Source: a virus
Virus record (IMG/VR): IMGVR_UViG_3300035179_000017
Coordinates: 1 to 46,811 of that record
Length of the DNA stretch: 46,811 nucleotides
Strand: one strand, 5' to 3'
Every line of letters starts with the position of its first letter. Within the stretch, counting starts at the first letter, position 1. The notes under the pieces were generated by a model. That model was given only the letters and a program-made list of their open reading frames with translations. It searched no databases and was not told the origin of the DNA. This document shows positions 1 to 46,811 of the stretch, one piece after another. The translations under genes were made by a program, and so were the position numbers.

Positions 1-127
1 CTGCGGCTGGCGGAGCCACAGTAAATGCTTCATCTGGTTTCGTTGGCGGAACTATTACCTATCAGGATGCAACTTATGGCACGGTATGTGCCAACATTGA
101 TGCTGCGACTGAGACCAAATGGAGAAA
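1..127. repeat. Terminal direct repeat, left copy
   Basis: These 127 bases are identical to 46685-46811. The repeat lies inside the major capsid gene, and joining the ends restores one uninterrupted frame. It is therefore best read as the overlap an assembler leaves on a circular or circularly permuted molecule, not as a biological terminal repeat. The unit genome is 46,684 bp. Confidence 0.95.
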
Positions 128-617
128 TTATGCTGCGTTATATACCGAGGTTAATAACGCCCTATTGAAATCGTTTAGATTGGCATTTATGTACACCAAT
201 TTTAAAGCACCGTTGTTTGTAAATGACCCGTCTAATAAACGCCAAGCGGCAAAAAGAGTGTATACTGATTTTGACACCGTTGCGGAATTAATGAATCTGG
301 CAGACCAGAGAGATGATAATGTAACCGGCAAGGAAGTCCTCGGTAATATCCGAGTTGACGATGCCGGACTGGTTACATTGAATCGGTTGCCGGTTGTCGG
401 TATTCCGCAGTTGAACGGTGCAACGTATACTCCAATTTATTGTGTAGATTTTTCTAAGTTTGTGCCTGTTATCCATGATGGTTACTGGATGGAAGAGAAA
501 GAACCAATGGTCAGCAGGGGTCAGCACACGACTTACACCGTATATCTTGACGGTGCACACAATAACCTTTGTCTTAACAGACGCACATGCGGTTTTGTTA
601 TGCACAAGGCTAGTTAA
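1..617 (+). CDS. Major capsid protein, C-terminal part (joins 46207-46811)
   Basis: This is the 3' part of the capsid gene that begins at 46207. Position 1 is the second base of a codon, and the frame stays open to TAA at 615-617. Joined across the circle the gene is 1095 nt and 364 residues. The part here includes a stretch running from VKTTAAGG into a Thr/Gly-rich loop, a long helix (NYAALYTEVNNALLKSF), a run rich in Asp/Val/Arg, and the C-terminus GFVMHKAS. Size, the position directly after the scaffold gene, and the downstream capsid-associated gene fit an HK97-fold shell protein of a short-tailed phage. The assignment rests on context and overall character rather than on a diagnostic motif. 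Confidence 0.85.
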   Translation, partial: AAGGATVNASSGFVGGTITYQDATYGTVCANIDAATETKWRNYAALYTEVNNALLKSFRLAFMYTNFKAPLFVNDPSNKRQAAKRVYTDFDTVAELMNLADQRDDNVTGKEVLGNIRVDDAGLVTLNRLPVVGIPQLNGATYTPIYCVDFSKFVPVIHDGYWMEEKEPMVSRGQHTTYTVYLDGAHNNLCLNRRTCGFVMHKAS

Positions 618-630
618 GGAGAAACTGACA

Positions 631-1404
631 ATGAGTACAAAAGGTATCACAAAAGTTGTAGAGTTTCAACAGGGAGACGTAATGCTGGCCGAAGGTAACT
701 GGGACCTCCTATATGACGTTTCAGCAACTAAACACCCCGATTTCAATATTGGAGATAGGGTTAAACTGCCCGATGGTAGGGAATTTGTATATTCCTATTC
801 TGCCGCAGCTTGTTTAAGCGGACAGGGTTGTGAATTTACTAAGGCCGGATTATATGGGGCAGTTGCAAGTGTGGCGGGCGTTGTAGGTGATAGGCAAATC
901 GCAGTTGCGGCGGGGACTCACGATGCCATTACAAAAGATGAATTGCGTGGTGGTTATGTAGTAATTCATACTGCTGGTAATACCCAACAGTTTAGGGGAA
1001 TTATCGGTAATGATGCGGCAGTTGCAAATGCGGCCATTAAGGTCTACTTAGATGCACCATTGACTGCGGTTGTGGCTGTTACCATTCTAATAGAGGTGTT
1101 CCACAATCCGTATGCTGCTTTACAAACAGGGGCTAATGTCGGGTACGCTAAAGCTGGTATTCCAGCCGTGTATGTATCTGCGGCATCGAAATATTTCTGG
1201 TGTCAGATTAAGGGATTCTGTTTTGCGGCCCCTCAGTCTGGTATTACTGGAAAGAATGTAGGTGCCTGTTGGAGACACGATGGTTCGATAGATACAATGG
1301 ATAATGGTATTGAAGATTCTGCTTTAGTTTCTTCCCAATATGCGGGGCATCGCATTGCGGGCACCGCAGACCTGGTTGGTCCACTGTTTTATTTGAATCC
1401 GTAA
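631..1404 (+). CDS. Capsid-associated (decoration-like) structural protein
   Basis: The protein has 257 residues and starts at ATG 631, with an AAGGAG site at 617-622. An earlier in-frame start inside the capsid gene was rejected because it has no ribosome site and overlaps the capsid frame. The sequence is rich in Ala, Gly and Val, with many short beta-like segments and a C-terminus near IAGTADLVGPLFYLNP. It has no catalytic motif, signal or membrane segment. Its place 13 bases after the capsid gene and before a terminator suggests a protein made in large amounts for the head surface. The role is inferred from position, and the family was not recognised. Confidence 0.6.
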   Translation: MSTKGITKVVEFQQGDVMLAEGNWDLLYDVSATKHPDFNIGDRVKLPDGREFVYSYSAAACLSGQGCEFTKAGLYGAVASVAGVVGDRQIAVAAGTHDAITKDELRGGYVVIHTAGNTQQFRGIIGNDAAVANAAIKVYLDAPLTAVVAVTILIEVFHNPYAALQTGANVGYAKAGIPAVYVSAASKYFWCQIKGFCFAAPQSGITGKNVGACWRHDGSIDTMDNGIEDSALVSSQYAGHRIAGTADLVGPLFYLNP

Positions 1405-1416
1405 GTTAGTTCGTAT

Positions 1417-1464
1417 GTCCTTGTGCCACTCTTTTTAACGAGGGGGTGGCACATAGGACTTTTA
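1417..1464 (+). terminator. Rho-independent terminator after the capsid genes
   Basis: A left arm from GTCC to GTGCCAC (1417-1429) pairs with GTGGCAC...GGAC (1446-1459), leaving one bulged base and a 16-base loop. TTTT follows directly at 1460-1463. It would limit read-through from the highly expressed capsid genes into the tail genes. Confidence 0.8.
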
Positions 1465-1491
1465 TTAACCCCTTGTTAAAAGGAATAAAAC

Positions 1492-1785
1492 ATGAAGATT
1501 AATTTTAACATCGAACTGAAAGACATGGATGGAAAACCAATAATGGAAGCGAAGGACAAACCACTTATCCTGGATAAGGTTTGTGTTAATGCTATTTTAT
1601 CTGAAATTCCCGATGAAAAAACTACCGGGGAACAGAAATTACAGAGATTTCAATTAGCCAAGAAAATATACGGGAACGGTGAAATTGATGTGTCCGCCGA
1701 GGAAATTGTGTTGATAAAAGATAAGGTGGGGAAATTATATTTGCCGTTGGTAGTCGGGCAAGTCTTTGAATTATTGGAATCATGA
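1492..1785 (+). CDS. Small protein of unknown function
   Basis: The 97-residue product has an AAAGGAAT ribosome site at 1479-1486. It opens with a beta-like MKINFNIELKDMDGKPI, continues with charged helical sequence and ends LVVGQVFELLES. There is no signal, membrane segment or metal motif. Its TGA overlaps the ATG of the next gene by four bases (ATGA), so the two are probably translationally coupled. It is the first gene after the capsid terminator. A virion-assembly role is possible but not shown. Confidence 0.7.
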   Translation: MKINFNIELKDMDGKPIMEAKDKPLILDKVCVNAILSEIPDEKTTGEQKLQRFQLAKKIYGNGEIDVSAEEIVLIKDKVGKLYLPLVVGQVFELLES

Positions 1786-2249
1786 AAAATAATTGCCGAA
1801 AATGTGGTATTGTTCTGACTGACGAGAATACTAAAAAGTACCGTTTGAAGAAAAAAGATTATGTTTGTAATGATTGTGGTAGAATAGAACATAAGATTTC
1901 TCGAAGGAAATGTTATAAAAACCCAGAAAAACGCAGAAAGTTTGAAGAAACAACTTTAAAGTGGAGAGTGTCCCATCCAGATAAAGTGAAGGCAACATCA
2001 CGAAGAATGGTGTGTAAGAGGAGGGGCATTTCCGTGAAAGAATTTGATAGTCTGTATCTAAAACAAAAAGGGTGTTGTGCCATTTGTAAGAAACACAGTT
2101 CTCAATTAAAACGTACCCTCAATATAGACCACGACCATAAAACTGGTAGGATTAGAGGATTGTTGTGTAATCCATGTAATCTTAGGTTAGGTACTTTAGA
2201 GGATGAAAACTTTCGTAAAGCAGTAGAAAATTACTTGGGAGACTTATAA
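1782..2249 (+). CDS. Endonuclease VII-like HNH nuclease
   Basis: The 155-residue protein has an N-terminal zinc ribbon (C5, C8, C29, C32) and a basic middle. The C-terminal domain has CAIC at 99-102, the catalytic-type IDHDH near 115-119 and a closing CNPC at 129-132, followed by a run near NLRLGTLEDE. This is the recombination endonuclease VII pattern, in which a zinc-bound beta-beta-alpha-metal nuclease cuts branched DNA. It overlaps both neighbours by one to four bases. Inside a run of structural genes it may act as a packaging resolvase or as a homing-type free-standing nuclease. The domain call is firm; the role is inferred. Confidence 0.88.
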   Translation: MKNNCRKCGIVLTDENTKKYRLKKKDYVCNDCGRIEHKISRRKCYKNPEKRRKFEETTLKWRVSHPDKVKATSRRMVCKRRGISVKEFDSLYLKQKGCCAICKKHSSQLKRTLNIDHDHKTGRIRGLLCNPCNLRLGTLEDENFRKAVENYLGDL

Positions 2250-3748
2250 TGTCAGAACCTACACTTAGTGCCTCGTTCCAAGAACTTATCACGAAAGTGG
2301 CCAGGGAGGCTGGGATTGCATATTACTCCTCTTCGGGTCAATCTAAAGCACTTTGTCCTATAGATGTCCACGACCTCGAATTGGTTAAGGAAATAATCAA
2401 CGATGGTATCAGGATGTTTATGGCTGATGAACCCCCGACCGGATGGCGGTGGAGACGTAGACTTGCTTCGATTGCAGTTACAGGAACACGTATAACTGGA
2501 ACGGCGGATTCCGCGAGTGCTACAACTATCGTGGACTTAACCCTTGCGACTACATACAACTATCTTCACTATGTGGGGACTTGTACTGTTTCGGAATTTT
2601 CAGTGGGAGAAACAGTTGTTCAGGGTACTTCTAATGCTACAGGTTTAATAACAGCGATTACTGCGACCACATTAGATATTACCATTGTAAGTGGTACTGC
2701 GGATAAAACCCATAATTGGACTCATGGGGCACACACCTTTACTACCTCATCTGCTGTGTTTCCTCTAGAAGGTTATTACATTTATATAACAGATGGAACA
2801 GGTGAAGGCAGTTATGCAGTTATAACAGGATACAATGCCTTAACTGGGGCAATTACTGTTGCCGATTGGCTAACTCAGTACGGAAATGCAGGTGGCACAG
2901 ACCCAGTTACACTTAGTACCTTTGCAATTACTCCAATAGAAACTGTTGGTGGAAATATAAGCCGTTATCCGCTCCCCGAATATTTTAATGGAGAAATAGA
3001 CGGTAAAATAGAATATGCCGAGGATTCTAATATATCCAGTCCGATTGATTGGAGAGATGAATCTTTTATCCGGTCCAGACGTGCGATTTCTGCGGAAACA
3101 GGTTATCCACGATATGCCGCGATTAGACAATTAGAACCGTTGGCCGGTGGAACACTCGGACCGAAACGAAGATTGGAGTTAATCTTAGACCCGTCTCCAT
3201 CGGCAGATGTTACATTGGAATTTCCTTATACTGTTACTTTTAATAAATTAGATGCGGAGACAGGAGAGGCAGATACTAGCGGGACTCCTGATACTACTCT
3301 TGTAGATGCGACAAGAACCGAAGGAGATACCTATTTTGTAGGGTGGAAGATAACTATAATCGATGGTACTGGAAAAGGAAGTTATGGTATAGTTACTGTT
3401 TACACGGGTTCTTCAGGGACATTTACTGTTGCTGATTGGCTCACGTCTGCGGGTGCAGGCGGGGGCACGAACCCAGGAGCGAATAGCGTTTATTATGTAG
3501 AACCATTAAATAATTTACACCCGTGTGGACACAGATTTGACGAAGTAATAATTGCTGCATGTATGTCTAAGGCACAACAGAGAATTGAAGAAATGGCGAC
3601 CTCTAATTACGTAGAGGAATATCATAAAAAGGCGTTGATGCAAGCCTATAAAATTGATTCCAGATTTGCACCAAGAACTTTGGGAAGTATGAATAAAAGA
3701 AGAATAGTTTCTAGAATAAGAAATAGTAATTACGTAGAATTTAATTAG
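2249..3748 (+). CDS. Head-tail adaptor / neck-type structural protein with inserted beta domains
   Basis: The protein has 499 residues. The ends (about 1-75 and 420-499) are helical and resemble a phage adaptor: a helix followed by PPTGWRWRRRL near 62-72, and a C-terminal helix with HRFDEVIIAACMSKAQQRI. Between them lie beta-rich inserts that include a duplicated module: residues about 175-216 (TDGTGEGSY ... VADWLTQYGNAGGTDP) and 365-409 (IDGTGKGSY ... VADWLTSAGAGGGTNP). A VGETVVQGTSNATG segment near 119-132 recurs in the tail protein at 5537-7285. The ATG overlaps the stop of the nuclease gene by one base, and the stop is TAG. The adaptor role is inferred from order and fold impression. Confidence 0.6.
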   Translation: MSEPTLSASFQELITKVAREAGIAYYSSSGQSKALCPIDVHDLELVKEIINDGIRMFMADEPPTGWRWRRRLASIAVTGTRITGTADSASATTIVDLTLATTYNYLHYVGTCTVSEFSVGETVVQGTSNATGLITAITATTLDITIVSGTADKTHNWTHGAHTFTTSSAVFPLEGYYIYITDGTGEGSYAVITGYNALTGAITVADWLTQYGNAGGTDPVTLSTFAITPIETVGGNISRYPLPEYFNGEIDGKIEYAEDSNISSPIDWRDESFIRSRRAISAETGYPRYAAIRQLEPLAGGTLGPKRRLELILDPSPSADVTLEFPYTVTFNKLDAETGEADTSGTPDTTLVDATRTEGDTYFVGWKITIIDGTGKGSYGIVTVYTGSSGTFTVADWLTSAGAGGGTNPGANSVYYVEPLNNLHPCGHRFDEVIIAACMSKAQQRIEEMATSNYVEEYHKKALMQAYKIDSRFAPRTLGSMNKRRIVSRIRNSNYVEFN

Positions 3749-3758
3749 GAGAAATAAA

Positions 3759-4019
3759 ATGTCCGAGTTTAATATTGCTCACACGCTAGCAAATATGGTT
3801 GCTGCTCCTGCGGGAACGGCCACACCAAAGGTTATTTTTAAGACTGAGGATGGAGTATTGTTCTGTTATGGTACTGCTGCTGTAAATGTGGCTCCTTTGA
3901 CAACTGCTAGTATATACGCACCAGGTTGTGTATATATTAAAATAGTAGCGGCTGGAACTTCAGTCCTTTATCTCAACACTGGTACTTTCGCATCACCTAG
4001 TTGGACCGACCAGAAATAA
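3759..4019 (+). CDS. Small decoration/fibre-like virion protein
   Basis: The 86-residue product starts 11 bases after the previous gene behind an AGGAGA site. It is neutral, rich in Ala, Thr and Val, with alternating beta pattern and the C-terminus YLNTGTFASPSWTDQK, a style of ending common in small phage head or tail decoration proteins. There is no cysteine pair, signal or catalytic motif. The structural role is inferred from composition and position. Confidence 0.55.
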   Translation: MSEFNIAHTLANMVAAPAGTATPKVIFKTEDGVLFCYGTAAVNVAPLTTASIYAPGCVYIKIVAAGTSVLYLNTGTFASPSWTDQK

Positions 4020-4034
4020 TTAAAGGAGTACAAT

Positions 4035-4265
4035 ATGGAATTGTATTTTCCCGTACTGGGTTTATACGAGGGAACTCCCGTAGAAAAACAACCCATTAGA
4101 ACCTCTCCGCATCTACAAAACGTCAGACCTACTGACGTAAGTGATGAGAGGATACGGGGAGGTCAACGCCCAGGATTGGTAAAGGCTTATGATACTCAGA
4201 TTGGCGGGGACCACCCTGTACTGGTCATGGTACAAATTGCAACTACATATATAACACCGGAATAA
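4035..4265 (+). CDS. Tail nozzle/tube protein, N-terminal piece (split gene, part 1)
   Basis: The 76-residue product starts at ATG 4035 behind AAAGGAG. The segment FPVLGLYEGTPVEKQPIRTS ... RIRGGQRPGLVKAYDTQIGG is the kind of N-terminus seen in long phage tail-tube or nozzle proteins, far shorter here than a full protein. It ends at TAA 4263-4265. The next codon but one is ATG 4269 in the same frame, so suppression of this stop would join it directly to the next piece. It is the first of five pieces covering 4035-7285. Confidence 0.6.
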   Translation: MELYFPVLGLYEGTPVEKQPIRTSPHLQNVRPTDVSDERIRGGQRPGLVKAYDTQIGGDHPVLVMVQIATTYITPE

Positions 4266-4268
4266 TGT

Positions 4269-4439
4269 ATGGTTTGGCCTGAAACACGACCTATTGCGTA
4301 TGACCCCGAATTATTCTGGGACGAGGATGCAGGTACTTGGACTGGTGTTGATGCCGGTGGCAGCAGATATAAAATGCAGGTTGTGGTTGTCGGACAAAAC
4401 GATATTGGTGAAGGTGTGATTTATTTTGGTGCGATATAA
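4269..4439 (+). CDS. Tail protein piece (split gene, part 2)
   Basis: A 56-residue frame starts at ATG 4269, in the same frame as the previous piece and one codon after its stop. No good ribosome site precedes it. It contains YDPELFWDEDAG, GGSRYK, VVVVGQ and ends VIYFGAI. These features match the end of the piece at 5186-5536 (YDPDDTW ... GGGRYK ... VVVGHN ... LYFGDL), so the two are diverged copies of one module. The stop overlaps the next ATG (TAATG), which shifts frame by -1. Confidence 0.6.
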   Translation: MVWPETRPIAYDPELFWDEDAGTWTGVDAGGSRYKMQVVVVGQNDIGEGVIYFGAI

Positions 4440-5185
4440 TGTACTTAAATAACATAGTGGTAAATCTTACTTACAATGGTGAACAACAATTAAACACTAC
4501 AGTTCCTGTTTCTAAATGGTGGCAACTATACTATCCTAACTTTGCGTATGAACACAATTTCGCCTGGTTTGTTTGGACTGATTTGTGGTGGGTATATTAT
4601 GGCGTTTTAGATAATACTTGGGAACAAACTGTTGAGGTGATTCTCTATAAAAAAATTGAAGGAAACTGGGTTTTCATAGAAGATATATATGTGGATTTGG
4701 AGTATCCCTTACCAAGTTCCTTTGAGAGTGGGGGTTATCTAATTGAGTTTACAGGTCTCCCTACAAGTTCCCCAACCTTTTTTATATCAGATATACAACC
4801 ACTGACTCTTTTAATTAAATGTTATGGAGAAACGGTATATGATGGGATTGCTGCTTCCCGATATTGGGATGGAATTGACGATATTGTTCTCGAAAATTGG
4901 ACTTGGCATGACGGCGGCAATTATCCTTGGGGAGGTGCGACTTTTATTTATTCTCCTTTAAGTGATAGTTGGGAGTTCTGGAGTTATTTTGGTTATCAAG
5001 AAGGAAATGGGAATCCTGCTCCTTCTTTACATCTCGAATTTAACGATGGTGCGATTACGGTTGATTTTGGGAATTTAATAACTTCCTATCCACGATTAAC
5101 ACCCTCTAAAGCCTCAAACCCTACACCTACTGATGGTGCTGTTGATGTTCCCAAAAACATTACTCTTTTTACTTGGGAAATTTAG
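4439..5185 (+). CDS. Tail protein piece with start of an Ig-like domain (split gene, part 3)
   Basis: The 248-residue product has an ATG overlapping the previous stop by one base and no ribosome site. It is very rich in Trp, Tyr and Phe with beta character. The last ~25 residues (NPTPTDGAVDVPKNITLFTW) are the first strands of a Fn3/Ig-like domain of the type 'P.dGa.dV...l.W'. The rest of that domain is encoded after the stop, in the piece at 5186. The stop is TAG 5183-5185, directly followed by ATG in the same frame. No name is known for the main domain. Confidence 0.6.
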   Translation: MYLNNIVVNLTYNGEQQLNTTVPVSKWWQLYYPNFAYEHNFAWFVWTDLWWVYYGVLDNTWEQTVEVILYKKIEGNWVFIEDIYVDLEYPLPSSFESGGYLIEFTGLPTSSPTFFISDIQPLTLLIKCYGETVYDGIAASRYWDGIDDIVLENWTWHDGGNYPWGGATFIYSPLSDSWEFWSYFGYQEGNGNPAPSLHLEFNDGAITVDFGNLITSYPRLTPSKASNPTPTDGAVDVPKNITLFTWEI

Positions 5186-5536
5186 ATGATATTGTCAAAA
5201 GTATATTTTAATGGAATTTACCGGGGATATACAGAAGGTACGCAAATTGGTGTAAGTAACTGGAGTTTGCGATATTATAAATTATATAATTGGAGAATTG
5301 ATACCTACGACACTGAGACTGAACTAACTACAACGGGTGATACATGGGTTTTTACTACAAAAAAATCTCCTAGTAGTTTTGATAATCCTCGTCCAGATGA
5401 TTATGACCCCGATGATACTTGGAAATACGAAGATGGAGATTACGAATGGTCTGACCTTGCAGTTGCCGGTGGTGGAAGATATAAGAATAGAATTGTGGTT
5501 GTAGGACACAACTGTCTCTACTTTGGAGACCTTTAA
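5186..5536 (+). CDS. Tail protein piece, rest of Ig-like domain plus duplicated end module (split gene, part 4)
   Basis: The 116-residue product starts at the ATG directly after TAG, in the same frame as the preceding piece. The first ~60 residues (KVYFNGIYRG, YYKLYNWRIDTYD, TGDTWVFTT) complete the Ig-like domain begun upstream. Residues about 66-116 repeat the module of 4269-4439. A GGGA eight bases before ATG is only a weak ribosome site. The stop TAA (5534-5536) is directly followed by the next ATG, again in frame. Confidence 0.6.
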   Translation: MILSKVYFNGIYRGYTEGTQIGVSNWSLRYYKLYNWRIDTYDTETELTTTGDTWVFTTKKSPSSFDNPRPDDYDPDDTWKYEDGDYEWSDLAVAGGGRYKNRIVVVGHNCLYFGDL

Positions 5537-7285
5537 ATGGCCTCACTTACATTATTAGAAAGTTCGCATGGATTTATTGCCGGTGATTTGGATACCAGCG
5601 GGTATGTGGCAGTAACTCCAGCATATCAAAAAATTTATTTCGCAGATGGTCGTACCCCAGATAATAAAGGATTTCATAAACTAGATTTTATAAATACTAA
5701 AATAACAAAACAGGCGACTGTTGCTTTTATTAAAGGAGAGGTTGTTACCCAAACGGGTGGTGCAAAAGGAATTTATGATGAATGTCTTGATGTGAAACTT
5801 ACTGGGAGTTTAACTGGAACTTTTGTTGTGGGGGAATTAGTTACACAGGCCGTTTCAGGAGCTTCTGGATTCGTGGCATATATTGGTTCTGGTTACATAA
5901 ATGTTTATCCCATCGGAAAAGATGAAGATGGACAACCGATTGCATTTGTAACCTCTCAATTAATAACAGGTACTCCAAGTGGTGCTACTACAACTCCATC
6001 GGCAGTATCAAGTTCAGGTGAAGGAATGTTTCATTTTATTTATAGAACCACGACAGTTGAATTTGACACTACTAACACTATAACAGGGTCCGATAGTGGG
6101 GCTACTTTAACTTCTACATTAGTGGTTACTGCACCTCCGCATTGGCTCCCCTGGGTTTTAACTGTGGGAAAATTTCCTGATGGCGGTTCTAATATAATGG
6201 CCCTATGTTTTGGCCGGATATTTATGAACTCCATAAGTAATCCTCATCATTGGCTTGCTACTAGGGCTGGAGACCCGTTAGATATGGAAATGTCCCAGGA
6301 TGACGTGGGTACTGCCGTATCTAGTCAGACCTCAAAGGCAGGATTGGTGGGAGACCAACTTGTTGCATTGGTACCTTATAAGGACAACTATTTAATTTTT
6401 GGTTGTCTTAATGAAATGTGGGTATTACGTTCTGACCCAGTCGCAGGAGGAGTCCTTACTAATATATCTAAAGAAACAGGAGTTTTCAGTAATACTGCGT
6501 GGTGTTGGGACGATAAAAATAACTTGTATTTTGTGGGGATGGATGGAATATATGTGCTAAATTCGGAGGCCATTATAAATGCCTCTTCTCCTACTAATTT
6601 GACTAAAGAGAGAATACCTAAATTAGTATCTTCATTGGCCCTGAATAGACGGACAGATAGAATTACTATGGCCTATGATAAAGAACGATACGGTTTAAAC
6701 GCAACCATATCACAACAGGACGGGGCGTGGTCTGTTTCATTTTTTGTGAATTTAAGACCAATAAATGTCGGTGGAGTTGAAATTACCGGCGGAGTATTCC
6801 CAGAAGTATATCAGACAGAACACATACCTGCTTCTATGTCATTTTTTAATAGTAGGACAAAGGAACAACGTGGTTTATTGTTTGGTTGTTACGATGGTTA
6901 TATAAGGAAATTTGACGACACTGAAATGTCGGATGATGGTGATAACGCCATTAATAGTTTTGTTACGATAGGTCCGATTTCTAACAGTGAAAAAGGCAAG
7001 TCATCGGTTAAGGTGTCGGATATTTCTGTGGTTCCGGGTGTAGATACTGATAGTATCACCCTGGAAGTATTTTCTGGAGATTCATCGGAGGAATTGATAG
7101 ATAAGATTATGAACGAAGAGAATCCTACAGTTTCCAAGGTACTCACCGGAGATAAATCCTTACCATCTTTGAGGAATAAAGTAATAGGTAGTGCTATAGG
7201 GATTAAATTAAGCAATAATAATGTTGATGAAACCTGGAATATAGAAAAGATAAACGCTGAAATAAATATACTCGGAGGTAAATAA
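5537..7285 (+). CDS. Tail nozzle/tube protein, main C-terminal piece (split gene, part 5)
   Basis: The 582-residue product has a GGAG site nine bases before ATG, which lies directly after the previous stop and in the same frame. The N-terminal third has repeated short beta units of the form GE-V-TQ ... GA-G. The rest is propeller-like, with LVPYKDNYLIFGCLNEMWVL, VFSNTAWCWDDKNNLYFVGM and DGIYVLN, typical of the large tube/nozzle proteins of short-tailed phages. It is probably the body of the nozzle that the four preceding pieces complete. Family placement is by sequence style and order. Confidence 0.7.
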   Translation: MASLTLLESSHGFIAGDLDTSGYVAVTPAYQKIYFADGRTPDNKGFHKLDFINTKITKQATVAFIKGEVVTQTGGAKGIYDECLDVKLTGSLTGTFVVGELVTQAVSGASGFVAYIGSGYINVYPIGKDEDGQPIAFVTSQLITGTPSGATTTPSAVSSSGEGMFHFIYRTTTVEFDTTNTITGSDSGATLTSTLVVTAPPHWLPWVLTVGKFPDGGSNIMALCFGRIFMNSISNPHHWLATRAGDPLDMEMSQDDVGTAVSSQTSKAGLVGDQLVALVPYKDNYLIFGCLNEMWVLRSDPVAGGVLTNISKETGVFSNTAWCWDDKNNLYFVGMDGIYVLNSEAIINASSPTNLTKERIPKLVSSLALNRRTDRITMAYDKERYGLNATISQQDGAWSVSFFVNLRPINVGGVEITGGVFPEVYQTEHIPASMSFFNSRTKEQRGLLFGCYDGYIRKFDDTEMSDDGDNAINSFVTIGPISNSEKGKSSVKVSDISVVPGVDTDSITLEVFSGDSSEELIDKIMNEENPTVSKVLTGDKSLPSLRNKVIGSAIGIKLSNNNVDETWNIEKINAEINILGGK

Positions 7286-7286
7286 C

Positions 7287-8075
7287 ATGGCCATTAAAAC
7301 TCCGCCAAAAGAAAAAACTAGTTTAGAAGAATACCAGACAGCAATATCACACTTGAATAAATTGGTCAAAATGTATGCTCCTGGTGGAACTTATGGGGCG
7401 GGTCAATATGCTACCATAGAATCAGAGGCAAAAAAAGCCAAAGCTGAATCTCTTGCCGGTTTGGTGGCTTCTGGAATGAGTAGTGGTACAACTGCGGCAG
7501 GATTAAGGGCCAGATTAGGAAAAGACATTTCTACGGCTAAATTGGGCGTGGAAGACGTTAGAACCGGAAAGTATGGAGAGGCTCTGACAGGATTGGCCGG
7601 ACTTAGGGCCGCACTTGCTGAACGTAAAGCACTAACAGAAGAAAGAGAATCAGAAGAATTTTATAGAATATCTGCTGAGAATAGGGCGAGTACCGCCGCT
7701 AATATAGCTGAATCAAATGCTAGACTTTACAAAGGAACTGCCTGGGACCCGAATAGAACCCCTGTTGTTAGTGGTGGTGGCGGAACTACGACAGGTGGTG
7801 AAACTACGATAGGTGGTGGTGGTGGTAAAGGTGGAATTGGTGGAATTGGCGGACAAGATTATGTTTACTCCCTTGGTGGTGAAGGAGAACATTTTGCCGA
7901 CCCCACTCTTGGTTTATCACCATTAACCCCAATGACAGAGGCAGAAATGGGTAAATTTGGGATTACATCTACTCCTGGTTATTCAGATGTCTATAAAGGA
8001 ATAGTAAATGAAGCAACAGGAGGTTATTTAGGTGGTTTGAAAACTGCGGCGAAAAAATATCCTTTTAATTTATAA
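7287..8075 (+). CDS. Probable internal virion (ejection) protein, Gly-rich tail
   Basis: The 262-residue product has a GGAGG site before ATG 7287. Residues about 1-155 are alanine-rich amphipathic helix (likely coiled coil). Residues about 160-190 are a flexible Gly/Thr linker (SGGGGTTTGGETTIGGGGG), and a short folded end follows. Helix-rich proteins in this position, after the nozzle and before large internal proteins, are usually ejected with the DNA in podovirus-like phages. That role is inferred. Confidence 0.5.
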   Translation: MAIKTPPKEKTSLEEYQTAISHLNKLVKMYAPGGTYGAGQYATIESEAKKAKAESLAGLVASGMSSGTTAAGLRARLGKDISTAKLGVEDVRTGKYGEALTGLAGLRAALAERKALTEERESEEFYRISAENRASTAANIAESNARLYKGTAWDPNRTPVVSGGGGTTTGGETTIGGGGGKGGIGGIGGQDYVYSLGGEGEHFADPTLGLSPLTPMTEAEMGKFGITSTPGYSDVYKGIVNEATGGYLGGLKTAAKKYPFNL

Positions 8076-8084
8076 GAAATAATT

Positions 8085-9548
8085 ATGCCTATAGGTCCAA
8101 ACTACACTCTGATACCAAATGACTGGATTGGTCTGGAAATTATATTTAACGACTTAGTATCCAGGTTTGTAAATAGTAATATTAGTACACAAGAATTAAC
8201 GGAATTATCCCACGACCAAATACACGGTCTTGTTGGTTCAAACCACACGGTTTCTGGACTGACCACTGGACATGTCTTAAAGGCATTGAGTGCCACTACT
8301 TTTGGATTTGCTGCGGCAGGATTTGTGGAAAATGAATCTGACCCGGTTTATTCCTCTTGGTATAATTCTGGAAATCCCACACTTACAGGATTAACCTTAA
8401 CTGGATTTTCTGGTGTATTAAAAGCAACTGCCGGAGTAATTTCTACAATAACAGATAATTCTGCAAATTGGAATACGGCTTATTCCCATTCTCAAATAGT
8501 AACAGGGAATCCCCACAGTCTTGATTATACAGATATAGGGTTATCGGCGAATCAGGTTATAGATTGGACTGCGAATACCGCCAATAATTTTCTTATTTCT
8601 GGCACTCTTGGGGCAGGTGCAATAACAGGAACGTCTTTTATAATCGGTGCAAATACTCTCGATACTACCGAATGGGCGTTACTTGACGGTGTTACGGCAA
8701 ACAAACTTATTGATTGGACTGCGGCAAGTTCGGCTTTCAGCACTTCTTCGACAGGTCATTTCGGAGGGGCATTAGATACGGGCAGTAATTTGACTATTGA
8801 TGGAACAGTTGGGATAGGAGTTACGCCATCACCTACAAGAGCAATATATATAGGTTCGTCTTTTTCATCTACAAGTATTGTGCAAGGTGTGGCCGGTATA
8901 GTTACACAAACAAGAACAGGTATCGCTCCTGGTAGTACTGTGGGATTAAATTTTCAGGCTTTTTGGACTCCATCTGGACTAATGGGTGGCAATAGAACAA
9001 TGGCATTATTTGCGGGGGCAATAGCGGGTTGTACTGCAACTTCATATATTAACGAAATAAATAATATGACCATTACAAAAATGGTCGGGTTTTCTACATT
9101 TAGTGGTTCTACTTCATTTCTTTGTTTGGCAAAAGGGTCTGGAGCAACTGGAACGGTAACGGCGACCAATGTTTATCACTTTGAAGCAAGTGATGTTAAT
9201 GTTTCCAATGATGGCGTGGCAACAACACAAACGGCCTTTTACACTCCTGCAATGACAGCAGCAACAACTAACTGGGGTTTGGGAATAAATACCCAAAGTT
9301 ATATAAACGGAAATTTAAGACTCGGTTCTACTGTTGCCCCGACTTGTGCTTTATCATTTGCCGATGCCAAGGATATAAATTTTGGTTCTACAACGGGGAC
9401 TAAAATAGGAAGTACCTCAACTGAAAAACTTGCTTTCTGGGGTAAAACTCCCGTAGTTCAACTCGCAAAAGCAAGTTATAATAACTGGGCGGCTTTAGGC
9501 GATGTTGTGAACGCCTTAGTTGCTCTCGGACTGTTTGATACAGCATAA
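8085..9548 (+). CDS. Tail fibre / receptor-binding protein
   Basis: The 487-residue product is low in charge and rich in Ser, Thr, Gly and Asn, with repeated short beta units typical of trimeric fibres. The N-terminal part has LSHDQIHGLVGSNHTVSGL and two echoes of an (A)N-x-(V/L)IDWTA unit. The C-terminus has KIGSTSTEKLAFWGKTPVVQ followed by a helical NNWAALGDVVNALVALGLF, a common ending in phage fibres and spikes. No enzymatic depolymerase motif is visible. It is likely to decide host range. Confidence 0.75.
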   Translation: MPIGPNYTLIPNDWIGLEIIFNDLVSRFVNSNISTQELTELSHDQIHGLVGSNHTVSGLTTGHVLKALSATTFGFAAAGFVENESDPVYSSWYNSGNPTLTGLTLTGFSGVLKATAGVISTITDNSANWNTAYSHSQIVTGNPHSLDYTDIGLSANQVIDWTANTANNFLISGTLGAGAITGTSFIIGANTLDTTEWALLDGVTANKLIDWTAASSAFSTSSTGHFGGALDTGSNLTIDGTVGIGVTPSPTRAIYIGSSFSSTSIVQGVAGIVTQTRTGIAPGSTVGLNFQAFWTPSGLMGGNRTMALFAGAIAGCTATSYINEINNMTITKMVGFSTFSGSTSFLCLAKGSGATGTVTATNVYHFEASDVNVSNDGVATTQTAFYTPAMTAATTNWGLGINTQSYINGNLRLGSTVAPTCALSFADAKDINFGSTTGTKIGSTSTEKLAFWGKTPVVQLAKASYNNWAALGDVVNALVALGLFDTA

Positions 9549-9559
9549 AGGATATTAAA

Positions 9560-10453
9560 ATGCCCGGATTACAATTTAATACGTTGCCTGCCGATATAAA
9601 CGATAATCCTTTTTCCATTTTAGATGTTCAACTAAAACGATTGAATGAAACTACTAAAATCAGGGAAAATGAACTTAGAACCAGACGCTTGACACCACAG
9701 GATTATACCAATGAGGTTTATTCTTTACAGGATAATTATGCCAAACAAGTTGGTCAGTTAAAACAACTTAGAAATAATATGCAACAAGTACAACTTTTGG
9801 TAAATGCTAAACATATTTCTCCAGAAGAAGGTAAGAAAGCAATGTGGCGTATGGTTTTACCACCGGAAACTGAACGGGCAATGTTTCCCACTGTTTCGGC
9901 GGAAAAACCAGCAATAACCCCTACTGAAGCGGCGACTGGGTTTGTGTCTAAAATAGCCGAGGGATATATAACGAAAACAAAAGGATGGGGCAAAAAAGAA
10001 ATCGAGGACTTACTTCCACGTTACAAAGAATTTCGTAATGAAATGGCAGTTTATTTTAATAAAAATAATTACGAAGAATTATTGCCGGAGGACCGAAAAA
10101 AAATAGATATGACATGGGATATGAAAACCAGGGAATTAGGTGAAACTGAGTGGGACCCACAAGATTTCAGGATACAGGGATTAAGACCAACAGGAACTTT
10201 AGAAAGAGCCGCGAGAAAGTTGGTTAGTCCTATTGCGGCATCAATACAGGAAGAAAGACGTAAAAAATCTATGGGATTAAGATTTCCGTTACAGGAGATT
10301 TTAACTACGGCACCCTGGAAATTGGGGAAACAAGAAGTTTCTACAGAACCTAAAACGTTGGATGAAACTACTGCTAGAAGAATATTACAGGAAGTTGGTG
10401 GAGATAAGAATAAAGCACGTGAATTAGCCAGACAAAGAGGATACCAAATCTGA
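9560..10453 (+). CDS. Helical protein, probable internal virion protein
   Basis: The 297-residue product starts at ATG 9560 behind AAAGGAT. It begins MPGLQFNTLPADINDNPFS and then forms a long charged coiled coil (about 25-90), with mixed helices to the end at RELARQRGYQI. It has no membrane segment or enzyme motif. Its stop TGA overlaps the ATG of the 1483-residue gene, suggesting coupled synthesis. Position and coiled-coil character suggest an ejection or internal core component. Confidence 0.5.
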   Translation: MPGLQFNTLPADINDNPFSILDVQLKRLNETTKIRENELRTRRLTPQDYTNEVYSLQDNYAKQVGQLKQLRNNMQQVQLLVNAKHISPEEGKKAMWRMVLPPETERAMFPTVSAEKPAITPTEAATGFVSKIAEGYITKTKGWGKKEIEDLLPRYKEFRNEMAVYFNKNNYEELLPEDRKKIDMTWDMKTRELGETEWDPQDFRIQGLRPTGTLERAARKLVSPIAASIQEERRKKSMGLRFPLQEILTTAPWKLGKQEVSTEPKTLDETTARRILQEVGGDKNKARELARQRGYQI

Positions 10454-13400
10454 TGCCCGATATTTTTGATACGTTGGTAAAAGAACCTGTTGATATTTTT
10501 GATGAAATATCCCCACGACAAACTGGGGATATTTTTGATAGGGTGTCTAAGGTTCCAGAAGAAATAACTCCTGAGATTACAGACTTGGCTTATGAGGAAT
10601 ATAGAAAGACCGTTGCCCCGATACCAGGTAAACGTGTAATGGGTTATACCCGTGAATCATTCGCCACTCAACCTGAACTGGTTAAACAGTGGACTGGATT
10701 AATAGCCAAACCCCGTACTCATCTCCAAAAAATTAGTGAGGTATTTAAACGAGGTCAAGAATCCTTTAACATAGACCGTGCTTATACCAGAGCAGATTTG
10801 TTTGGAGAAGGTAATGTTGATGAAATCTATAAACAGAAAAAATTGCAGGATACTAGAAATCAATTAGACCCTATTGAAGGAAAAAACCTGTTTGAAAAGA
10901 TGATTTATGGTGCTGCGGGAAGTGTCCTACCAAGTATTATAGAGGGAGTCAAAGGAGCCGTACCAGAAATGGTTGCGGGTGCTGGTACAGCCGCAATAGT
11001 CGGACAATTAGGCCCCCAGGCATTATTACCAGAGGAAACCATTACTGTTCCAGTTGGAATAGCCGCCGGATTTAAAGTAGGTAGTGCTTATGTATGGTGG
11101 GAACAAGGAACCGGCGAAATGCTCATGGAAATGAGAGATACAGGAATAAGAGGTAATATCCCCAAGATTATTTCTAGTGCGGCGGGAATTGTTTACGCCC
11201 GTATTGAGCAGACACAGTGGGAACAACTTACACCAAATTTAAAAACCACTTTAAAAGATATAATTAATAAATCGTTGATTAAATTTGCTGTACAGATAAT
11301 AAAGAAATATGGGGTTACAGTAGCTACCGAGACTGCTGAAGAGGTTGAACAACGAGGATTGGCAATAGTGGCTAGAGAAGTGGCCAAGTTTTTTACGGGG
11401 CATAAAATAGCATACGACAAAGATACTTTATTAGCATACGTTGAAGAATTGGGAACTACTGCTAAAGAGGCAGCAATTTCGATGGCTTTGATGCCTTTAC
11501 CAGGGGCTATAATGGAATTATCTACTGCGAGGCAATTTATAAATCCCATAACCCCGAAGACTGTCCCAGATATAGTTACGACTTCTACAATAAAGGATGT
11601 AATTAATGAATCTACTGATTTAACTGATACCCAGAAAGACATAGGATTAAAATATATTGGGGATATTGAAACCAGGATAGTTAATGAAGTTGTTGATAAA
11701 TTCCCTGAACCTATAACTGACCAGGAATCCCTGGAACGTCAGGGTAATGCGATAAAGGAACATTTGGGAATTACCCAGGATGTTAAATGGGTGTGGAATA
11801 CTAGAAAAGTAAAAGGAAGGATGGGTTATTACAGGGCAAGGGCCGGAATAATAACTATTATGGGTCAATCCGAGGAATTTACTAGAGATGTAGGACGTTT
11901 TTGGACCAGACCAGGAGTGTGGGAAAATGTCTCCAATAAAACACCTGGGCAGTTAAATCAGGACTTGCTTAAAAAAACAATAGTACATGAAATAGGACAT
12001 CCTGTTAAACCGCCCATTATAGGCGAGGTAAAATGCCAAGTTCATCATTCCGAATTTATAAAATGGGTAAATGAAAATGTTAAGAAATTAACCGAAATAA
12101 AAGAAAAGAAAGTCCCTGTGGCAAGGTCAGAGGCAATAGGACCTACGGTTGGTATTACTGAAGAGATGACGAAAAATACGACTGAATACTTTTTTAATAA
12201 AGAAAAACCCATAAAAACTATGACTATGGTGGAAAGGATAGACAAAAATGTTCCACAACGTAAGATAACACTTGAAGAATACAAAGACAGGTTGTTAGTA
12301 CAAGAAGGGCAACAGATAAGAGTTTTAGAGTCTCAACCTGATGTCCCGCACGAATTAGCAAAAATGGCTATAATACGAGCAAAATTAGGTGAAATAAAAC
12401 TTGCAGAAGAAGAACTGCAATCAGCAAAGACATTTGCTAAAAAATATAAAACTACTTCACCTTTTATAGATGAGGCTGGAAAAACAATACAAGAAGCTAA
12501 ACAAGTCCTTGCCGAATATCCTGAACTAGAGAAACCAGAAAAAGTTACTGAAGAAATGCCGATAGAAGAAAAACGAGTTCCCGGTGAACCCAAACCAAAA
12601 GGATTAAGACGCAGACAGGCATTAATTATGGGTCATAAAATACCGGCAATGTTAAATTGGACCGAGGAACAACGCCGGGCATTTAATAAACAGGTTACTG
12701 GCAAAGAATCCATGAAGGACATGAATCTGGGGGAAGTCCGTAAGGTTGCCGAGGGTTTAAAATTAGAGGCAGAAAAGGCCGGAATAAAATATGAGGTTCC
12801 TAGGGCATCTGAGATTAAAGACATTATAGATTCCCTTGTTTCTACTATTTCTACGTTAGGAAAAAGAAAGGTTAAAGGAGTTGTTACCCCGTCAAATTTA
12901 TATCCAGGAAGATTGGCCAAAACTATAACCATTATTGGAAAGAAATTTACCAATTTAGTAGACTATATGGACAAACCGGAGAAAATCCTGGAAGACTTTG
13001 ATGGTGGTAAACCCATGAGCGGTCCATTTTATAAAACTTTTGTCGAACCTTTAAATTTCGTGGCGGACACATCTGTAAACAATAACACTGTTACCAGAGA
13101 AAATCTTATTAAATTTGCACAGGATACTATAGGAAAAGACAAGATAGATGACTTTATTTTTACACCTAAACCAATAGTAGGAACCGATATAAAATTAACA
13201 GATGTAGACCGTATAGGTTTAGGAATGGCGGACATAGATACAACTATGATGCAACACCTTACAAAGGGCAATAATTTTACATTAGAACAGATAAAGGCGA
13301 TTAAAAACAGTATAACAGAAAAGGACAAGGCTGTATGGAAACATACTAATGATTGGTTTTTAGAACATCAAACTCCATTATTGGCAGCATTGAGTATAGT

Positions 13401-14904
13401 AGAAAAGTTAGGAGGCAGAGTAAAAGTAAATGTTGAACAATTAAGAAAACAGTTTATGAAAAATTACTTTGGACTCATATTAAAAGATACGTCTACAGAT
13501 GCCCAACCAGATTTTTTTGATGTGTTGGCACAACCATTTGAGGGAACAAAGGTAATTATTCCCAGTAAAGATGTTATAGCTAAACGCGTGGGTTCAGATG
13601 CTCCCATAGAGATTAATTTTCTAAAAGTGTTCCTATATAAATCGGCCAGAGTGGAACGCTTTATTCAAACTGCCCCCCTTGCTGCCAAGTTAGCCAAAAT
13701 TATGGGGGTCAAAAGATTGAGGGGCCAGATAAATTCTAGAACATGGGGCAGGGGAGTTAAACTTATAGAAGATTATATTGCTGATACAATCAGAGGTAGT
13801 CGGACTGTTGATATGGAAGAAGTGGATTCGACTTTGGAATATATGAGACAAGCCGGTGCTGCTTACGCCATAAAAGACAACGTACTATCTGTTTTACGAC
13901 AATCATTTTTAGGTGGATTTAATACCCTGCAACAAACTCCTAGGTTAATTCCTTACGCTATAAAAAACACTGTTTTATATCCTCGTTTTATAAGGATAAA
14001 TGCTTTACGGGAATTTGTATATAGTCGTTCCGCACAAATGAAAGCAAGAGAAAATTTACCGTTTACTAAATTAAAATCTGGGGATAAAGCATTAGTAAAT
14101 TTATTAAGGGGAAAATCTCCTATTCAACGCGGTTACAGGGGAATTAATTTAGCCGATGAAGATGCGGCTTTACGTGCTTGGAAAAATGTTCACGATATGG
14201 TTATGGATGATACTAAAGGAAATGAAATAGAGGCAATTAAACAAGCTGATTATGATTCCCGTACACGCCAATCTAATCCCTCTCCACAAAACCTTCCCGC
14301 CATATTTAGAAGTAAAAGTATAGGTGCAAGGATGCTTGTTACCTTTAATACCGAAATGGCCCCCCTATTTAACATATATAAGAATGAAATTATTCGAGCG
14401 AAGTATCGAGGGGAAATAGGTTGGGGGATGACCAGTTATAAAATTTTAATGGGCCACGTGTTACCCGCTACTTTAATGGGGATAATTAGTCGTGGAAGAC
14501 TACCTAAAAATTGGAAAGAAATTGCCACAGATTTAATTTTTTATGCCGTAAGTCCCACTTTATTCTTGGCTAATTTTGTCCAACAGGCGATAACCGGAGT
14601 TCGTACTGGTATGGTAGCCTTTGCCGGATGGGATGCCTTGATTGCTTTTGGTCAAAAAGTCGTACGTTTAGGAGACTGGGAAGAATTAAGTGAGGAACAG
14701 AGACATATATTACTTCGTGCCTTAGTACACAATGCCACTAAAACTATTGGCGGATTTACCGGACTTATTTCTACCCAACATATTAGAAGTATCGAGGGAT
14801 TATTCGATTTAATAACCAGAAAAACTAGTGATTGGAGACGTTTAGTTTGGAGTGAACCAGCATTAAAAGAACCGAAAGAAAAGGAACGGGGGATTAGTCG
14901 ATAA
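10453..14904 (+). CDS. Giant internal virion / ejection protein with HExxH motif
   Basis: The 1483-residue product is the largest in the genome. The N-terminus carries three copies of an IFD motif (DIFDTL, DIFDEI, DIFDRV) within 35 residues. Two hydrophobic stretches near residues 160-210 could contact a membrane. HEIGH at 512-516 fits a zincin-type metalloprotease site. A helical, Lys/Glu-rich middle follows, and the C-terminal ~350 residues hold hydrophobic helices. Large multi-domain proteins at this place enter the cell with the DNA in podovirus-like phages. The protease would be a domain of that protein, possibly acting on cell envelope or host proteins. No lysozyme motif was recognised. 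Function beyond the motif is inferred. Confidence 0.6.
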   Translation: MPDIFDTLVKEPVDIFDEISPRQTGDIFDRVSKVPEEITPEITDLAYEEYRKTVAPIPGKRVMGYTRESFATQPELVKQWTGLIAKPRTHLQKISEVFKRGQESFNIDRAYTRADLFGEGNVDEIYKQKKLQDTRNQLDPIEGKNLFEKMIYGAAGSVLPSIIEGVKGAVPEMVAGAGTAAIVGQLGPQALLPEETITVPVGIAAGFKVGSAYVWWEQGTGEMLMEMRDTGIRGNIPKIISSAAGIVYARIEQTQWEQLTPNLKTTLKDIINKSLIKFAVQIIKKYGVTVATETAEEVEQRGLAIVAREVAKFFTGHKIAYDKDTLLAYVEELGTTAKEAAISMALMPLPGAIMELSTARQFINPITPKTVPDIVTTSTIKDVINESTDLTDTQKDIGLKYIGDIETRIVNEVVDKFPEPITDQESLERQGNAIKEHLGITQDVKWVWNTRKVKGRMGYYRARAGIITIMGQSEEFTRDVGRFWTRPGVWENVSNKTPGQLNQDLLKKTIVHEIGHPVKPPIIGEVKCQVHHSEFIKWVNENVKKLTEIKEKKVPVARSEAIGPTVGITEEMTKNTTEYFFNKEKPIKTMTMVERIDKNVPQRKITLEEYKDRLLVQEGQQIRVLESQPDVPHELAKMAIIRAKLGEIKLAEEELQSAKTFAKKYKTTSPFIDEAGKTIQEAKQVLAEYPELEKPEKVTEEMPIEEKRVPGEPKPKGLRRRQALIMGHKIPAMLNWTEEQRRAFNKQVTGKESMKDMNLGEVRKVAEGLKLEAEKAGIKYEVPRASEIKDIIDSLVSTISTLGKRKVKGVVTPSNLYPGRLAKTITIIGKKFTNLVDYMDKPEKILEDFDGGKPMSGPFYKTFVEPLNFVADTSVNNNTVTRENLIKFAQDTIGKDKIDDFIFTPKPIVGTDIKLTDVDRIGLGMADIDTTMMQHLTKGNNFTLEQIKAIKNSITEKDKAVWKHTNDWFLEHQTPLLAALSIVEKLGGRVKVNVEQLRKQFMKNYFGLILKDTSTDAQPDFFDVLAQPFEGTKVIIPSKDVIAKRVGSDAPIEINFLKVFLYKSARVERFIQTAPLAAKLAKIMGVKRLRGQINSRTWGRGVKLIEDYIADTIRGSRTVDMEEVDSTLEYMRQAGAAYAIKDNVLSVLRQSFLGGFNTLQQTPRLIPYAIKNTVLYPRFIRINALREFVYSRSAQMKARENLPFTKLKSGDKALVNLLRGKSPIQRGYRGINLADEDAALRAWKNVHDMVMDDTKGNEIEAIKQADYDSRTRQSNPSPQNLPAIFRSKSIGARMLVTFNTEMAPLFNIYKNEIIRAKYRGEIGWGMTSYKILMGHVLPATLMGIISRGRLPKNWKEIATDLIFYAVSPTLFLANFVQQAITGVRTGMVAFAGWDALIAFGQKVVRLGDWEELSEEQRHILLRALVHNATKTIGGFTGLISTQHIRSIEGLFDLITRKTSDWRRLVWSEPALKEPKEKERGISR

Positions 14905-15095
14905 TGAGTAAATCAGGTACAACAAAAGAACGACTGGCTTCTCTGTGTACGGATATGAAATGGTTAAAGGAACAGTTCAGTAACCACATGTTGCATCATT
15001 GGCAATTTAATCTAGTGTTACTGGGTGCCGTAGCCGCAGAAGCCATAGGATTTTTAATTCTGGTTATTAAATATGTGTATACTACTCGCCCGTAA
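14904..15095 (+). CDS. Small single-pass membrane protein, possibly holin-like
   Basis: The 63-residue product has an ATG overlapping the preceding stop by one base. A charged N-terminal helix (about 1-35) is followed by one hydrophobic segment near 37-57 (FNLVLLGAVAAEAIGFLILV) and a short positive tail. It is the last gene of the rightward arm. Size, layout and position would suit a holin or a membrane-anchored ejection partner; neither is proved. The end overlaps the last leftward gene by 14 bases. Confidence 0.6.
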   Translation: MSKSGTTKERLASLCTDMKWLKEQFSNHMLHHWQFNLVLLGAVAAEAIGFLILVIKYVYTTRP

Positions 15096-15339
15096 AGATT
15101 CTGGCTATATCTGCCGGGATTTGAGTAGCATCACATAGACTAAATCTCATAAGTTCATTAGACCCGACTTCTTTTCGTCTCCAATCGGGCGTATTTAGTG
15201 TGTTTAATATCTGTGCGGGATGAAACAAATAATACAATCCCTGTTTATTTATCAACAATACATCAAAGTTAATTATTTCGACTCTAAAAGTTATCGAATC
15301 CGCAGTATTCGGTATAACTTTGTATTCTACTCTTATCAT
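15082..15339 (-). CDS. Small protein of unknown function
   Basis: The 85-residue product is the last gene of the leftward arm. ATG at 15339 follows an AAGGAG site, and the stop is TAG. The N-terminal half is beta-like (MIRVEYKVIPNTADSITFRV) and the rest mixed. No motif was recognised. Its 3' end overlaps the convergent gene at 14904-15095. Confidence 0.6.
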   Translation of the reverse strand: MIRVEYKVIPNTADSITFRVEIINFDVLLINKQGLYYLFHPAQILNTLNTPDWRRKEVGSNELMRFSLCDATQIPADIARIFTGE

Positions 15340-15611
15340 ACATTCTCCTTATCTAAACTAGTCTTATTTGTTTTTGCAACCACCCCTACATCTTCAACAA
15401 TATTTCCATGGGTCATTTTTCCTTCATATCCTAATTCGTCCACAAGACCCGCTATGGCCTTCATTATTACAGACTTTAATAAACGGGACTTCTCAGGATA
15501 ACATTTTTCACAAAAATATTCTTTCTTGTTTATCCCCTTCGGTTTATATACACAATTTTCAAAAAGGGGATACCGTTTGCCTGTTAATCCACTTCCACAA
15601 TTACATAACAT
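15336..15611 (-). CDS. Small cysteine-containing protein
   Basis: The start was set at ATG 15611, behind GGAGA at 15619-15623, giving 91 residues. A longer frame exists but lacks a ribosome site. The N-terminus MLCNCGSGLTGKRYPLFENC and the later CEKCYPEK hold five cysteines that could bind one zinc. The C-terminal half is helical. It overlaps the next gene by four bases. Function unknown. Confidence 0.6.
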   Translation of the reverse strand: MLCNCGSGLTGKRYPLFENCVYKPKGINKKEYFCEKCYPEKSRLLKSVIMKAIAGLVDELGYEGKMTHGNIVEDVGVVAKTNKTSLDKENV

Positions 15612-15847
15612 TATACATTCTCCAGAAAAGTTTTTAACCATTCTCTTGTAGTATACAACGTCTTAATCCTCTTGGTAGTTCTGAGGAACACCTTTACACT
15701 ATGCCTGTTAATTAATCCTTTAGTCGCCCAATAGTAAATTGCTTCCTGACTACGTTCTACACCTGTCAGTTCCTTTACTATCGGAGAACAATCCTTTAAT
15801 CTAATCAGGTCTTTATCTTTGGGTCTGCCTGGGTATTTTTCCGACAT
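15611..15847 (-). CDS. Excisionase-like winged-helix DNA-binding protein
   Basis: The 78-residue product has a basic N-terminus (SEKYPGRPKDKDL), then a helix-turn-helix of MerR/excisionase style (VERSQEAIYYWATKGLI), a wing (HSVKVFLRTTKRIKTLYT) and a final helix ending at TFLENV. Such proteins bind operator or att DNA. With no integrase seen, a transcription role is more likely than excision. The ribosome site is GGAGAGGA. Confidence 0.6.
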   Translation of the reverse strand: MSEKYPGRPKDKDLIRLKDCSPIVKELTGVERSQEAIYYWATKGLINRHSVKVFLRTTKRIKTLYTTREWLKTFLENV

Positions 15848-15848
15848 T

Positions 15849-16025
15849 TTATATTTCCTCTCCGAAATAAACCTTTTTGAATACTGCGGGGCGTTCTATT
15901 TTTGTCGTAATTATTAGATTATACGCCATTAAATTAGTCCACACGAAGTCAAGAGCGAAATCCTCCAACGCCGATTGTGAAATGAAGGCAATTATATTCT
16001 TTTTCCTATCTATCTCTATACGCAT
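15849..16025 (-). CDS. Short protein of unknown function
   Basis: The 58-residue frame starts at ATG 16025 behind GGGAGATTAAAAC. It has a basic start (MRIEIDRKKN), a hydrophobic middle and the end KKVYFGEEI. The ribosome site lies inside the coding end of the preceding gene. No motif was recognised. Spacing and the strong ribosome site support it as a gene. Confidence 0.5.
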   Translation of the reverse strand: MRIEIDRKKNIIAFISQSALEDFALDFVWTNLMAYNLIITTKIERPAVFKKVYFGEEI

Positions 16026-16179
16026 GTTTTAATCTCCCATATAATTCCGGTCTATCACCTTTATATAATTTATTTTCTGTTTCGTCTCCATCCCAATAAT
16101 TCCAGGGGACATGTTCCAACAGTTCTACAAACAATTCATATTTCCATCTCGCGTATATCGAAAGACACTTTTTTGCCAT
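16006..16179 (-). CDS. Short paralogue of the 16753-17094 gene product
   Basis: This 57-residue frame (ATG 16179, stop TAG 16006-16008) shares residues about 12-49 with the C-terminal half of the protein at 16753-17094 (WKYELFVELLE, VPWNYWDGDETENKLYKG, DRPELY). The shared stretch is nearly identical in DNA as well. It is therefore a recent partial duplicate that kept its C-terminal domain and lost about 65 N-terminal residues. Function unknown. Confidence 0.55.
   Translation of the reverse strand: MAKKCLSIYARWKYELFVELLEHVPWNYWDGDETENKLYKGDRPELYGRLKHAYRDR
16049..16146. repeat. 98-bp direct repeat, copy 1
   Basis: This stretch matches 16796-16893 at 95 of 98 positions by direct reading (three substitutions). 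It spans most of the coding sequence shared by the two paralogues. Just beyond it, each copy carries a GGAGATT-type site for the following gene. Confidence 0.85.
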
Positions 16180-16194
16180 AATTACATATCCCTG

Positions 16195-16476
16195 TCATTG
16201 TTCTTCTATCGGGATTGTAACTTCCTGATTAATAGATTCTTCTGTTATACCTTTTATGGACCACAAGGCATCATTTATCCTGGTCTTAATTAAGTCATTA
16301 ACTTGTGCCACCCCTCTTATTTCTTCACTATCAAAGGCTATATCTGATACTATACCTATTGTTGCGTAAAATATGGCGCGCCGTTTATAGTTGCCTTGAT
16401 AAAACGTTATTTTAATCCAAGGGAACAATTTCTTAGCAATTTTATTCAACATTTTTATCGTCTTTTTGTCTTCCAT
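16195..16476 (-). CDS. Member 1 of a three-paralogue small-protein family
   Basis: The 93-residue product has ATG 16476 behind AGGAGATTAAAACA. Its N-terminal pattern IKMLNKIAKKLFPWIKITF matches IVDLLNVMARNLIPELRLEF in the gene at 18163-18426 and LDVLNVLAKRLYPKLHLEF in the gene at 34696-34941. A beta segment and a C-terminal helix follow. The family is unrecognised. Three copies in one genome suggest an adaptable early-stage factor. Confidence 0.6.
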   Translation of the reverse strand: MEDKKTIKMLNKIAKKLFPWIKITFYQGNYKRRAIFYATIGIVSDIAFDSEEIRGVAQVNDLIKTRINDALWSIKGITEESINQEVTIPIEEQ

Positions 16477-16480
16477 TGTT

Positions 16481-16771
16481 TTAATCTCCTATATTTTCAA
16501 CACTAAAATTATCAACGTGTGCAAAACTCCATCCTTCTAGTATAAAACGTTTTCCGCAATTTTTACATTCTGCGATATACACATTGCCTTTATCTACTGG
16601 TTCTGATGTCTTGTCGGCCATAACTATTTTGGCTGATTTACAACCATCTTCAAACACGTGATTGCAATAAAAATACAACAATATGTCTTGTTCTGGCGTA
16701 TATTTTATGCCTAACCTATTCATAGCAGTTATTATTCTCATCCTGAAGAGGTCTATCTCGTCTTTTTCCAT
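16481..16771 (-). CDS. Small protein with a CxxC knuckle
   Basis: The 96-residue product has ATG 16771 behind AGGAGATTGAGCAA, a site that lies within the end of the upstream gene (19-base overlap). It has an acidic helical start and a C-terminal AECKNCGKRFIL zinc-knuckle-like segment with nearby His/Cys. No known family. It lies between the two copies of the 98-bp repeat, so it may have been gained together with that duplication. Confidence 0.6.
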   Translation of the reverse strand: MEKDEIDLFRMRIITAMNRLGIKYTPEQDILLYFYCNHVFEDGCKSAKIVMADKTSEPVDKGNVYIAECKNCGKRFILEGWSFAHVDNFSVENIGD

Positions 16772-17094
16772 TTGCTCAATCTCCTATAAAGTTCTGGTCT
16801 ATCACCTTTATATAATTTATTTTCTGTTTCGTCTCCGTCCCAATAATTCCAAGGGACACGTTCCAACAGTTCTACAAACAATTCATATTTCCAAATCTTG
16901 TGGACCCGCAATGCCACATAGAATTTTTTCCCAAATCGAGATATAATCCTGATTATCCATCCCGGCATATTACTGGGGGGAATATGCGAGAATCCCCCCA
17001 GAAATTCTACGGGTCTACCCTCGGATATTGCTCTACTAATTGCGGGTCTGGGTGAATGTGCAATGAGATACTCGATTAAATCATCGCGGGTCAT
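16753..17094 (-). CDS. Protein of unknown function (full-length paralogue)
   Basis: The 113-residue product has a helical N-terminus MTRDDLIEYLIAHSPRP and a middle GRPVEFLGGFSHIPPSN. Its C-terminal half, with WKYELFVELLERVPWNYWDG, is repeated in the shorter gene at 16006-16179. No catalytic motif was recognised. Confidence 0.6.
   Translation of the reverse strand: MTRDDLIEYLIAHSPRPAISRAISEGRPVEFLGGFSHIPPSNMPGWIIRIISRFGKKFYVALRVHKIWKYELFVELLERVPWNYWDGDETENKLYKGDRPELYRRLSKWKKTR
16796..16893. repeat. 98-bp direct repeat, copy 2
   Basis: Partner of 16049-16146, offset 747 bases, in the same orientation. Two small genes lie between the copies. Confidence 0.85.
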
Positions 17095-17098
17095 ATAA

Positions 17099-17365
17099 TT
17101 ATTTCTCGTAATACCAGAATAGATGTCCCAATATCACACCACACAGGACTGTAATAAAGAAATTAGGTCCCAATAACCACCATACAGTTCCCATTATTCC
17201 GCATAGAATCAAACCATCTCCGAACCCACCAAACCACGCATGAACTTTTTGACTGTAGGTTTTTTTACCCTTGAAATATCGGTATAAATCATCGAGTCCG
17301 ATTCCGATTAGGAGTATTAATATTAACAGGGTTATTATATTCATTCCTAAAAAGATATTAGTCAT
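17099..17365 (-). CDS. Multi-pass membrane protein, unknown
   Basis: The 88-residue product starts at ATG 17365 behind a GGGAG site. Hydrophobic segments lie near residues 3-23, 48-64 and 67-84, with a basic loop (RYFKGKKTYSQK) between the first two. Three passes and small size are compatible with a holin or with a membrane exclusion protein. No family was recognised. It sits next to a lipoprotein and another small gene, suggesting a membrane-acting cluster at the end of the early arm. Confidence 0.55.
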   Translation of the reverse strand: MTNIFLGMNIITLLILILLIGIGLDDLYRYFKGKKTYSQKVHAWFGGFGDGLILCGIMGTVWWLLGPNFFITVLCGVILGHLFWYYEK

Positions 17366-17654
17366 TTTTAACTCCCTTGGATAAGGCGTTATTCACTACT
17401 TTTTTAGAAATTATGTGGATACACTCATCTAATAATATCCCAGGAATAAATCTGCAATCATCTATGGATTTATCCCACGTGGAAAGAAATAAGGCTATTT
17501 CCCAGATTGCTTTTTTTCTATTTTCATAGTTATCATTTAGATGTTTTTTGGCCAAAGATTCTAGACCCTGGTAAAATTCAACTACATTCTTCCAGGCCAA
17601 TTCTTCGGCTTTTTCTTTTACCACGCTGTCTACTGATTTATGAAAAGGCCACAT
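17358..17654 (-). CDS. Small protein of unknown function
   Basis: The 98-residue product starts at ATG 17654 behind GGAGAAAC. It is helical and charged, with MWPFHKSVDSVVKEKAEELAW at the start and two cysteines in the second half. It overlaps the neighbours on both sides by a few bases, so it belongs to the same leftward operon. No motif. Confidence 0.6.
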   Translation of the reverse strand: MWPFHKSVDSVVKEKAEELAWKNVVEFYQGLESLAKKHLNDNYENRKKAIWEIALFLSTWDKSIDDCRFIPGILLDECIHIISKKVVNNALSKGVKND

Positions 17655-18166
17655 TATAGTTTCTCCTTAATTTTAGTTACTAATTCTTGAGTAGTTTTGG
17701 ATTGATTATCAGACAATATTTTGCTTACGTCCTTTTTACTGTCCTCGGTGTAAGTAGTTTTTAATTCCTGAACACTTTTCACTATTTCCCTCAATGCTTT
17801 ATTTTTCACAAATATCGTATACGCAAACATTCCTACAGTTCCAACAGTTGCGACAATCACACAATATAATGCCAGCATTTCATGGTATCGGGCCACAGCC
17901 AAAGAAATACTCAGGACTACAAAACAAGCAATAGTCCCGGCAATTCCAAATTTTGTATTACCACTAAAAAATGCGAACACCCCCAAACCCATACCTATAA
18001 TTCCAATAGTTGCTAACCAATTAGTTGCCTTAACAGTTTTGATTAAAATCTGTTGGGGTGTGGGATTTGGTATTGATTTTGTTTCTCGCGGAGTAGTACA
18101 ACCGTAGAGAAATAAACCAACGGAGAAACCGAGTAATAGAATTAATTTCGTTAGTAACTGTTTCAT
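17654..18166 (-). CDS. Putative membrane lipoprotein with three helices
   Basis: The 170-residue product begins with a signal peptide MKQLLTKLILLLGFSVGLF and a lipobox LYGC, with lipid cysteine C23. A short Pro/Thr-rich linker follows, then three hydrophobic helices near 50-68, 72-92 and 98-120 and a charged C-terminal coiled coil (about 125-170). A lipid anchor together with three further membrane spans is unusual. Phage lipoproteins are commonly outer spanins or superinfection-exclusion proteins; this one is too hydrophobic for a simple spanin. Exclusion or envelope modification is a guess. Confidence 0.65.
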   Translation of the reverse strand: MKQLLTKLILLLGFSVGLFLYGCTTPRETKSIPNPTPQQILIKTVKATNWLATIGIIGMGLGVFAFFSGNTKFGIAGTIACFVVLSISLAVARYHEMLALYCVIVATVGTVGMFAYTIFVKNKALREIVKSVQELKTTYTEDSKKDVSKILSDNQSKTTQELVTKIKEKL

Positions 18167-18426
18167 TTTAATTTCTCCAAATTTGATTCTGTTTGAGTTT
18201 TCATTTCTTCCAATGAACTTTTAATTCTACGTTTAAACAATTTAGCAAAGTTCTTGGGGGTATTATTTTTTATGACCTCTTCTCTATCAAAAGCAACCGC
18301 ACCGTCTTGCAGTATGTGGCCAACGAATACACAGGGTTGTCTGGCTATATAAAATTCTAATCGTAACTCAGGTATTAAATTCCGAGCCATTACGTTCAAT
18401 AAATCTACAATCTGATTATCAGTCAT
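18163..18426 (-). CDS. Member 2 of a three-paralogue small-protein family
   Basis: The 87-residue product has ATG 18426 behind AGGAGACTAAA. The N-terminal IVDLLNVMARNLIPELRLEF aligns with the genes at 16195-16476 and 34696-34941. A beta hairpin region (CVFVGHILQDGAVAFD) and a charged C-terminal helix follow. It overlaps the lipoprotein gene by four bases. Function unknown. Confidence 0.6.
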   Translation of the reverse strand: MTDNQIVDLLNVMARNLIPELRLEFYIARQPCVFVGHILQDGAVAFDREEVIKNNTPKNFAKLFKRRIKSSLEEMKTQTESNLEKLK

Positions 18427-18451
18427 TTTAGTCTCCTTTTTTTATTAGTAG

Positions 18452-18476
18452 TTTATCCACCGATATATTCCTTAAA
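18452..18476. repeat. 25-bp direct repeat, copy 1
   Basis: Identical to 18606-18630. On the minus strand both copies encode the protein ending KEYIGG plus stop. This copy ends the small frame at 18453-18614. Confidence 0.8.
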
Positions 18477-18614
18477 GAATTTCTTAATCTTCCACCACCA
18501 CAGTCGGGTGGCTCTATATTTTAATCTCCCCCACCAGGAAAATATTATAAATTCATACCAATCACCTTCATTATGCCGACTACTTTCGTTGTGTTTAGAT
18601 TTTATTTTATCCAC
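18453..18614 (-). CDS. Short protein sharing the primase C-terminal end
   Basis: A 53-residue frame with a likely GTG start at 18614, overlapping the end of the primase-helicase gene. It has an acidic start and a Trp/Lys/Arg-rich second half (GRLKYRATRLWWWKIKKFF) that could bind membrane or nucleic acid. It ends KEYIGG, the same six residues that end the primase. It lies between the two 25-bp repeats, so it looks like an insert whose boundary copied the primase end. Start choice is uncertain. Confidence 0.4.
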   Translation of the reverse strand: MDKIKSKHNESSRHNEGDWYEFIIFSWWGRLKYRATRLWWWKIKKFFKEYIGG

Positions 18615-18630
18615 CGATATATTCCTTAAA
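18606..18630. repeat. 25-bp direct repeat, copy 2
   Basis: The primase-side copy of the repeat at 18452-18476. It holds the last codons of the primase-helicase gene and the GTG of the next frame. Confidence 0.8.
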
Positions 18631-20892
18631 TGCTTCACCTGTAATTCTAATACCTTCAAATACATATATCCTGTTATTACCCATTCGTTTACGTGTGGTA
18701 ATTATTTGTGGACAAGTAGCCAAAAACCAACGGCAAAACGATTCCTTAAATCCGTGTTGCCTTCCCTGATTTACACACCATGCTTTCCAAATATCAAATA
18801 ATTGGTCTTTGGGAACATAAAACTTTTCTTTATCATACACCCCTTCTGGAAATTCGCAACAATCGTTTACGAATGAAATCACCGGAGACGCAATTTCCCG
18901 AAATTGTTGTAAGGCAATTTCAGAACTCTCAGGCATTATAAAATCCTTTTTCTCACGCAAATCTTTAAGACCGCGTAGTGCAAAATTAATAATTTTTCCA
19001 TCGGCAGCTTCTTTACGAAGCCTACGTTTAAGGGTTCTGTCTTCTTTTCCTATGTAAGAATTTTCAAATGTTATGATATTTAATCTGGGTTCCAACGCTC
19101 TTGAATGGTCTGTAAATGCGGGCAAATCATTCATGGCGATTGTAAATCTACATTTTAGGTGAACATTAGGTAATTCTTTAAGTCCTTTTCTATTAACACT
19201 TACCGCATCTCCACCTGTAATGTGGAGTATTTTTTCCAGTACCGCGTTGGCATCACCTGTTTTCGGAGATTTTGCATCTCCTATCAGGACTGCGAGTTTT
19301 CCGAGGAGAGGTTGATAACCAAATGAATTAGTAAGTGATTGAAAAGAAGACTCACAACATTGACGTTCTCCCAATGTAGCCTGAAGAGTTTCAAGCACGG
19401 TACTTTTTCCTGAACGAGGTCTTCCTGTAAATAACATGAGTTTTTCAAAAGACATGTCGGGTATACAGTTATATCCAAACCATTGTGAGAGTAAAAGGAT
19501 TTTTGTTTTATCTCCATTATATATGTCCTCCAGAAAGTTGTCCCAAACACTACTTTCGGTATTTTCATCGAAGTTATACGGTAAGGCATCAAACGTAAAT
19601 AACTCCGGGGTTGGATTATATAACCTGATTTTTCCTTCTATGTATTCATTTACATTGAGCATCCCGTTTTTAAATATAATCAAATCCACAGGGTCAGGTC
19701 TTTCGGTTTTAGACAACCACACAGGAGGGTCATCTACTATCGGACACCATTTACTTAGGGCATCAATTATATCATTAACTTTCGCTCTTGTGGGTTTATA
19801 TGGTTCTACTGCGACACCATTCCTTGTTTCTTTATAAAATTTCTTCCCGGATAAGAAATTATAAAGTTGCCCCCGAAATACATCAGTATCTAAATTATCG
19901 TAACATTGCTTGTTCCATTCTGTCCACTGTCCTTTATAGTTTCGTATTGTTACACAACTGTTTTTAGTTTTCTCCCTATGTATCCACACTTCTGCAATCG
20001 TAGAAGCGACATCATCTTCAAAAATATCGGGATTACTGGATGAGTCTCCTTGTTTTAATATGTATTCCAACAATTCATTAGTTGTAAGTCCGTTCTTATT
20101 TTTCCAAATTCTTAAATCTTTTATACCATCAGGCGGGAGTAATTTTATAACCGATTTACATACTACTTTTAATATTTTAAATGCGGATTCCATTCCTCGT
20201 ATACCGGCACCGGAATCATTTTCTCCAATAATTACTACATCGTATCCTTCAAGAAGTTTTCGTAGTAATACCTTTCCTCCTCCCGCATTTGAACTACCAA
20301 CCGCCGTAAAACCAAGGTCCGTAGCAACGGCAACATCAGAAGCACCTTCAACAACCAGGACCGGATTCTCAGATGGTATGAGTAATGTTTTTTGACTTTT
20401 GCTATAATTCGTTTCCGGTTTAAGGATATGTAAATATCCCAATTCGAGTTGTTTAACACTTCCTTGAGGTATATGTACACAAACAATGGCTCCTGGAGAT
20501 TCTGGATGAACAACTGGTAAGAGGCACCCATCGGACTTTCCACAAAGCGGACATGGGTTTTCTTTTGACACCCTAATCCAATTTTCTTTTCCTGGCTTGT
20601 ATCGTTCATAAGTTTGCCCCTGATTTACTATATAGATTAGGCCCCGTTTGGAACCTGAATCTTTTAACATAAATTTTTTGCCGTCTTGGTATCGTTCCAT
20701 CAAACCAATTATATTCCCTGATGAATCCCGTTCTGGAAAAATCCAGGATTGATGGCCGGGATAAAATCCCACTTCCAGTAAGTTTAGGGATTCTGTGGAG
20801 ACCCCCAAATCATCCGAAAGGATATTTAAAATGTTGGGGAATCTGAGAATATTGTTTCTAAATTTATTTAGAAGACCTTGTAGGTCGGTCAT
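18607..20892 (-). CDS. Primase-helicase (TOPRIM plus SF3 helicase, D5-like)
   Basis: The 761-residue product has several domains. A zinc-binding part has CPLC (114-117) and further Cys/His near 123-140. A TOPRIM domain has PVLVVEGASD near 177-186 and IIGENDSG near 221-228. A linker domain follows, then a superfamily 3 helicase with Walker A GRPRSGKST near 490-498, an acidic LIGDAKSP segment and a KCRFTIAMNDLPAF sensor region. This is the single-protein primase and replicative helicase used by many phages and plasmids. A hairpin with a T-run lies just before its ribosome site. Domain assignment is firm. Confidence 0.92.
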   Translation of the reverse strand: MTDLQGLLNKFRNNILRFPNILNILSDDLGVSTESLNLLEVGFYPGHQSWIFPERDSSGNIIGLMERYQDGKKFMLKDSGSKRGLIYIVNQGQTYERYKPGKENWIRVSKENPCPLCGKSDGCLLPVVHPESPGAIVCVHIPQGSVKQLELGYLHILKPETNYSKSQKTLLIPSENPVLVVEGASDVAVATDLGFTAVGSSNAGGGKVLLRKLLEGYDVVIIGENDSGAGIRGMESAFKILKVVCKSVIKLLPPDGIKDLRIWKNKNGLTTNELLEYILKQGDSSSNPDIFEDDVASTIAEVWIHREKTKNSCVTIRNYKGQWTEWNKQCYDNLDTDVFRGQLYNFLSGKKFYKETRNGVAVEPYKPTRAKVNDIIDALSKWCPIVDDPPVWLSKTERPDPVDLIIFKNGMLNVNEYIEGKIRLYNPTPELFTFDALPYNFDENTESSVWDNFLEDIYNGDKTKILLLSQWFGYNCIPDMSFEKLMLFTGRPRSGKSTVLETLQATLGERQCCESSFQSLTNSFGYQPLLGKLAVLIGDAKSPKTGDANAVLEKILHITGGDAVSVNRKGLKELPNVHLKCRFTIAMNDLPAFTDHSRALEPRLNIITFENSYIGKEDRTLKRRLRKEAADGKIINFALRGLKDLREKKDFIMPESSEIALQQFREIASPVISFVNDCCEFPEGVYDKEKFYVPKDQLFDIWKAWCVNQGRQHGFKESFCRWFLATCPQIITTRKRMGNNRIYVFEGIRITGEAFKEYIGG

Positions 20893-20903
20893 AGATTACT
20901 CCT

Positions 20904-20934
20904 AAAAATGCCTGTTGGGTTGGGCCGACAGGCA
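20904..20934 (-). terminator. Intrinsic terminator / attenuator before the primase-helicase gene
   Basis: On the minus strand a 10-bp stem (TGCCTGTCGG pairing with CCAACAGGCA, with one G-T pair) with a 6-base loop spans 20909-20934. TTTTT follows at 20904-20908. It lies between the SSB-like gene and the primase-helicase and should reduce read-through into the latter. Confidence 0.8.
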
Positions 20935-20982
20935 ACGGCCTAATTTATTTACCGATTGCACCACTAATCAGTAAAGGAATAA

Positions 20983-21744
20983 TTAGAATACAAAAATTTC
21001 CTGGGCAACTTTTTCTCTAATCGTAAACCATTCTTCAGGAGTAATCTCACCATCTGGTCTTTCACCGGCAATCTCATTTACAACTTTTAACCACGTATCA
21101 GCAACTACCTTTTCTGTTATATCCTTTTTCCATAGTTCTTTGTTACTGACGAACTCAAATGCTTCCGCCTGAGTGCATTTACCACCTGAAGTAGTTTCTA
21201 CTTTTGGTTTGGTGGGTTGACGTGTTGGAACAATAGGTGCAGTTTTCTTAAGGGTAGTTTTGGGGGCACTTGCGGGAGTTGTTTTTAATTTTCCACCAGA
21301 TACTTTATTAAATTTAGATTGTAAAACTTTCAAACTGGTGGCATCTAATTTCTTAACCGACCGACCAGGTTCTGCATTATATTCATCAATCCATTCCACA
21401 CCTAATCTATCCTCATTATTATACTTTCTAAATGAAGCCCTGAATTGAATTGGTTTTCCATCCAATTTCATAGATTCTAATTCTGTAAGGTCCAGTCCGT
21501 CCCAATTAAATGCTTTTTCTACCTGGACACAGTTAAGAGTTTTTTCGTCTTTACTGTCTGCAAGTATAAGATAGGCCCAACTATCGGGAATATCCTGTAA
21601 CTCTACCCATTCCTTGTTAGTTTCATCATAGTATTGGGTACCTGACATTTTTAATACGAGTTGTGGATAACCATTTGTAGATTCACTTACGGCATGTTCC
21701 AATACCGTACCGCGATAAGTTCCTGCATTTGTTATTGTAGGCAT
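20983..21744 (-). CDS. Probable single-stranded DNA-binding protein
   Basis: The 253-residue product has ATG 21744 behind AGGAGATTAAAC. The N-terminal ~125 residues are beta-rich (GTYRGTVLEHAVSESTNGYP, LVLKMSGTQYYDE), like the OB-type phage proteins found beside RecA-like ATPases. A Lys/Pro/Thr-rich flexible linker (about 150-190) leads to a helical C-terminal domain, which contains an acidic EWFTIREKVAQEIF end. Position between the ATPase and primase genes supports a role in coating single strands. The assignment is inferred. Confidence 0.5.
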   Translation of the reverse strand: MPTITNAGTYRGTVLEHAVSESTNGYPQLVLKMSGTQYYDETNKEWVELQDIPDSWAYLILADSKDEKTLNCVQVEKAFNWDGLDLTELESMKLDGKPIQFRASFRKYNNEDRLGVEWIDEYNAEPGRSVKKLDATSLKVLQSKFNKVSGGKLKTTPASAPKTTLKKTAPIVPTRQPTKPKVETTSGGKCTQAEAFEFVSNKELWKKDITEKVVADTWLKVVNEIAGERPDGEITPEEWFTIREKVAQEIFVF

Positions 21745-21754
21745 GTTTAATCTC

Positions 21755-21940
21755 CTAATCTAAAAGTTCTGTTTTGTTTATCGCAGTTTTCATTTCCGTC
21801 AATTCATAAACACCAACTTTCATTTCGCCGTCTTCTGTAGTAATCTCATCTACAGTCCGACTTGTGTTTATAAATTCATCCTGTGTTCCTGCATTTTCAA
21901 TAAATGCGTATAAAATTCTTGGTAATTTATTCTTTGCCAT
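21755..21940 (-). CDS. Small protein of unknown function
   Basis: The 61-residue product has a good GGAGAAAT site before ATG 21940. It is mixed beta/alpha, with the core RILYAFIENAGTQDEFINTS. It sits between replication genes in the same operon. No family recognised. Confidence 0.6.
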   Translation of the reverse strand: MAKNKLPRILYAFIENAGTQDEFINTSRTVDEITTEDGEMKVGVYELTEMKTAINKTELLD

Positions 21941-21953
21941 TTTATTTCTCCTA

Positions 21954-22250
21954 TTAATTTTCTATAAAATCTGGACTACTACAAAACGGGCATATATTAT
22001 ACTGAGTCATACCACCTGTACTACTAACTTTTAGTTCAATAAAATCTTTCCCGCATCCATTACAATGATATGGTAATTTTATCAATCCTTTTTTAATTTT
22101 CTCCTGATAGATTAATTCCACCATTTTCTCATTGGCCACACGATTGCACACGGCAACTTTAAGTGGGTCGCCGTGGCAATATTTAAACTTCAATCCACTT
22201 TCACACGGGCATGGTTCATTTCGACCAACTGTATGTTTAGTTCGTAACAT
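21954..22250 (-). CDS. SEC-C motif zinc protein
   Basis: The start was set at ATG 22250, which overlaps the stop of the ATPase gene by one base. A longer frame would begin inside that gene without a ribosome site. The 98-residue product has the SEC-C motif NEPCPCESGLKFKYCHGDP (C14, C16, C25, H26). A second zinc ribbon follows (HCNGCGKDF, then CPFC). SEC-C motifs bind zinc and often nucleic acid or protein partners. The phage role is unknown. Confidence 0.75.
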   Translation of the reverse strand: MLRTKHTVGRNEPCPCESGLKFKYCHGDPLKVAVCNRVANEKMVELIYQEKIKKGLIKLPYHCNGCGKDFIELKVSSTGGMTQYNICPFCSSPDFIEN

Positions 22251-23143
22251 TATCCCACCTTTCCAAACATAAATTTCCACAAGGAATCATCGGTTCTATC
22301 GTTAAACGAAATTACCGGCGGCAGAAAATCTCCAGTTTTTAACTGGCGTGATTTTGCCCTGAAATGAATTTCTGGTTGGGAATAAATCGCCCTTGTAGAA
22401 CCCCCGGTAGCTTTTTTATCCTTGGCAACTTGTACATCCTGGTAGGCAATATATAATACGTGGTCCGCCCACTCACAATATAACGCTTCTATCGAAGGTT
22501 TTCCTGCGTAAAGTCTTGGACCTTGGCATAAGAAATCTATACCGCCAGGATTGGCTATTTTATTGGGACTGGCCTGGGCGATAAGAATTATATTTTTCCC
22601 TTGTTTTGCCAGTGTGTCGCAATCCTGAAGGATTAACCTCATTGCATCATATAAATGTTTGTAACCTTCCTTAAAACCATACCCTTCGATATTAGATACA
22701 AAATATTTTCCGCCTTTAAGGGGTATAGTAGTACATGCATATTGTTCCGTCCAATCCTGGAGAACTGTTACATTGTCAACTACGATTGTATCATAGTCTT
22801 TGAAAATATCTGGTTGTTGTATTACCATACGAACATCAGTAAAACTCTCGATGTTAGGTACGACCTTTAATTTTTCTCCAGTAATAGGGTGTCGCAATTT
22901 AGCACACCCATTATCCAAATCAAGAAACACTGATTTGGGGGCAAGGGCGGCTAATGTGGATTTTCCCATGCCAGTATCGGCGTAGATTAAAGTTTTTTCC
23001 CCGGCCTTTTCTGGTTTTATTGTGGCAACGGCAAAGACCTTTTTAGGTGTTGATGTAGTAACTGGTCCCTGGGATTTTATTTGGGTCGAAGAAATAGTCC
23101 GTTTAGGAACTGTTGGAATTTTATTTCGTTTTGGGATTTCCAT
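22250..23143 (-). CDS. RecA-like P-loop ATPase (Sak4/AAA_24-like)
   Basis: The 297-residue product has a disordered basic N-terminus (1-35), Walker A ADTGMGKST at 55-63, a strand LDLDNG after it, Walker B DTIVVDN near 118-124, and DWTEQ and LIAQASP segments typical of phage RecA-fold ATPases used for strand annealing or exchange. The neighbours are an SSB-like protein and two nucleases, forming a recombination set. The domain call is firm; the exact subfamily is less certain. Confidence 0.82.
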   Translation of the reverse strand: MEIPKRNKIPTVPKRTISSTQIKSQGPVTTSTPKKVFAVATIKPEKAGEKTLIYADTGMGKSTLAALAPKSVFLDLDNGCAKLRHPITGEKLKVVPNIESFTDVRMVIQQPDIFKDYDTIVVDNVTVLQDWTEQYACTTIPLKGGKYFVSNIEGYGFKEGYKHLYDAMRLILQDCDTLAKQGKNIILIAQASPNKIANPGGIDFLCQGPRLYAGKPSIEALYCEWADHVLYIAYQDVQVAKDKKATGGSTRAIYSQPEIHFRAKSRQLKTGDFLPPVISFNDRTDDSLWKFMFGKVG

Positions 23144-23144
23144 A

Positions 23145-23369
23145 TTATATTACCTCTAAATGAATTTTAATAACGGGGTAAACTAGAGTATCAGATTTAT
23201 TAGGAAAATTAAAAAGTATGTCCTGTTCCTTGCCGCAAATAAGATTGGTACAACAGTTTCTATTGTTTTTTATAAAATACGAATTTCCATATTTGAATAT
23301 CATACCTGGTTTTATATCCTTTACGGGTCGTCTATGATAAACTGCTACTTTTATATCTTTAATTTTCAT
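23145..23369 (-). CDS. Small basic protein of unknown function
   Basis: The 74-residue product has ATG 23369 in the overlapping stop-start ATAATG behind AAGAAGG. It has the core DIKPGMIFKYGNSYFI followed by NRNCCTNLICG, giving three cysteines. It resembles a small SH3-like barrel in pattern, but this is only an impression. Confidence 0.55.
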   Translation of the reverse strand: MKIKDIKVAVYHRRPVKDIKPGMIFKYGNSYFIKNNRNCCTNLICGKEQDILFNFPNKSDTLVYPVIKIHLEVI

Positions 23370-23386
23370 TATGCACCTTCTTTCTT
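23366..23386. repeat. 21-bp junction repeat, copy 1
   Basis: Identical to 23542-23562. Each copy holds the end of one frame (encoding KKEGA plus stop) and the overlapping ATG of the next. The pair flanks exactly one short gene (23369-23545). Confidence 0.75.
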
Positions 23387-23545
23387 TGCTAATAAATGTA
23401 TGTATAGTTCCACAAAGATAAGTCTTATATCTATAAAAAATAATGTGTCTTTAATTAAATGCCGCCGAGTTACAATTCCTATTCCCAAATGCCAACAACC
23501 AGATAGGGGTTTAAAAATACAAATTTTTATCCTACCTATTCTCAT
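23369..23545 (-). CDS. Short protein of unknown function
   Basis: The 58-residue frame runs from ATG 23545 to TAA 23369-23371. It begins MRIGRIKICIFKPLSGCWHL, is hydrophobic and basic, and ends LLAKKEGA. Both ends are ATAATG stop-start overlaps set in a 21-base repeat, so it looks like an inserted cassette gene. No motif. Confidence 0.45.
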   Translation of the reverse strand: MRIGRIKICIFKPLSGCWHLGIGIVTRRHLIKDTLFFIDIRLIFVELYIHLLAKKEGA

Positions 23546-23562
23546 TATGCACCTTCTTTCTT
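23542..23562. repeat. 21-bp junction repeat, copy 2
   Basis: Partner of 23366-23386, at the end of the PD-(D/E)XK nuclease gene. Confidence 0.75.
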
Positions 23563-24735
23563 AAACCTACATTCAAATCCTTGCGGAAGATTTTCTAAAT
23601 CCACAGTAATATGATTATAACAAATATTTAAGAACGGGCACTTAAAGGTTGCTTCACAGGCATGTTCATTACACCACCAGGCATTAATTTTTTTCATCGT
23701 CCTGATAGTCTGATGCATATTAAATAGTTCCTTTTCAAACTGTTCTATATCGGCATCAGTCCTGGCAATTTCTTTTGTACAAAAATAGAACTCAGGACGT
23801 TGAGTAATATCATCCAGTAATCTGGCACCGAACATTTCGGGAGTTTCCCGAATGGCAAAAGTTCCTTCTTTTTTACCTATTTCCATTGTAACTAACTTAT
23901 CACCTATCGGGATACATCTGTCTCCCACTTCGTCAGGAACCTGTTTTCCGATTTCAAATTTCTGATTACAGTAATCTCCAGTTTCCATAAAGATTTTACT
24001 TTCTGCCTGAGTCAACATCTTGGGTCTTATTTGTGGTTTGTGCCAAACATCATAAAGTAATTGCCCATTAGAATAACCTAATTGTCTCGCCGCCCAGATA
24101 TAAAGTAATGTCTGGGTATCTAAAGTAAGATGTTTCCAGAAATCCGAATCAAGGGCGACTGAATCGCCAGTAGATTTTAATTCCTTGATGAAAGTTTTTC
24201 CCGTTTCTGTTTGTATAATTTTATCTATCCTACCATCCACAAAAACATTTGGTAATTTCCGTTTTGAAATCGGAGAAGTTAATGGTAGTCTGAAACTTAT
24301 TTCTTGGGCGATTATTTTTTCTTCTGTTTGTTTATCCTTGTAATACCAATTATATCCTATTAGAGAGTATAACAGGATTATTCGTTCTGTTTCCCATTCT
24401 TCGAGAGTTTTACCCATTGGACACACGGCATAGGTTTCATCTAAATATCTAATAACTGCATCCATGCCACCATTAGAAACTTTACCTGCCTCATTACAGA
24501 TTGGACAATGTGGGATTTTTCGATTTTCTTTATCTATTTCTAAATTACAATCTGGGCACGGGTCTCCTGGATTTAGGTTTACTATCTGTTGTATTTTATG
24601 CCACGATGTGCCGTATCTCTGGGAATCAGTCTCTTCTGTCGGTTGTAGTCCAAGAATATATCTGAGGTTATATCTCATCGGACACGCCTTAAAAGTTCCA
24701 ATATGAGAGGCTGAAAGAATTTGTAGTTTACTCAT
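23545..24735 (-). CDS. PD-(D/E)XK nuclease (Cas4/AddB-like)
   Basis: The 396-residue product begins ASHIGTFKACPMRYNLRY, as in the AddB/Cas4 C-terminal nuclease group. H46, D171 (VDGRIDKII), the E185-x-K187 motif (IKELKST) and Q208 (LDTQTLLYI) form the active-site series. A small zinc ribbon is inserted at C60-C63 and C77-C80. The C-terminal cysteine cluster (CNEHACEATFKCPFLNIC), with C18, could hold an iron-sulphur cluster. It most likely processes ends during phage recombination with the neighbouring ATPase. Confidence 0.88.
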   Translation of the reverse strand: MSKLQILSASHIGTFKACPMRYNLRYILGLQPTEETDSQRYGTSWHKIQQIVNLNPGDPCPDCNLEIDKENRKIPHCPICNEAGKVSNGGMDAVIRYLDETYAVCPMGKTLEEWETERIILLYSLIGYNWYYKDKQTEEKIIAQEISFRLPLTSPISKRKLPNVFVDGRIDKIIQTETGKTFIKELKSTGDSVALDSDFWKHLTLDTQTLLYIWAARQLGYSNGQLLYDVWHKPQIRPKMLTQAESKIFMETGDYCNQKFEIGKQVPDEVGDRCIPIGDKLVTMEIGKKEGTFAIRETPEMFGARLLDDITQRPEFYFCTKEIARTDADIEQFEKELFNMHQTIRTMKKINAWWCNEHACEATFKCPFLNICYNHITVDLENLPQGFECRFKKEGA

Positions 24736-25193
24736 ATTAAGCCCTTAAAATAATATTCCAATTCCTCTAATCCGTGCACCAAAAAATAATGTCCATGATT
24801 TTCTTTTATTTCAATAGACCTGATTTGCTGTCCCACAGTCCATCGTCCGCCTTTTCCTGCTTTTGTTTCTATCTCGAAATGAATACCGTTTGGCAACATC
24901 CCGATTATATCCCCACCGTCTGTAATTCCATAATGATAAAATCCAGACATTCCTAATGTCCCAGACCCAGTATTATTTCTCCAGGCAAGAATATTATTCC
25001 GTTTAAACCACACTAAACATTCTTTTAATACTTCCGATTCCAGGATATTTGGCAGATTATCAAATATCGGTTTAGTCGGAATAGAACCGTCTTTTGTGCC
25101 TTCACGTTTCACGGGTTCACCATTTCTAATTTTCTTAAAAACTGTGAATATATCCCGGCATTTTTCCACGACTGTTTGTTTTTTAGTAGACAT
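24732..25193 (-). CDS. VRR-NUC domain nuclease
   Basis: The 153-residue product has a helical N-terminus, then the VRR-NUC core: NNTGSG, GDIIGMLPNGIHFEIETKAG with D95, E109 and K111, and a conserved glutamine in TVGQQ (about 121-123). Small phage VRR-NUC proteins are structure-specific nucleases that act on recombination intermediates. It overlaps the exonuclease gene by four bases and belongs to the same recombination group. Confidence 0.88.
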   Translation of the reverse strand: MSTKKQTVVEKCRDIFTVFKKIRNGEPVKREGTKDGSIPTKPIFDNLPNILESEVLKECLVWFKRNNILAWRNNTGSGTLGMSGFYHYGITDGGDIIGMLPNGIHFEIETKAGKGGRWTVGQQIRSIEIKENHGHYFLVHGLEELEYYFKGLI

Positions 25194-25341
25194 CTTTCCC
25201 CCACTCTATAAATAACCTACCCAAGGATAAGATTCCACACGTCCAATCAAAACCCCATCCAGACCACGATGGGGTCCACCACGTAATTACCAGATACTTT
25301 CCTCTGTATAAACATTTCCACGTTTTATTTTTTGTAGGCAT
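25183..25341 (-). CDS. Short Trp-rich protein
   Basis: The 52-residue frame has ATG 25341 behind AAGGAG, and its stop overlaps the next gene. It begins MPTKNKTWKC and has eight tryptophans with a GWGFDWTCG core. The start region, ribosome site and upstream sequence repeat those of the gene at 25613-25873 (43-bp repeat). Function unknown. Confidence 0.5.
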   Translation of the reverse strand: MPTKNKTWKCLYRGKYLVITWWTPSWSGWGFDWTCGILSLGRLFIEWGKDVY

Positions 25342-25377
25342 CTGATATTACTCCTTCCGCAGCCAATGGCAAACCTT
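25335..25377. repeat. 43-bp junction repeat, copy 1
   Basis: Identical to 25867-25909. This copy still reads GLPLAAEGVISDAYKK plus stop on the minus strand, the same ending as the DNA polymerase, although no polymerase gene precedes it here. It carries the ribosome site and start of the next gene. Confidence 0.9.
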
Positions 25378-25400
25378 CTTTTTATTTTTTGAAGACATGG

Positions 25401-25616
25401 TTATTTACCTATAAACAAATCATAAGATATGCCTATCTGACCCAAATTTAATTGCCAACTATAACCAAACTCATCTTTTCCAATCGACCATAAAGAACGG
25501 TTGAAAACAGCAATCATTAATTTACCTATTTTAATAAACGGCCAATGTTCCTTATCAATCCCTATATACAGAAAACCGTTTCTTCCATATAACCTGTTTA
25601 GATATTTATAGTTCAT
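25401..25616 (-). CDS. Small protein of unknown function
   Basis: The start was taken at ATG 25616 with AGGAA 11 bases upstream, giving 71 residues. A TTG eight codons earlier is possible. It is rich in Tyr, Gly and Ile, beta-like (RNGFLYIGIDKEHWPFIKI) and ends YDLFIGK. It lies between the two copies of the 43-bp repeat and so may have been inserted there with its upstream neighbour. Confidence 0.55.
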   Translation of the reverse strand: MNYKYLNRLYGRNGFLYIGIDKEHWPFIKIGKLMIAVFNRSLWSIGKDEFGYSWQLNLGQIGISYDLFIGK

Positions 25617-25873
25617 TTGTGAATAAAATTCCTGCAACAAAAATTAGTGTGGGTTTGAAAATTTAATAACCATTCACTTACACATATTACTACATTTGCG
25701 TCCAACGGGGCAATATCGACATTTTCTTTACAATATTTAGAATTACCACTGCCTCCATCGTGTATTTTTATCCCCGAACAATACCCAAAATTTCTGTGTG
25801 GTATGTCTTGATTTTCATTAGTGGGTTTACGATTCCAAAACTTACATACACTACATTTACTTTTTATAGGCAT
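25613..25873 (-). CDS. Cysteine-rich zinc-binding-type protein
   Basis: The 86-residue product begins MPIKSKCSVCKFWNRK. It has further cysteines near 32, 48, 64 and 79-80, suggesting one or two zinc sites. Its ribosome site and start lie within the end of the DNA polymerase gene (17-base overlap), in the repeat described at 25867-25909. No family recognised. Confidence 0.6.
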   Translation of the reverse strand: MPIKSKCSVCKFWNRKPTNENQDIPHRNFGYCSGIKIHDGGSGNSKYCKENVDIAPLDANVVICVSEWLLNFQTHTNFCCRNFIHK

Positions 25874-27881
25874 CTGATATTACTCCTTCCGCAGCCAATG
25901 GCAAACCTTTTGCCCAATCGGGACCATGACACATTATACTATGCGCCATACTTAAAAACCAGGGGTTAAATTCGGTATCGGGAATTATAGAAACTATCTC
26001 ATCGTGGGTGTGTAATACAACTGGAAGTCTTCGTTTCTCAAATTCTAAAATCCAGTATCCCAATAAATCTCTAGCAATCGCCTGTACTATATTTTCGGTA
26101 ATAGAACCGCCCCAAAGATTGCCCCAATGCCAGCGAATACTTCCTTCGTTATCTATTCTACAATGACGGTAATAAAGTACACGACCTGATGGAAGTTGTA
26201 GATTAACAATTCCGTTGTAATTAGTAAAACTAAGTAATATATCCTCGGCAAAAACGTCTTTAATAACTTCTAATTTAGTAGTTAAACAGATAGTTTCGTG
26301 TGGAAATTTTATGACCTGTTTAAAACATTTTTCAACCAACGACCAAAATTCCGGTATCCTCGAATAAGTAATCCTATAGGTTTTAATAAGATTGTCAATA
26401 AAATTAAAGTCATACTCACCAGAATCAAATAAAGGCCGAAGGTCATTATTTTGACGACATCTTTCATAGAATTTTTTACCCCCCATACCGTAGCCGCATC
26501 CAAGAATCGCATCTTTTCCAAATCCTCGTCTGATAGTGAATTTCTTTCTATCGGTATCATTATCAGTCTCCAGGGATTTTCTGACTTCAGTACCAAATAG
26601 TAATGTGGCAAATTCTGAATAAATATCCTTTTCATTTTTAAACCCACTTAATAAATCCTCCTGTCCGGCCAACCATGCCAGGATTCTGGCTTCTATTTGG
26701 GCCGAATCTATTATAATAAATTTGTAGTTATCGGGAGCCAGTAATAACTCCCGCACTTTTGATATAAGTTCGTGTGTACCTCGTCCAGTACGTCCAGTAG
26801 CTCCAAAATTCTGGGGGTTAATCTTTTCCGTTCCTCCCCAACGTCCTGTGTGTCCGCCGTAATAATTCAATGGAATACGAAGATAACCTCCACTGGCAGT
26901 TGCTTGTTTTACCAGGTTTTCTATTCGCCTGATGTGGAGCGGCCATGATTTAACGGCTTGTCTGGCTTTAACCAGTGTTCTGACGGTTTCATCAGGATGA
27001 TTTAGTAAATACCGCAACCCCTCGTCATCTTTTGCAAGAGCAAGGATATTACCTTTTTTCCCAGGTTTAGTCGGGGGTATTTCACCTATTGGTAGTATGT
27101 TATATAATATCTCTTCGAATGATTTATTACCACGTAATGCCTCTTCGGTATAACCGGATTTCTTAATGGAGTGCATCATGGCGAGATTCATTTCTGCCTG
27201 TAATTCGTTAGCCTTTGTTTCATCAAATTTTATCCTGGGATTCAAATATAAATCTAATGTGTGTCTTGCCAGTTTTAATTCTATTTCTGGGTTTGTCAAT
27301 AATGGTAATAGGATTTTGAATAATTCCCATTCTATTTCTAAATCAGTTGCAGAGTAATCGGTAAGATTCTGTCGTTGTTCCACAGTCATAGTATCCCAAT
27401 GTAAACCAGAAAATTGTTTGGTATCTTCTTTTGCTTTTAAATGATACATTTTTGCCAAGTCTTCTAACTTGTGGGACATTCGAGCATCGTAATGTTTGGA
27501 TAAATCCTTTATGTCTATAATATATTTTGGTACTATCCCGAATTTTTCCTTTAAGATAGTAATGTCAAAGAAGGCGTTTTGTACGATAACTGTTGTCCCT
27601 GCTAAATCCCCTTCACCGTAGATTGTCTCTATATCCCCAAGAGTTTTACTGGTCAAAAATTTTGGCCCCCAAAATTTTGTATCACTGAAAGTTCCCGAAC
27701 CAAATTCTATCCTGGTACCCAATCCTAACAATTCAAACCGTTTATCCGTTATATATTCTATAGTGGATAGGGATTTTTTATCCCTACCCAAATGATAATC
27801 ACTATCAAAATAAGACTCGAAATCCAGGACCAGGACATCAGGAGGATACCCAACGGATTTTAATATTTCCTGCCAGGTCAT
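25857..27881 (-). CDS. Family A DNA polymerase with 3'-5' exonuclease
   Basis: The 674-residue product has a DEDD exonuclease at the N-terminus: LDFES (D20, E22), QNAFFD (D106) and YSATD (Y176, D180). The polymerase domain follows, with motif A IIIDSAQIEARI (D392), motif B RRGFGKDAILGCGYGMG (about 451-467) and motif C LHTHDEIV. No 5' nuclease domain is present, as usual for phage enzymes. It is the replicative polymerase, acting with the primase-helicase at 18607-20892. ATG 27881 overlaps the preceding gene by four bases. Confidence 0.96.
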   Translation of the reverse strand: MTWQEILKSVGYPPDVLVLDFESYFDSDYHLGRDKKSLSTIEYITDKRFELLGLGTRIEFGSGTFSDTKFWGPKFLTSKTLGDIETIYGEGDLAGTTVIVQNAFFDITILKEKFGIVPKYIIDIKDLSKHYDARMSHKLEDLAKMYHLKAKEDTKQFSGLHWDTMTVEQRQNLTDYSATDLEIEWELFKILLPLLTNPEIELKLARHTLDLYLNPRIKFDETKANELQAEMNLAMMHSIKKSGYTEEALRGNKSFEEILYNILPIGEIPPTKPGKKGNILALAKDDEGLRYLLNHPDETVRTLVKARQAVKSWPLHIRRIENLVKQATASGGYLRIPLNYYGGHTGRWGGTEKINPQNFGATGRTGRGTHELISKVRELLLAPDNYKFIIIDSAQIEARILAWLAGQEDLLSGFKNEKDIYSEFATLLFGTEVRKSLETDNDTDRKKFTIRRGFGKDAILGCGYGMGGKKFYERCRQNNDLRPLFDSGEYDFNFIDNLIKTYRITYSRIPEFWSLVEKCFKQVIKFPHETICLTTKLEVIKDVFAEDILLSFTNYNGIVNLQLPSGRVLYYRHCRIDNEGSIRWHWGNLWGGSITENIVQAIARDLLGYWILEFEKRRLPVVLHTHDEIVSIIPDTEFNPWFLSMAHSIMCHGPDWAKGLPLAAEGVISDAYKK
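25867..25909. repeat. 43-bp junction repeat, copy 2
   Basis: The authentic copy inside the 3' end of the polymerase gene. The other copy is 532 bases away, with two small genes between. Confidence 0.9.
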
Positions 27882-28177
27882 CTCACATCATCCAGAGTTT
27901 TACTGTCTAAATCACTTACCGGCCCAGATTCAGTATATTTCTTATCCTCGTAACGACTGATTACTTTTCTGTACAGTTCCAAGATTGTACAAATTAAAAC
28001 CCCGACCGTTATACAAAAAGTCAGATAGCACCATTTTTGTTTTTTAATCCACGAATGGCAAAATGCCGTAATCAAATAGGTAAGTTCACCTGCCGTACAT
28101 TTTGTAGCGTGAAAATTTTCAAAACGTTCTATTGTATCTTTATGTAAATCTCTAATTTCCTGGTCAACATATGGCAA
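27878..28177 (-). CDS. DUF6899-like small phage protein
   Basis: The 99-residue product starts at TTG 28177 behind AAGGAG. The start is supported because relatives, as I recall them, begin MPY. MPYVDQEIRDL, AGELTYLITAF, ELYRKVISRYEDKKY and a following G-P/D-V match the pattern of this widespread phage family of unknown function. The hydrophobic stretch near 50-67 is part of that domain and need not be a membrane helix. The name is from memory. Confidence 0.6.
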   Translation of the reverse strand: MPYVDQEIRDLHKDTIERFENFHATKCTAGELTYLITAFCHSWIKKQKWCYLTFCITVGVLICTILELYRKVISRYEDKKYTESGPVSDLDSKTLDDVR

Positions 28178-28181
28178 AGTA

Positions 28182-28628
28182 TTACTCCTTTAAATATTTT
28201 CTCAAATTAAATGTATAACCTTTTGCATAACTTCCAAATATCTGGTCGTCAAATGCTTTTCGAGAGATTAGATTTTCCAGAAATCTAATCTCCCTGTTGA
28301 TTTGCTTCGCCGAAACTTTTCCTGTATTGTTTATATATTGTTGCCAACGATTTAAGATGTGTTGGATTGCCGCTATTGTCGCGGCTATAAAACCCTTTTC
28401 TCCGTAAAATATACCGTTATATCTAAATCCTTTTGTTATTATCCCCAAGGAAATCCCGTCATTTAAAAATGAAGAAGAAGGATTAAGAAATATAATACAA
28501 TCAGCCAGACCCGTAACTTTAAACTCTTTACTTAAATTTATCAAAACTTTAATTAGTCTGTTCTTAAAATCCTGGCTCTCCCGATAGAATCCTATATCTA
28601 TATTAGTTATGCTTTTTTTGTTGGGCAT
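28182..28628 (-). CDS. Protein of unknown function
   Basis: The 148-residue product is mixed alpha/beta and moderately basic, with IIFLNPSSSFLNDGISLG and a C-terminal helical part (SAKQINREIRFLENLISRK). The ATG overlaps the phosphoesterase stop by one base. No catalytic or metal motif recognised. Confidence 0.6.
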   Translation of the reverse strand: MPNKKSITNIDIGFYRESQDFKNRLIKVLINLSKEFKVTGLADCIIFLNPSSSFLNDGISLGIITKGFRYNGIFYGEKGFIAATIAAIQHILNRWQQYINNTGKVSAKQINREIRFLENLISRKAFDDQIFGSYAKGYTFNLRKYLKE

Positions 28629-29323
28629 TATAAAATATCCCTGTCATAATATGCCTCTTTTTTACCTATCGGCATTATTTCATAATATGGTATTCCTTTA
28701 ATTACCACACCACAACCAATAATAGAACGTCTTCGAGCGAATTTTCCATAAGTAAAAGCCATTGAGGAATCATTCACGCCGCATCCAATGTCCATCCCAA
28801 ACAACCTGCTTTTAGGACTGGCAAGCCATTTAATTCCGGCGTTGCTATGGGTATGTCCCAAGACATAACTTAATCCCGTACTTTTCATTTTATTATAAGC
28901 AGGATGTTCTCCTCCACATCCTGTTCCATGTAGATAACAAACATCATCTATAATAAATTCCCAATCCCACTTCCAATCGGGGGTATCCCAAATATCAGAA
29001 AAATCTTTTAGAAGTTGTTCTGGGATAGAGACAGTTTCAGCAAGTCTAACAGGTCTTGAATCATGGTTTCCAATACATACCATTGCTTTTGGAAACGCCT
29101 TTTTCCATTTAGCGATTTCTTTTTTCGCTAACTCATATTCCATAGCAGCATTAGGTAATTGGGGGTTCTTGGGATGAAAACTAATACTATGGAGGTCAAC
29201 AACATCACCGATAAATACCACTTTATCACATTTATATTTACGGTAAATATCTGAACAGAATTGAAGATATTTAGGTCTGCTATAAGGTAAATGCAAATCC
29301 CCGACAATTAAGACATTAGACAT
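28628..29323 (-). CDS. Calcineurin-like metallophosphoesterase
   Basis: The 231-residue product has all five metal-binding blocks of the family in order: GDLH (8-11), GDVVD (39-43), GNHD (85-88), YLHG (130-133) and GHTH (156-159). Phage members cleave phosphodiesters or nucleotides; some act in DNA repair. The neighbours are two nucleotide-pool type proteins. The substrate cannot be read from the sequence. Confidence 0.92.
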   Translation of the reverse strand: MSNVLIVGDLHLPYSRPKYLQFCSDIYRKYKCDKVVFIGDVVDLHSISFHPKNPQLPNAAMEYELAKKEIAKWKKAFPKAMVCIGNHDSRPVRLAETVSIPEQLLKDFSDIWDTPDWKWDWEFIIDDVCYLHGTGCGGEHPAYNKMKSTGLSYVLGHTHSNAGIKWLASPKSRLFGMDIGCGVNDSSMAFTYGKFARRRSIIGCGVVIKGIPYYEIMPIGKKEAYYDRDIL

Positions 29324-29708
29324 TTATTTTCTCCAAAAATTCTCTAGTTCTATCCCACTGTTGTTCTTTGATTAAAACATGCGGGATATTATTTTTTGCA
29401 GCGTAACTAATTTCTATTTGCATACCCATAGATATATAATCATCCGGTATATAAACCAACAATCCATTACAGGTTTTAAGAATTTCGCAATCAATATCCA
29501 AAATCTCGGATTCAGTAAGATAATTTTTCTGGTAGGCTCTTCGGACAAAATCATCATGTTCTGCTGGGACATACCATTCTATTTGAGGGAAATTTAATCG
29601 AAGTAATTTTCCGAACTGAACGGCTTTCTTACAATTAGCCGCCATTTGTTCCTCGGTAGCGGTAGCACCGAATTTACCACGAATAGAGTGGGAGACATAA
29701 ATCTTCAT
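29316..29708 (-). CDS. Nucleoside 2-deoxyribosyltransferase-like (DUF4406-type) protein
   Basis: The 130-residue product has a Rossmann-like layout: MKIYVSHSIRG, EWYVPAEHD, then DIDCEILKTCNGLLVY and SMGMQIEISYAA. This resembles the nucleoside deoxyribosyltransferase / DUF4406 group, in which the acidic residue of the last motif is catalytic. The role could be nucleotide salvage or handling of nucleotide signals. It is next to a dNTP-pyrophosphatase-like gene, supporting nucleotide-pool control. The subfamily is uncertain. Confidence 0.65.
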   Translation of the reverse strand: MKIYVSHSIRGKFGATATEEQMAANCKKAVQFGKLLRLNFPQIEWYVPAEHDDFVRRAYQKNYLTESEILDIDCEILKTCNGLLVYIPDDYISMGMQIEISYAAKNNIPHVLIKEQQWDRTREFLEKINV

Positions 29709-30097
29709 TTACTATCCTGAATTTGTTGTTCATATTTCGGCATATCGTCCAATTCAACAGGTAATAACCCTCTTTCAATTCGGATTTTAGTGGTAAGATA
29801 AACCAATGCTTCCCATGCCATTGCTCTGTCGTGGCGTTCATCAGTGAGACCCATTTTTTCTTGGGCAATATGACGTTCAAGAGAATTTATAAGTTCTGAT
29901 AGTGGTATTCCTTTTTCCCAATTTCTATCTCCGTGTGCTTTAGCCCCTGCCTCGAAGTGTTTTGCAAGTTCTAAATAACCATCCCCCGGAATCAACACTG
30001 GAGTACCTTTACCTTCAGCGTATTGTTTAGTAGCTCCTGTTGCAAAGACTCTTTTTTCACTTGATTCGTGTTTTATATCATTTATAACTTTATCCAT
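29705..30097 (-). CDS. dATP/dGTP diphosphohydrolase-like (DUF5664-type) protein
   Basis: The 130-residue product contains RVFATGATKQYAEGKGTPVL, HFEAGAKAHGDRNWEKGIPL and LERHIAQEKMG, then AMAWEALVYLTTK. This matches my recollection of a phage family described as an N-terminal dATP/dGTP diphosphohydrolase domain related to MazG-type enzymes. It would turn dNTPs to dNMPs and shape the nucleotide pool. It overlaps the deoxyribosyltransferase-like gene by four bases. Confidence 0.7.
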   Translation of the reverse strand: MDKVINDIKHESSEKRVFATGATKQYAEGKGTPVLIPGDGYLELAKHFEAGAKAHGDRNWEKGIPLSELINSLERHIAQEKMGLTDERHDRAMAWEALVYLTTKIRIERGLLPVELDDMPKYEQQIQDSK

Positions 30098-30145
30098 TTT
30101 GTAAATCCCTCGAATTTCTAACTATATTCAGATTCTGGCATAATT

Positions 30146-30520
30146 TTAAAACTTTTCCTTCACACGATTATCCATCGAATTATCATATCTCCGGACTTTT
30201 GGACGGTCTGTATTAAATCCTTTATTGTGTAATTGTACCACAATTTTATTTACGCGTTCTGAGGTACAGTCCAACCTTGCAGCAACACCACCATAATCCA
30301 TATTTTCTTCGGTCAGTAATTTATAAACCTTAAATTGTTCCGCAGTCAAAATGGGAAATAGTTGCGGTGCTTTACGTTTTATAGATTTAAGATATGAATA
30401 TACTTTCCTCACCGGAATTTCCATTTTGACTGCGGTTTCTCCAACCGATAAAGCCATAAATTCGTGATGGTGGTATCTTATAACCTGTTCTTCCTGCTTG
30501 TCCAAAATTCGTTGCGGCAT
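30146..30520 (-). CDS. Helix-turn-helix regulatory protein
   Basis: The 124-residue product is all-helical, with two helix-turn-helix-like units. The first is near 28-50 (SVGETAVKMEIPVRKVYSYLKS). The second is near 73-98 (NMDYGGVAARLDCTSERVNKIVVQL), a sigma-region-4 / LuxR-like layout. It is basic at both ends. It is probably a transcription regulator of the early or late arms; the target is unknown. Confidence 0.6.
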   Translation of the reverse strand: MPQRILDKQEEQVIRYHHHEFMALSVGETAVKMEIPVRKVYSYLKSIKRKAPQLFPILTAEQFKVYKLLTEENMDYGGVAARLDCTSERVNKIVVQLHNKGFNTDRPKVRRYDNSMDNRVKEKF

Positions 30521-30521
30521 T

Positions 30522-31325
30522 TTATTTGACTTTTATTGCCTTTTTAGCGATTTTTATTAAGTTCAATAATTTGGCAGCACGGGCAGCACGGGCAGCATCG
30601 GCAGCATAGACAGCAGCACGGGCAGCACGGGCAGCATCGGCAGCAGAAGCAGCAACATCGGCAACATAGGCAGCATCGGCAGCATAGACAGCAGCATCGG
30701 CAGCATAGACAGCAGCACGGGCAGCACGGGCAGCATCGGCAGCAGAAGCAGCAGCATCGGCAACATAGGCAGCATCGGCAGCATAGACAGCAGCACGGGC
30801 AGCATCGGCAGCAAAAGCAGCAGAAGCAGCAGCATCGGCAACATAGGCAGCATCGGCAGCATAGATAGCAGCACGGGTAGCATCGGCAGCAGCATCGGCA
30901 GCAGCATCGGCAGCAGTATAAGAGCGGTCTTTACCCGACAGCCAATTTTTTGCCCATTTTACAAATGATTTTTCCTTATAAATTTCTAAAGCACATAAAA
31001 TACCAAAGGCAACTTTCTGTATAATATTTATCTTGGGCAATTTTAACTCTTTAATCAATCTGGCTTTAGTATATCCGCATTTTAAACCCCTATCATTTTT
31101 AAAGTTACCCGATACTTCTGCCTTAAATAATTGAGGATTTTGTACGTTTGCGTGAATCGGATTCAATAAAATGGCCAATAAAGGATTTACATAGAAATGT
31201 AACCAGCCAGGAGAACATAATTCACCTTCTCCTGTGGTTTCAACCCGTTTATTTAATTCCCATTGAAAACCGTTGTATGTTCTCAAATTTTGGCCTGTTA
31301 ATTTATAGGCATATTTTCGTTTCAT
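30522..31325 (-). CDS. Phage protein with long alanine-rich repeat region
   Basis: The 267-residue product has an N-terminal domain (about 1-135) with YKLTGQNLRTYNGFQWELNK, GEGELCSPGWLHFYVNPLLA, LLNPIHANV and GILCALEIYKEKSFVKWAKNWL. This resembles a domain found in many phages ahead of Ala-rich repeats. Residues about 137-255 are almost only Ala with regularly placed Asp, Tyr, Val, Arg and Ser (AADAAYVADAAASAADAARA and variants). It ends in a basic tail (LNLIKIAKKAIKVK). Function unknown. The repeat probably forms a long helical or solenoid rod. Confidence 0.75.
   Translation of the reverse strand: MKRKYAYKLTGQNLRTYNGFQWELNKRVETTGEGELCSPGWLHFYVNPLLAILLNPIHANVQNPQLFKAEVSGNFKNDRGLKCGYTKARLIKELKLPKINIIQKVAFGILCALEIYKEKSFVKWAKNWLSGKDRSYTAADAAADAAADATRAAIYAADAAYVADAAASAAFAADAARAAVYAADAAYVADAAASAADAARAARAAVYAADAAVYAADAAYVADVAASAADAARAARAAVYAADAARAARAAKLLNLIKIAKKAIKVK
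30560..30917. repeat. Alanine-codon tandem repeat
   Basis: About 358 bases are built from short GCAGCA-type units on the plus strand, with variants GCAGCATCGG, GCAGCACGGG and GCAACATAGG. A longer unit of about 40 bases beginning GCAACATAGGCAGCATCGG recurs near 30661, 30769 and 30838. It lies wholly within one gene, and the length is a multiple of three. Repeat number should vary easily by slippage. Confidence 0.9.
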
Positions 31326-31334
31326 AAATAATGT

Positions 31335-31370
31335 CCTTCCATATATCCCAGAATATATCCCCTTTTTACC
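31335..31370 (-). promoter_or_regulatory. 36-base early/late head motif, copy 1
   Basis: On the minus strand this block begins GGTAAAA and has ATATATTC at positions 13-20, with ATAT near 27-30. It aligns without gaps with 35990-36025 (minus) and 36797-36832 (plus). It lies 10 bases before the start of the alanine-repeat gene. The likely role is promoter or operator. A further GGATATATTC sits 55 bases upstream at 31416-31425. Confidence 0.6.
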
Positions 31371-31426
31371 AATTTTCCCTTTAAAATTTTTAAAGTTTTT
31401 AAAAGTTTAAATGGATAGAATATATC

Positions 31427-31624
31427 CTAATGGGTTTTACCGTCTGACTGAATTACCAGTTCCATCCTATAATTAGGAAGTGTATAATAGAATCCGGTGT
31501 TAGTCAAATTGAAGTCGTACTGCCTAAACCACCACCAATGGGGGCGAAAAGAATACACTGTGTATGATAATTTCCACGCCATTGCCCATTCTTTTGCTTC
31601 TGATACCGCTTGATAAAAGGTCAT
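31427..31624 (-). CDS. Small aromatic-rich protein
   Basis: The 65-residue product has ATG 31624 behind GGAGTAATTT. The core PHWWWFRQYDFN and FYYTLPNYRMELVI give high Trp/Tyr content. No family recognised. It is the last of a run of very small early genes before the motif at 31335-31370. Confidence 0.6.
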   Translation of the reverse strand: MTFYQAVSEAKEWAMAWKLSYTVYSFRPHWWWFRQYDFNLTNTGFYYTLPNYRMELVIQSDGKTH

Positions 31625-31643
31625 AAATTACTCCACTTTCTAC

Positions 31644-31811
31644 TTAATTGTTCCAATCAACATCGTCAAATTTCCAATTTTCTCCTGTTGCATAATTGTA
31701 AAGTTCCAAAAAATCTCGTTTACTCATCGCTGCGATACAATCATAAAGGTCATTGTCCATTTGAGACTGTGTTATTTTATCGTTTCCGTTAAAATTTTCC
31801 ATAGCATCCAT
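31644..31811 (-). CDS. Short acidic protein
   Basis: The 55-residue frame starts at ATG 31811 behind GGGGAATAAAA, a site that includes the previous stop. It is acidic and Asn-rich: MDAMENFNGNDKITQ, a helical middle (CIAAMSKRDFLELYNYA) and the end FDDVDWNN. Small acidic early proteins often bind host regulators or mimic DNA, but nothing shows that here. Confidence 0.5.
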   Translation of the reverse strand: MDAMENFNGNDKITQSQMDNDLYDCIAAMSKRDFLELYNYATGENWKFDDVDWNN

Positions 31812-31813
31812 TT

Positions 31814-31990
31814 TTATTCCCCTATAAAAGGTTGGTCTTTTTCATCATAATCGACTGGTTCACCGTCAAAATATACTGTACCATCAATACCGAGGTTGTC
31901 CAATTCCCATTTATTCTCGTCTGCGTTCCATCTCAAATATACACCATCACAAAATGCTTGTTCACAATCTTTTACATATCGTCTTGCCAT
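31814..31990 (-). CDS. Short acidic protein
   Basis: The 58-residue frame has ATG 31990 behind AAGGGAAAATAAA. It begins MARRYVKDCEQAFCDGVYLR, then an acidic beta-like part (LDNLGIDGTVYFDGEPVDYD) and ends DQPFIGE. The gene is part of a tight operon with spacing of a few bases. Unknown function. Confidence 0.5.
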   Translation of the reverse strand: MARRYVKDCEQAFCDGVYLRWNADENKWELDNLGIDGTVYFDGEPVDYDEKDQPFIGE

Positions 31991-31991
31991 T

Positions 31992-32201
31992 TTATTTTCC
32001 CTTCTCTTCTGTTGCGGTAAATTCTACCCCGCCATCATCACATTCAGTGGTCGGAGTATAATTAGAGTCATTAGAGTTCATAATTCCTTCTTCATATTGT
32101 TCTCTGGCAATATCCTCAGCTTCATCTTCATCGTTTGCCTTAACTGTTAGAATCCCTTTGCTTACAATAGTTTCGTAGATTTTTACTTTAAAAATTTTCA
32201 T
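31992..32201 (-). CDS. DpnD/PcfM-like small protein
   Basis: The 69-residue product begins MKIFKVKIYETIVSKGILTV and continues with KANDEDEAEDIAREQYEEG. This resembles the short beta-alpha fold of the DpnD/PcfM-like group found near DNA-processing genes of mobile elements. The acidic C-terminus is Thr/Glu-rich. Assignment is by pattern from memory and the role is unknown. Confidence 0.5.
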   Translation of the reverse strand: MKIFKVKIYETIVSKGILTVKANDEDEAEDIAREQYEEGIMNSNDSNYTPTTECDDGGVEFTATEEKGK

Positions 32202-32202
32202 T

Positions 32203-32376
32203 TTATTTTCCTTTCTTAAAAATTTTATCTAAAGTTTCTTTTCCAAAAAATGTTCTTATAAACCTCGCCCATAATTCAGCAAGTAAAGTGCCGGGACTTT
32301 CTATCCGGGTTTTAACTACATCCCGGATATGCTGGTCTGCGTCTTGTATTGCTTCTGATAATAATTCTGGTTTCAT
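32203..32376 (-). CDS. Short helical protein
   Basis: The 57-residue frame has ATG 32376 behind CAGGGATATATT and ends with KKGK and a stop that supplies the GGAAAATAAA site for the next gene. It is amphipathic helical throughout (SEAIQDADQHIRDVVKTRIE, LLAELWARFIRTFFG). No motif. Confidence 0.5.
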   Translation of the reverse strand: MKPELLSEAIQDADQHIRDVVKTRIESPGTLLAELWARFIRTFFGKETLDKIFKKGK

Positions 32377-32564
32377 AATATATCCCTGAACGTCTTGCCC
32401 AAACTGGGGTGTGAGTGGATTGCCTTATCCATAATTATTTTCAATTTATCCTCGAAAATTTTATAGACATTTCCGGCAACCTGCGTACAATCCCATCCGG
32501 GACGTTTTTCTTTAATCTGTTGCAGGATATAATCGTGAACGGCTGATTGGTTCAATAAAGACAT
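32373..32564 (-). CDS. Small protein of unknown function
   Basis: The 63-residue product overlaps the next gene by four bases. It is helical with a short middle segment (GWDCTQVAGNVYKIFEDKL) and ends at KTFRDIL. No family recognised. Confidence 0.55.
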   Translation of the reverse strand: MSLLNQSAVHDYILQQIKEKRPGWDCTQVAGNVYKIFEDKLKIIMDKAIHSHPSLGKTFRDIL

Positions 32565-32565
32565 A

Positions 32566-32724
32566 CTAATCTATTGCGTGTTCAGGTAAATCCAATTCCA
32601 CTTTAGTATGACAAACAAGACATCCTGTTTTGCCTTCTTTGGGATAACTACCAACTGTGTTTAATTCATCACAATTAGGACAAACCCATTCATAACCGCT
32701 TATTATACAATTTACCTTTTTCAT
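32566..32724 (-). CDS. Short zinc-ribbon protein
   Basis: The 52-residue frame starts at ATG 32724 and ends at TAG 32566-32568. It has two CxxC pairs, VCPNC (about 14-18) and CLVC (35-38), as in a rubredoxin-like zinc ribbon. It begins MKKVNC, similar to the start of the next upstream gene (MKKVF). Unknown partner. Confidence 0.55.
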   Translation of the reverse strand: MKKVNCIISGYEWVCPNCDELNTVGSYPKEGKTGCLVCHTKVELDLPEHAID

Positions 32725-32726
32725 AA

Positions 32727-32900
32727 TCATATCCCTACAAATTTAACCAATATCGTATTTCTATTATTCTCCTCGTTGTCTTTTTCCAAAGTCGCTTTTA
32801 GTTTAGTTTCCGCCGCCACAGGGCAACTTCCCCGGATAAAACATTCTCGTTGTCTGCCGTTGCCCTCGATAAGAAAACGGTATTTAAACACCTTTTTCAT
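32727..32900 (-). CDS. Short protein of unknown function
   Basis: The 57-residue frame has ATG 32900 behind GGAGAATTAAATT. Its beta-like first half is FKYRFLIEGNGRQRECFIRG, with a following helix and the end TILVKFVGI. The pattern suggests a small alpha/beta domain. No name. Confidence 0.5.
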   Translation of the reverse strand: MKKVFKYRFLIEGNGRQRECFIRGSCPVAAETKLKATLEKDNEENNRNTILVKFVGI

Positions 32901-32903
32901 AAT

Positions 32904-33086
32904 TTAATTCTCCAAAAGTTTTGTTCCGTCAAAATTGTAATTACAGTTTTTCATAAATTCCACATCGTCTTTTACGACAAAATCAAAAGCCTTACCTGAA
33001 CAGGGTCTTTTTCCTGTTCCATCATCAAGTTTATCACATTCCCGACAAAACATCCAAGCTGTTAAAATAACATTTTTATCTTTCAT
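32904..33086 (-). CDS. Small cysteine-containing protein
   Basis: The 60-residue product starts at ATG 33086 behind AAGGTTTAAA. CRECDKLDDGTGKRPCSG gives three cysteines in the first half, with a fourth (NCNYNF) later, enough for one zinc. The rest is acidic. No family. Confidence 0.55.
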   Translation of the reverse strand: MKDKNVILTAWMFCRECDKLDDGTGKRPCSGKAFDFVVKDDVEFMKNCNYNFDGTKLLEN

Positions 33087-33128
33087 TTTAAACCTTCACT
33101 TTATCGAACATACTTGACACCAAACATT

Positions 33129-33212
33129 TTAAAAAATTCTGTCTATTAGAAAATAAACCACTGTTAAAAACAAGACCGCTCCAGCAAAACTTATATCAGA
33201 TAATTTAAACAT
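33129..33212 (-). CDS. Possible 27-residue membrane peptide
   Basis: A short frame from ATG 33212 with a single hydrophobic segment (FAGAVLFLTVVYFLI) flanked by charged ends. The ribosome site is weak. It lies between two supported small genes and would otherwise leave a 130-base gap, so it may be real. Between 33087 and 33128 only frames of seven codons exist. Confidence 0.3.
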   Translation of the reverse strand: MFKLSDISFAGAVLFLTVVYFLIDRIF

Positions 33213-33216
33213 CTTT

Positions 33217-33390
33217 TTAAAACCCGCAAGCCTTAATAAACTTGCTCCTATCAAAACGCTTGTTTTTCGTTTGCAGATAATCGGCTATTTTAAAAACAAC
33301 GCCTTGTAAAAGATAGGTTGACCTTTTTTGGCTAAAAACCCAATTTTCTTTTATCATCTTTGCAACCGCTTCAAAATCTTTTTTCGTCAT
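33217..33390 (-). CDS. Short phage protein (MTKKDFEAVA type)
   Basis: The 57-residue frame has ATG 33390 behind AAAGGTTAAGAAA. It begins MTKKDFEAVAKMIKEN, has VVFKIADYLQTKNKRFDRSK and ends FIKACGF. I recall similar short proteins of this ordering in many phages, without a known function. Helical throughout. Confidence 0.6.
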   Translation of the reverse strand: MTKKDFEAVAKMIKENWVFSQKRSTYLLQGVVFKIADYLQTKNKRFDRSKFIKACGF

Positions 33391-33401
33391 TTTCTTAACC
33401 T

Positions 33402-33809
33402 TTAAAAATTCTTTACATAAATATCTTTTTTATCCGATACCAGAGCGTTTTTAAACTGGTGAGGTTTTATCCGGTTAAAATCCTCAATTTCGATTTGTCT
33501 GCAATTATCCTGCTGAAAATATACAAGATAACCAAAACTATTCGCCCGGATAAAACTGCAAACGGTGTCCACTTGTTCATCGGTTAGTTTTTGTCCGGTT
33601 TCAATAGCAATCATCTGATTTTCGATAACCTTTAACCGACAACCTCCGGCGTTAAGGTAATCATCTAACGTAAAACCCAGAGCCTTACAATCCTCGTTGT
33701 GCCAATTAGAAAATGTTAGTGTTCCGTCCCGGTGTAAAAAGGCAGAACGGCCATAATTATCAGTTTCGGTTTCGGTTTTAAGCAATTTTTCTAATTTTTC
33801 GAGATTCAT
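33402..33809 (-). CDS. Protein of unknown function
   Basis: The start was set at ATG 33809, just after the upstream stop, giving 135 residues. A TTG six codons earlier overlaps the upstream gene. The sequence is acidic alpha/beta: NYGRSAFLHRDGTLTFSNWH, a middle with GGCRLKVIENQM, then QVDTVCSFIRANSFGYLVYF and a basic end. No known motif. Confidence 0.6.
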   Translation of the reverse strand: MNLEKLEKLLKTETETDNYGRSAFLHRDGTLTFSNWHNEDCKALGFTLDDYLNAGGCRLKVIENQMIAIETGQKLTDEQVDTVCSFIRANSFGYLVYFQQDNCRQIEIEDFNRIKPHQFKNALVSDKKDIYVKNF

Positions 33810-33816
33810 TCCTGAC

Positions 33817-34371
33817 CTAATCTGCAACCGGCAAATTTATTATATCTTGAGCAGTTAAATTCCATATTTTTATGGCCGTCGATACATTTACGCCTAATCC
33901 ATATTTTCCGGTGCTTTGTAATTTGCCTTTTACTTTTTTTTGCCAGAAAGGATTTGCCCATCCATTTATAATTGCTTCAGGTTCACTACCTAACATCATT
34001 ATACCCTGATGTTCATATTTGTAAGTCGGTATATTGTTGCCTTTTGACCAAATACAATCGCCTTCCTTTGCAACCGGGGGATTTTTTGCAATTTCCGATA
34101 ACAAATCTTTAATCATTTCGTTAAGTGGGTCATAGTGTTTAAAAAAATAACATTTCCAAGAAACATATTTTTTAATAAACGGTAATTTTATAAAAATATT
34201 TGTAAACGGTACTTTTAACCAAAACGGTATGGGTTGACCGGCATAAAAACTTTCAGGAATAGTATCTTTTTCGGTCAAAGTTACTCCGAGAGTTTTGTAC
34301 ATAGGATATAAGTAAGAGTAACTTATTCCACAAAAAATTTTCCAAGCGTATTTTACTAATTTTGGTGTCAT
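33817..34371 (-). CDS. Protein of unknown function, start next to a cloverleaf RNA
   Basis: The 184-residue product has a hydrophobic aromatic N-terminal half (IFCGISYSYLYPMYKTLGV, VPFTNIFIKLPFIKKYVSW) and a more polar C-terminal half (EGDCIWSKGNNIPTYKYEH, GKYGLGVNVSTAIKIW). No enzyme motif recognised. ATG 34371 lies three bases from the closing helix of the structure at 34375-34447, and the only Shine-Dalgarno-like AGG is inside that helix. Translation may thus depend on opening the structure. It could be membrane-associated. Confidence 0.6.
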   Translation of the reverse strand: MTPKLVKYAWKIFCGISYSYLYPMYKTLGVTLTEKDTIPESFYAGQPIPFWLKVPFTNIFIKLPFIKKYVSWKCYFFKHYDPLNEMIKDLLSEIAKNPPVAKEGDCIWSKGNNIPTYKYEHQGIMMLGSEPEAIINGWANPFWQKKVKGKLQSTGKYGLGVNVSTAIKIWNLTAQDIINLPVAD

Positions 34372-34374
34372 AAA

Positions 34375-34447
34375 GCCTGCCTGATAGAATCGGACTATCT
34401 ATCGGATTCGACATTCAAATCCGCCGAGCCATCCCGGTTAGGCAGGT
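34375..34447 (-). ncRNA. tRNA-sized four-helix (cloverleaf) RNA structure
   Basis: Four helices can be drawn in 73 nt: P1 34375-34382 with 34440-34447 (seven Watson-Crick pairs and one G-T); 34424-34426 with 34435-34437 (3 bp, 8-nt loop); 34404-34408 with 34418-34422 (5 bp, 9-nt loop); 34083-style numbering aside, the fourth is 34383-34388 with 34398-34403 (6 bp, 9-nt loop). Read on the minus strand, the linkers between acceptor-like and D-like arms (2 nt) and between the last arm and the acceptor (0 nt) resemble a tRNA. There is no T-loop consensus, no T before a 7-base anticodon loop, and no variable region, so it is not a normal tRNA. Helix coordinates were worked out by hand. Confidence 0.5.
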
Positions 34448-34480
34448 CAAGTAAGGAGGAGGAAGCAGAAAATGAGAATT

Positions 34481-34669
34481 TTATACCACTACTAAAATTT
34501 TACCGGTTTTATCAATTACGCCTTGTTCTATTAAAGCATTTGCTGTCCGGCCATAACATCCTTGCAATAACCAGCACTGTCCGGTTTTTATCAATTCAGC
34601 AAACAATTCTGTTGTTTCCCTGTCTGATAATTCTCCAGATTCATATCCGATTATTTTATCTATTAACAT
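34481..34669 (-). CDS. Small conserved-type phage protein
   Basis: The 62-residue product has ATG 34669 behind GGAGGTGTAAA, a strong site. The sequence IDKIIGYESGELSDRETTEL, FAELIKTGQCWLLQGCYGRTA and ALIEQGVI follows a pattern I recall from many phages of diverse hosts. Function is unknown. Helical, acidic at the start. Confidence 0.65.
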   Translation of the reverse strand: MLIDKIIGYESGELSDRETTELFAELIKTGQCWLLQGCYGRTANALIEQGVIDKTGKILVVV

Positions 34670-34684
34670 TTTACACCTCCATTA
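34667..34684. repeat. 18-bp start-site repeat, copy 1
   Basis: Identical to 35090-35107. It contains the GGAGGTG ribosome site and start ATG on the minus strand. The two genes at 34696-34941 and 34946-35092 lie between the copies. Confidence 0.7.
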
Positions 34685-34695
34685 AAAAATTATTT

Positions 34696-34941
34696 TTATT
34701 CCGTTTTTAAATACTCAAGAGTTGTTATCATCTCGTCAATAGTTTTTTCTACTCGACTTATAAGTAAGCCCGGTCTTAAATGGTCTAATTCTGACCACTT
34801 AGAAGAAACAGGTTTTATACAGATAATATCGGCTGAAAGACAAATTTTCTGATGAAGATTTGACTTAAACTCAAGATGAAGTTTAGGATATAATCTTTTC
34901 GCTAAAACATTCAAAACATCTAATTGCTTTGATTTTTTCAC
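34696..34941 (-). CDS. Member 3 of a three-paralogue small-protein family
   Basis: The start was placed at GTG 34941, with GGGGA about 9-13 bases upstream, giving 81 residues. This fits the 87- and 93-residue paralogues at 18163-18426 and 16195-16476. The shared N-terminal block is LDVLNVLAKRLYPKLHLEF. A longer frame overlaps the supported gene at 34946-35092 in another frame and was not used. Unknown function. Confidence 0.55.
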   Translation of the reverse strand: MKKSKQLDVLNVLAKRLYPKLHLEFKSNLHQKICLSADIICIKPVSSKWSELDHLRPGLLISRVEKTIDEMITTLEYLKTE

Positions 34942-34945
34942 TGCC

Positions 34946-35092
34946 TTATCCCCAGAAGATTTTATGCCAAACAGTTTTGCCTTGTTCTGATTCGCATTTT
35001 CCGCAACGGTAGCCCCAGCCGCTTTTATCTTTAATCCCAATATCATACTTGCGATGTAGTAAAGAAACAACAAATTTTAATATCTTTTTCAT
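34946..35092 (-). CDS. Short basic CxxC protein
   Basis: The 48-residue frame starts at ATG 35092 behind GGAGGTGTAAA and stops at TAA 34946-34948. It begins MKKILKFVVSLLHRKYDIG and has GWGYRCGKCE, then a basic aromatic end (VWHKIFWG). Its single CxxC could be half of a zinc site shared in a dimer. The strong ribosome site favours this frame over the overlapping longer one. Confidence 0.55.
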   Translation of the reverse strand: MKKILKFVVSLLHRKYDIGIKDKSGWGYRCGKCESEQGKTVWHKIFWG

Positions 35093-35107
35093 TTTACACC
35101 TCCATTA
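35090..35107. repeat. 18-bp start-site repeat, copy 2
   Basis: Partner of 34667-34684. It includes the ribosome site and ATG of the 48-residue gene and the stop of the small frame upstream. Confidence 0.7.
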
Positions 35108-35170
35108 CATCATAGCGATAAAAAACCAAAAAGTCAAGCAAAAAATTATTTTTAATTCACGCCAATTCAT
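35105..35170 (-). CDS. Possible 21-residue membrane peptide
   Basis: ATG 35170 follows a GAGGATTAAAA site made of the end of the preceding gene. The product MNWRELKIIFCLTFWFFIAM has one hydrophobic segment. Small size makes it uncertain, but the ribosome site is good. Confidence 0.35.
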   Translation of the reverse strand: MNWRELKIIFCLTFWFFIAMM

Positions 35171-35172
35171 TT

Positions 35173-35331
35173 TTAATCCTCTGGAAAATCTTCGGGGTCA
35201 ATATAGTACAAATGACTACCATTTTGTTTGTTATTTTCATAACAATAATCAGCAGCTTCTTCAAAATTTTTAAAAGTTTTTATGGCTAAATTTACTTTCA
35301 CACCGTCAATTTCTTCATTTACTCTAATCAT
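35173..35331 (-). CDS. Short acidic protein
   Basis: The 52-residue frame has ATG 35331 behind AAGGAATAGAAA. It runs MIRVNEEIDGVKVNLAIKTF, then a helix with EEAADYCYENNKQNG and the acidic end YIDPEDFPED. It is the first gene after the sigma70 promoter at 35391-35419. Unknown function; promoter-proximal acidic proteins often act early on the host. Confidence 0.55.
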   Translation of the reverse strand: MIRVNEEIDGVKVNLAIKTFKNFEEAADYCYENNKQNGSHLYYIDPEDFPED

Positions 35332-35390
35332 TTTCTATTCCTTAAATTTATTATAGCCAGTATTTTCTTTTAAGCCGCTTTACTATTTAA

Positions 35391-35419
35391 ACTATACCAT
35401 ATTCCAACATCCCTGTCAA
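35391..35419 (-). promoter_or_regulatory. Sigma70-type promoter
   Basis: On the minus strand, TTGACA (35414-35419) and TATAGT (35391-35396) are separated by exactly 17 bases. This is a consensus -35 and a near-consensus -10. The first downstream gene is the acidic protein at 35173-35331. It should let host polymerase transcribe the early arm immediately on entry. Confidence 0.85.
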
Positions 35420-35521
35420 GTAAAATCTTCTAATTTTCTTAAATTTTTTTCGGCCTGTTTCTGGGGTCTTATACATCGGACAAGGCTGTAATCGTTTCCT
35501 ATATCTAATCCTGCGGTGTCG

Positions 35522-35965
35522 TTATTCGGACGTTAAGGCAATATCCGGAGTTTTTGTAAGTTTTATGTGTTTTACAGCGTCCGCTGTATATTTCCCTGTT
35601 CGCACACATATCTTGCAATAATTTCCAAAAGATTGTAAAGCTTTTGGAAAATCCCTTGCTGGTTTAATCAATCCGCACGTTTTACACTGTATTTTTATGT
35701 GTGGCTTATTAAACCCCGCTCTTCTTGCACAGTAATAGCAGATATTTTTCCCCTTTAATGCTTCATTTGCCTTTGCTGAAAACTTTGTATAAGGTTTAGA
35801 CCTGCCACATATATCACAGGTTATATCCGCTTTTTCCATTTTTCGGTGTTTTACATTACCTTTTAAACACCGCATACATCTATTCACCCCGGCGAGCGGA
35901 AAATTTTCTGGTATGGCTTCATAAGCATAACGACATATTTCACACATTTTTAAGACTTCATTCAT
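35522..35965 (-). CDS. Multi-zinc-ribbon protein
   Basis: The 147-residue product has ATG 35965 behind AAAGGGATAAA. It has three paired CxxC units: CEIC (8-11) with CMRC, CDIC with CYYC, and CKTC with CKIC, each about 20-28 residues apart and separated by basic segments. This predicts three zinc ribbons and nucleic-acid binding. It is the first gene of the leftward arm beside the control region, so a role in transcription or replication control is plausible. No family recognised. Confidence 0.65.
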   Translation of the reverse strand: MNEVLKMCEICRYAYEAIPENFPLAGVNRCMRCLKGNVKHRKMEKADITCDICGRSKPYTKFSAKANEALKGKNICYYCARRAGFNKPHIKIQCKTCGLIKPARDFPKALQSFGNYCKICVRTGKYTADAVKHIKLTKTPDIALTSE

Positions 35966-35989
35966 TTTATCCCTTTCAGATAAATAAGT

Positions 35990-36025
35990 GCCTCTATATA
36001 TACACGAATATATCCTGATTTTACC
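35990..36025 (-). promoter_or_regulatory. 36-base head motif, copy 2
   Basis: The minus-strand block starts GGTAAAA, has ATATATTC at 13-20 and ATATATAGAG in its second half. It ends 25 bases before the first leftward gene. It aligns with copies at 31335-31370 and 36797-36832. Confidence 0.65.
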
Positions 36026-36070
36026 ATAAATATATGATTTTTATGTAAAATAGCTGATTAAAACAATAAT

Positions 36071-36109
36071 ATAGACAGTGGTATAGTTATTCTTGGGGGT
36101 AAGAATTTA
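36071..36109. repeat. Imperfect 40-base repeat, copy 1
   Basis: It begins ATAGACAG and ends TATTCTTGGGGGTAAGAATT. The last part contains an ATTCTT/AAGAAT inverted repeat. A related unit with a longer middle lies at 36315-36361. This could be an iteron or operator. Confidence 0.5.
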
Positions 36110-36128
36110 AGTTCGTTTTATAACTTCT

Positions 36129-36137
36129 TTATCCACA
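36129..36137 (+). promoter_or_regulatory. DnaA box (consensus match)
   Basis: TTATCCACA is the consensus host DnaA-binding nonamer. It lies next to the AT-rich, inverted-repeat-bearing stretch 36160-36260, which would serve as an unwinding element. Confidence 0.5.
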
Positions 36138-36167
36138 AGTAATTATAACTGTGGTCTATAGGTAGTG

Positions 36168-36199
36168 TATATTCTTAATATATTGTATATAAGAATATA
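36168..36199. repeat. Inverted repeat, 10-bp arms
   Basis: TATATTCTTA (36168-36177) and TAAGAATATA (36190-36199) are exact inverted copies with a 12-base AT spacer. Confidence 0.7.
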
Positions 36200-36244
36200 A
36201 AGTATACATATCATATAGGGGTATTATATAAAAGTGTGTATTAT

Positions 36245-36260
36245 ATTCTATATATAGAAT
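36245..36260. repeat. Perfect 16-bp palindrome
   Basis: ATTCTATATATAGAAT reads the same on both strands. It is a possible dimer-binding site or part of the origin. Confidence 0.7.
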
Positions 36261-36314
36261 CGGAAGATTAGGAATATGCAGTCCACATAAGCCATTTATA
36301 CAAGTTTTTATAGA

Positions 36315-36361
36315 ATAGACAGTTATATTCGACCATACCTATTCTTGGGGTTAGGAATTTA
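36315..36361. repeat. Imperfect 40-base repeat, copy 2
   Basis: Shares ATAGACAG at the start and TATTCTTGGGG with TA-GAATTTA at the end with 36071-36109, with a longer middle. Confidence 0.5.
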
Positions 36362-36620
36362 TATACCCATTTACAATTGTCAGTTTTAATACTTTGCATA
36401 CTAACCGGTCGGTATGTTATGGGTTGTCTCGGAAAACCCCTGTATTCATATGGACTTATATTCAGGATATAACTATGCGATGTTGTAGTCGATACAGTCG
36501 TTATAGTTATACGCATTATTTGCATTATCTTAAAGGTTTATTTTATGCCCCCATTATTAAACCAATAATAATGATTGCTTGATTATTAAAACATTAAGGC
36601 AACAAGTGAAGTTCAATCCA

Positions 36621-36700
36621 GTTCGGTTCGACTCGGTTCGACCCCACCGGGTCATACCCTTCGACCTGCAAGGCGGCGAGTCGGGCGGCCCTTTCTCGGA
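36621..36700. other. GC-rich island with short repeats, candidate packaging site
   Basis: CGGTTCGAC occurs twice 10 bases apart (36624-36632 and 36634-36642). An exact hairpin GACCC/GGGTC lies at 36640-36653. A GGCGG-rich block at 36672-36689 follows. This contrasts sharply with the AT-rich surroundings. cos and pac regions of phages are often like this and lie upstream of the terminase genes, which begin about 3 kb downstream. No cut site can be fixed from sequence. Confidence 0.3.
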
Positions 36701-36796
36701 CGCAAACGATGTATAAAAATAATTATCGGATATTATAGATATATACTCTCCGGTATGTACCCGGAAAAAAATTATAGAAAAAATTTTTAGGATGAT

Positions 36797-36832
36797 GGTA
36801 AAAAGGGAATATATTCGAGTAGATATAGAGAG
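36797..36832 (+). promoter_or_regulatory. 36-base head motif, copy 3 (rightward)
   Basis: The plus-strand block GGTAAAAAGGG, then ATATATTC at 13-20, then GATATAGAGAGG. It faces the late arm and lies 90 bases before the first gene at 36922. It aligns without gaps with the two minus-strand copies. Confidence 0.65.
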
Positions 36833-36921
36833 GTGTATATGAATAGATTTTATAATACGGCGGGGATAACGGCATAAATCCAGAATTGGTCGCCACCCCG
36901 CCCTCTCTCACAGGATTTTAG

Positions 36922-37032
36922 ATGAAAATAAGAGTTGATGTGTATGATAATAATGGGTATGTAATATTTCACTCGGAGAAAAACTCGGAGAAAGACGATG
37001 GACTGGATAAAGAATCTGAAGAAAAAAGTTAA
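36922..37032 (+). CDS. Short leader protein
   Basis: The 36-residue frame has ATG 36922 behind CAGGATTTTAG. It begins MKIRVDVYDNNGYVIFHSEK and continues acidic. It overlaps the next gene by 35 bases in another frame, and that gene's ribosome site lies inside it. First gene of the rightward arm. Unknown function. Confidence 0.45.
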   Translation: MKIRVDVYDNNGYVIFHSEKNSEKDDGLDKESEEKS

Positions 37033-37273
37033 GGAATATTTCGCCGGTCAGAAAGATTGGCAGAATGTTCACGAAAAATATGCGGCACCGAAAACTGTAA
37101 AACCGATACCGGTGAATGAGGATATAGTAAGACGAGATAAGGTGATAAAATATATAAAGGAGAAAGAAGGAGATTTTAAAACACCGCCTTCGGGGCCGGA
37201 AGAAGATATATTAAGACGAAAAAGAGTGATGAAATATATAGACGATGAAATTAAAAAGAGTAGAAGAAGATGA
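36998..37273 (+). CDS. Small basic protein with an internal repeat
   Basis: The 91-residue product has a CGGAG site before ATG 36998. The N-terminus MDWIKNLKKKVKEYFAGQKD is helical. Two copies of a 17-residue unit follow: EDIVRRDKVIKYIKEKE and EDILRRKRVMKYIDDEI. Repeated basic helices suggest DNA or RNA binding. Unknown family. Confidence 0.6.
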   Translation: MDWIKNLKKKVKEYFAGQKDWQNVHEKYAAPKTVKPIPVNEDIVRRDKVIKYIKEKEGDFKTPPSGPEEDILRRKRVMKYIDDEIKKSRRR

Positions 37274-37275
37274 TA

Positions 37276-37320
37276 ATGCCCGACCTGTTTTTAATTGAAG
37301 AAAGTGAGTTGGAATTTTAG
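37276..37320 (+). CDS. Possible 14-residue peptide coupling translation
   Basis: A short frame MPDLFLIEESELEF ends at TAG 37318-37320. That stop shares its G with the GTG start of the next gene. It may serve only to bring ribosomes to that GTG, which has no good site of its own. Confidence 0.3.
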   Translation: MPDLFLIEESELEF

Positions 37321-37724
37321 TGGCAGTATACGAAAGAAAATTTCAGAAGGCCACTAGAAAACAGTTGATAAAATGTATCCGATGGTGCCAGAATATCCTG
37401 AATCTTCGGGATTGGCGTATAGAGTTTTATATCGGACCAACGAATAAAGACCAGGATGAATACGCAAATACTGAAATTACACCAGGAAATATGTGGAGGT
37501 TTATTGCTGAGATATGGTTAGATTTGGTCCTGTGCGAAAAGATGGATGTAAACCCCTATCGGGCTGTCTGTCATGAACTGGTGCATGTCCTGGTGCTTGG
37601 AAAGTGCCGTATAAATTGCGTTGGAGAAGAGGACGAACATATAAGTTGGGCATTTGAAGATTTACTGTATGAAAAATTCTGTAAAGATAATAAGATAAAA
37701 AAGATGCCGTTTAGGGAGATATAA
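37320..37724 (+). CDS. HExxH metallopeptidase-like protein
   Basis: The 134-residue product starts at GTG 37320. CHELVHVLV contains HELVH near residues 83-87, preceded by a helix and followed by an acidic GEEDEHISWAFED with a second conserved-type Glu. The layout resembles short SprT/ImmA-like zinc peptidase domains. It may cleave a host or virion protein. It lies at the start of the late arm. The zinc motif is clear; substrate unknown. Confidence 0.65.
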   Translation: MAVYERKFQKATRKQLIKCIRWCQNILNLRDWRIEFYIGPTNKDQDEYANTEITPGNMWRFIAEIWLDLVLCEKMDVNPYRAVCHELVHVLVLGKCRINCVGEEDEHISWAFEDLLYEKFCKDNKIKKMPFREI

Positions 37725-37725
37725 G

Positions 37726-37839
37726 GTGTTTGTACTGTTTGTAAAGTTTTGGTTGGCGTTGCCGGTAGCGGCAATCCTGTGGGCATTGGTATGGATTGCG
37801 ATGGCGAAATTAGTTTCGATGTTTTGCAGGAAAGGTTAA
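37726..37839 (+). CDS. Short single-pass membrane protein
   Basis: The 37-residue frame has GTG 37726 behind GGGAGATATAAG. One hydrophobic segment covers most of it (FWLALPVAAILWALVWIAMA), with a basic end (CRKG). Possibly a small holin or pinholin; unproved. Confidence 0.5.
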   Translation: MFVLFVKFWLALPVAAILWALVWIAMAKLVSMFCRKG

Positions 37840-37840
37840 G

Positions 37841-38029
37841 ATGATACCCAGTATTATAGGCGATGGAAAAACCCTGGACCCCGTGAAGATTAAGAAAATA
37901 TGGGATGGTTTCACGGTTAAGGATTTAACCCTGGAAGAGTTTACTAAGGAACTCGAAGACCTAACCAATCCTATAAAATTAGGTAATGACTTAAATGCAG
38001 AGTTGTCTCGAAGGAGAGGTGGACCATAA
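37841..38029 (+). CDS. Small protein of unknown function
   Basis: The 62-residue product begins MIPSIIGDGKTLDPVKIKKI, is helical and acidic in the middle and ends ELSRRRGGP. Its ribosome site AAAGG precedes ATG 37841. Its own end holds AAGGAG for the next gene, whose ATA overlaps its TAA. Confidence 0.6.
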   Translation: MIPSIIGDGKTLDPVKIKKIWDGFTVKDLTLEEFTKELEDLTNPIKLGNDLNAELSRRRGGP

Positions 38030-39108
38030 CCAGGGAAGTTTTTGTATCTGACCGCGAAGGAAACCGAGTTCCGCAAAAATGTGTTGCCGCAAATCCTGTG
38101 TTGGCACGGACACAGTTTTTATACAGTAATGCCACAGATTCAGATGATTATGTATTCGTAGAACCTGGAAACTATTATTTATTTACTCCGACTATAGGCG
38201 GATTTAAACTGGGACTGGCAGATGTTACTGTTGATGCTAATATAATGTGGGTTGCCCAACCGGGAAAAAGTATATTTATACATATTCCGGCAAATGAGGA
38301 ATATTTACACTTCGATGGGTTGATTCCAGGGAGTCGTGGATATTTAAGAAAATTAACCGGAAAGGAAGATGAGACCTCGACTAATATGTGGAACCAGTTG
38401 TTTCCGAATCTGGTTGCATATTATAGAATGGATGATAATGCAGATAATAAAATAATAGTTGATTCGATGGGATACTCTGATGGAACTGCGATACAGAATA
38501 CCGAGGATATACACGTTGATGGGAAGATTAATGGGGCTTTGAGTTTTAACGGCACTTCTGATTATGTCGATACGAATAATACTTTCAAACCTGTTCTTCA
38601 ATGTCAAGATAGTAACGGTATTACGATAAGTTTTCAGGCGAAACCAACAAACGAATTTCCTAATTATGAACCAGAGCAAATACTACTCGGTTCATATCAA
38701 TTCTCCCCTACTTATGAATTTGCAATTACGCTAAACTCTAACGGTAGTATTTATGTGTATTTTGGTGCACCCAGTGGAGGAAACCAGTGTTCTTCTCCTA
38801 TTGTTTTTAAATCTTCAGTAACTAATTTTCACTATATTACCGTTATTCTGGAAAAAACTCTTGTCGAGGGAGTTACATTTTGCACGATATACATATATTT
38901 TGATGGCGTTTTAGTCAAGGAAAGTGATGAACCTTCGGTTGTTATGTTTGCAGAATGGGATAACAATCAAAATTTATATATTGGTGCTGGCAATGATGAT
39001 GGCACAGCATATTCTCTCTTTTCCGGTTCTCTCGATGACCTTATGATTTTTAACCGTGTTTTAATACAAGAAGAAATAACTTTTCTTTATGAACGTGGAG
39101 GTAAATAA
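38026..39108 (+). CDS. Decoration-type protein fused to a LamG/concanavalin-like lectin domain
   Basis: The start is placed at ATA 38026, nine bases after AAGGAG (38011-38016), giving 360 residues. No ATG, GTG or TTG lies between the upstream stop and GTG 38095. The early part (REVFVSDREGNRVPQKCVAA) aligns with the start of the next gene (AEIFLSDNSGNRVPPGCVAA), so translation must begin upstream of 38095. Residues about 1-115 are the shared decoration-like domain (GGFKLGLADV, GSRGYLRKL). Residues about 129-355 are a LamG-type jelly-roll (LVAYYRMDDNADNKIIVDSM, INGALSFNGTSDYVD, FSGSLDDLMIFNRVL). Likely a virion surface protein binding glycans. Confidence 0.75.
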   Translation: MTREVFVSDREGNRVPQKCVAANPVLARTQFLYSNATDSDDYVFVEPGNYYLFTPTIGGFKLGLADVTVDANIMWVAQPGKSIFIHIPANEEYLHFDGLIPGSRGYLRKLTGKEDETSTNMWNQLFPNLVAYYRMDDNADNKIIVDSMGYSDGTAIQNTEDIHVDGKINGALSFNGTSDYVDTNNTFKPVLQCQDSNGITISFQAKPTNEFPNYEPEQILLGSYQFSPTYEFAITLNSNGSIYVYFGAPSGGNQCSSPIVFKSSVTNFHYITVILEKTLVEGVTFCTIYIYFDGVLVKESDEPSVVMFAEWDNNQNLYIGAGNDDGTAYSLFSGSLDDLMIFNRVLIQEEITFLYERGGK

Positions 39109-39110
39109 AA

Positions 39111-39467
39111 ATGGCAGAGATTTTTCTTTCCGACAATTCTGGAAACAGAGTGCCGCCTGGGTGTGTGGCTGCGGACCCGATTGCGGCATCTGGGGTAAAA
39201 CTTTATGATGCAACAATAGGTGCGGATATTGAATTGACTGTTGTGGCAGGAGCCAGTTACGTAATTACATGTACCTTGCTTGGCGGGTTTAAACTAGGTA
39301 TCGCGGATGTGTATGCCAGTGATGCAAACGTACTCTGGGTTGCTACACTTTATGAATCCGTAATAATTAAAATCCCAGTAGGAATAACTACATTACATTA
39401 CGAGGGTACGGCGAGTGGAGCGACTGGATACATGAGAAAATTAAAATCTAATGCCACTGGGTCGTAA
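39111..39467 (+). CDS. Decoration-type protein (short paralogue)
   Basis: The 118-residue product has an ATG two bases after the previous stop and a GGAGG site within that gene's end. It matches the N-terminal domain of the previous protein: SDNSGNRVPPGCVAADP, LLGGFKLGIADVYASDANVLW and GATGYMRKL. It lacks the lectin domain. The pair arose by duplication with gain or loss of LamG. Likely head or tail surface protein. Confidence 0.6.
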   Translation: MAEIFLSDNSGNRVPPGCVAADPIAASGVKLYDATIGADIELTVVAGASYVITCTLLGGFKLGIADVYASDANVLWVATLYESVIIKIPVGITTLHYEGTASGATGYMRKLKSNATGS

Positions 39468-39470
39468 ATT

Positions 39471-39611
39471 ATGCCAGCGAAAACTGAGAAGATGAGGCGT
39501 ATGATGGCAATAGCCGAACATCAACCTTGGAAATTATATAAACGAAATCGTGGAGTGTTAAAAATGACAAGGCAACAACTCCACGATTTTGCCAGTTCGG
39601 TGAAAAAATAA
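39471..39611 (+). CDS. DUF3008-like short basic protein
   Basis: The 46-residue frame begins MPAKTEKMRRMMAIAEHQPW and has KRNRGVLKMTRQQLHDFASS. This matches my recollection of a common short phage protein beginning MPAKS-K-Q-R-M. The function is unknown. It sits just before the terminase genes and overlaps the next ATG by one base. Confidence 0.65.
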   Translation: MPAKTEKMRRMMAIAEHQPWKLYKRNRGVLKMTRQQLHDFASSVKK

Positions 39612-40000
39612 TGGCTAAGAAAAAATCAGAAAAAGGGACAAAAACTGCTGCTGGTCTGATTCTGTCGAAATTTCTTCGACAGATAGCCACAGAGATGACT
39701 GAGTTAGAAAAAAACTTGGATGGTGAAGATGTAATAGTAAGTAAAGCAGAAGCTTTGGCTAGACGAATGTGGAAGATTGCGTTAGGATTTACAGAAACGG
39801 TAGTTAGAACTGGAGGAAAAAGAGAAGAAGTAATACATTCCCCCGACCGAGGATTAATGGCACTTTTATATGACAGATTAGAAGGACGTGCCCCGTTAAT
39901 GTTCTCTGATACTTCTAAGAAAAATATATCAGATAAAGTAGATGAACAGGCAAAAAGTAGAATAGAAAAAGCCGGGGGATTAGATGATTCTGGCCAATGA
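39611..40000 (+). CDS. terS: Probable terminase small subunit
   Basis: The 129-residue product has a basic N-terminus (MAKKKSEKGTKTAAG), a helical middle with VIVSKAEALARRMWKIALGF, and an acidic end that overlaps the large-subunit gene by 17 bases. Size, helical character and position directly before the large terminase suggest the DNA-recognition subunit. No diagnostic motif was seen, so the call is mostly positional. Confidence 0.6.
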   Translation: MAKKKSEKGTKTAAGLILSKFLRQIATEMTELEKNLDGEDVIVSKAEALARRMWKIALGFTETVVRTGGKREEVIHSPDRGLMALLYDRLEGRAPLMFSDTSKKNISDKVDEQAKSRIEKAGGLDDSGQ

Positions 40001-41909
40001 TATATTACGTCCTACCTTACGGACCCCGTTCCCCGGTGAATCCAGGTTTTGGAAATGTCCCAAGACTGGGTTAATAGTTCCGAAATCTGTACAGGAAAAT
40101 ATCGAATGGCGTACAAAACTTTTAAGAAGGGCCGAGAACGACCCCATCTTCCAAAGGGATTTAATGTCTGCCTGTAAAGTTTCGCAGTTATTCTGGATTA
40201 ATACTTTTGCCTGGACCTACAGACAATTTGAAACCAATTTGGAAACAGGAGAACGTCAGGATTGTATACACCCACATGTACCATTTGTAACATGGGAAAT
40301 ACAGAATGAATTACAGGAATTGTTTGAATGGTGTCTTAAAAATGCCAAGGATATTCTTATAGATAAATCCCGTGATATGGGGGCAAGTTGGTGTTGCATT
40401 GCCTTTATCCATTGGTTGTGGTTATTTAGGCCAGAATCTCAGATGTTAGAAATGTCCAGAACCGTAGAATATGTAGACTGGCCTGGAAATATGAAGGCAT
40501 TATTCCAGAAACACGATTATATAAATGGATGGTTACCGGATTGGATGCGACCTGATGAATGTCTCCCTGAAGAAAGATTTAGGACCAAGAAACATTTGAA
40601 GAATATGCATAACAATAGTTGTATTGATGGAGAATCTACTACCCAATATGCCGCTAAAGGTGATAGACGTTTGGTAGGATTATTGGATGAATTTGCAGCT
40701 TGCGAAGAAGGCGAGGCTATGGACACGGCCACACGTGATGCCTGTCTGATAAGAATTATTAATTCCACTGTAGGTGGTCCGGGAACTGCATACAGTAGAA
40801 TTAAAAATTCTGGTAAGACTAAAGTATTTATTATGCCGTTTCACGAACACCCAGAAAAAGGAAATGGTAGGTATGTAAAAGAAACTGAACAGGGAAAGTT
40901 TGAAATACGTTCTCCCTGGTTTGATGTGGAAGAAAAAATACGTTCCCCCAAACAAATTGCCACAGAAATTTTAAGGCAAGATATTCAATCTGGAGATGTG
41001 TTTTTTACCACCCACAATATTGATAAACATGTTGCCTTATTTGCTAGAGACCCGATTAGTACGTGGAATATAAATTTAAAATCCAGTATTGCCAAGGATG
41101 CGATTGGGGATATAGTCAGACGCAAAGATTATTCTTCAGTAGTCATTACTAAATGTTCTACTGGACCATTGCGAGTCTGGACCAACCTTATTATGAATAG
41201 ACCCGACCAATCTAAAAGTTATATATTTGGAATTGATTTGGGCAAAGGTCAGGGGGCATCTAATTCTGTAGTGTCTATAAAATGTAAAGAGACAGGAGAA
41301 AAGATAGCAGAATGGAAGAGTGCGGTTGTTCCGCCTTATGAAATGGCCTATTTGGTAATGGCACTCTCAATTTGGTGCGGAGGTAGGAAACCACACGGTC
41401 TTCCATTTTTGAAGTGGGAAATGAATGGTCCCGGATGGGATTTTGGTCGGATAGTCGTAAAACAATTCAGGTATCCGTATTATTATAGAAATGTGGTTCC
41501 GGGAAAAATAGTTGACGAGAAATCAGAAAGTTACGGTTGGCATAGTGGAAAACAGAGTAAGTATGAATTACTGGCATTATATGATAGAATGTTGGCTATA
41601 GGCGGATATATAAATCATTCCAAAGAAGGTTTGGAAGAAGCAAAGATATATATTTATTTTACAGATGGTGGAATAGGTCCGGCCTATTTAATTGAGGAAA
41701 ATATATCGGCCAGAAAAACACATGGAGATATAGTTATTGCCGATGCTTTGACATTGGATAATTCTGATATACCTCGCGGAAGAATCGTGGACAATGATAT
41801 AATACCGGAAAATTCTGCGGGATACAGATTACAACAGATGATAAATAAGAAAAACAGGAAACAAAAATCATGGCGTAGACCCTATGATTTTACCAGGAGT
41901 GTAAATTAA
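39984..41909 (+). CDS. terL: Terminase large subunit
   Basis: The 641-residue product has an ATPase domain with a variant Walker A near 128-135 (KSRDMGAS), Walker B GLLDE near 232-236 and a coupling motif after it. The C-terminal RNase H-like nuclease has FGIDLGKGQ (D418), an acidic strand LKWEMNG, and GDIVIADAL (D582, D587). It cuts concatemers and drives DNA into the shell through the portal, which is encoded next and overlaps by one base. The assignment is firm. Confidence 0.95.
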   Translation: MILANDILRPTLRTPFPGESRFWKCPKTGLIVPKSVQENIEWRTKLLRRAENDPIFQRDLMSACKVSQLFWINTFAWTYRQFETNLETGERQDCIHPHVPFVTWEIQNELQELFEWCLKNAKDILIDKSRDMGASWCCIAFIHWLWLFRPESQMLEMSRTVEYVDWPGNMKALFQKHDYINGWLPDWMRPDECLPEERFRTKKHLKNMHNNSCIDGESTTQYAAKGDRRLVGLLDEFAACEEGEAMDTATRDACLIRIINSTVGGPGTAYSRIKNSGKTKVFIMPFHEHPEKGNGRYVKETEQGKFEIRSPWFDVEEKIRSPKQIATEILRQDIQSGDVFFTTHNIDKHVALFARDPISTWNINLKSSIAKDAIGDIVRRKDYSSVVITKCSTGPLRVWTNLIMNRPDQSKSYIFGIDLGKGQGASNSVVSIKCKETGEKIAEWKSAVVPPYEMAYLVMALSIWCGGRKPHGLPFLKWEMNGPGWDFGRIVVKQFRYPYYYRNVVPGKIVDEKSESYGWHSGKQSKYELLALYDRMLAIGGYINHSKEGLEEAKIYIYFTDGGIGPAYLIEENISARKTHGDIVIADALTLDNSDIPRGRIVDNDIIPENSAGYRLQQMINKKNRKQKSWRRPYDFTRSVN

Positions 41910-43723
41910 TGAACGATTTAATAACTCCATCTAAAGTATCAAGCGTAGTAAAACAGGGTTATGAACGCATTGCCCACTATCGGGCCGCAACTGCCATGTT
42001 TATAAAAGAATATGTAGGTGCTTATTATAGAAATGAATATGGTTCGACTGGAGAAGAACCATTAAACCTCATGTTCCACAATATTAGGACTATGGTTCCC
42101 AATCTGGTGATGCAGAACCCGATAAATAAGGTTACAACCCCCATACTCCCACATAGACAATATGCGGAATTATTGGGTTTGGGATTAAATTTCATAGATG
42201 AACAGTTACGATTAAAAAGAATTATACGTGCATGGGTTACTAATGCTTTATTCGGATGGGGAATACTAAAGATTGGTCTGGCGGCAAAAGGACAGATGAT
42301 ACAGTTCGGGGATATTAATATAGACCCTGGTATGTTATATTGTTCTATAATTGGACTGGATGATTTTGTAATCGACCCTATTTGTAAAGTTATTGAGGAG
42401 TCTGTTTTTCAGGGACATAGGACGATGGTTCCCCGGCAGATTTTACTCGATATTGATGGATATGACCATGATGTTGTGGTTAATTTACCGGCATCTTCTA
42501 CGGCAGTAAGAGAAGATAGAATTTCGGATATAACTAAGAAATATATCGGTGTGCAAGAAATGTTGAACATGCAGGACTATGTGGATGTAGTTGAATTGTG
42601 GATGCCGGAGATAGACGCAATAATTACTATACCCGACCCGTATCAAACCACTATAGATAAATATGTTGGTATAATGGATTATGAAGGACCGAAAGAAGGT
42701 CCTTATGTTCATCTATCTTTTACTCCGCCTGTACCTGGAAATCCATTCCCTGTGGCCCCGGTAAGTATTTGGTTTGATTTACATAGAATGGCAAACAGGA
42801 TATTATCGAAAATAATGGACCAGGCCGACAGACAAAAAGATGTGTTAATGTATAATCCTGCCCAGTCAGATGAAGCACAAGAGGTAATAGACGCTGAAGA
42901 TGGTGATACTGTTGCTTCTACTGACCCTAAAGGAATTGCGGTAGTCTCTTTCGGTGGTCAGGATAGAAACAATGAACAGATGCTTCAACAGTTACAAATA
43001 TGGTATAATTATATGTCGGGTAATCCCGATTTGATTAGTGGAGGAATGAGTCCCGGAGTTAAAGGAACCGCCGAAACTGCTACTCGTTCTCAAATATTAC
43101 AGGCAAACGCGGGTATAACTATAGAAGATGCCCGACAGATTCTATACGACCAAACGGCTGAGGTAAATAAGAAATTTGCGTGGTACTTACATACAGACCC
43201 ATTTATGGAACAACCCCTCCCTAAACGAATAAGTGGTAGTGAATATCAACAGGTGATTTTAACACCCGAACAACGTCAGGGAGATTTTCTTGAATATACC
43301 TTTGATATAGTTGCGAGGTCGATGTCGAAAGTTGACCCGATGGTAAGGTTAAGAAACATCAGGGAATTTTGTATAAATGTGTTGCCATCTGCCGTTAATG
43401 CAACTATGCAAATGACACAGATTGGTCGTCCGTTTAATCTGGAAGGATATTTAACTACTGTTGCAGAAGAAATGGGAATAGGAGACTGGATGAACGGAAT
43501 GTTCCAGGACCCGGAGTTTATGAATAGGATACAATTAATGATGGCAATGGGTCCACAGAACGCGGGTAAAGGTAGTCCGAGTTCGCAGAATACTACGGCA
43601 GGAGTGATTCAGAATAAAGGATTTCCAGGAAAAAGAACCGTGATGAGTCCTGAACAGGAATTTAATACTGCTTCTCAAGAAACTGCTGGCGAGGCACAAG
43701 GTCAGAATGAAGGGGCTTACTAA
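41909..43723 (+). CDS. Portal protein
   Basis: The 604-residue product directly follows the terminase (TAATG overlap). It shows portal features: an N-terminal helical wing, a core with VAPVSIWFDLHRMANRILSK and DQADRQKDVLMYNPAQSDEA, a GDTVASTDPKGIAVVSFGG segment, and the stem/clip helix region beginning GVKGTAETATRSQILQANAG. The C-terminal ~70 residues are Met/Gln/Gly-rich. It forms the ring through which DNA enters and leaves. Confident by order and length. Confidence 0.88.
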   Translation: MNDLITPSKVSSVVKQGYERIAHYRAATAMFIKEYVGAYYRNEYGSTGEEPLNLMFHNIRTMVPNLVMQNPINKVTTPILPHRQYAELLGLGLNFIDEQLRLKRIIRAWVTNALFGWGILKIGLAAKGQMIQFGDINIDPGMLYCSIIGLDDFVIDPICKVIEESVFQGHRTMVPRQILLDIDGYDHDVVVNLPASSTAVREDRISDITKKYIGVQEMLNMQDYVDVVELWMPEIDAIITIPDPYQTTIDKYVGIMDYEGPKEGPYVHLSFTPPVPGNPFPVAPVSIWFDLHRMANRILSKIMDQADRQKDVLMYNPAQSDEAQEVIDAEDGDTVASTDPKGIAVVSFGGQDRNNEQMLQQLQIWYNYMSGNPDLISGGMSPGVKGTAETATRSQILQANAGITIEDARQILYDQTAEVNKKFAWYLHTDPFMEQPLPKRISGSEYQQVILTPEQRQGDFLEYTFDIVARSMSKVDPMVRLRNIREFCINVLPSAVNATMQMTQIGRPFNLEGYLTTVAEEMGIGDWMNGMFQDPEFMNRIQLMMAMGPQNAGKGSPSSQNTTAGVIQNKGFPGKRTVMSPEQEFNTASQETAGEAQGQNEGAY

Positions 43724-44067
43724 TGGCAATAACTTATATATACAAATGTAATGATTGCGACAGTACCATGAAATTTGAAAAAGAAATGTCGCAATTAACA
43801 TGTAATCAATGTAATAGTGCAAATATGAAACTGCGTAGAATGATAATAGGTAATTCACAACCTGTTGTAAAGAGTGGAGATTATAAGGCAGTCTCGGAAT
43901 CTTTGGCTATTAACCCCAATCAGATAGAAGAACATAGAAAATTGTTTCCTGATGTAAAAGTACGTGGGGATGGTGTGTTGGAATTTACCAGTTTTAAAAG
44001 TCATGATAAATACTTGGAACAAACTGGATTTGTAAAACATCCGCAAAAAATAAAGAATAGAATATAG
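43723..44067 (+). CDS. FmdB-type zinc-ribbon protein
   Basis: The 114-residue product has a zinc ribbon at the N-terminus: YKCNDCD (C9, C12) and TCNQC (C27, C30), followed by MKLRRMIIG. A polar linker and a helical end (NPNQIEEHRKLFPDVKV, EFTSFKSHDKYLEQTGF) follow. Such proteins between portal and scaffold genes are common and of unknown function. It overlaps the portal stop by one base; its stop is TAG. Confidence 0.75.
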   Translation: MAITYIYKCNDCDSTMKFEKEMSQLTCNQCNSANMKLRRMIIGNSQPVVKSGDYKAVSESLAINPNQIEEHRKLFPDVKVRGDGVLEFTSFKSHDKYLEQTGFVKHPQKIKNRI

Positions 44068-44081
44068 GAGTTAATATAAAC

Positions 44082-44300
44082 ATGTCAACTTTAACACAAA
44101 GAAGGAAACTAAGGAAAGGTTATAAAACTGCGGTTGCAACCAGTCCACCTGGAGGTGGCAAAAGATTCGCTGCTCTGGAAAAAGTTGCGGCTGCGGGCGG
44201 GGCCACTAATCCGGGTGCGGTCGCGGCTGCAATAGGTAGAAAAAAGTGGGGCAAACAGAAAATGGCAAAATGGTCGGCACAAGGTAGGAAGAATAAGTAA
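44082..44300 (+). CDS. Small very basic protein
   Basis: The 72-residue product is rich in Lys, Arg, Gly and Ala: RRKLRKGYKTAVATSPPGGG, AAAGGATNPGAVAAAIGRKK and the end WSAQGRKNK. It is probably DNA-binding or an internal head protein. The stop overlaps the next ATG (TAATG). No named family. Confidence 0.55.
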   Translation: MSTLTQRRKLRKGYKTAVATSPPGGGKRFAALEKVAAAGGATNPGAVAAAIGRKKWGKQKMAKWSAQGRKNK

Positions 44301-44902
44301 TGCCAAAAGGTTGTATAAATTCTGGAACCTTTTCAAAAGGACATAAGCGAATTTTTGAAAAAACGTGCGACCGGTGTAATAAATCATATACATCTAAGTC
44401 AGGTTCTAGAAAATGGTGCGATGATTGTAAGTTGATTATGTCCATTTGTCCAATTTGTGGATTACAAAAAGATATTTATGATGAAACTTGTGGACCTTCT
44501 TGTGCAGGAAAATTAAAATGGGAACGTAGTGAGAAATTACGGTCTTCATGGACGCGGTCATGCCAAACGCCAGAAACCAAAAGAAAACGTAGTATATCAC
44601 TAAGTAGGGTTCTAAAAGGAAAACCCAAGTTAAATTTAAGGGGTAAAAATAATCCCAACTGGAAAGGTGGAACCTACGGGACTGAACGCCATAAAGAGAT
44701 GGGACGAGTTGGGTACAAAAATTGGGTCGTTGGCGTTTTTAAACGGGATGGATACACTTGTCAGGTTTGTAAAAGAATTGGTGGCGATTTAAATGCCCAC
44801 CACATAAAATTATGGAAAGATTTTCCCGAATTAAGGTTTGATGTGAATAATGGTATAACTTTATGTGTAGATTGCCATTATTTGACTCATAAGAATAAAT
44901 AA
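44300..44902 (+). CDS. HNH homing endonuclease (NUMOD3-type)
   Basis: The 200-residue product has N-terminal zinc knuckles (CDRCNKSY, CDDC, CPICG and a later Cys), then a basic segment with the NUMOD3 signature GKNNPNWKGG. The HNH core is YTCQVCKRIGGDLNAHHIKL and LCVDCH. These are free-standing homing nucleases that spread by cutting relatives lacking them. The insertion between structural genes is typical. The domain assignment is firm. Confidence 0.88.
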   Translation: MPKGCINSGTFSKGHKRIFEKTCDRCNKSYTSKSGSRKWCDDCKLIMSICPICGLQKDIYDETCGPSCAGKLKWERSEKLRSSWTRSCQTPETKRKRSISLSRVLKGKPKLNLRGKNNPNWKGGTYGTERHKEMGRVGYKNWVVGVFKRDGYTCQVCKRIGGDLNAHHIKLWKDFPELRFDVNNGITLCVDCHYLTHKNK

Positions 44903-44921
44903 TTTTATCCAAGAAAGCAAC

Positions 44922-44938
44922 GCGAGTGCGTAACTCGC
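44922..44938 (+). terminator. Short hairpin before the scaffold gene
   Basis: GCGAGT (44922-44927) pairs with ACTCGC (44933-44938) around a 5-base loop. The T-run is offset (CCCTTTTATT at 44943-44952), so termination would be partial. It may instead protect the scaffold/capsid message end. Confidence 0.4.
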
Positions 44939-44965
44939 CTTACCCTTTTATTAAAGGATATAAAC

Positions 44966-46195
44966 ATGGCAGACGAGAAATTGGAAAAAGCCGTTAGTGA
45001 TGTGGAAAAGGATTTGAAACAAGAAGAGACAGGTCTTACTGAAGCCGAACAAGTAATCGTTGATAAAGCCGAGAAAATTGTGGCCGATGAAGAACTGGAG
45101 AATAAAACCACTGGAAGACTTGCAAAGGCTTTTGGTGAGAAGGATGTGTCTACCCCGGATGATAAACCGGCAGATAAAAAAGGTAAATCTAAAAAGACTA
45201 CCCCAGATGAAGAATTGGCAGTCGATGAGGATGAACCTGATGAATCTACCCCGAAAGAGGATGAAGACAAACCGGCAGACGAAAGTGGTGATGAAGATGT
45301 GGTTGTGGATGACGAAGATGTTTCGACAGATGAAAAGGATGAATCTGAAAAAGATGAGTCCGATGAATCTACCTCGGAAGATAAGTTAGATATTCCAGAA
45401 CCCTATGTCAGAGCCGCGATACATTCTGAATGGACGTTAGATGAAATTAGAACCCTTGCTAAAAAAGACCCTGAGTTGGCGTTAAAGACGTGTAAAAAAT
45501 TGTATGATACTGTGAATAAATCTTCTGCTGAGTTTGCTTCGTTTGGTCGTAAAAGGATTACGGACCAGGTAAAACAACCTGTTAAAAAAGAGGAATCTAA
45601 AACTACTGTAACTGAAACACCTATTGACCTAAAGAAATTAAAAGAGGAATATGGAGATGACCCGTTAGTTGATGTAGTTGAGAAACTTGTTAAACGGGTT
45701 GAAGAACTTACTCCTGTTACTACAAGTTTAGAAACGAAAGAGGTTCCTTCTGTAGACCAGGTTAGGGCACAGATAAAAACAGAAGATAGTTTACGAGTAC
45801 AACTTAACACGTTTTTTGCCGATGATAGTATGAAACTATACAATGAGTTTTATGGTATAGTTCCAAAGGGTGAAATTATTTGGGATAAATTAACTACCGA
45901 ACAACAACAACACAGGTGGGATGTAATCAATCTAGCGGACCAGATATGTCATGGTGCCATATCTCTTGGTAAAGAAATTACCGTAGAAGATGCCATGAAT
46001 AGGGCACATTTGTCTATGAGTCAATCCGTGTTGGAAAAGGCCGTCAGGGATGATTTGAAGAAAAAGGTAAAAAGTCGTACTAAGACGTTACAACCCAAGA
46101 GTTCAATACCAGTAAAAGTTACTGCACAGAAAAGTGAACAGGACCTTGAAACGAAGGTTGCTGGTAAACTTACATCTGTGTTTGGTAAAAAATAA
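44966..46195 (+). CDS. Capsid scaffolding protein
   Basis: The 409-residue product has AAAGGAT before ATG 44966. It is strongly acidic in the first ~150 residues (Asp/Glu/Lys/Ser-rich, e.g. DEDVVVDDEDVSTDEKDESE), then helical with DIPEPYVRAAIHSEWTLDEI, and has a basic C-terminus with TKTLQPKSSIPVKVTAQK. Acidic, helical proteins directly before the major capsid gene are scaffolds, whose basic end contacts the shell. It is separated from the capsid gene by only 11 bases. Confidence 0.82.
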   Translation: MADEKLEKAVSDVEKDLKQEETGLTEAEQVIVDKAEKIVADEELENKTTGRLAKAFGEKDVSTPDDKPADKKGKSKKTTPDEELAVDEDEPDESTPKEDEDKPADESGDEDVVVDDEDVSTDEKDESEKDESDESTSEDKLDIPEPYVRAAIHSEWTLDEIRTLAKKDPELALKTCKKLYDTVNKSSAEFASFGRKRITDQVKQPVKKEESKTTVTETPIDLKKLKEEYGDDPLVDVVEKLVKRVEELTPVTTSLETKEVPSVDQVRAQIKTEDSLRVQLNTFFADDSMKLYNEFYGIVPKGEIIWDKLTTEQQQHRWDVINLADQICHGAISLGKEITVEDAMNRAHLSMSQSVLEKAVRDDLKKKVKSRTKTLQPKSSIPVKVTAQKSEQDLETKVAGKLTSVFGKK

Positions 46196-46206
46196 GGAGA
46201 TAGATT

Positions 46207-46811
46207 ATGGCAATTAAGCAAAGTCAACTACTTGACCTTATTGCCACTACATTAAATGACCTGCCAAAGCAGGAATTTGAGGTAGGTTGGGATAACCAGG
46301 ATTATGAGTTTTGTCGTATTTACCAGACCGAAAGAATGGTAATTGACGGCGGAACTCAAATCGAGAGGAAGGTCATGTTAGATGAAAGCGGTAATGCCCA
46401 CTATCGCAGAGTGTATGATACTGATAACCCCCAGGTTAATCAGGTAATGCACACTATTAAAGTTCCCTGGACTTTAATAGGAACAAATTATTCGTGGGAT
46501 GAGTTTGAGTTACTCCAACAGAAAAACTCAGCCAAAGGTTTTATTAACCTGATGAAGGTTCGTAGAACTGATGGTTTGTGGTCATTGGCTAATTTGATTG
46601 AGGAAAGAGCCTGGAAGACTCCGACCAATGCTACCGATGACCTGTATCCGTATGGCGTTCCGTATTATTTGAATGTCAAAACAACTGCGGCTGGCGGAGC
46701 CACAGTAAATGCTTCATCTGGTTTCGTTGGCGGAACTATTACCTATCAGGATGCAACTTATGGCACGGTATGTGCCAACATTGATGCTGCGACTGAGACC
46801 AAATGGAGAAA
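46207..46811 (+). CDS. Major capsid protein, N-terminal part (continues at 1-617)
   Basis: ATG 46207 follows AAGGAGATAGATT. The frame is open to the end of the window and continues at position 1 for a total of 364 residues; bases 46685-46811 are the duplicate of 1-127. The N-terminus MAIKQSQLLDLIATTLNDLP is helical, followed by beta segments (EFEVGWDNQDYEFCRIYQTE) and ERAWKTPTNATDD. This fits an HK97-fold shell protein of the short-tailed phage group by size and order. Confidence 0.88.
   Translation, partial: MAIKQSQLLDLIATTLNDLPKQEFEVGWDNQDYEFCRIYQTERMVIDGGTQIERKVMLDESGNAHYRRVYDTDNPQVNQVMHTIKVPWTLIGTNYSWDEFELLQQKNSAKGFINLMKVRRTDGLWSLANLIEERAWKTPTNATDDLYPYGVPYYLNVKTTAAGGATVNASSGFVGGTITYQDATYGTVCANIDAATETKWR
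46685..46811. repeat. Terminal direct repeat, right copy
   Basis: Exact duplicate of 1-127. Removing one copy gives the closed 46,684-bp genome. Confidence 0.95.

Follow-up and report, generated by a model that had tools for sequence, protein, structure and literature searches.

Probable fission of a podophage-type tail nozzle gene around variable adhesin-like genes in a lineage of uncultivated viruses

Five closely spaced ORFs lie between positions 4035 and 7285 of the window, the whole stretch of 46,811 nucleotides that was analyzed (IMG/VR virus record IMGVR_UViG_3300035179_000017). An earlier interpretation of the bare letters (hereafter the sequence-only reading) had described them as a tail protein split into five frames, and its coordinates for these frames were exact to the base. 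The pieces and the signals between them are as follows.

4035..4265, + strand: piece 1, 76 aa, the putative nozzle N-terminal arm, with an RGGQRPG motif and the C-terminus TTYITPE before the stop
4269..4439, + strand: piece 2, 56 aa, nearly all a plug-like tail module that matches the module HMM, ending in GSRYKMQVVVVGQNDIGEGVIYFGAI before the stop
4439..5185, + strand: piece 3, a variable insert of 248 aa with a TAATG start, whose C-terminus, NPTPTDGAVDVPKNITLFTWEI before the stop, corresponds to the first FN3-like strands
5183..5188, + strand: TAG-ATG junction within the FN3-like domain
5186..5536, + strand: piece 4, 116 aa, the remainder of the FN3-like domain and the tail module, ending in GGGRYKNRIVVVGHNCLYFGDL before the stop
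5519..5528, + strand: SD-like GGAG embedded in the coding sequence of the terminal YFGD motif, with a spacing of 8 nt to the ATG at 5537
5537..7285, + strand: piece 5, 582 aa, the predicted nozzle body, consisting of a β-propeller and the C-terminal platform part

The gaps between successive pieces are +3, −1, 0, and 0 nt. The TAA of piece 1 (4263–4265) is separated by TGT from the ATG at 4269, and the frame from 4266 stays open until the TAA at 4437–4439, which overlaps the ATG at 4439–4441 (TAATG). From 4439 to 7285, the frame is broken solely by TAG (5183–5185) and TAA (5534–5536), each with an ATG directly after it; the probability of two stops being placed in this way by chance was approximately 2e-4 on the basis of codon frequency. 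Stop-to-start spacings of −4 to +3 nt were found in 31 of the 66 same-strand neighbor pairs of the window genome. Tight junctions are thus normal here, indicating that the pattern marks gene boundaries and nothing special to translation. The unusual point, judging by sequence comparison, is that these boundaries cut a protein that more distant relatives make as a single chain. Good ribosome sites precede only the first and last pieces, as had been noticed before (AAGGAG with a spacing of 6 at 4035, and the GGAG upstream of 5537); the site at 5186 is weak, and none is clear before 4269 or 4439. In the relatives, an anti-SD match of at least 4 nt precedes 90% of the starts of the arm; the corresponding figures are 59% for the body and 25% for the second FN3 half, compared with 19% for internal ATGs.

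None of the five pieces gave a convincing Pfam or PHROG match, and no relative of the pieces was found among 50,697 phage records; the nozzle identity was taken from the fold and from single-chain relatives. The relatives came from IMG/VR, together with one contig binned as Lokiarchaeota. An AlphaFold2 model of the body based on 22 sequences had a pLDDT of 68, and its best PDB matches in Foldseek were the nozzles of SU10, Pa223, VP1, T7, E1004, and Kp9. Modeling the body with piece 4 gave stronger PDB matches (E = 7e-14 for SU10), and the nozzles of LME-1 and GP4 joined the list. The TM-scores against known nozzles were low (approximately 0.3–0.4) despite the strong E-values, which makes this a match of fold type, not of detail. 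With nozzles as all of its top PDB matches, piece 5 is predicted to have the podophage nozzle fold of the platform and β-propeller type. In hhalign-type profile comparisons, the arm matched the N-terminus of single-chain nozzles (E = 2.5e-23), and the body matched both the B-type proteins described below (E = 9.8e-95) and the single-chain homologues (E = 8.8e-52), which in other contigs carry the arm and then the body in the same order. An SU10-type portal is encoded at 41909–43723, and the source is a short-tailed virus without a close cultured relative. The window also encodes a family A DNA polymerase (25857–27881) and a DUF5906/D5-like ATPase (18607–20892). The tail-nozzle identity given by the sequence-only reading was borne out by the predicted fold of the body and by the single-chain homologues. 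Its assignment of all five pieces to the tail protein held for piece 1, piece 5, and the end of piece 4 (with a copy in piece 2), but not for pieces 2 and 3 or the FN3 portion of piece 4, which belong to variable inserted genes.

At least 24 window-type contigs, every one in which this region is visible, carry the same two cuts at homologous residues. One of these (L031; JAHPYZ010000033.1) is a virus contig in a Lokiarchaeota bin; its host may be archaeal, or the bin may be contaminated. Wherever a window-type contig includes the upstream region, the arm has its own ORF of approximately 76 to 96 aa ending in a sequence close to TTYIxP, and the body begins with its own ATG, usually as M(A/P)xLTxL. 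Nine more contigs (B-type) were compared by their body-bearing ORF; in these too the arm is separate, but the body and an upstream β-sandwich or similar domain mostly form one chain; in L067, the body begins just before the propeller-entry strand. The arm and body form a single chain in L069, L071, L072, L073, and L075, and the second cut sits inside a stretch that aligns uninterrupted in two-piece and single-chain nozzles. In a tree of the body, the window-type and the two-piece (B-type) rows each fell on one side of a fully supported branch, with the single-chain rows outside; the root is a midpoint root, and the order of events is thus suggested rather than fixed by this tree. The dN/dS values were 0.13 for the arm, 0.08 for the body, 0.25 for the second FN3 half, 0.18 for the module, and 0.53 for the first FN3 half, indicating that all the pieces tested are under purifying selection.

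The interval from arm to body in the relatives is 1 to 3 kb long, and its content varies by virus. The inserted genes include fibre, β-sandwich, and FN3-like adhesin domains as well as small basic ORFs. In L009, L012, and L024, an endonuclease VII gene (Endonuclease_7) is placed precisely at the cuts, and the window's own cuts lack one. A GP4-type fibre (PF23140) is among the inserted genes of L005, and ORFs similar to this Gp80-like ORF were found in L003, L013, and L018. Homologues of piece 2 in the relatives are stand-alone or domain-tail ORFs. When piece 3 was searched as a whole, no relatives were found, and only its FN3 start is shared with other loci. Upstream in the window, an endonuclease VII (PF02945, E = 1.2e-19) of the same family as the genes at the relatives' cuts is encoded at 1782–2249, with a TAATG overlap with a 499-aa ORF (2249–3748). 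The start Met inside the FN3-like domain occupied the same alignment column in 10 of 10 loci aligned and recurs in L080/L081; the junction is TAG-ATG in the window and TAATG, TGATG, or ATGA, in another frame, at other loci. The domain is broken in 12 loci and continuous elsewhere (L005, L006, L012, L020, and L021), and this character requires six to seven changes on the body tree, in agreement with an exchange of cassettes. The module is common to L012 and L022, whose bodies are close relatives, but the sequences upstream of the module differ.

Of 22 loci searched with the last ~50 residues of piece 4 as a profile, 19 had exactly two module-ending ORFs and two had three; L029 had one, and its second copy ends just beyond the range that was counted. 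The profile matched none of the 294 reverse-strand controls. The module-ending ORFs share the terminal motif VVVGxxxIYFG, and this part aligns with the strand leading into the propeller of B-type nozzles. Against B-type and single-chain proteins, the module profile gave weak matches at the propeller-entry strand (E = 0.001 to 0.08). Residues 1–52 of the body had block-mean pLDDT values of 32–40 when the body was modeled alone and 81–89 when piece 4 was attached (stop read as Q), with pTM rising from 0.48 to 0.64; this comparison is confounded by nine B-type rows that the second alignment also had, and the better order of the body N-terminus with the module attached is suggestive only. A mixed alignment of cassettes and body misplaced the cassette rows and was left out of folding. 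In SU10, the chain enters blade 1 from the N-terminal platform part, and T7 has an equivalent arrangement with the same velcro closure of blade 1 (PMC9509320, PMC6702177). We tentatively propose, with some doubt, that the shared C-terminal hairpin (GGRYKxxLVVVGxxxIYFG), carried on usually two exchangeable adhesin genes per virus, is a donated strand in blade 1 and that the break in the nozzle is a standard socket. In the B-type loci L067 and L058, the module occurs on cassette ORFs while the body retains its own copy of the strand, and the module may therefore dock elsewhere.

The explanation that we consider well supported and probable is that a podophage nozzle gene underwent fission, with variable adhesin-like genes at the cut, and that the pieces are translated separately and reassembled in the virion. 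It starts from features established in the sequences themselves, namely, conserved separate ORFs, homology to single chains, variable inserted genes, and purifying selection. A split gene was among the options raised by the sequence-only reading, and it fits both the cuts conserved in relatives and the single-chain homologues. The 76-aa arm and the 582-aa body (propeller and platform) would each have a gene of its own, and the stretch between them would be a gene-insertion site. The pieces with weak ribosome sites may be translated by termination-reinitiation at TAATG, TAGATG, or ATGA junctions, and the separate chains would reassemble in the nozzle hexamer. The second cut would fall just past the first propeller strands, with those strands encoded at the ends of the inserted genes. 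The inserted protein would then probably complete the propeller and thereby be anchored to the tail, a speculative step and the least certain one.

Extended or nested nozzle chains made by programmed stop read-through or frameshifting would agree with the two downstream stops of the window, both of which are in frame, and with L080/L081, where the body likewise is in frame directly after a stop. In other relatives, however, whole unrelated ORFs (endonuclease VII, fibre, and small basic ORFs) separate the corresponding pieces or the next piece lies in another frame, and with unrelated genes between arm and body, neither process can rejoin the nozzle. Upstream frameshifting could not rejoin the FN3 halves in L023 and L080, where stops close the downstream frame at the ATG or immediately 5′ of it. 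The main stop is TAA (29 of 39), no suppressor tRNA or other tRNA gene was found in the window, and no strong structure was found 3′ of the stops (z = −1.75 and −0.75). We regard such chains, which the sequence-only reading had suggested, as very improbable; the same cuts persist where unrelated genes, extra ORFs, or another frame come after the stop. An alternative code or suppressor was also rejected in view of the TAA usage and the zero tRNA genes, and an intron or ribozyme was rejected with no Rfam match within 3700–7400. It is hardly credible that the gene is decaying or that the stops arose from mistakes in sequencing or assembly: the record is metagenome-assembled and single-chain homologues exist, but the cuts recur at identical alignment columns in two dozen independent contigs, and the pieces are under purifying selection. 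Error or recent mutation, which the sequence-only reading had named as its possible refutation, is itself contradicted because unbroken frames occur only in distant relatives and nearer ones keep the cuts.

It is also conceivable that no split ever took place and that the pieces are the usual independent genes of a tail, coding for a small nozzle-associated protein, fibres, and a nozzle, with the shared tail acting only as a docking tag. The normality of tight junctions in the window genome and the tail-bearing ORFs of L067 and L058, where the body retains its own strand, would suit this arrangement. We consider it unlikely because the arm and body form a single chain in five contigs, the body alone lacks confident first ~50 residues, and the cut falls within a stretch that aligns uninterrupted in two-piece and single-chain nozzles. 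A separate proposal concerns only the origin of the fission and is compatible with it: invasion of the cut sites by HNH/endonuclease VII genes, comparable to mobE in Aeh1 nrdA. The position of Endonuclease_7 exactly at three loci's cuts and the T4-type precedent (PMC2988022) speak for it, but the gene is absent at most loci, including the window's cuts, and late arrival at a pre-existing boundary is equally possible; we consider this origin possible but rather doubtful.

The nozzles T7 gp12 and SU10 gp17 resemble the one described here in predicted fold and in the order of platform arm, propeller, and C-terminal platform, and the portal of the window genome is also of the SU10 type. By contrast, the known nozzles of this kind are single chains, as in most phages, whereas here, as in all window-type relatives, the arm and body are separate ORFs with other genes between them. 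By analogy, the nearest precedent of a split nozzle is the genes-in-pieces phenomenon of T4-like phages, which includes Aeh1 NrdA split by mobE, T4 gene 60/mobA, and phage 25 gene 43A/43B (PMC2988022). These cases are similar in that a conserved gene is divided into parts that are translated separately, some cuts carry HNH-type endonuclease genes, and the coupling is of the TAATG type, but they are enzymes, whereas the protein split here is structural and part of the virion, the genes at its cut are adhesin-like, and a terminal module is repeated. Two marks of a gene in pieces, an uninterrupted homologue (L069, L071–L073, and L075) and selection on the pieces, were found here. The fiber I protein gp80 of podophage GP4 (PF23140) has its counterpart in the Gp80-like ORF of L005, but not in the window. 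No earlier report of a split nozzle was found in the literature searched, which covered few subscription journals. Across an entire lineage of uncultivated viruses, a central virion structural protein would be kept stably in pieces, and adhesin-like genes would be exchanged at the cut. Should the propeller truly be completed by the tail module, tail adhesins could be changed through a natural plug-and-socket, and host-recognition modules could be swapped as whole genes with the nozzle body untouched. For annotators, the 76-aa and 56-aa ORFs beside a nozzle body would be tail parts, not junk.

Two further observations concern the nozzle body. In L060, a 616-aa tailspike-like ORF (6862–8712) lies inside the body, and the C-terminal domain is a separate 188-aa ORF (8712–9278), which is apparently a third cut site. 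In the window, residues ~64–160 of the body form an insertion that apparently duplicates the GEVVTQ..GA motif (FIKGEVVTQTGGAKGIYDE / FVVGELVTQAVSGASGFV); this insertion is common to L030 and absent from most relatives.
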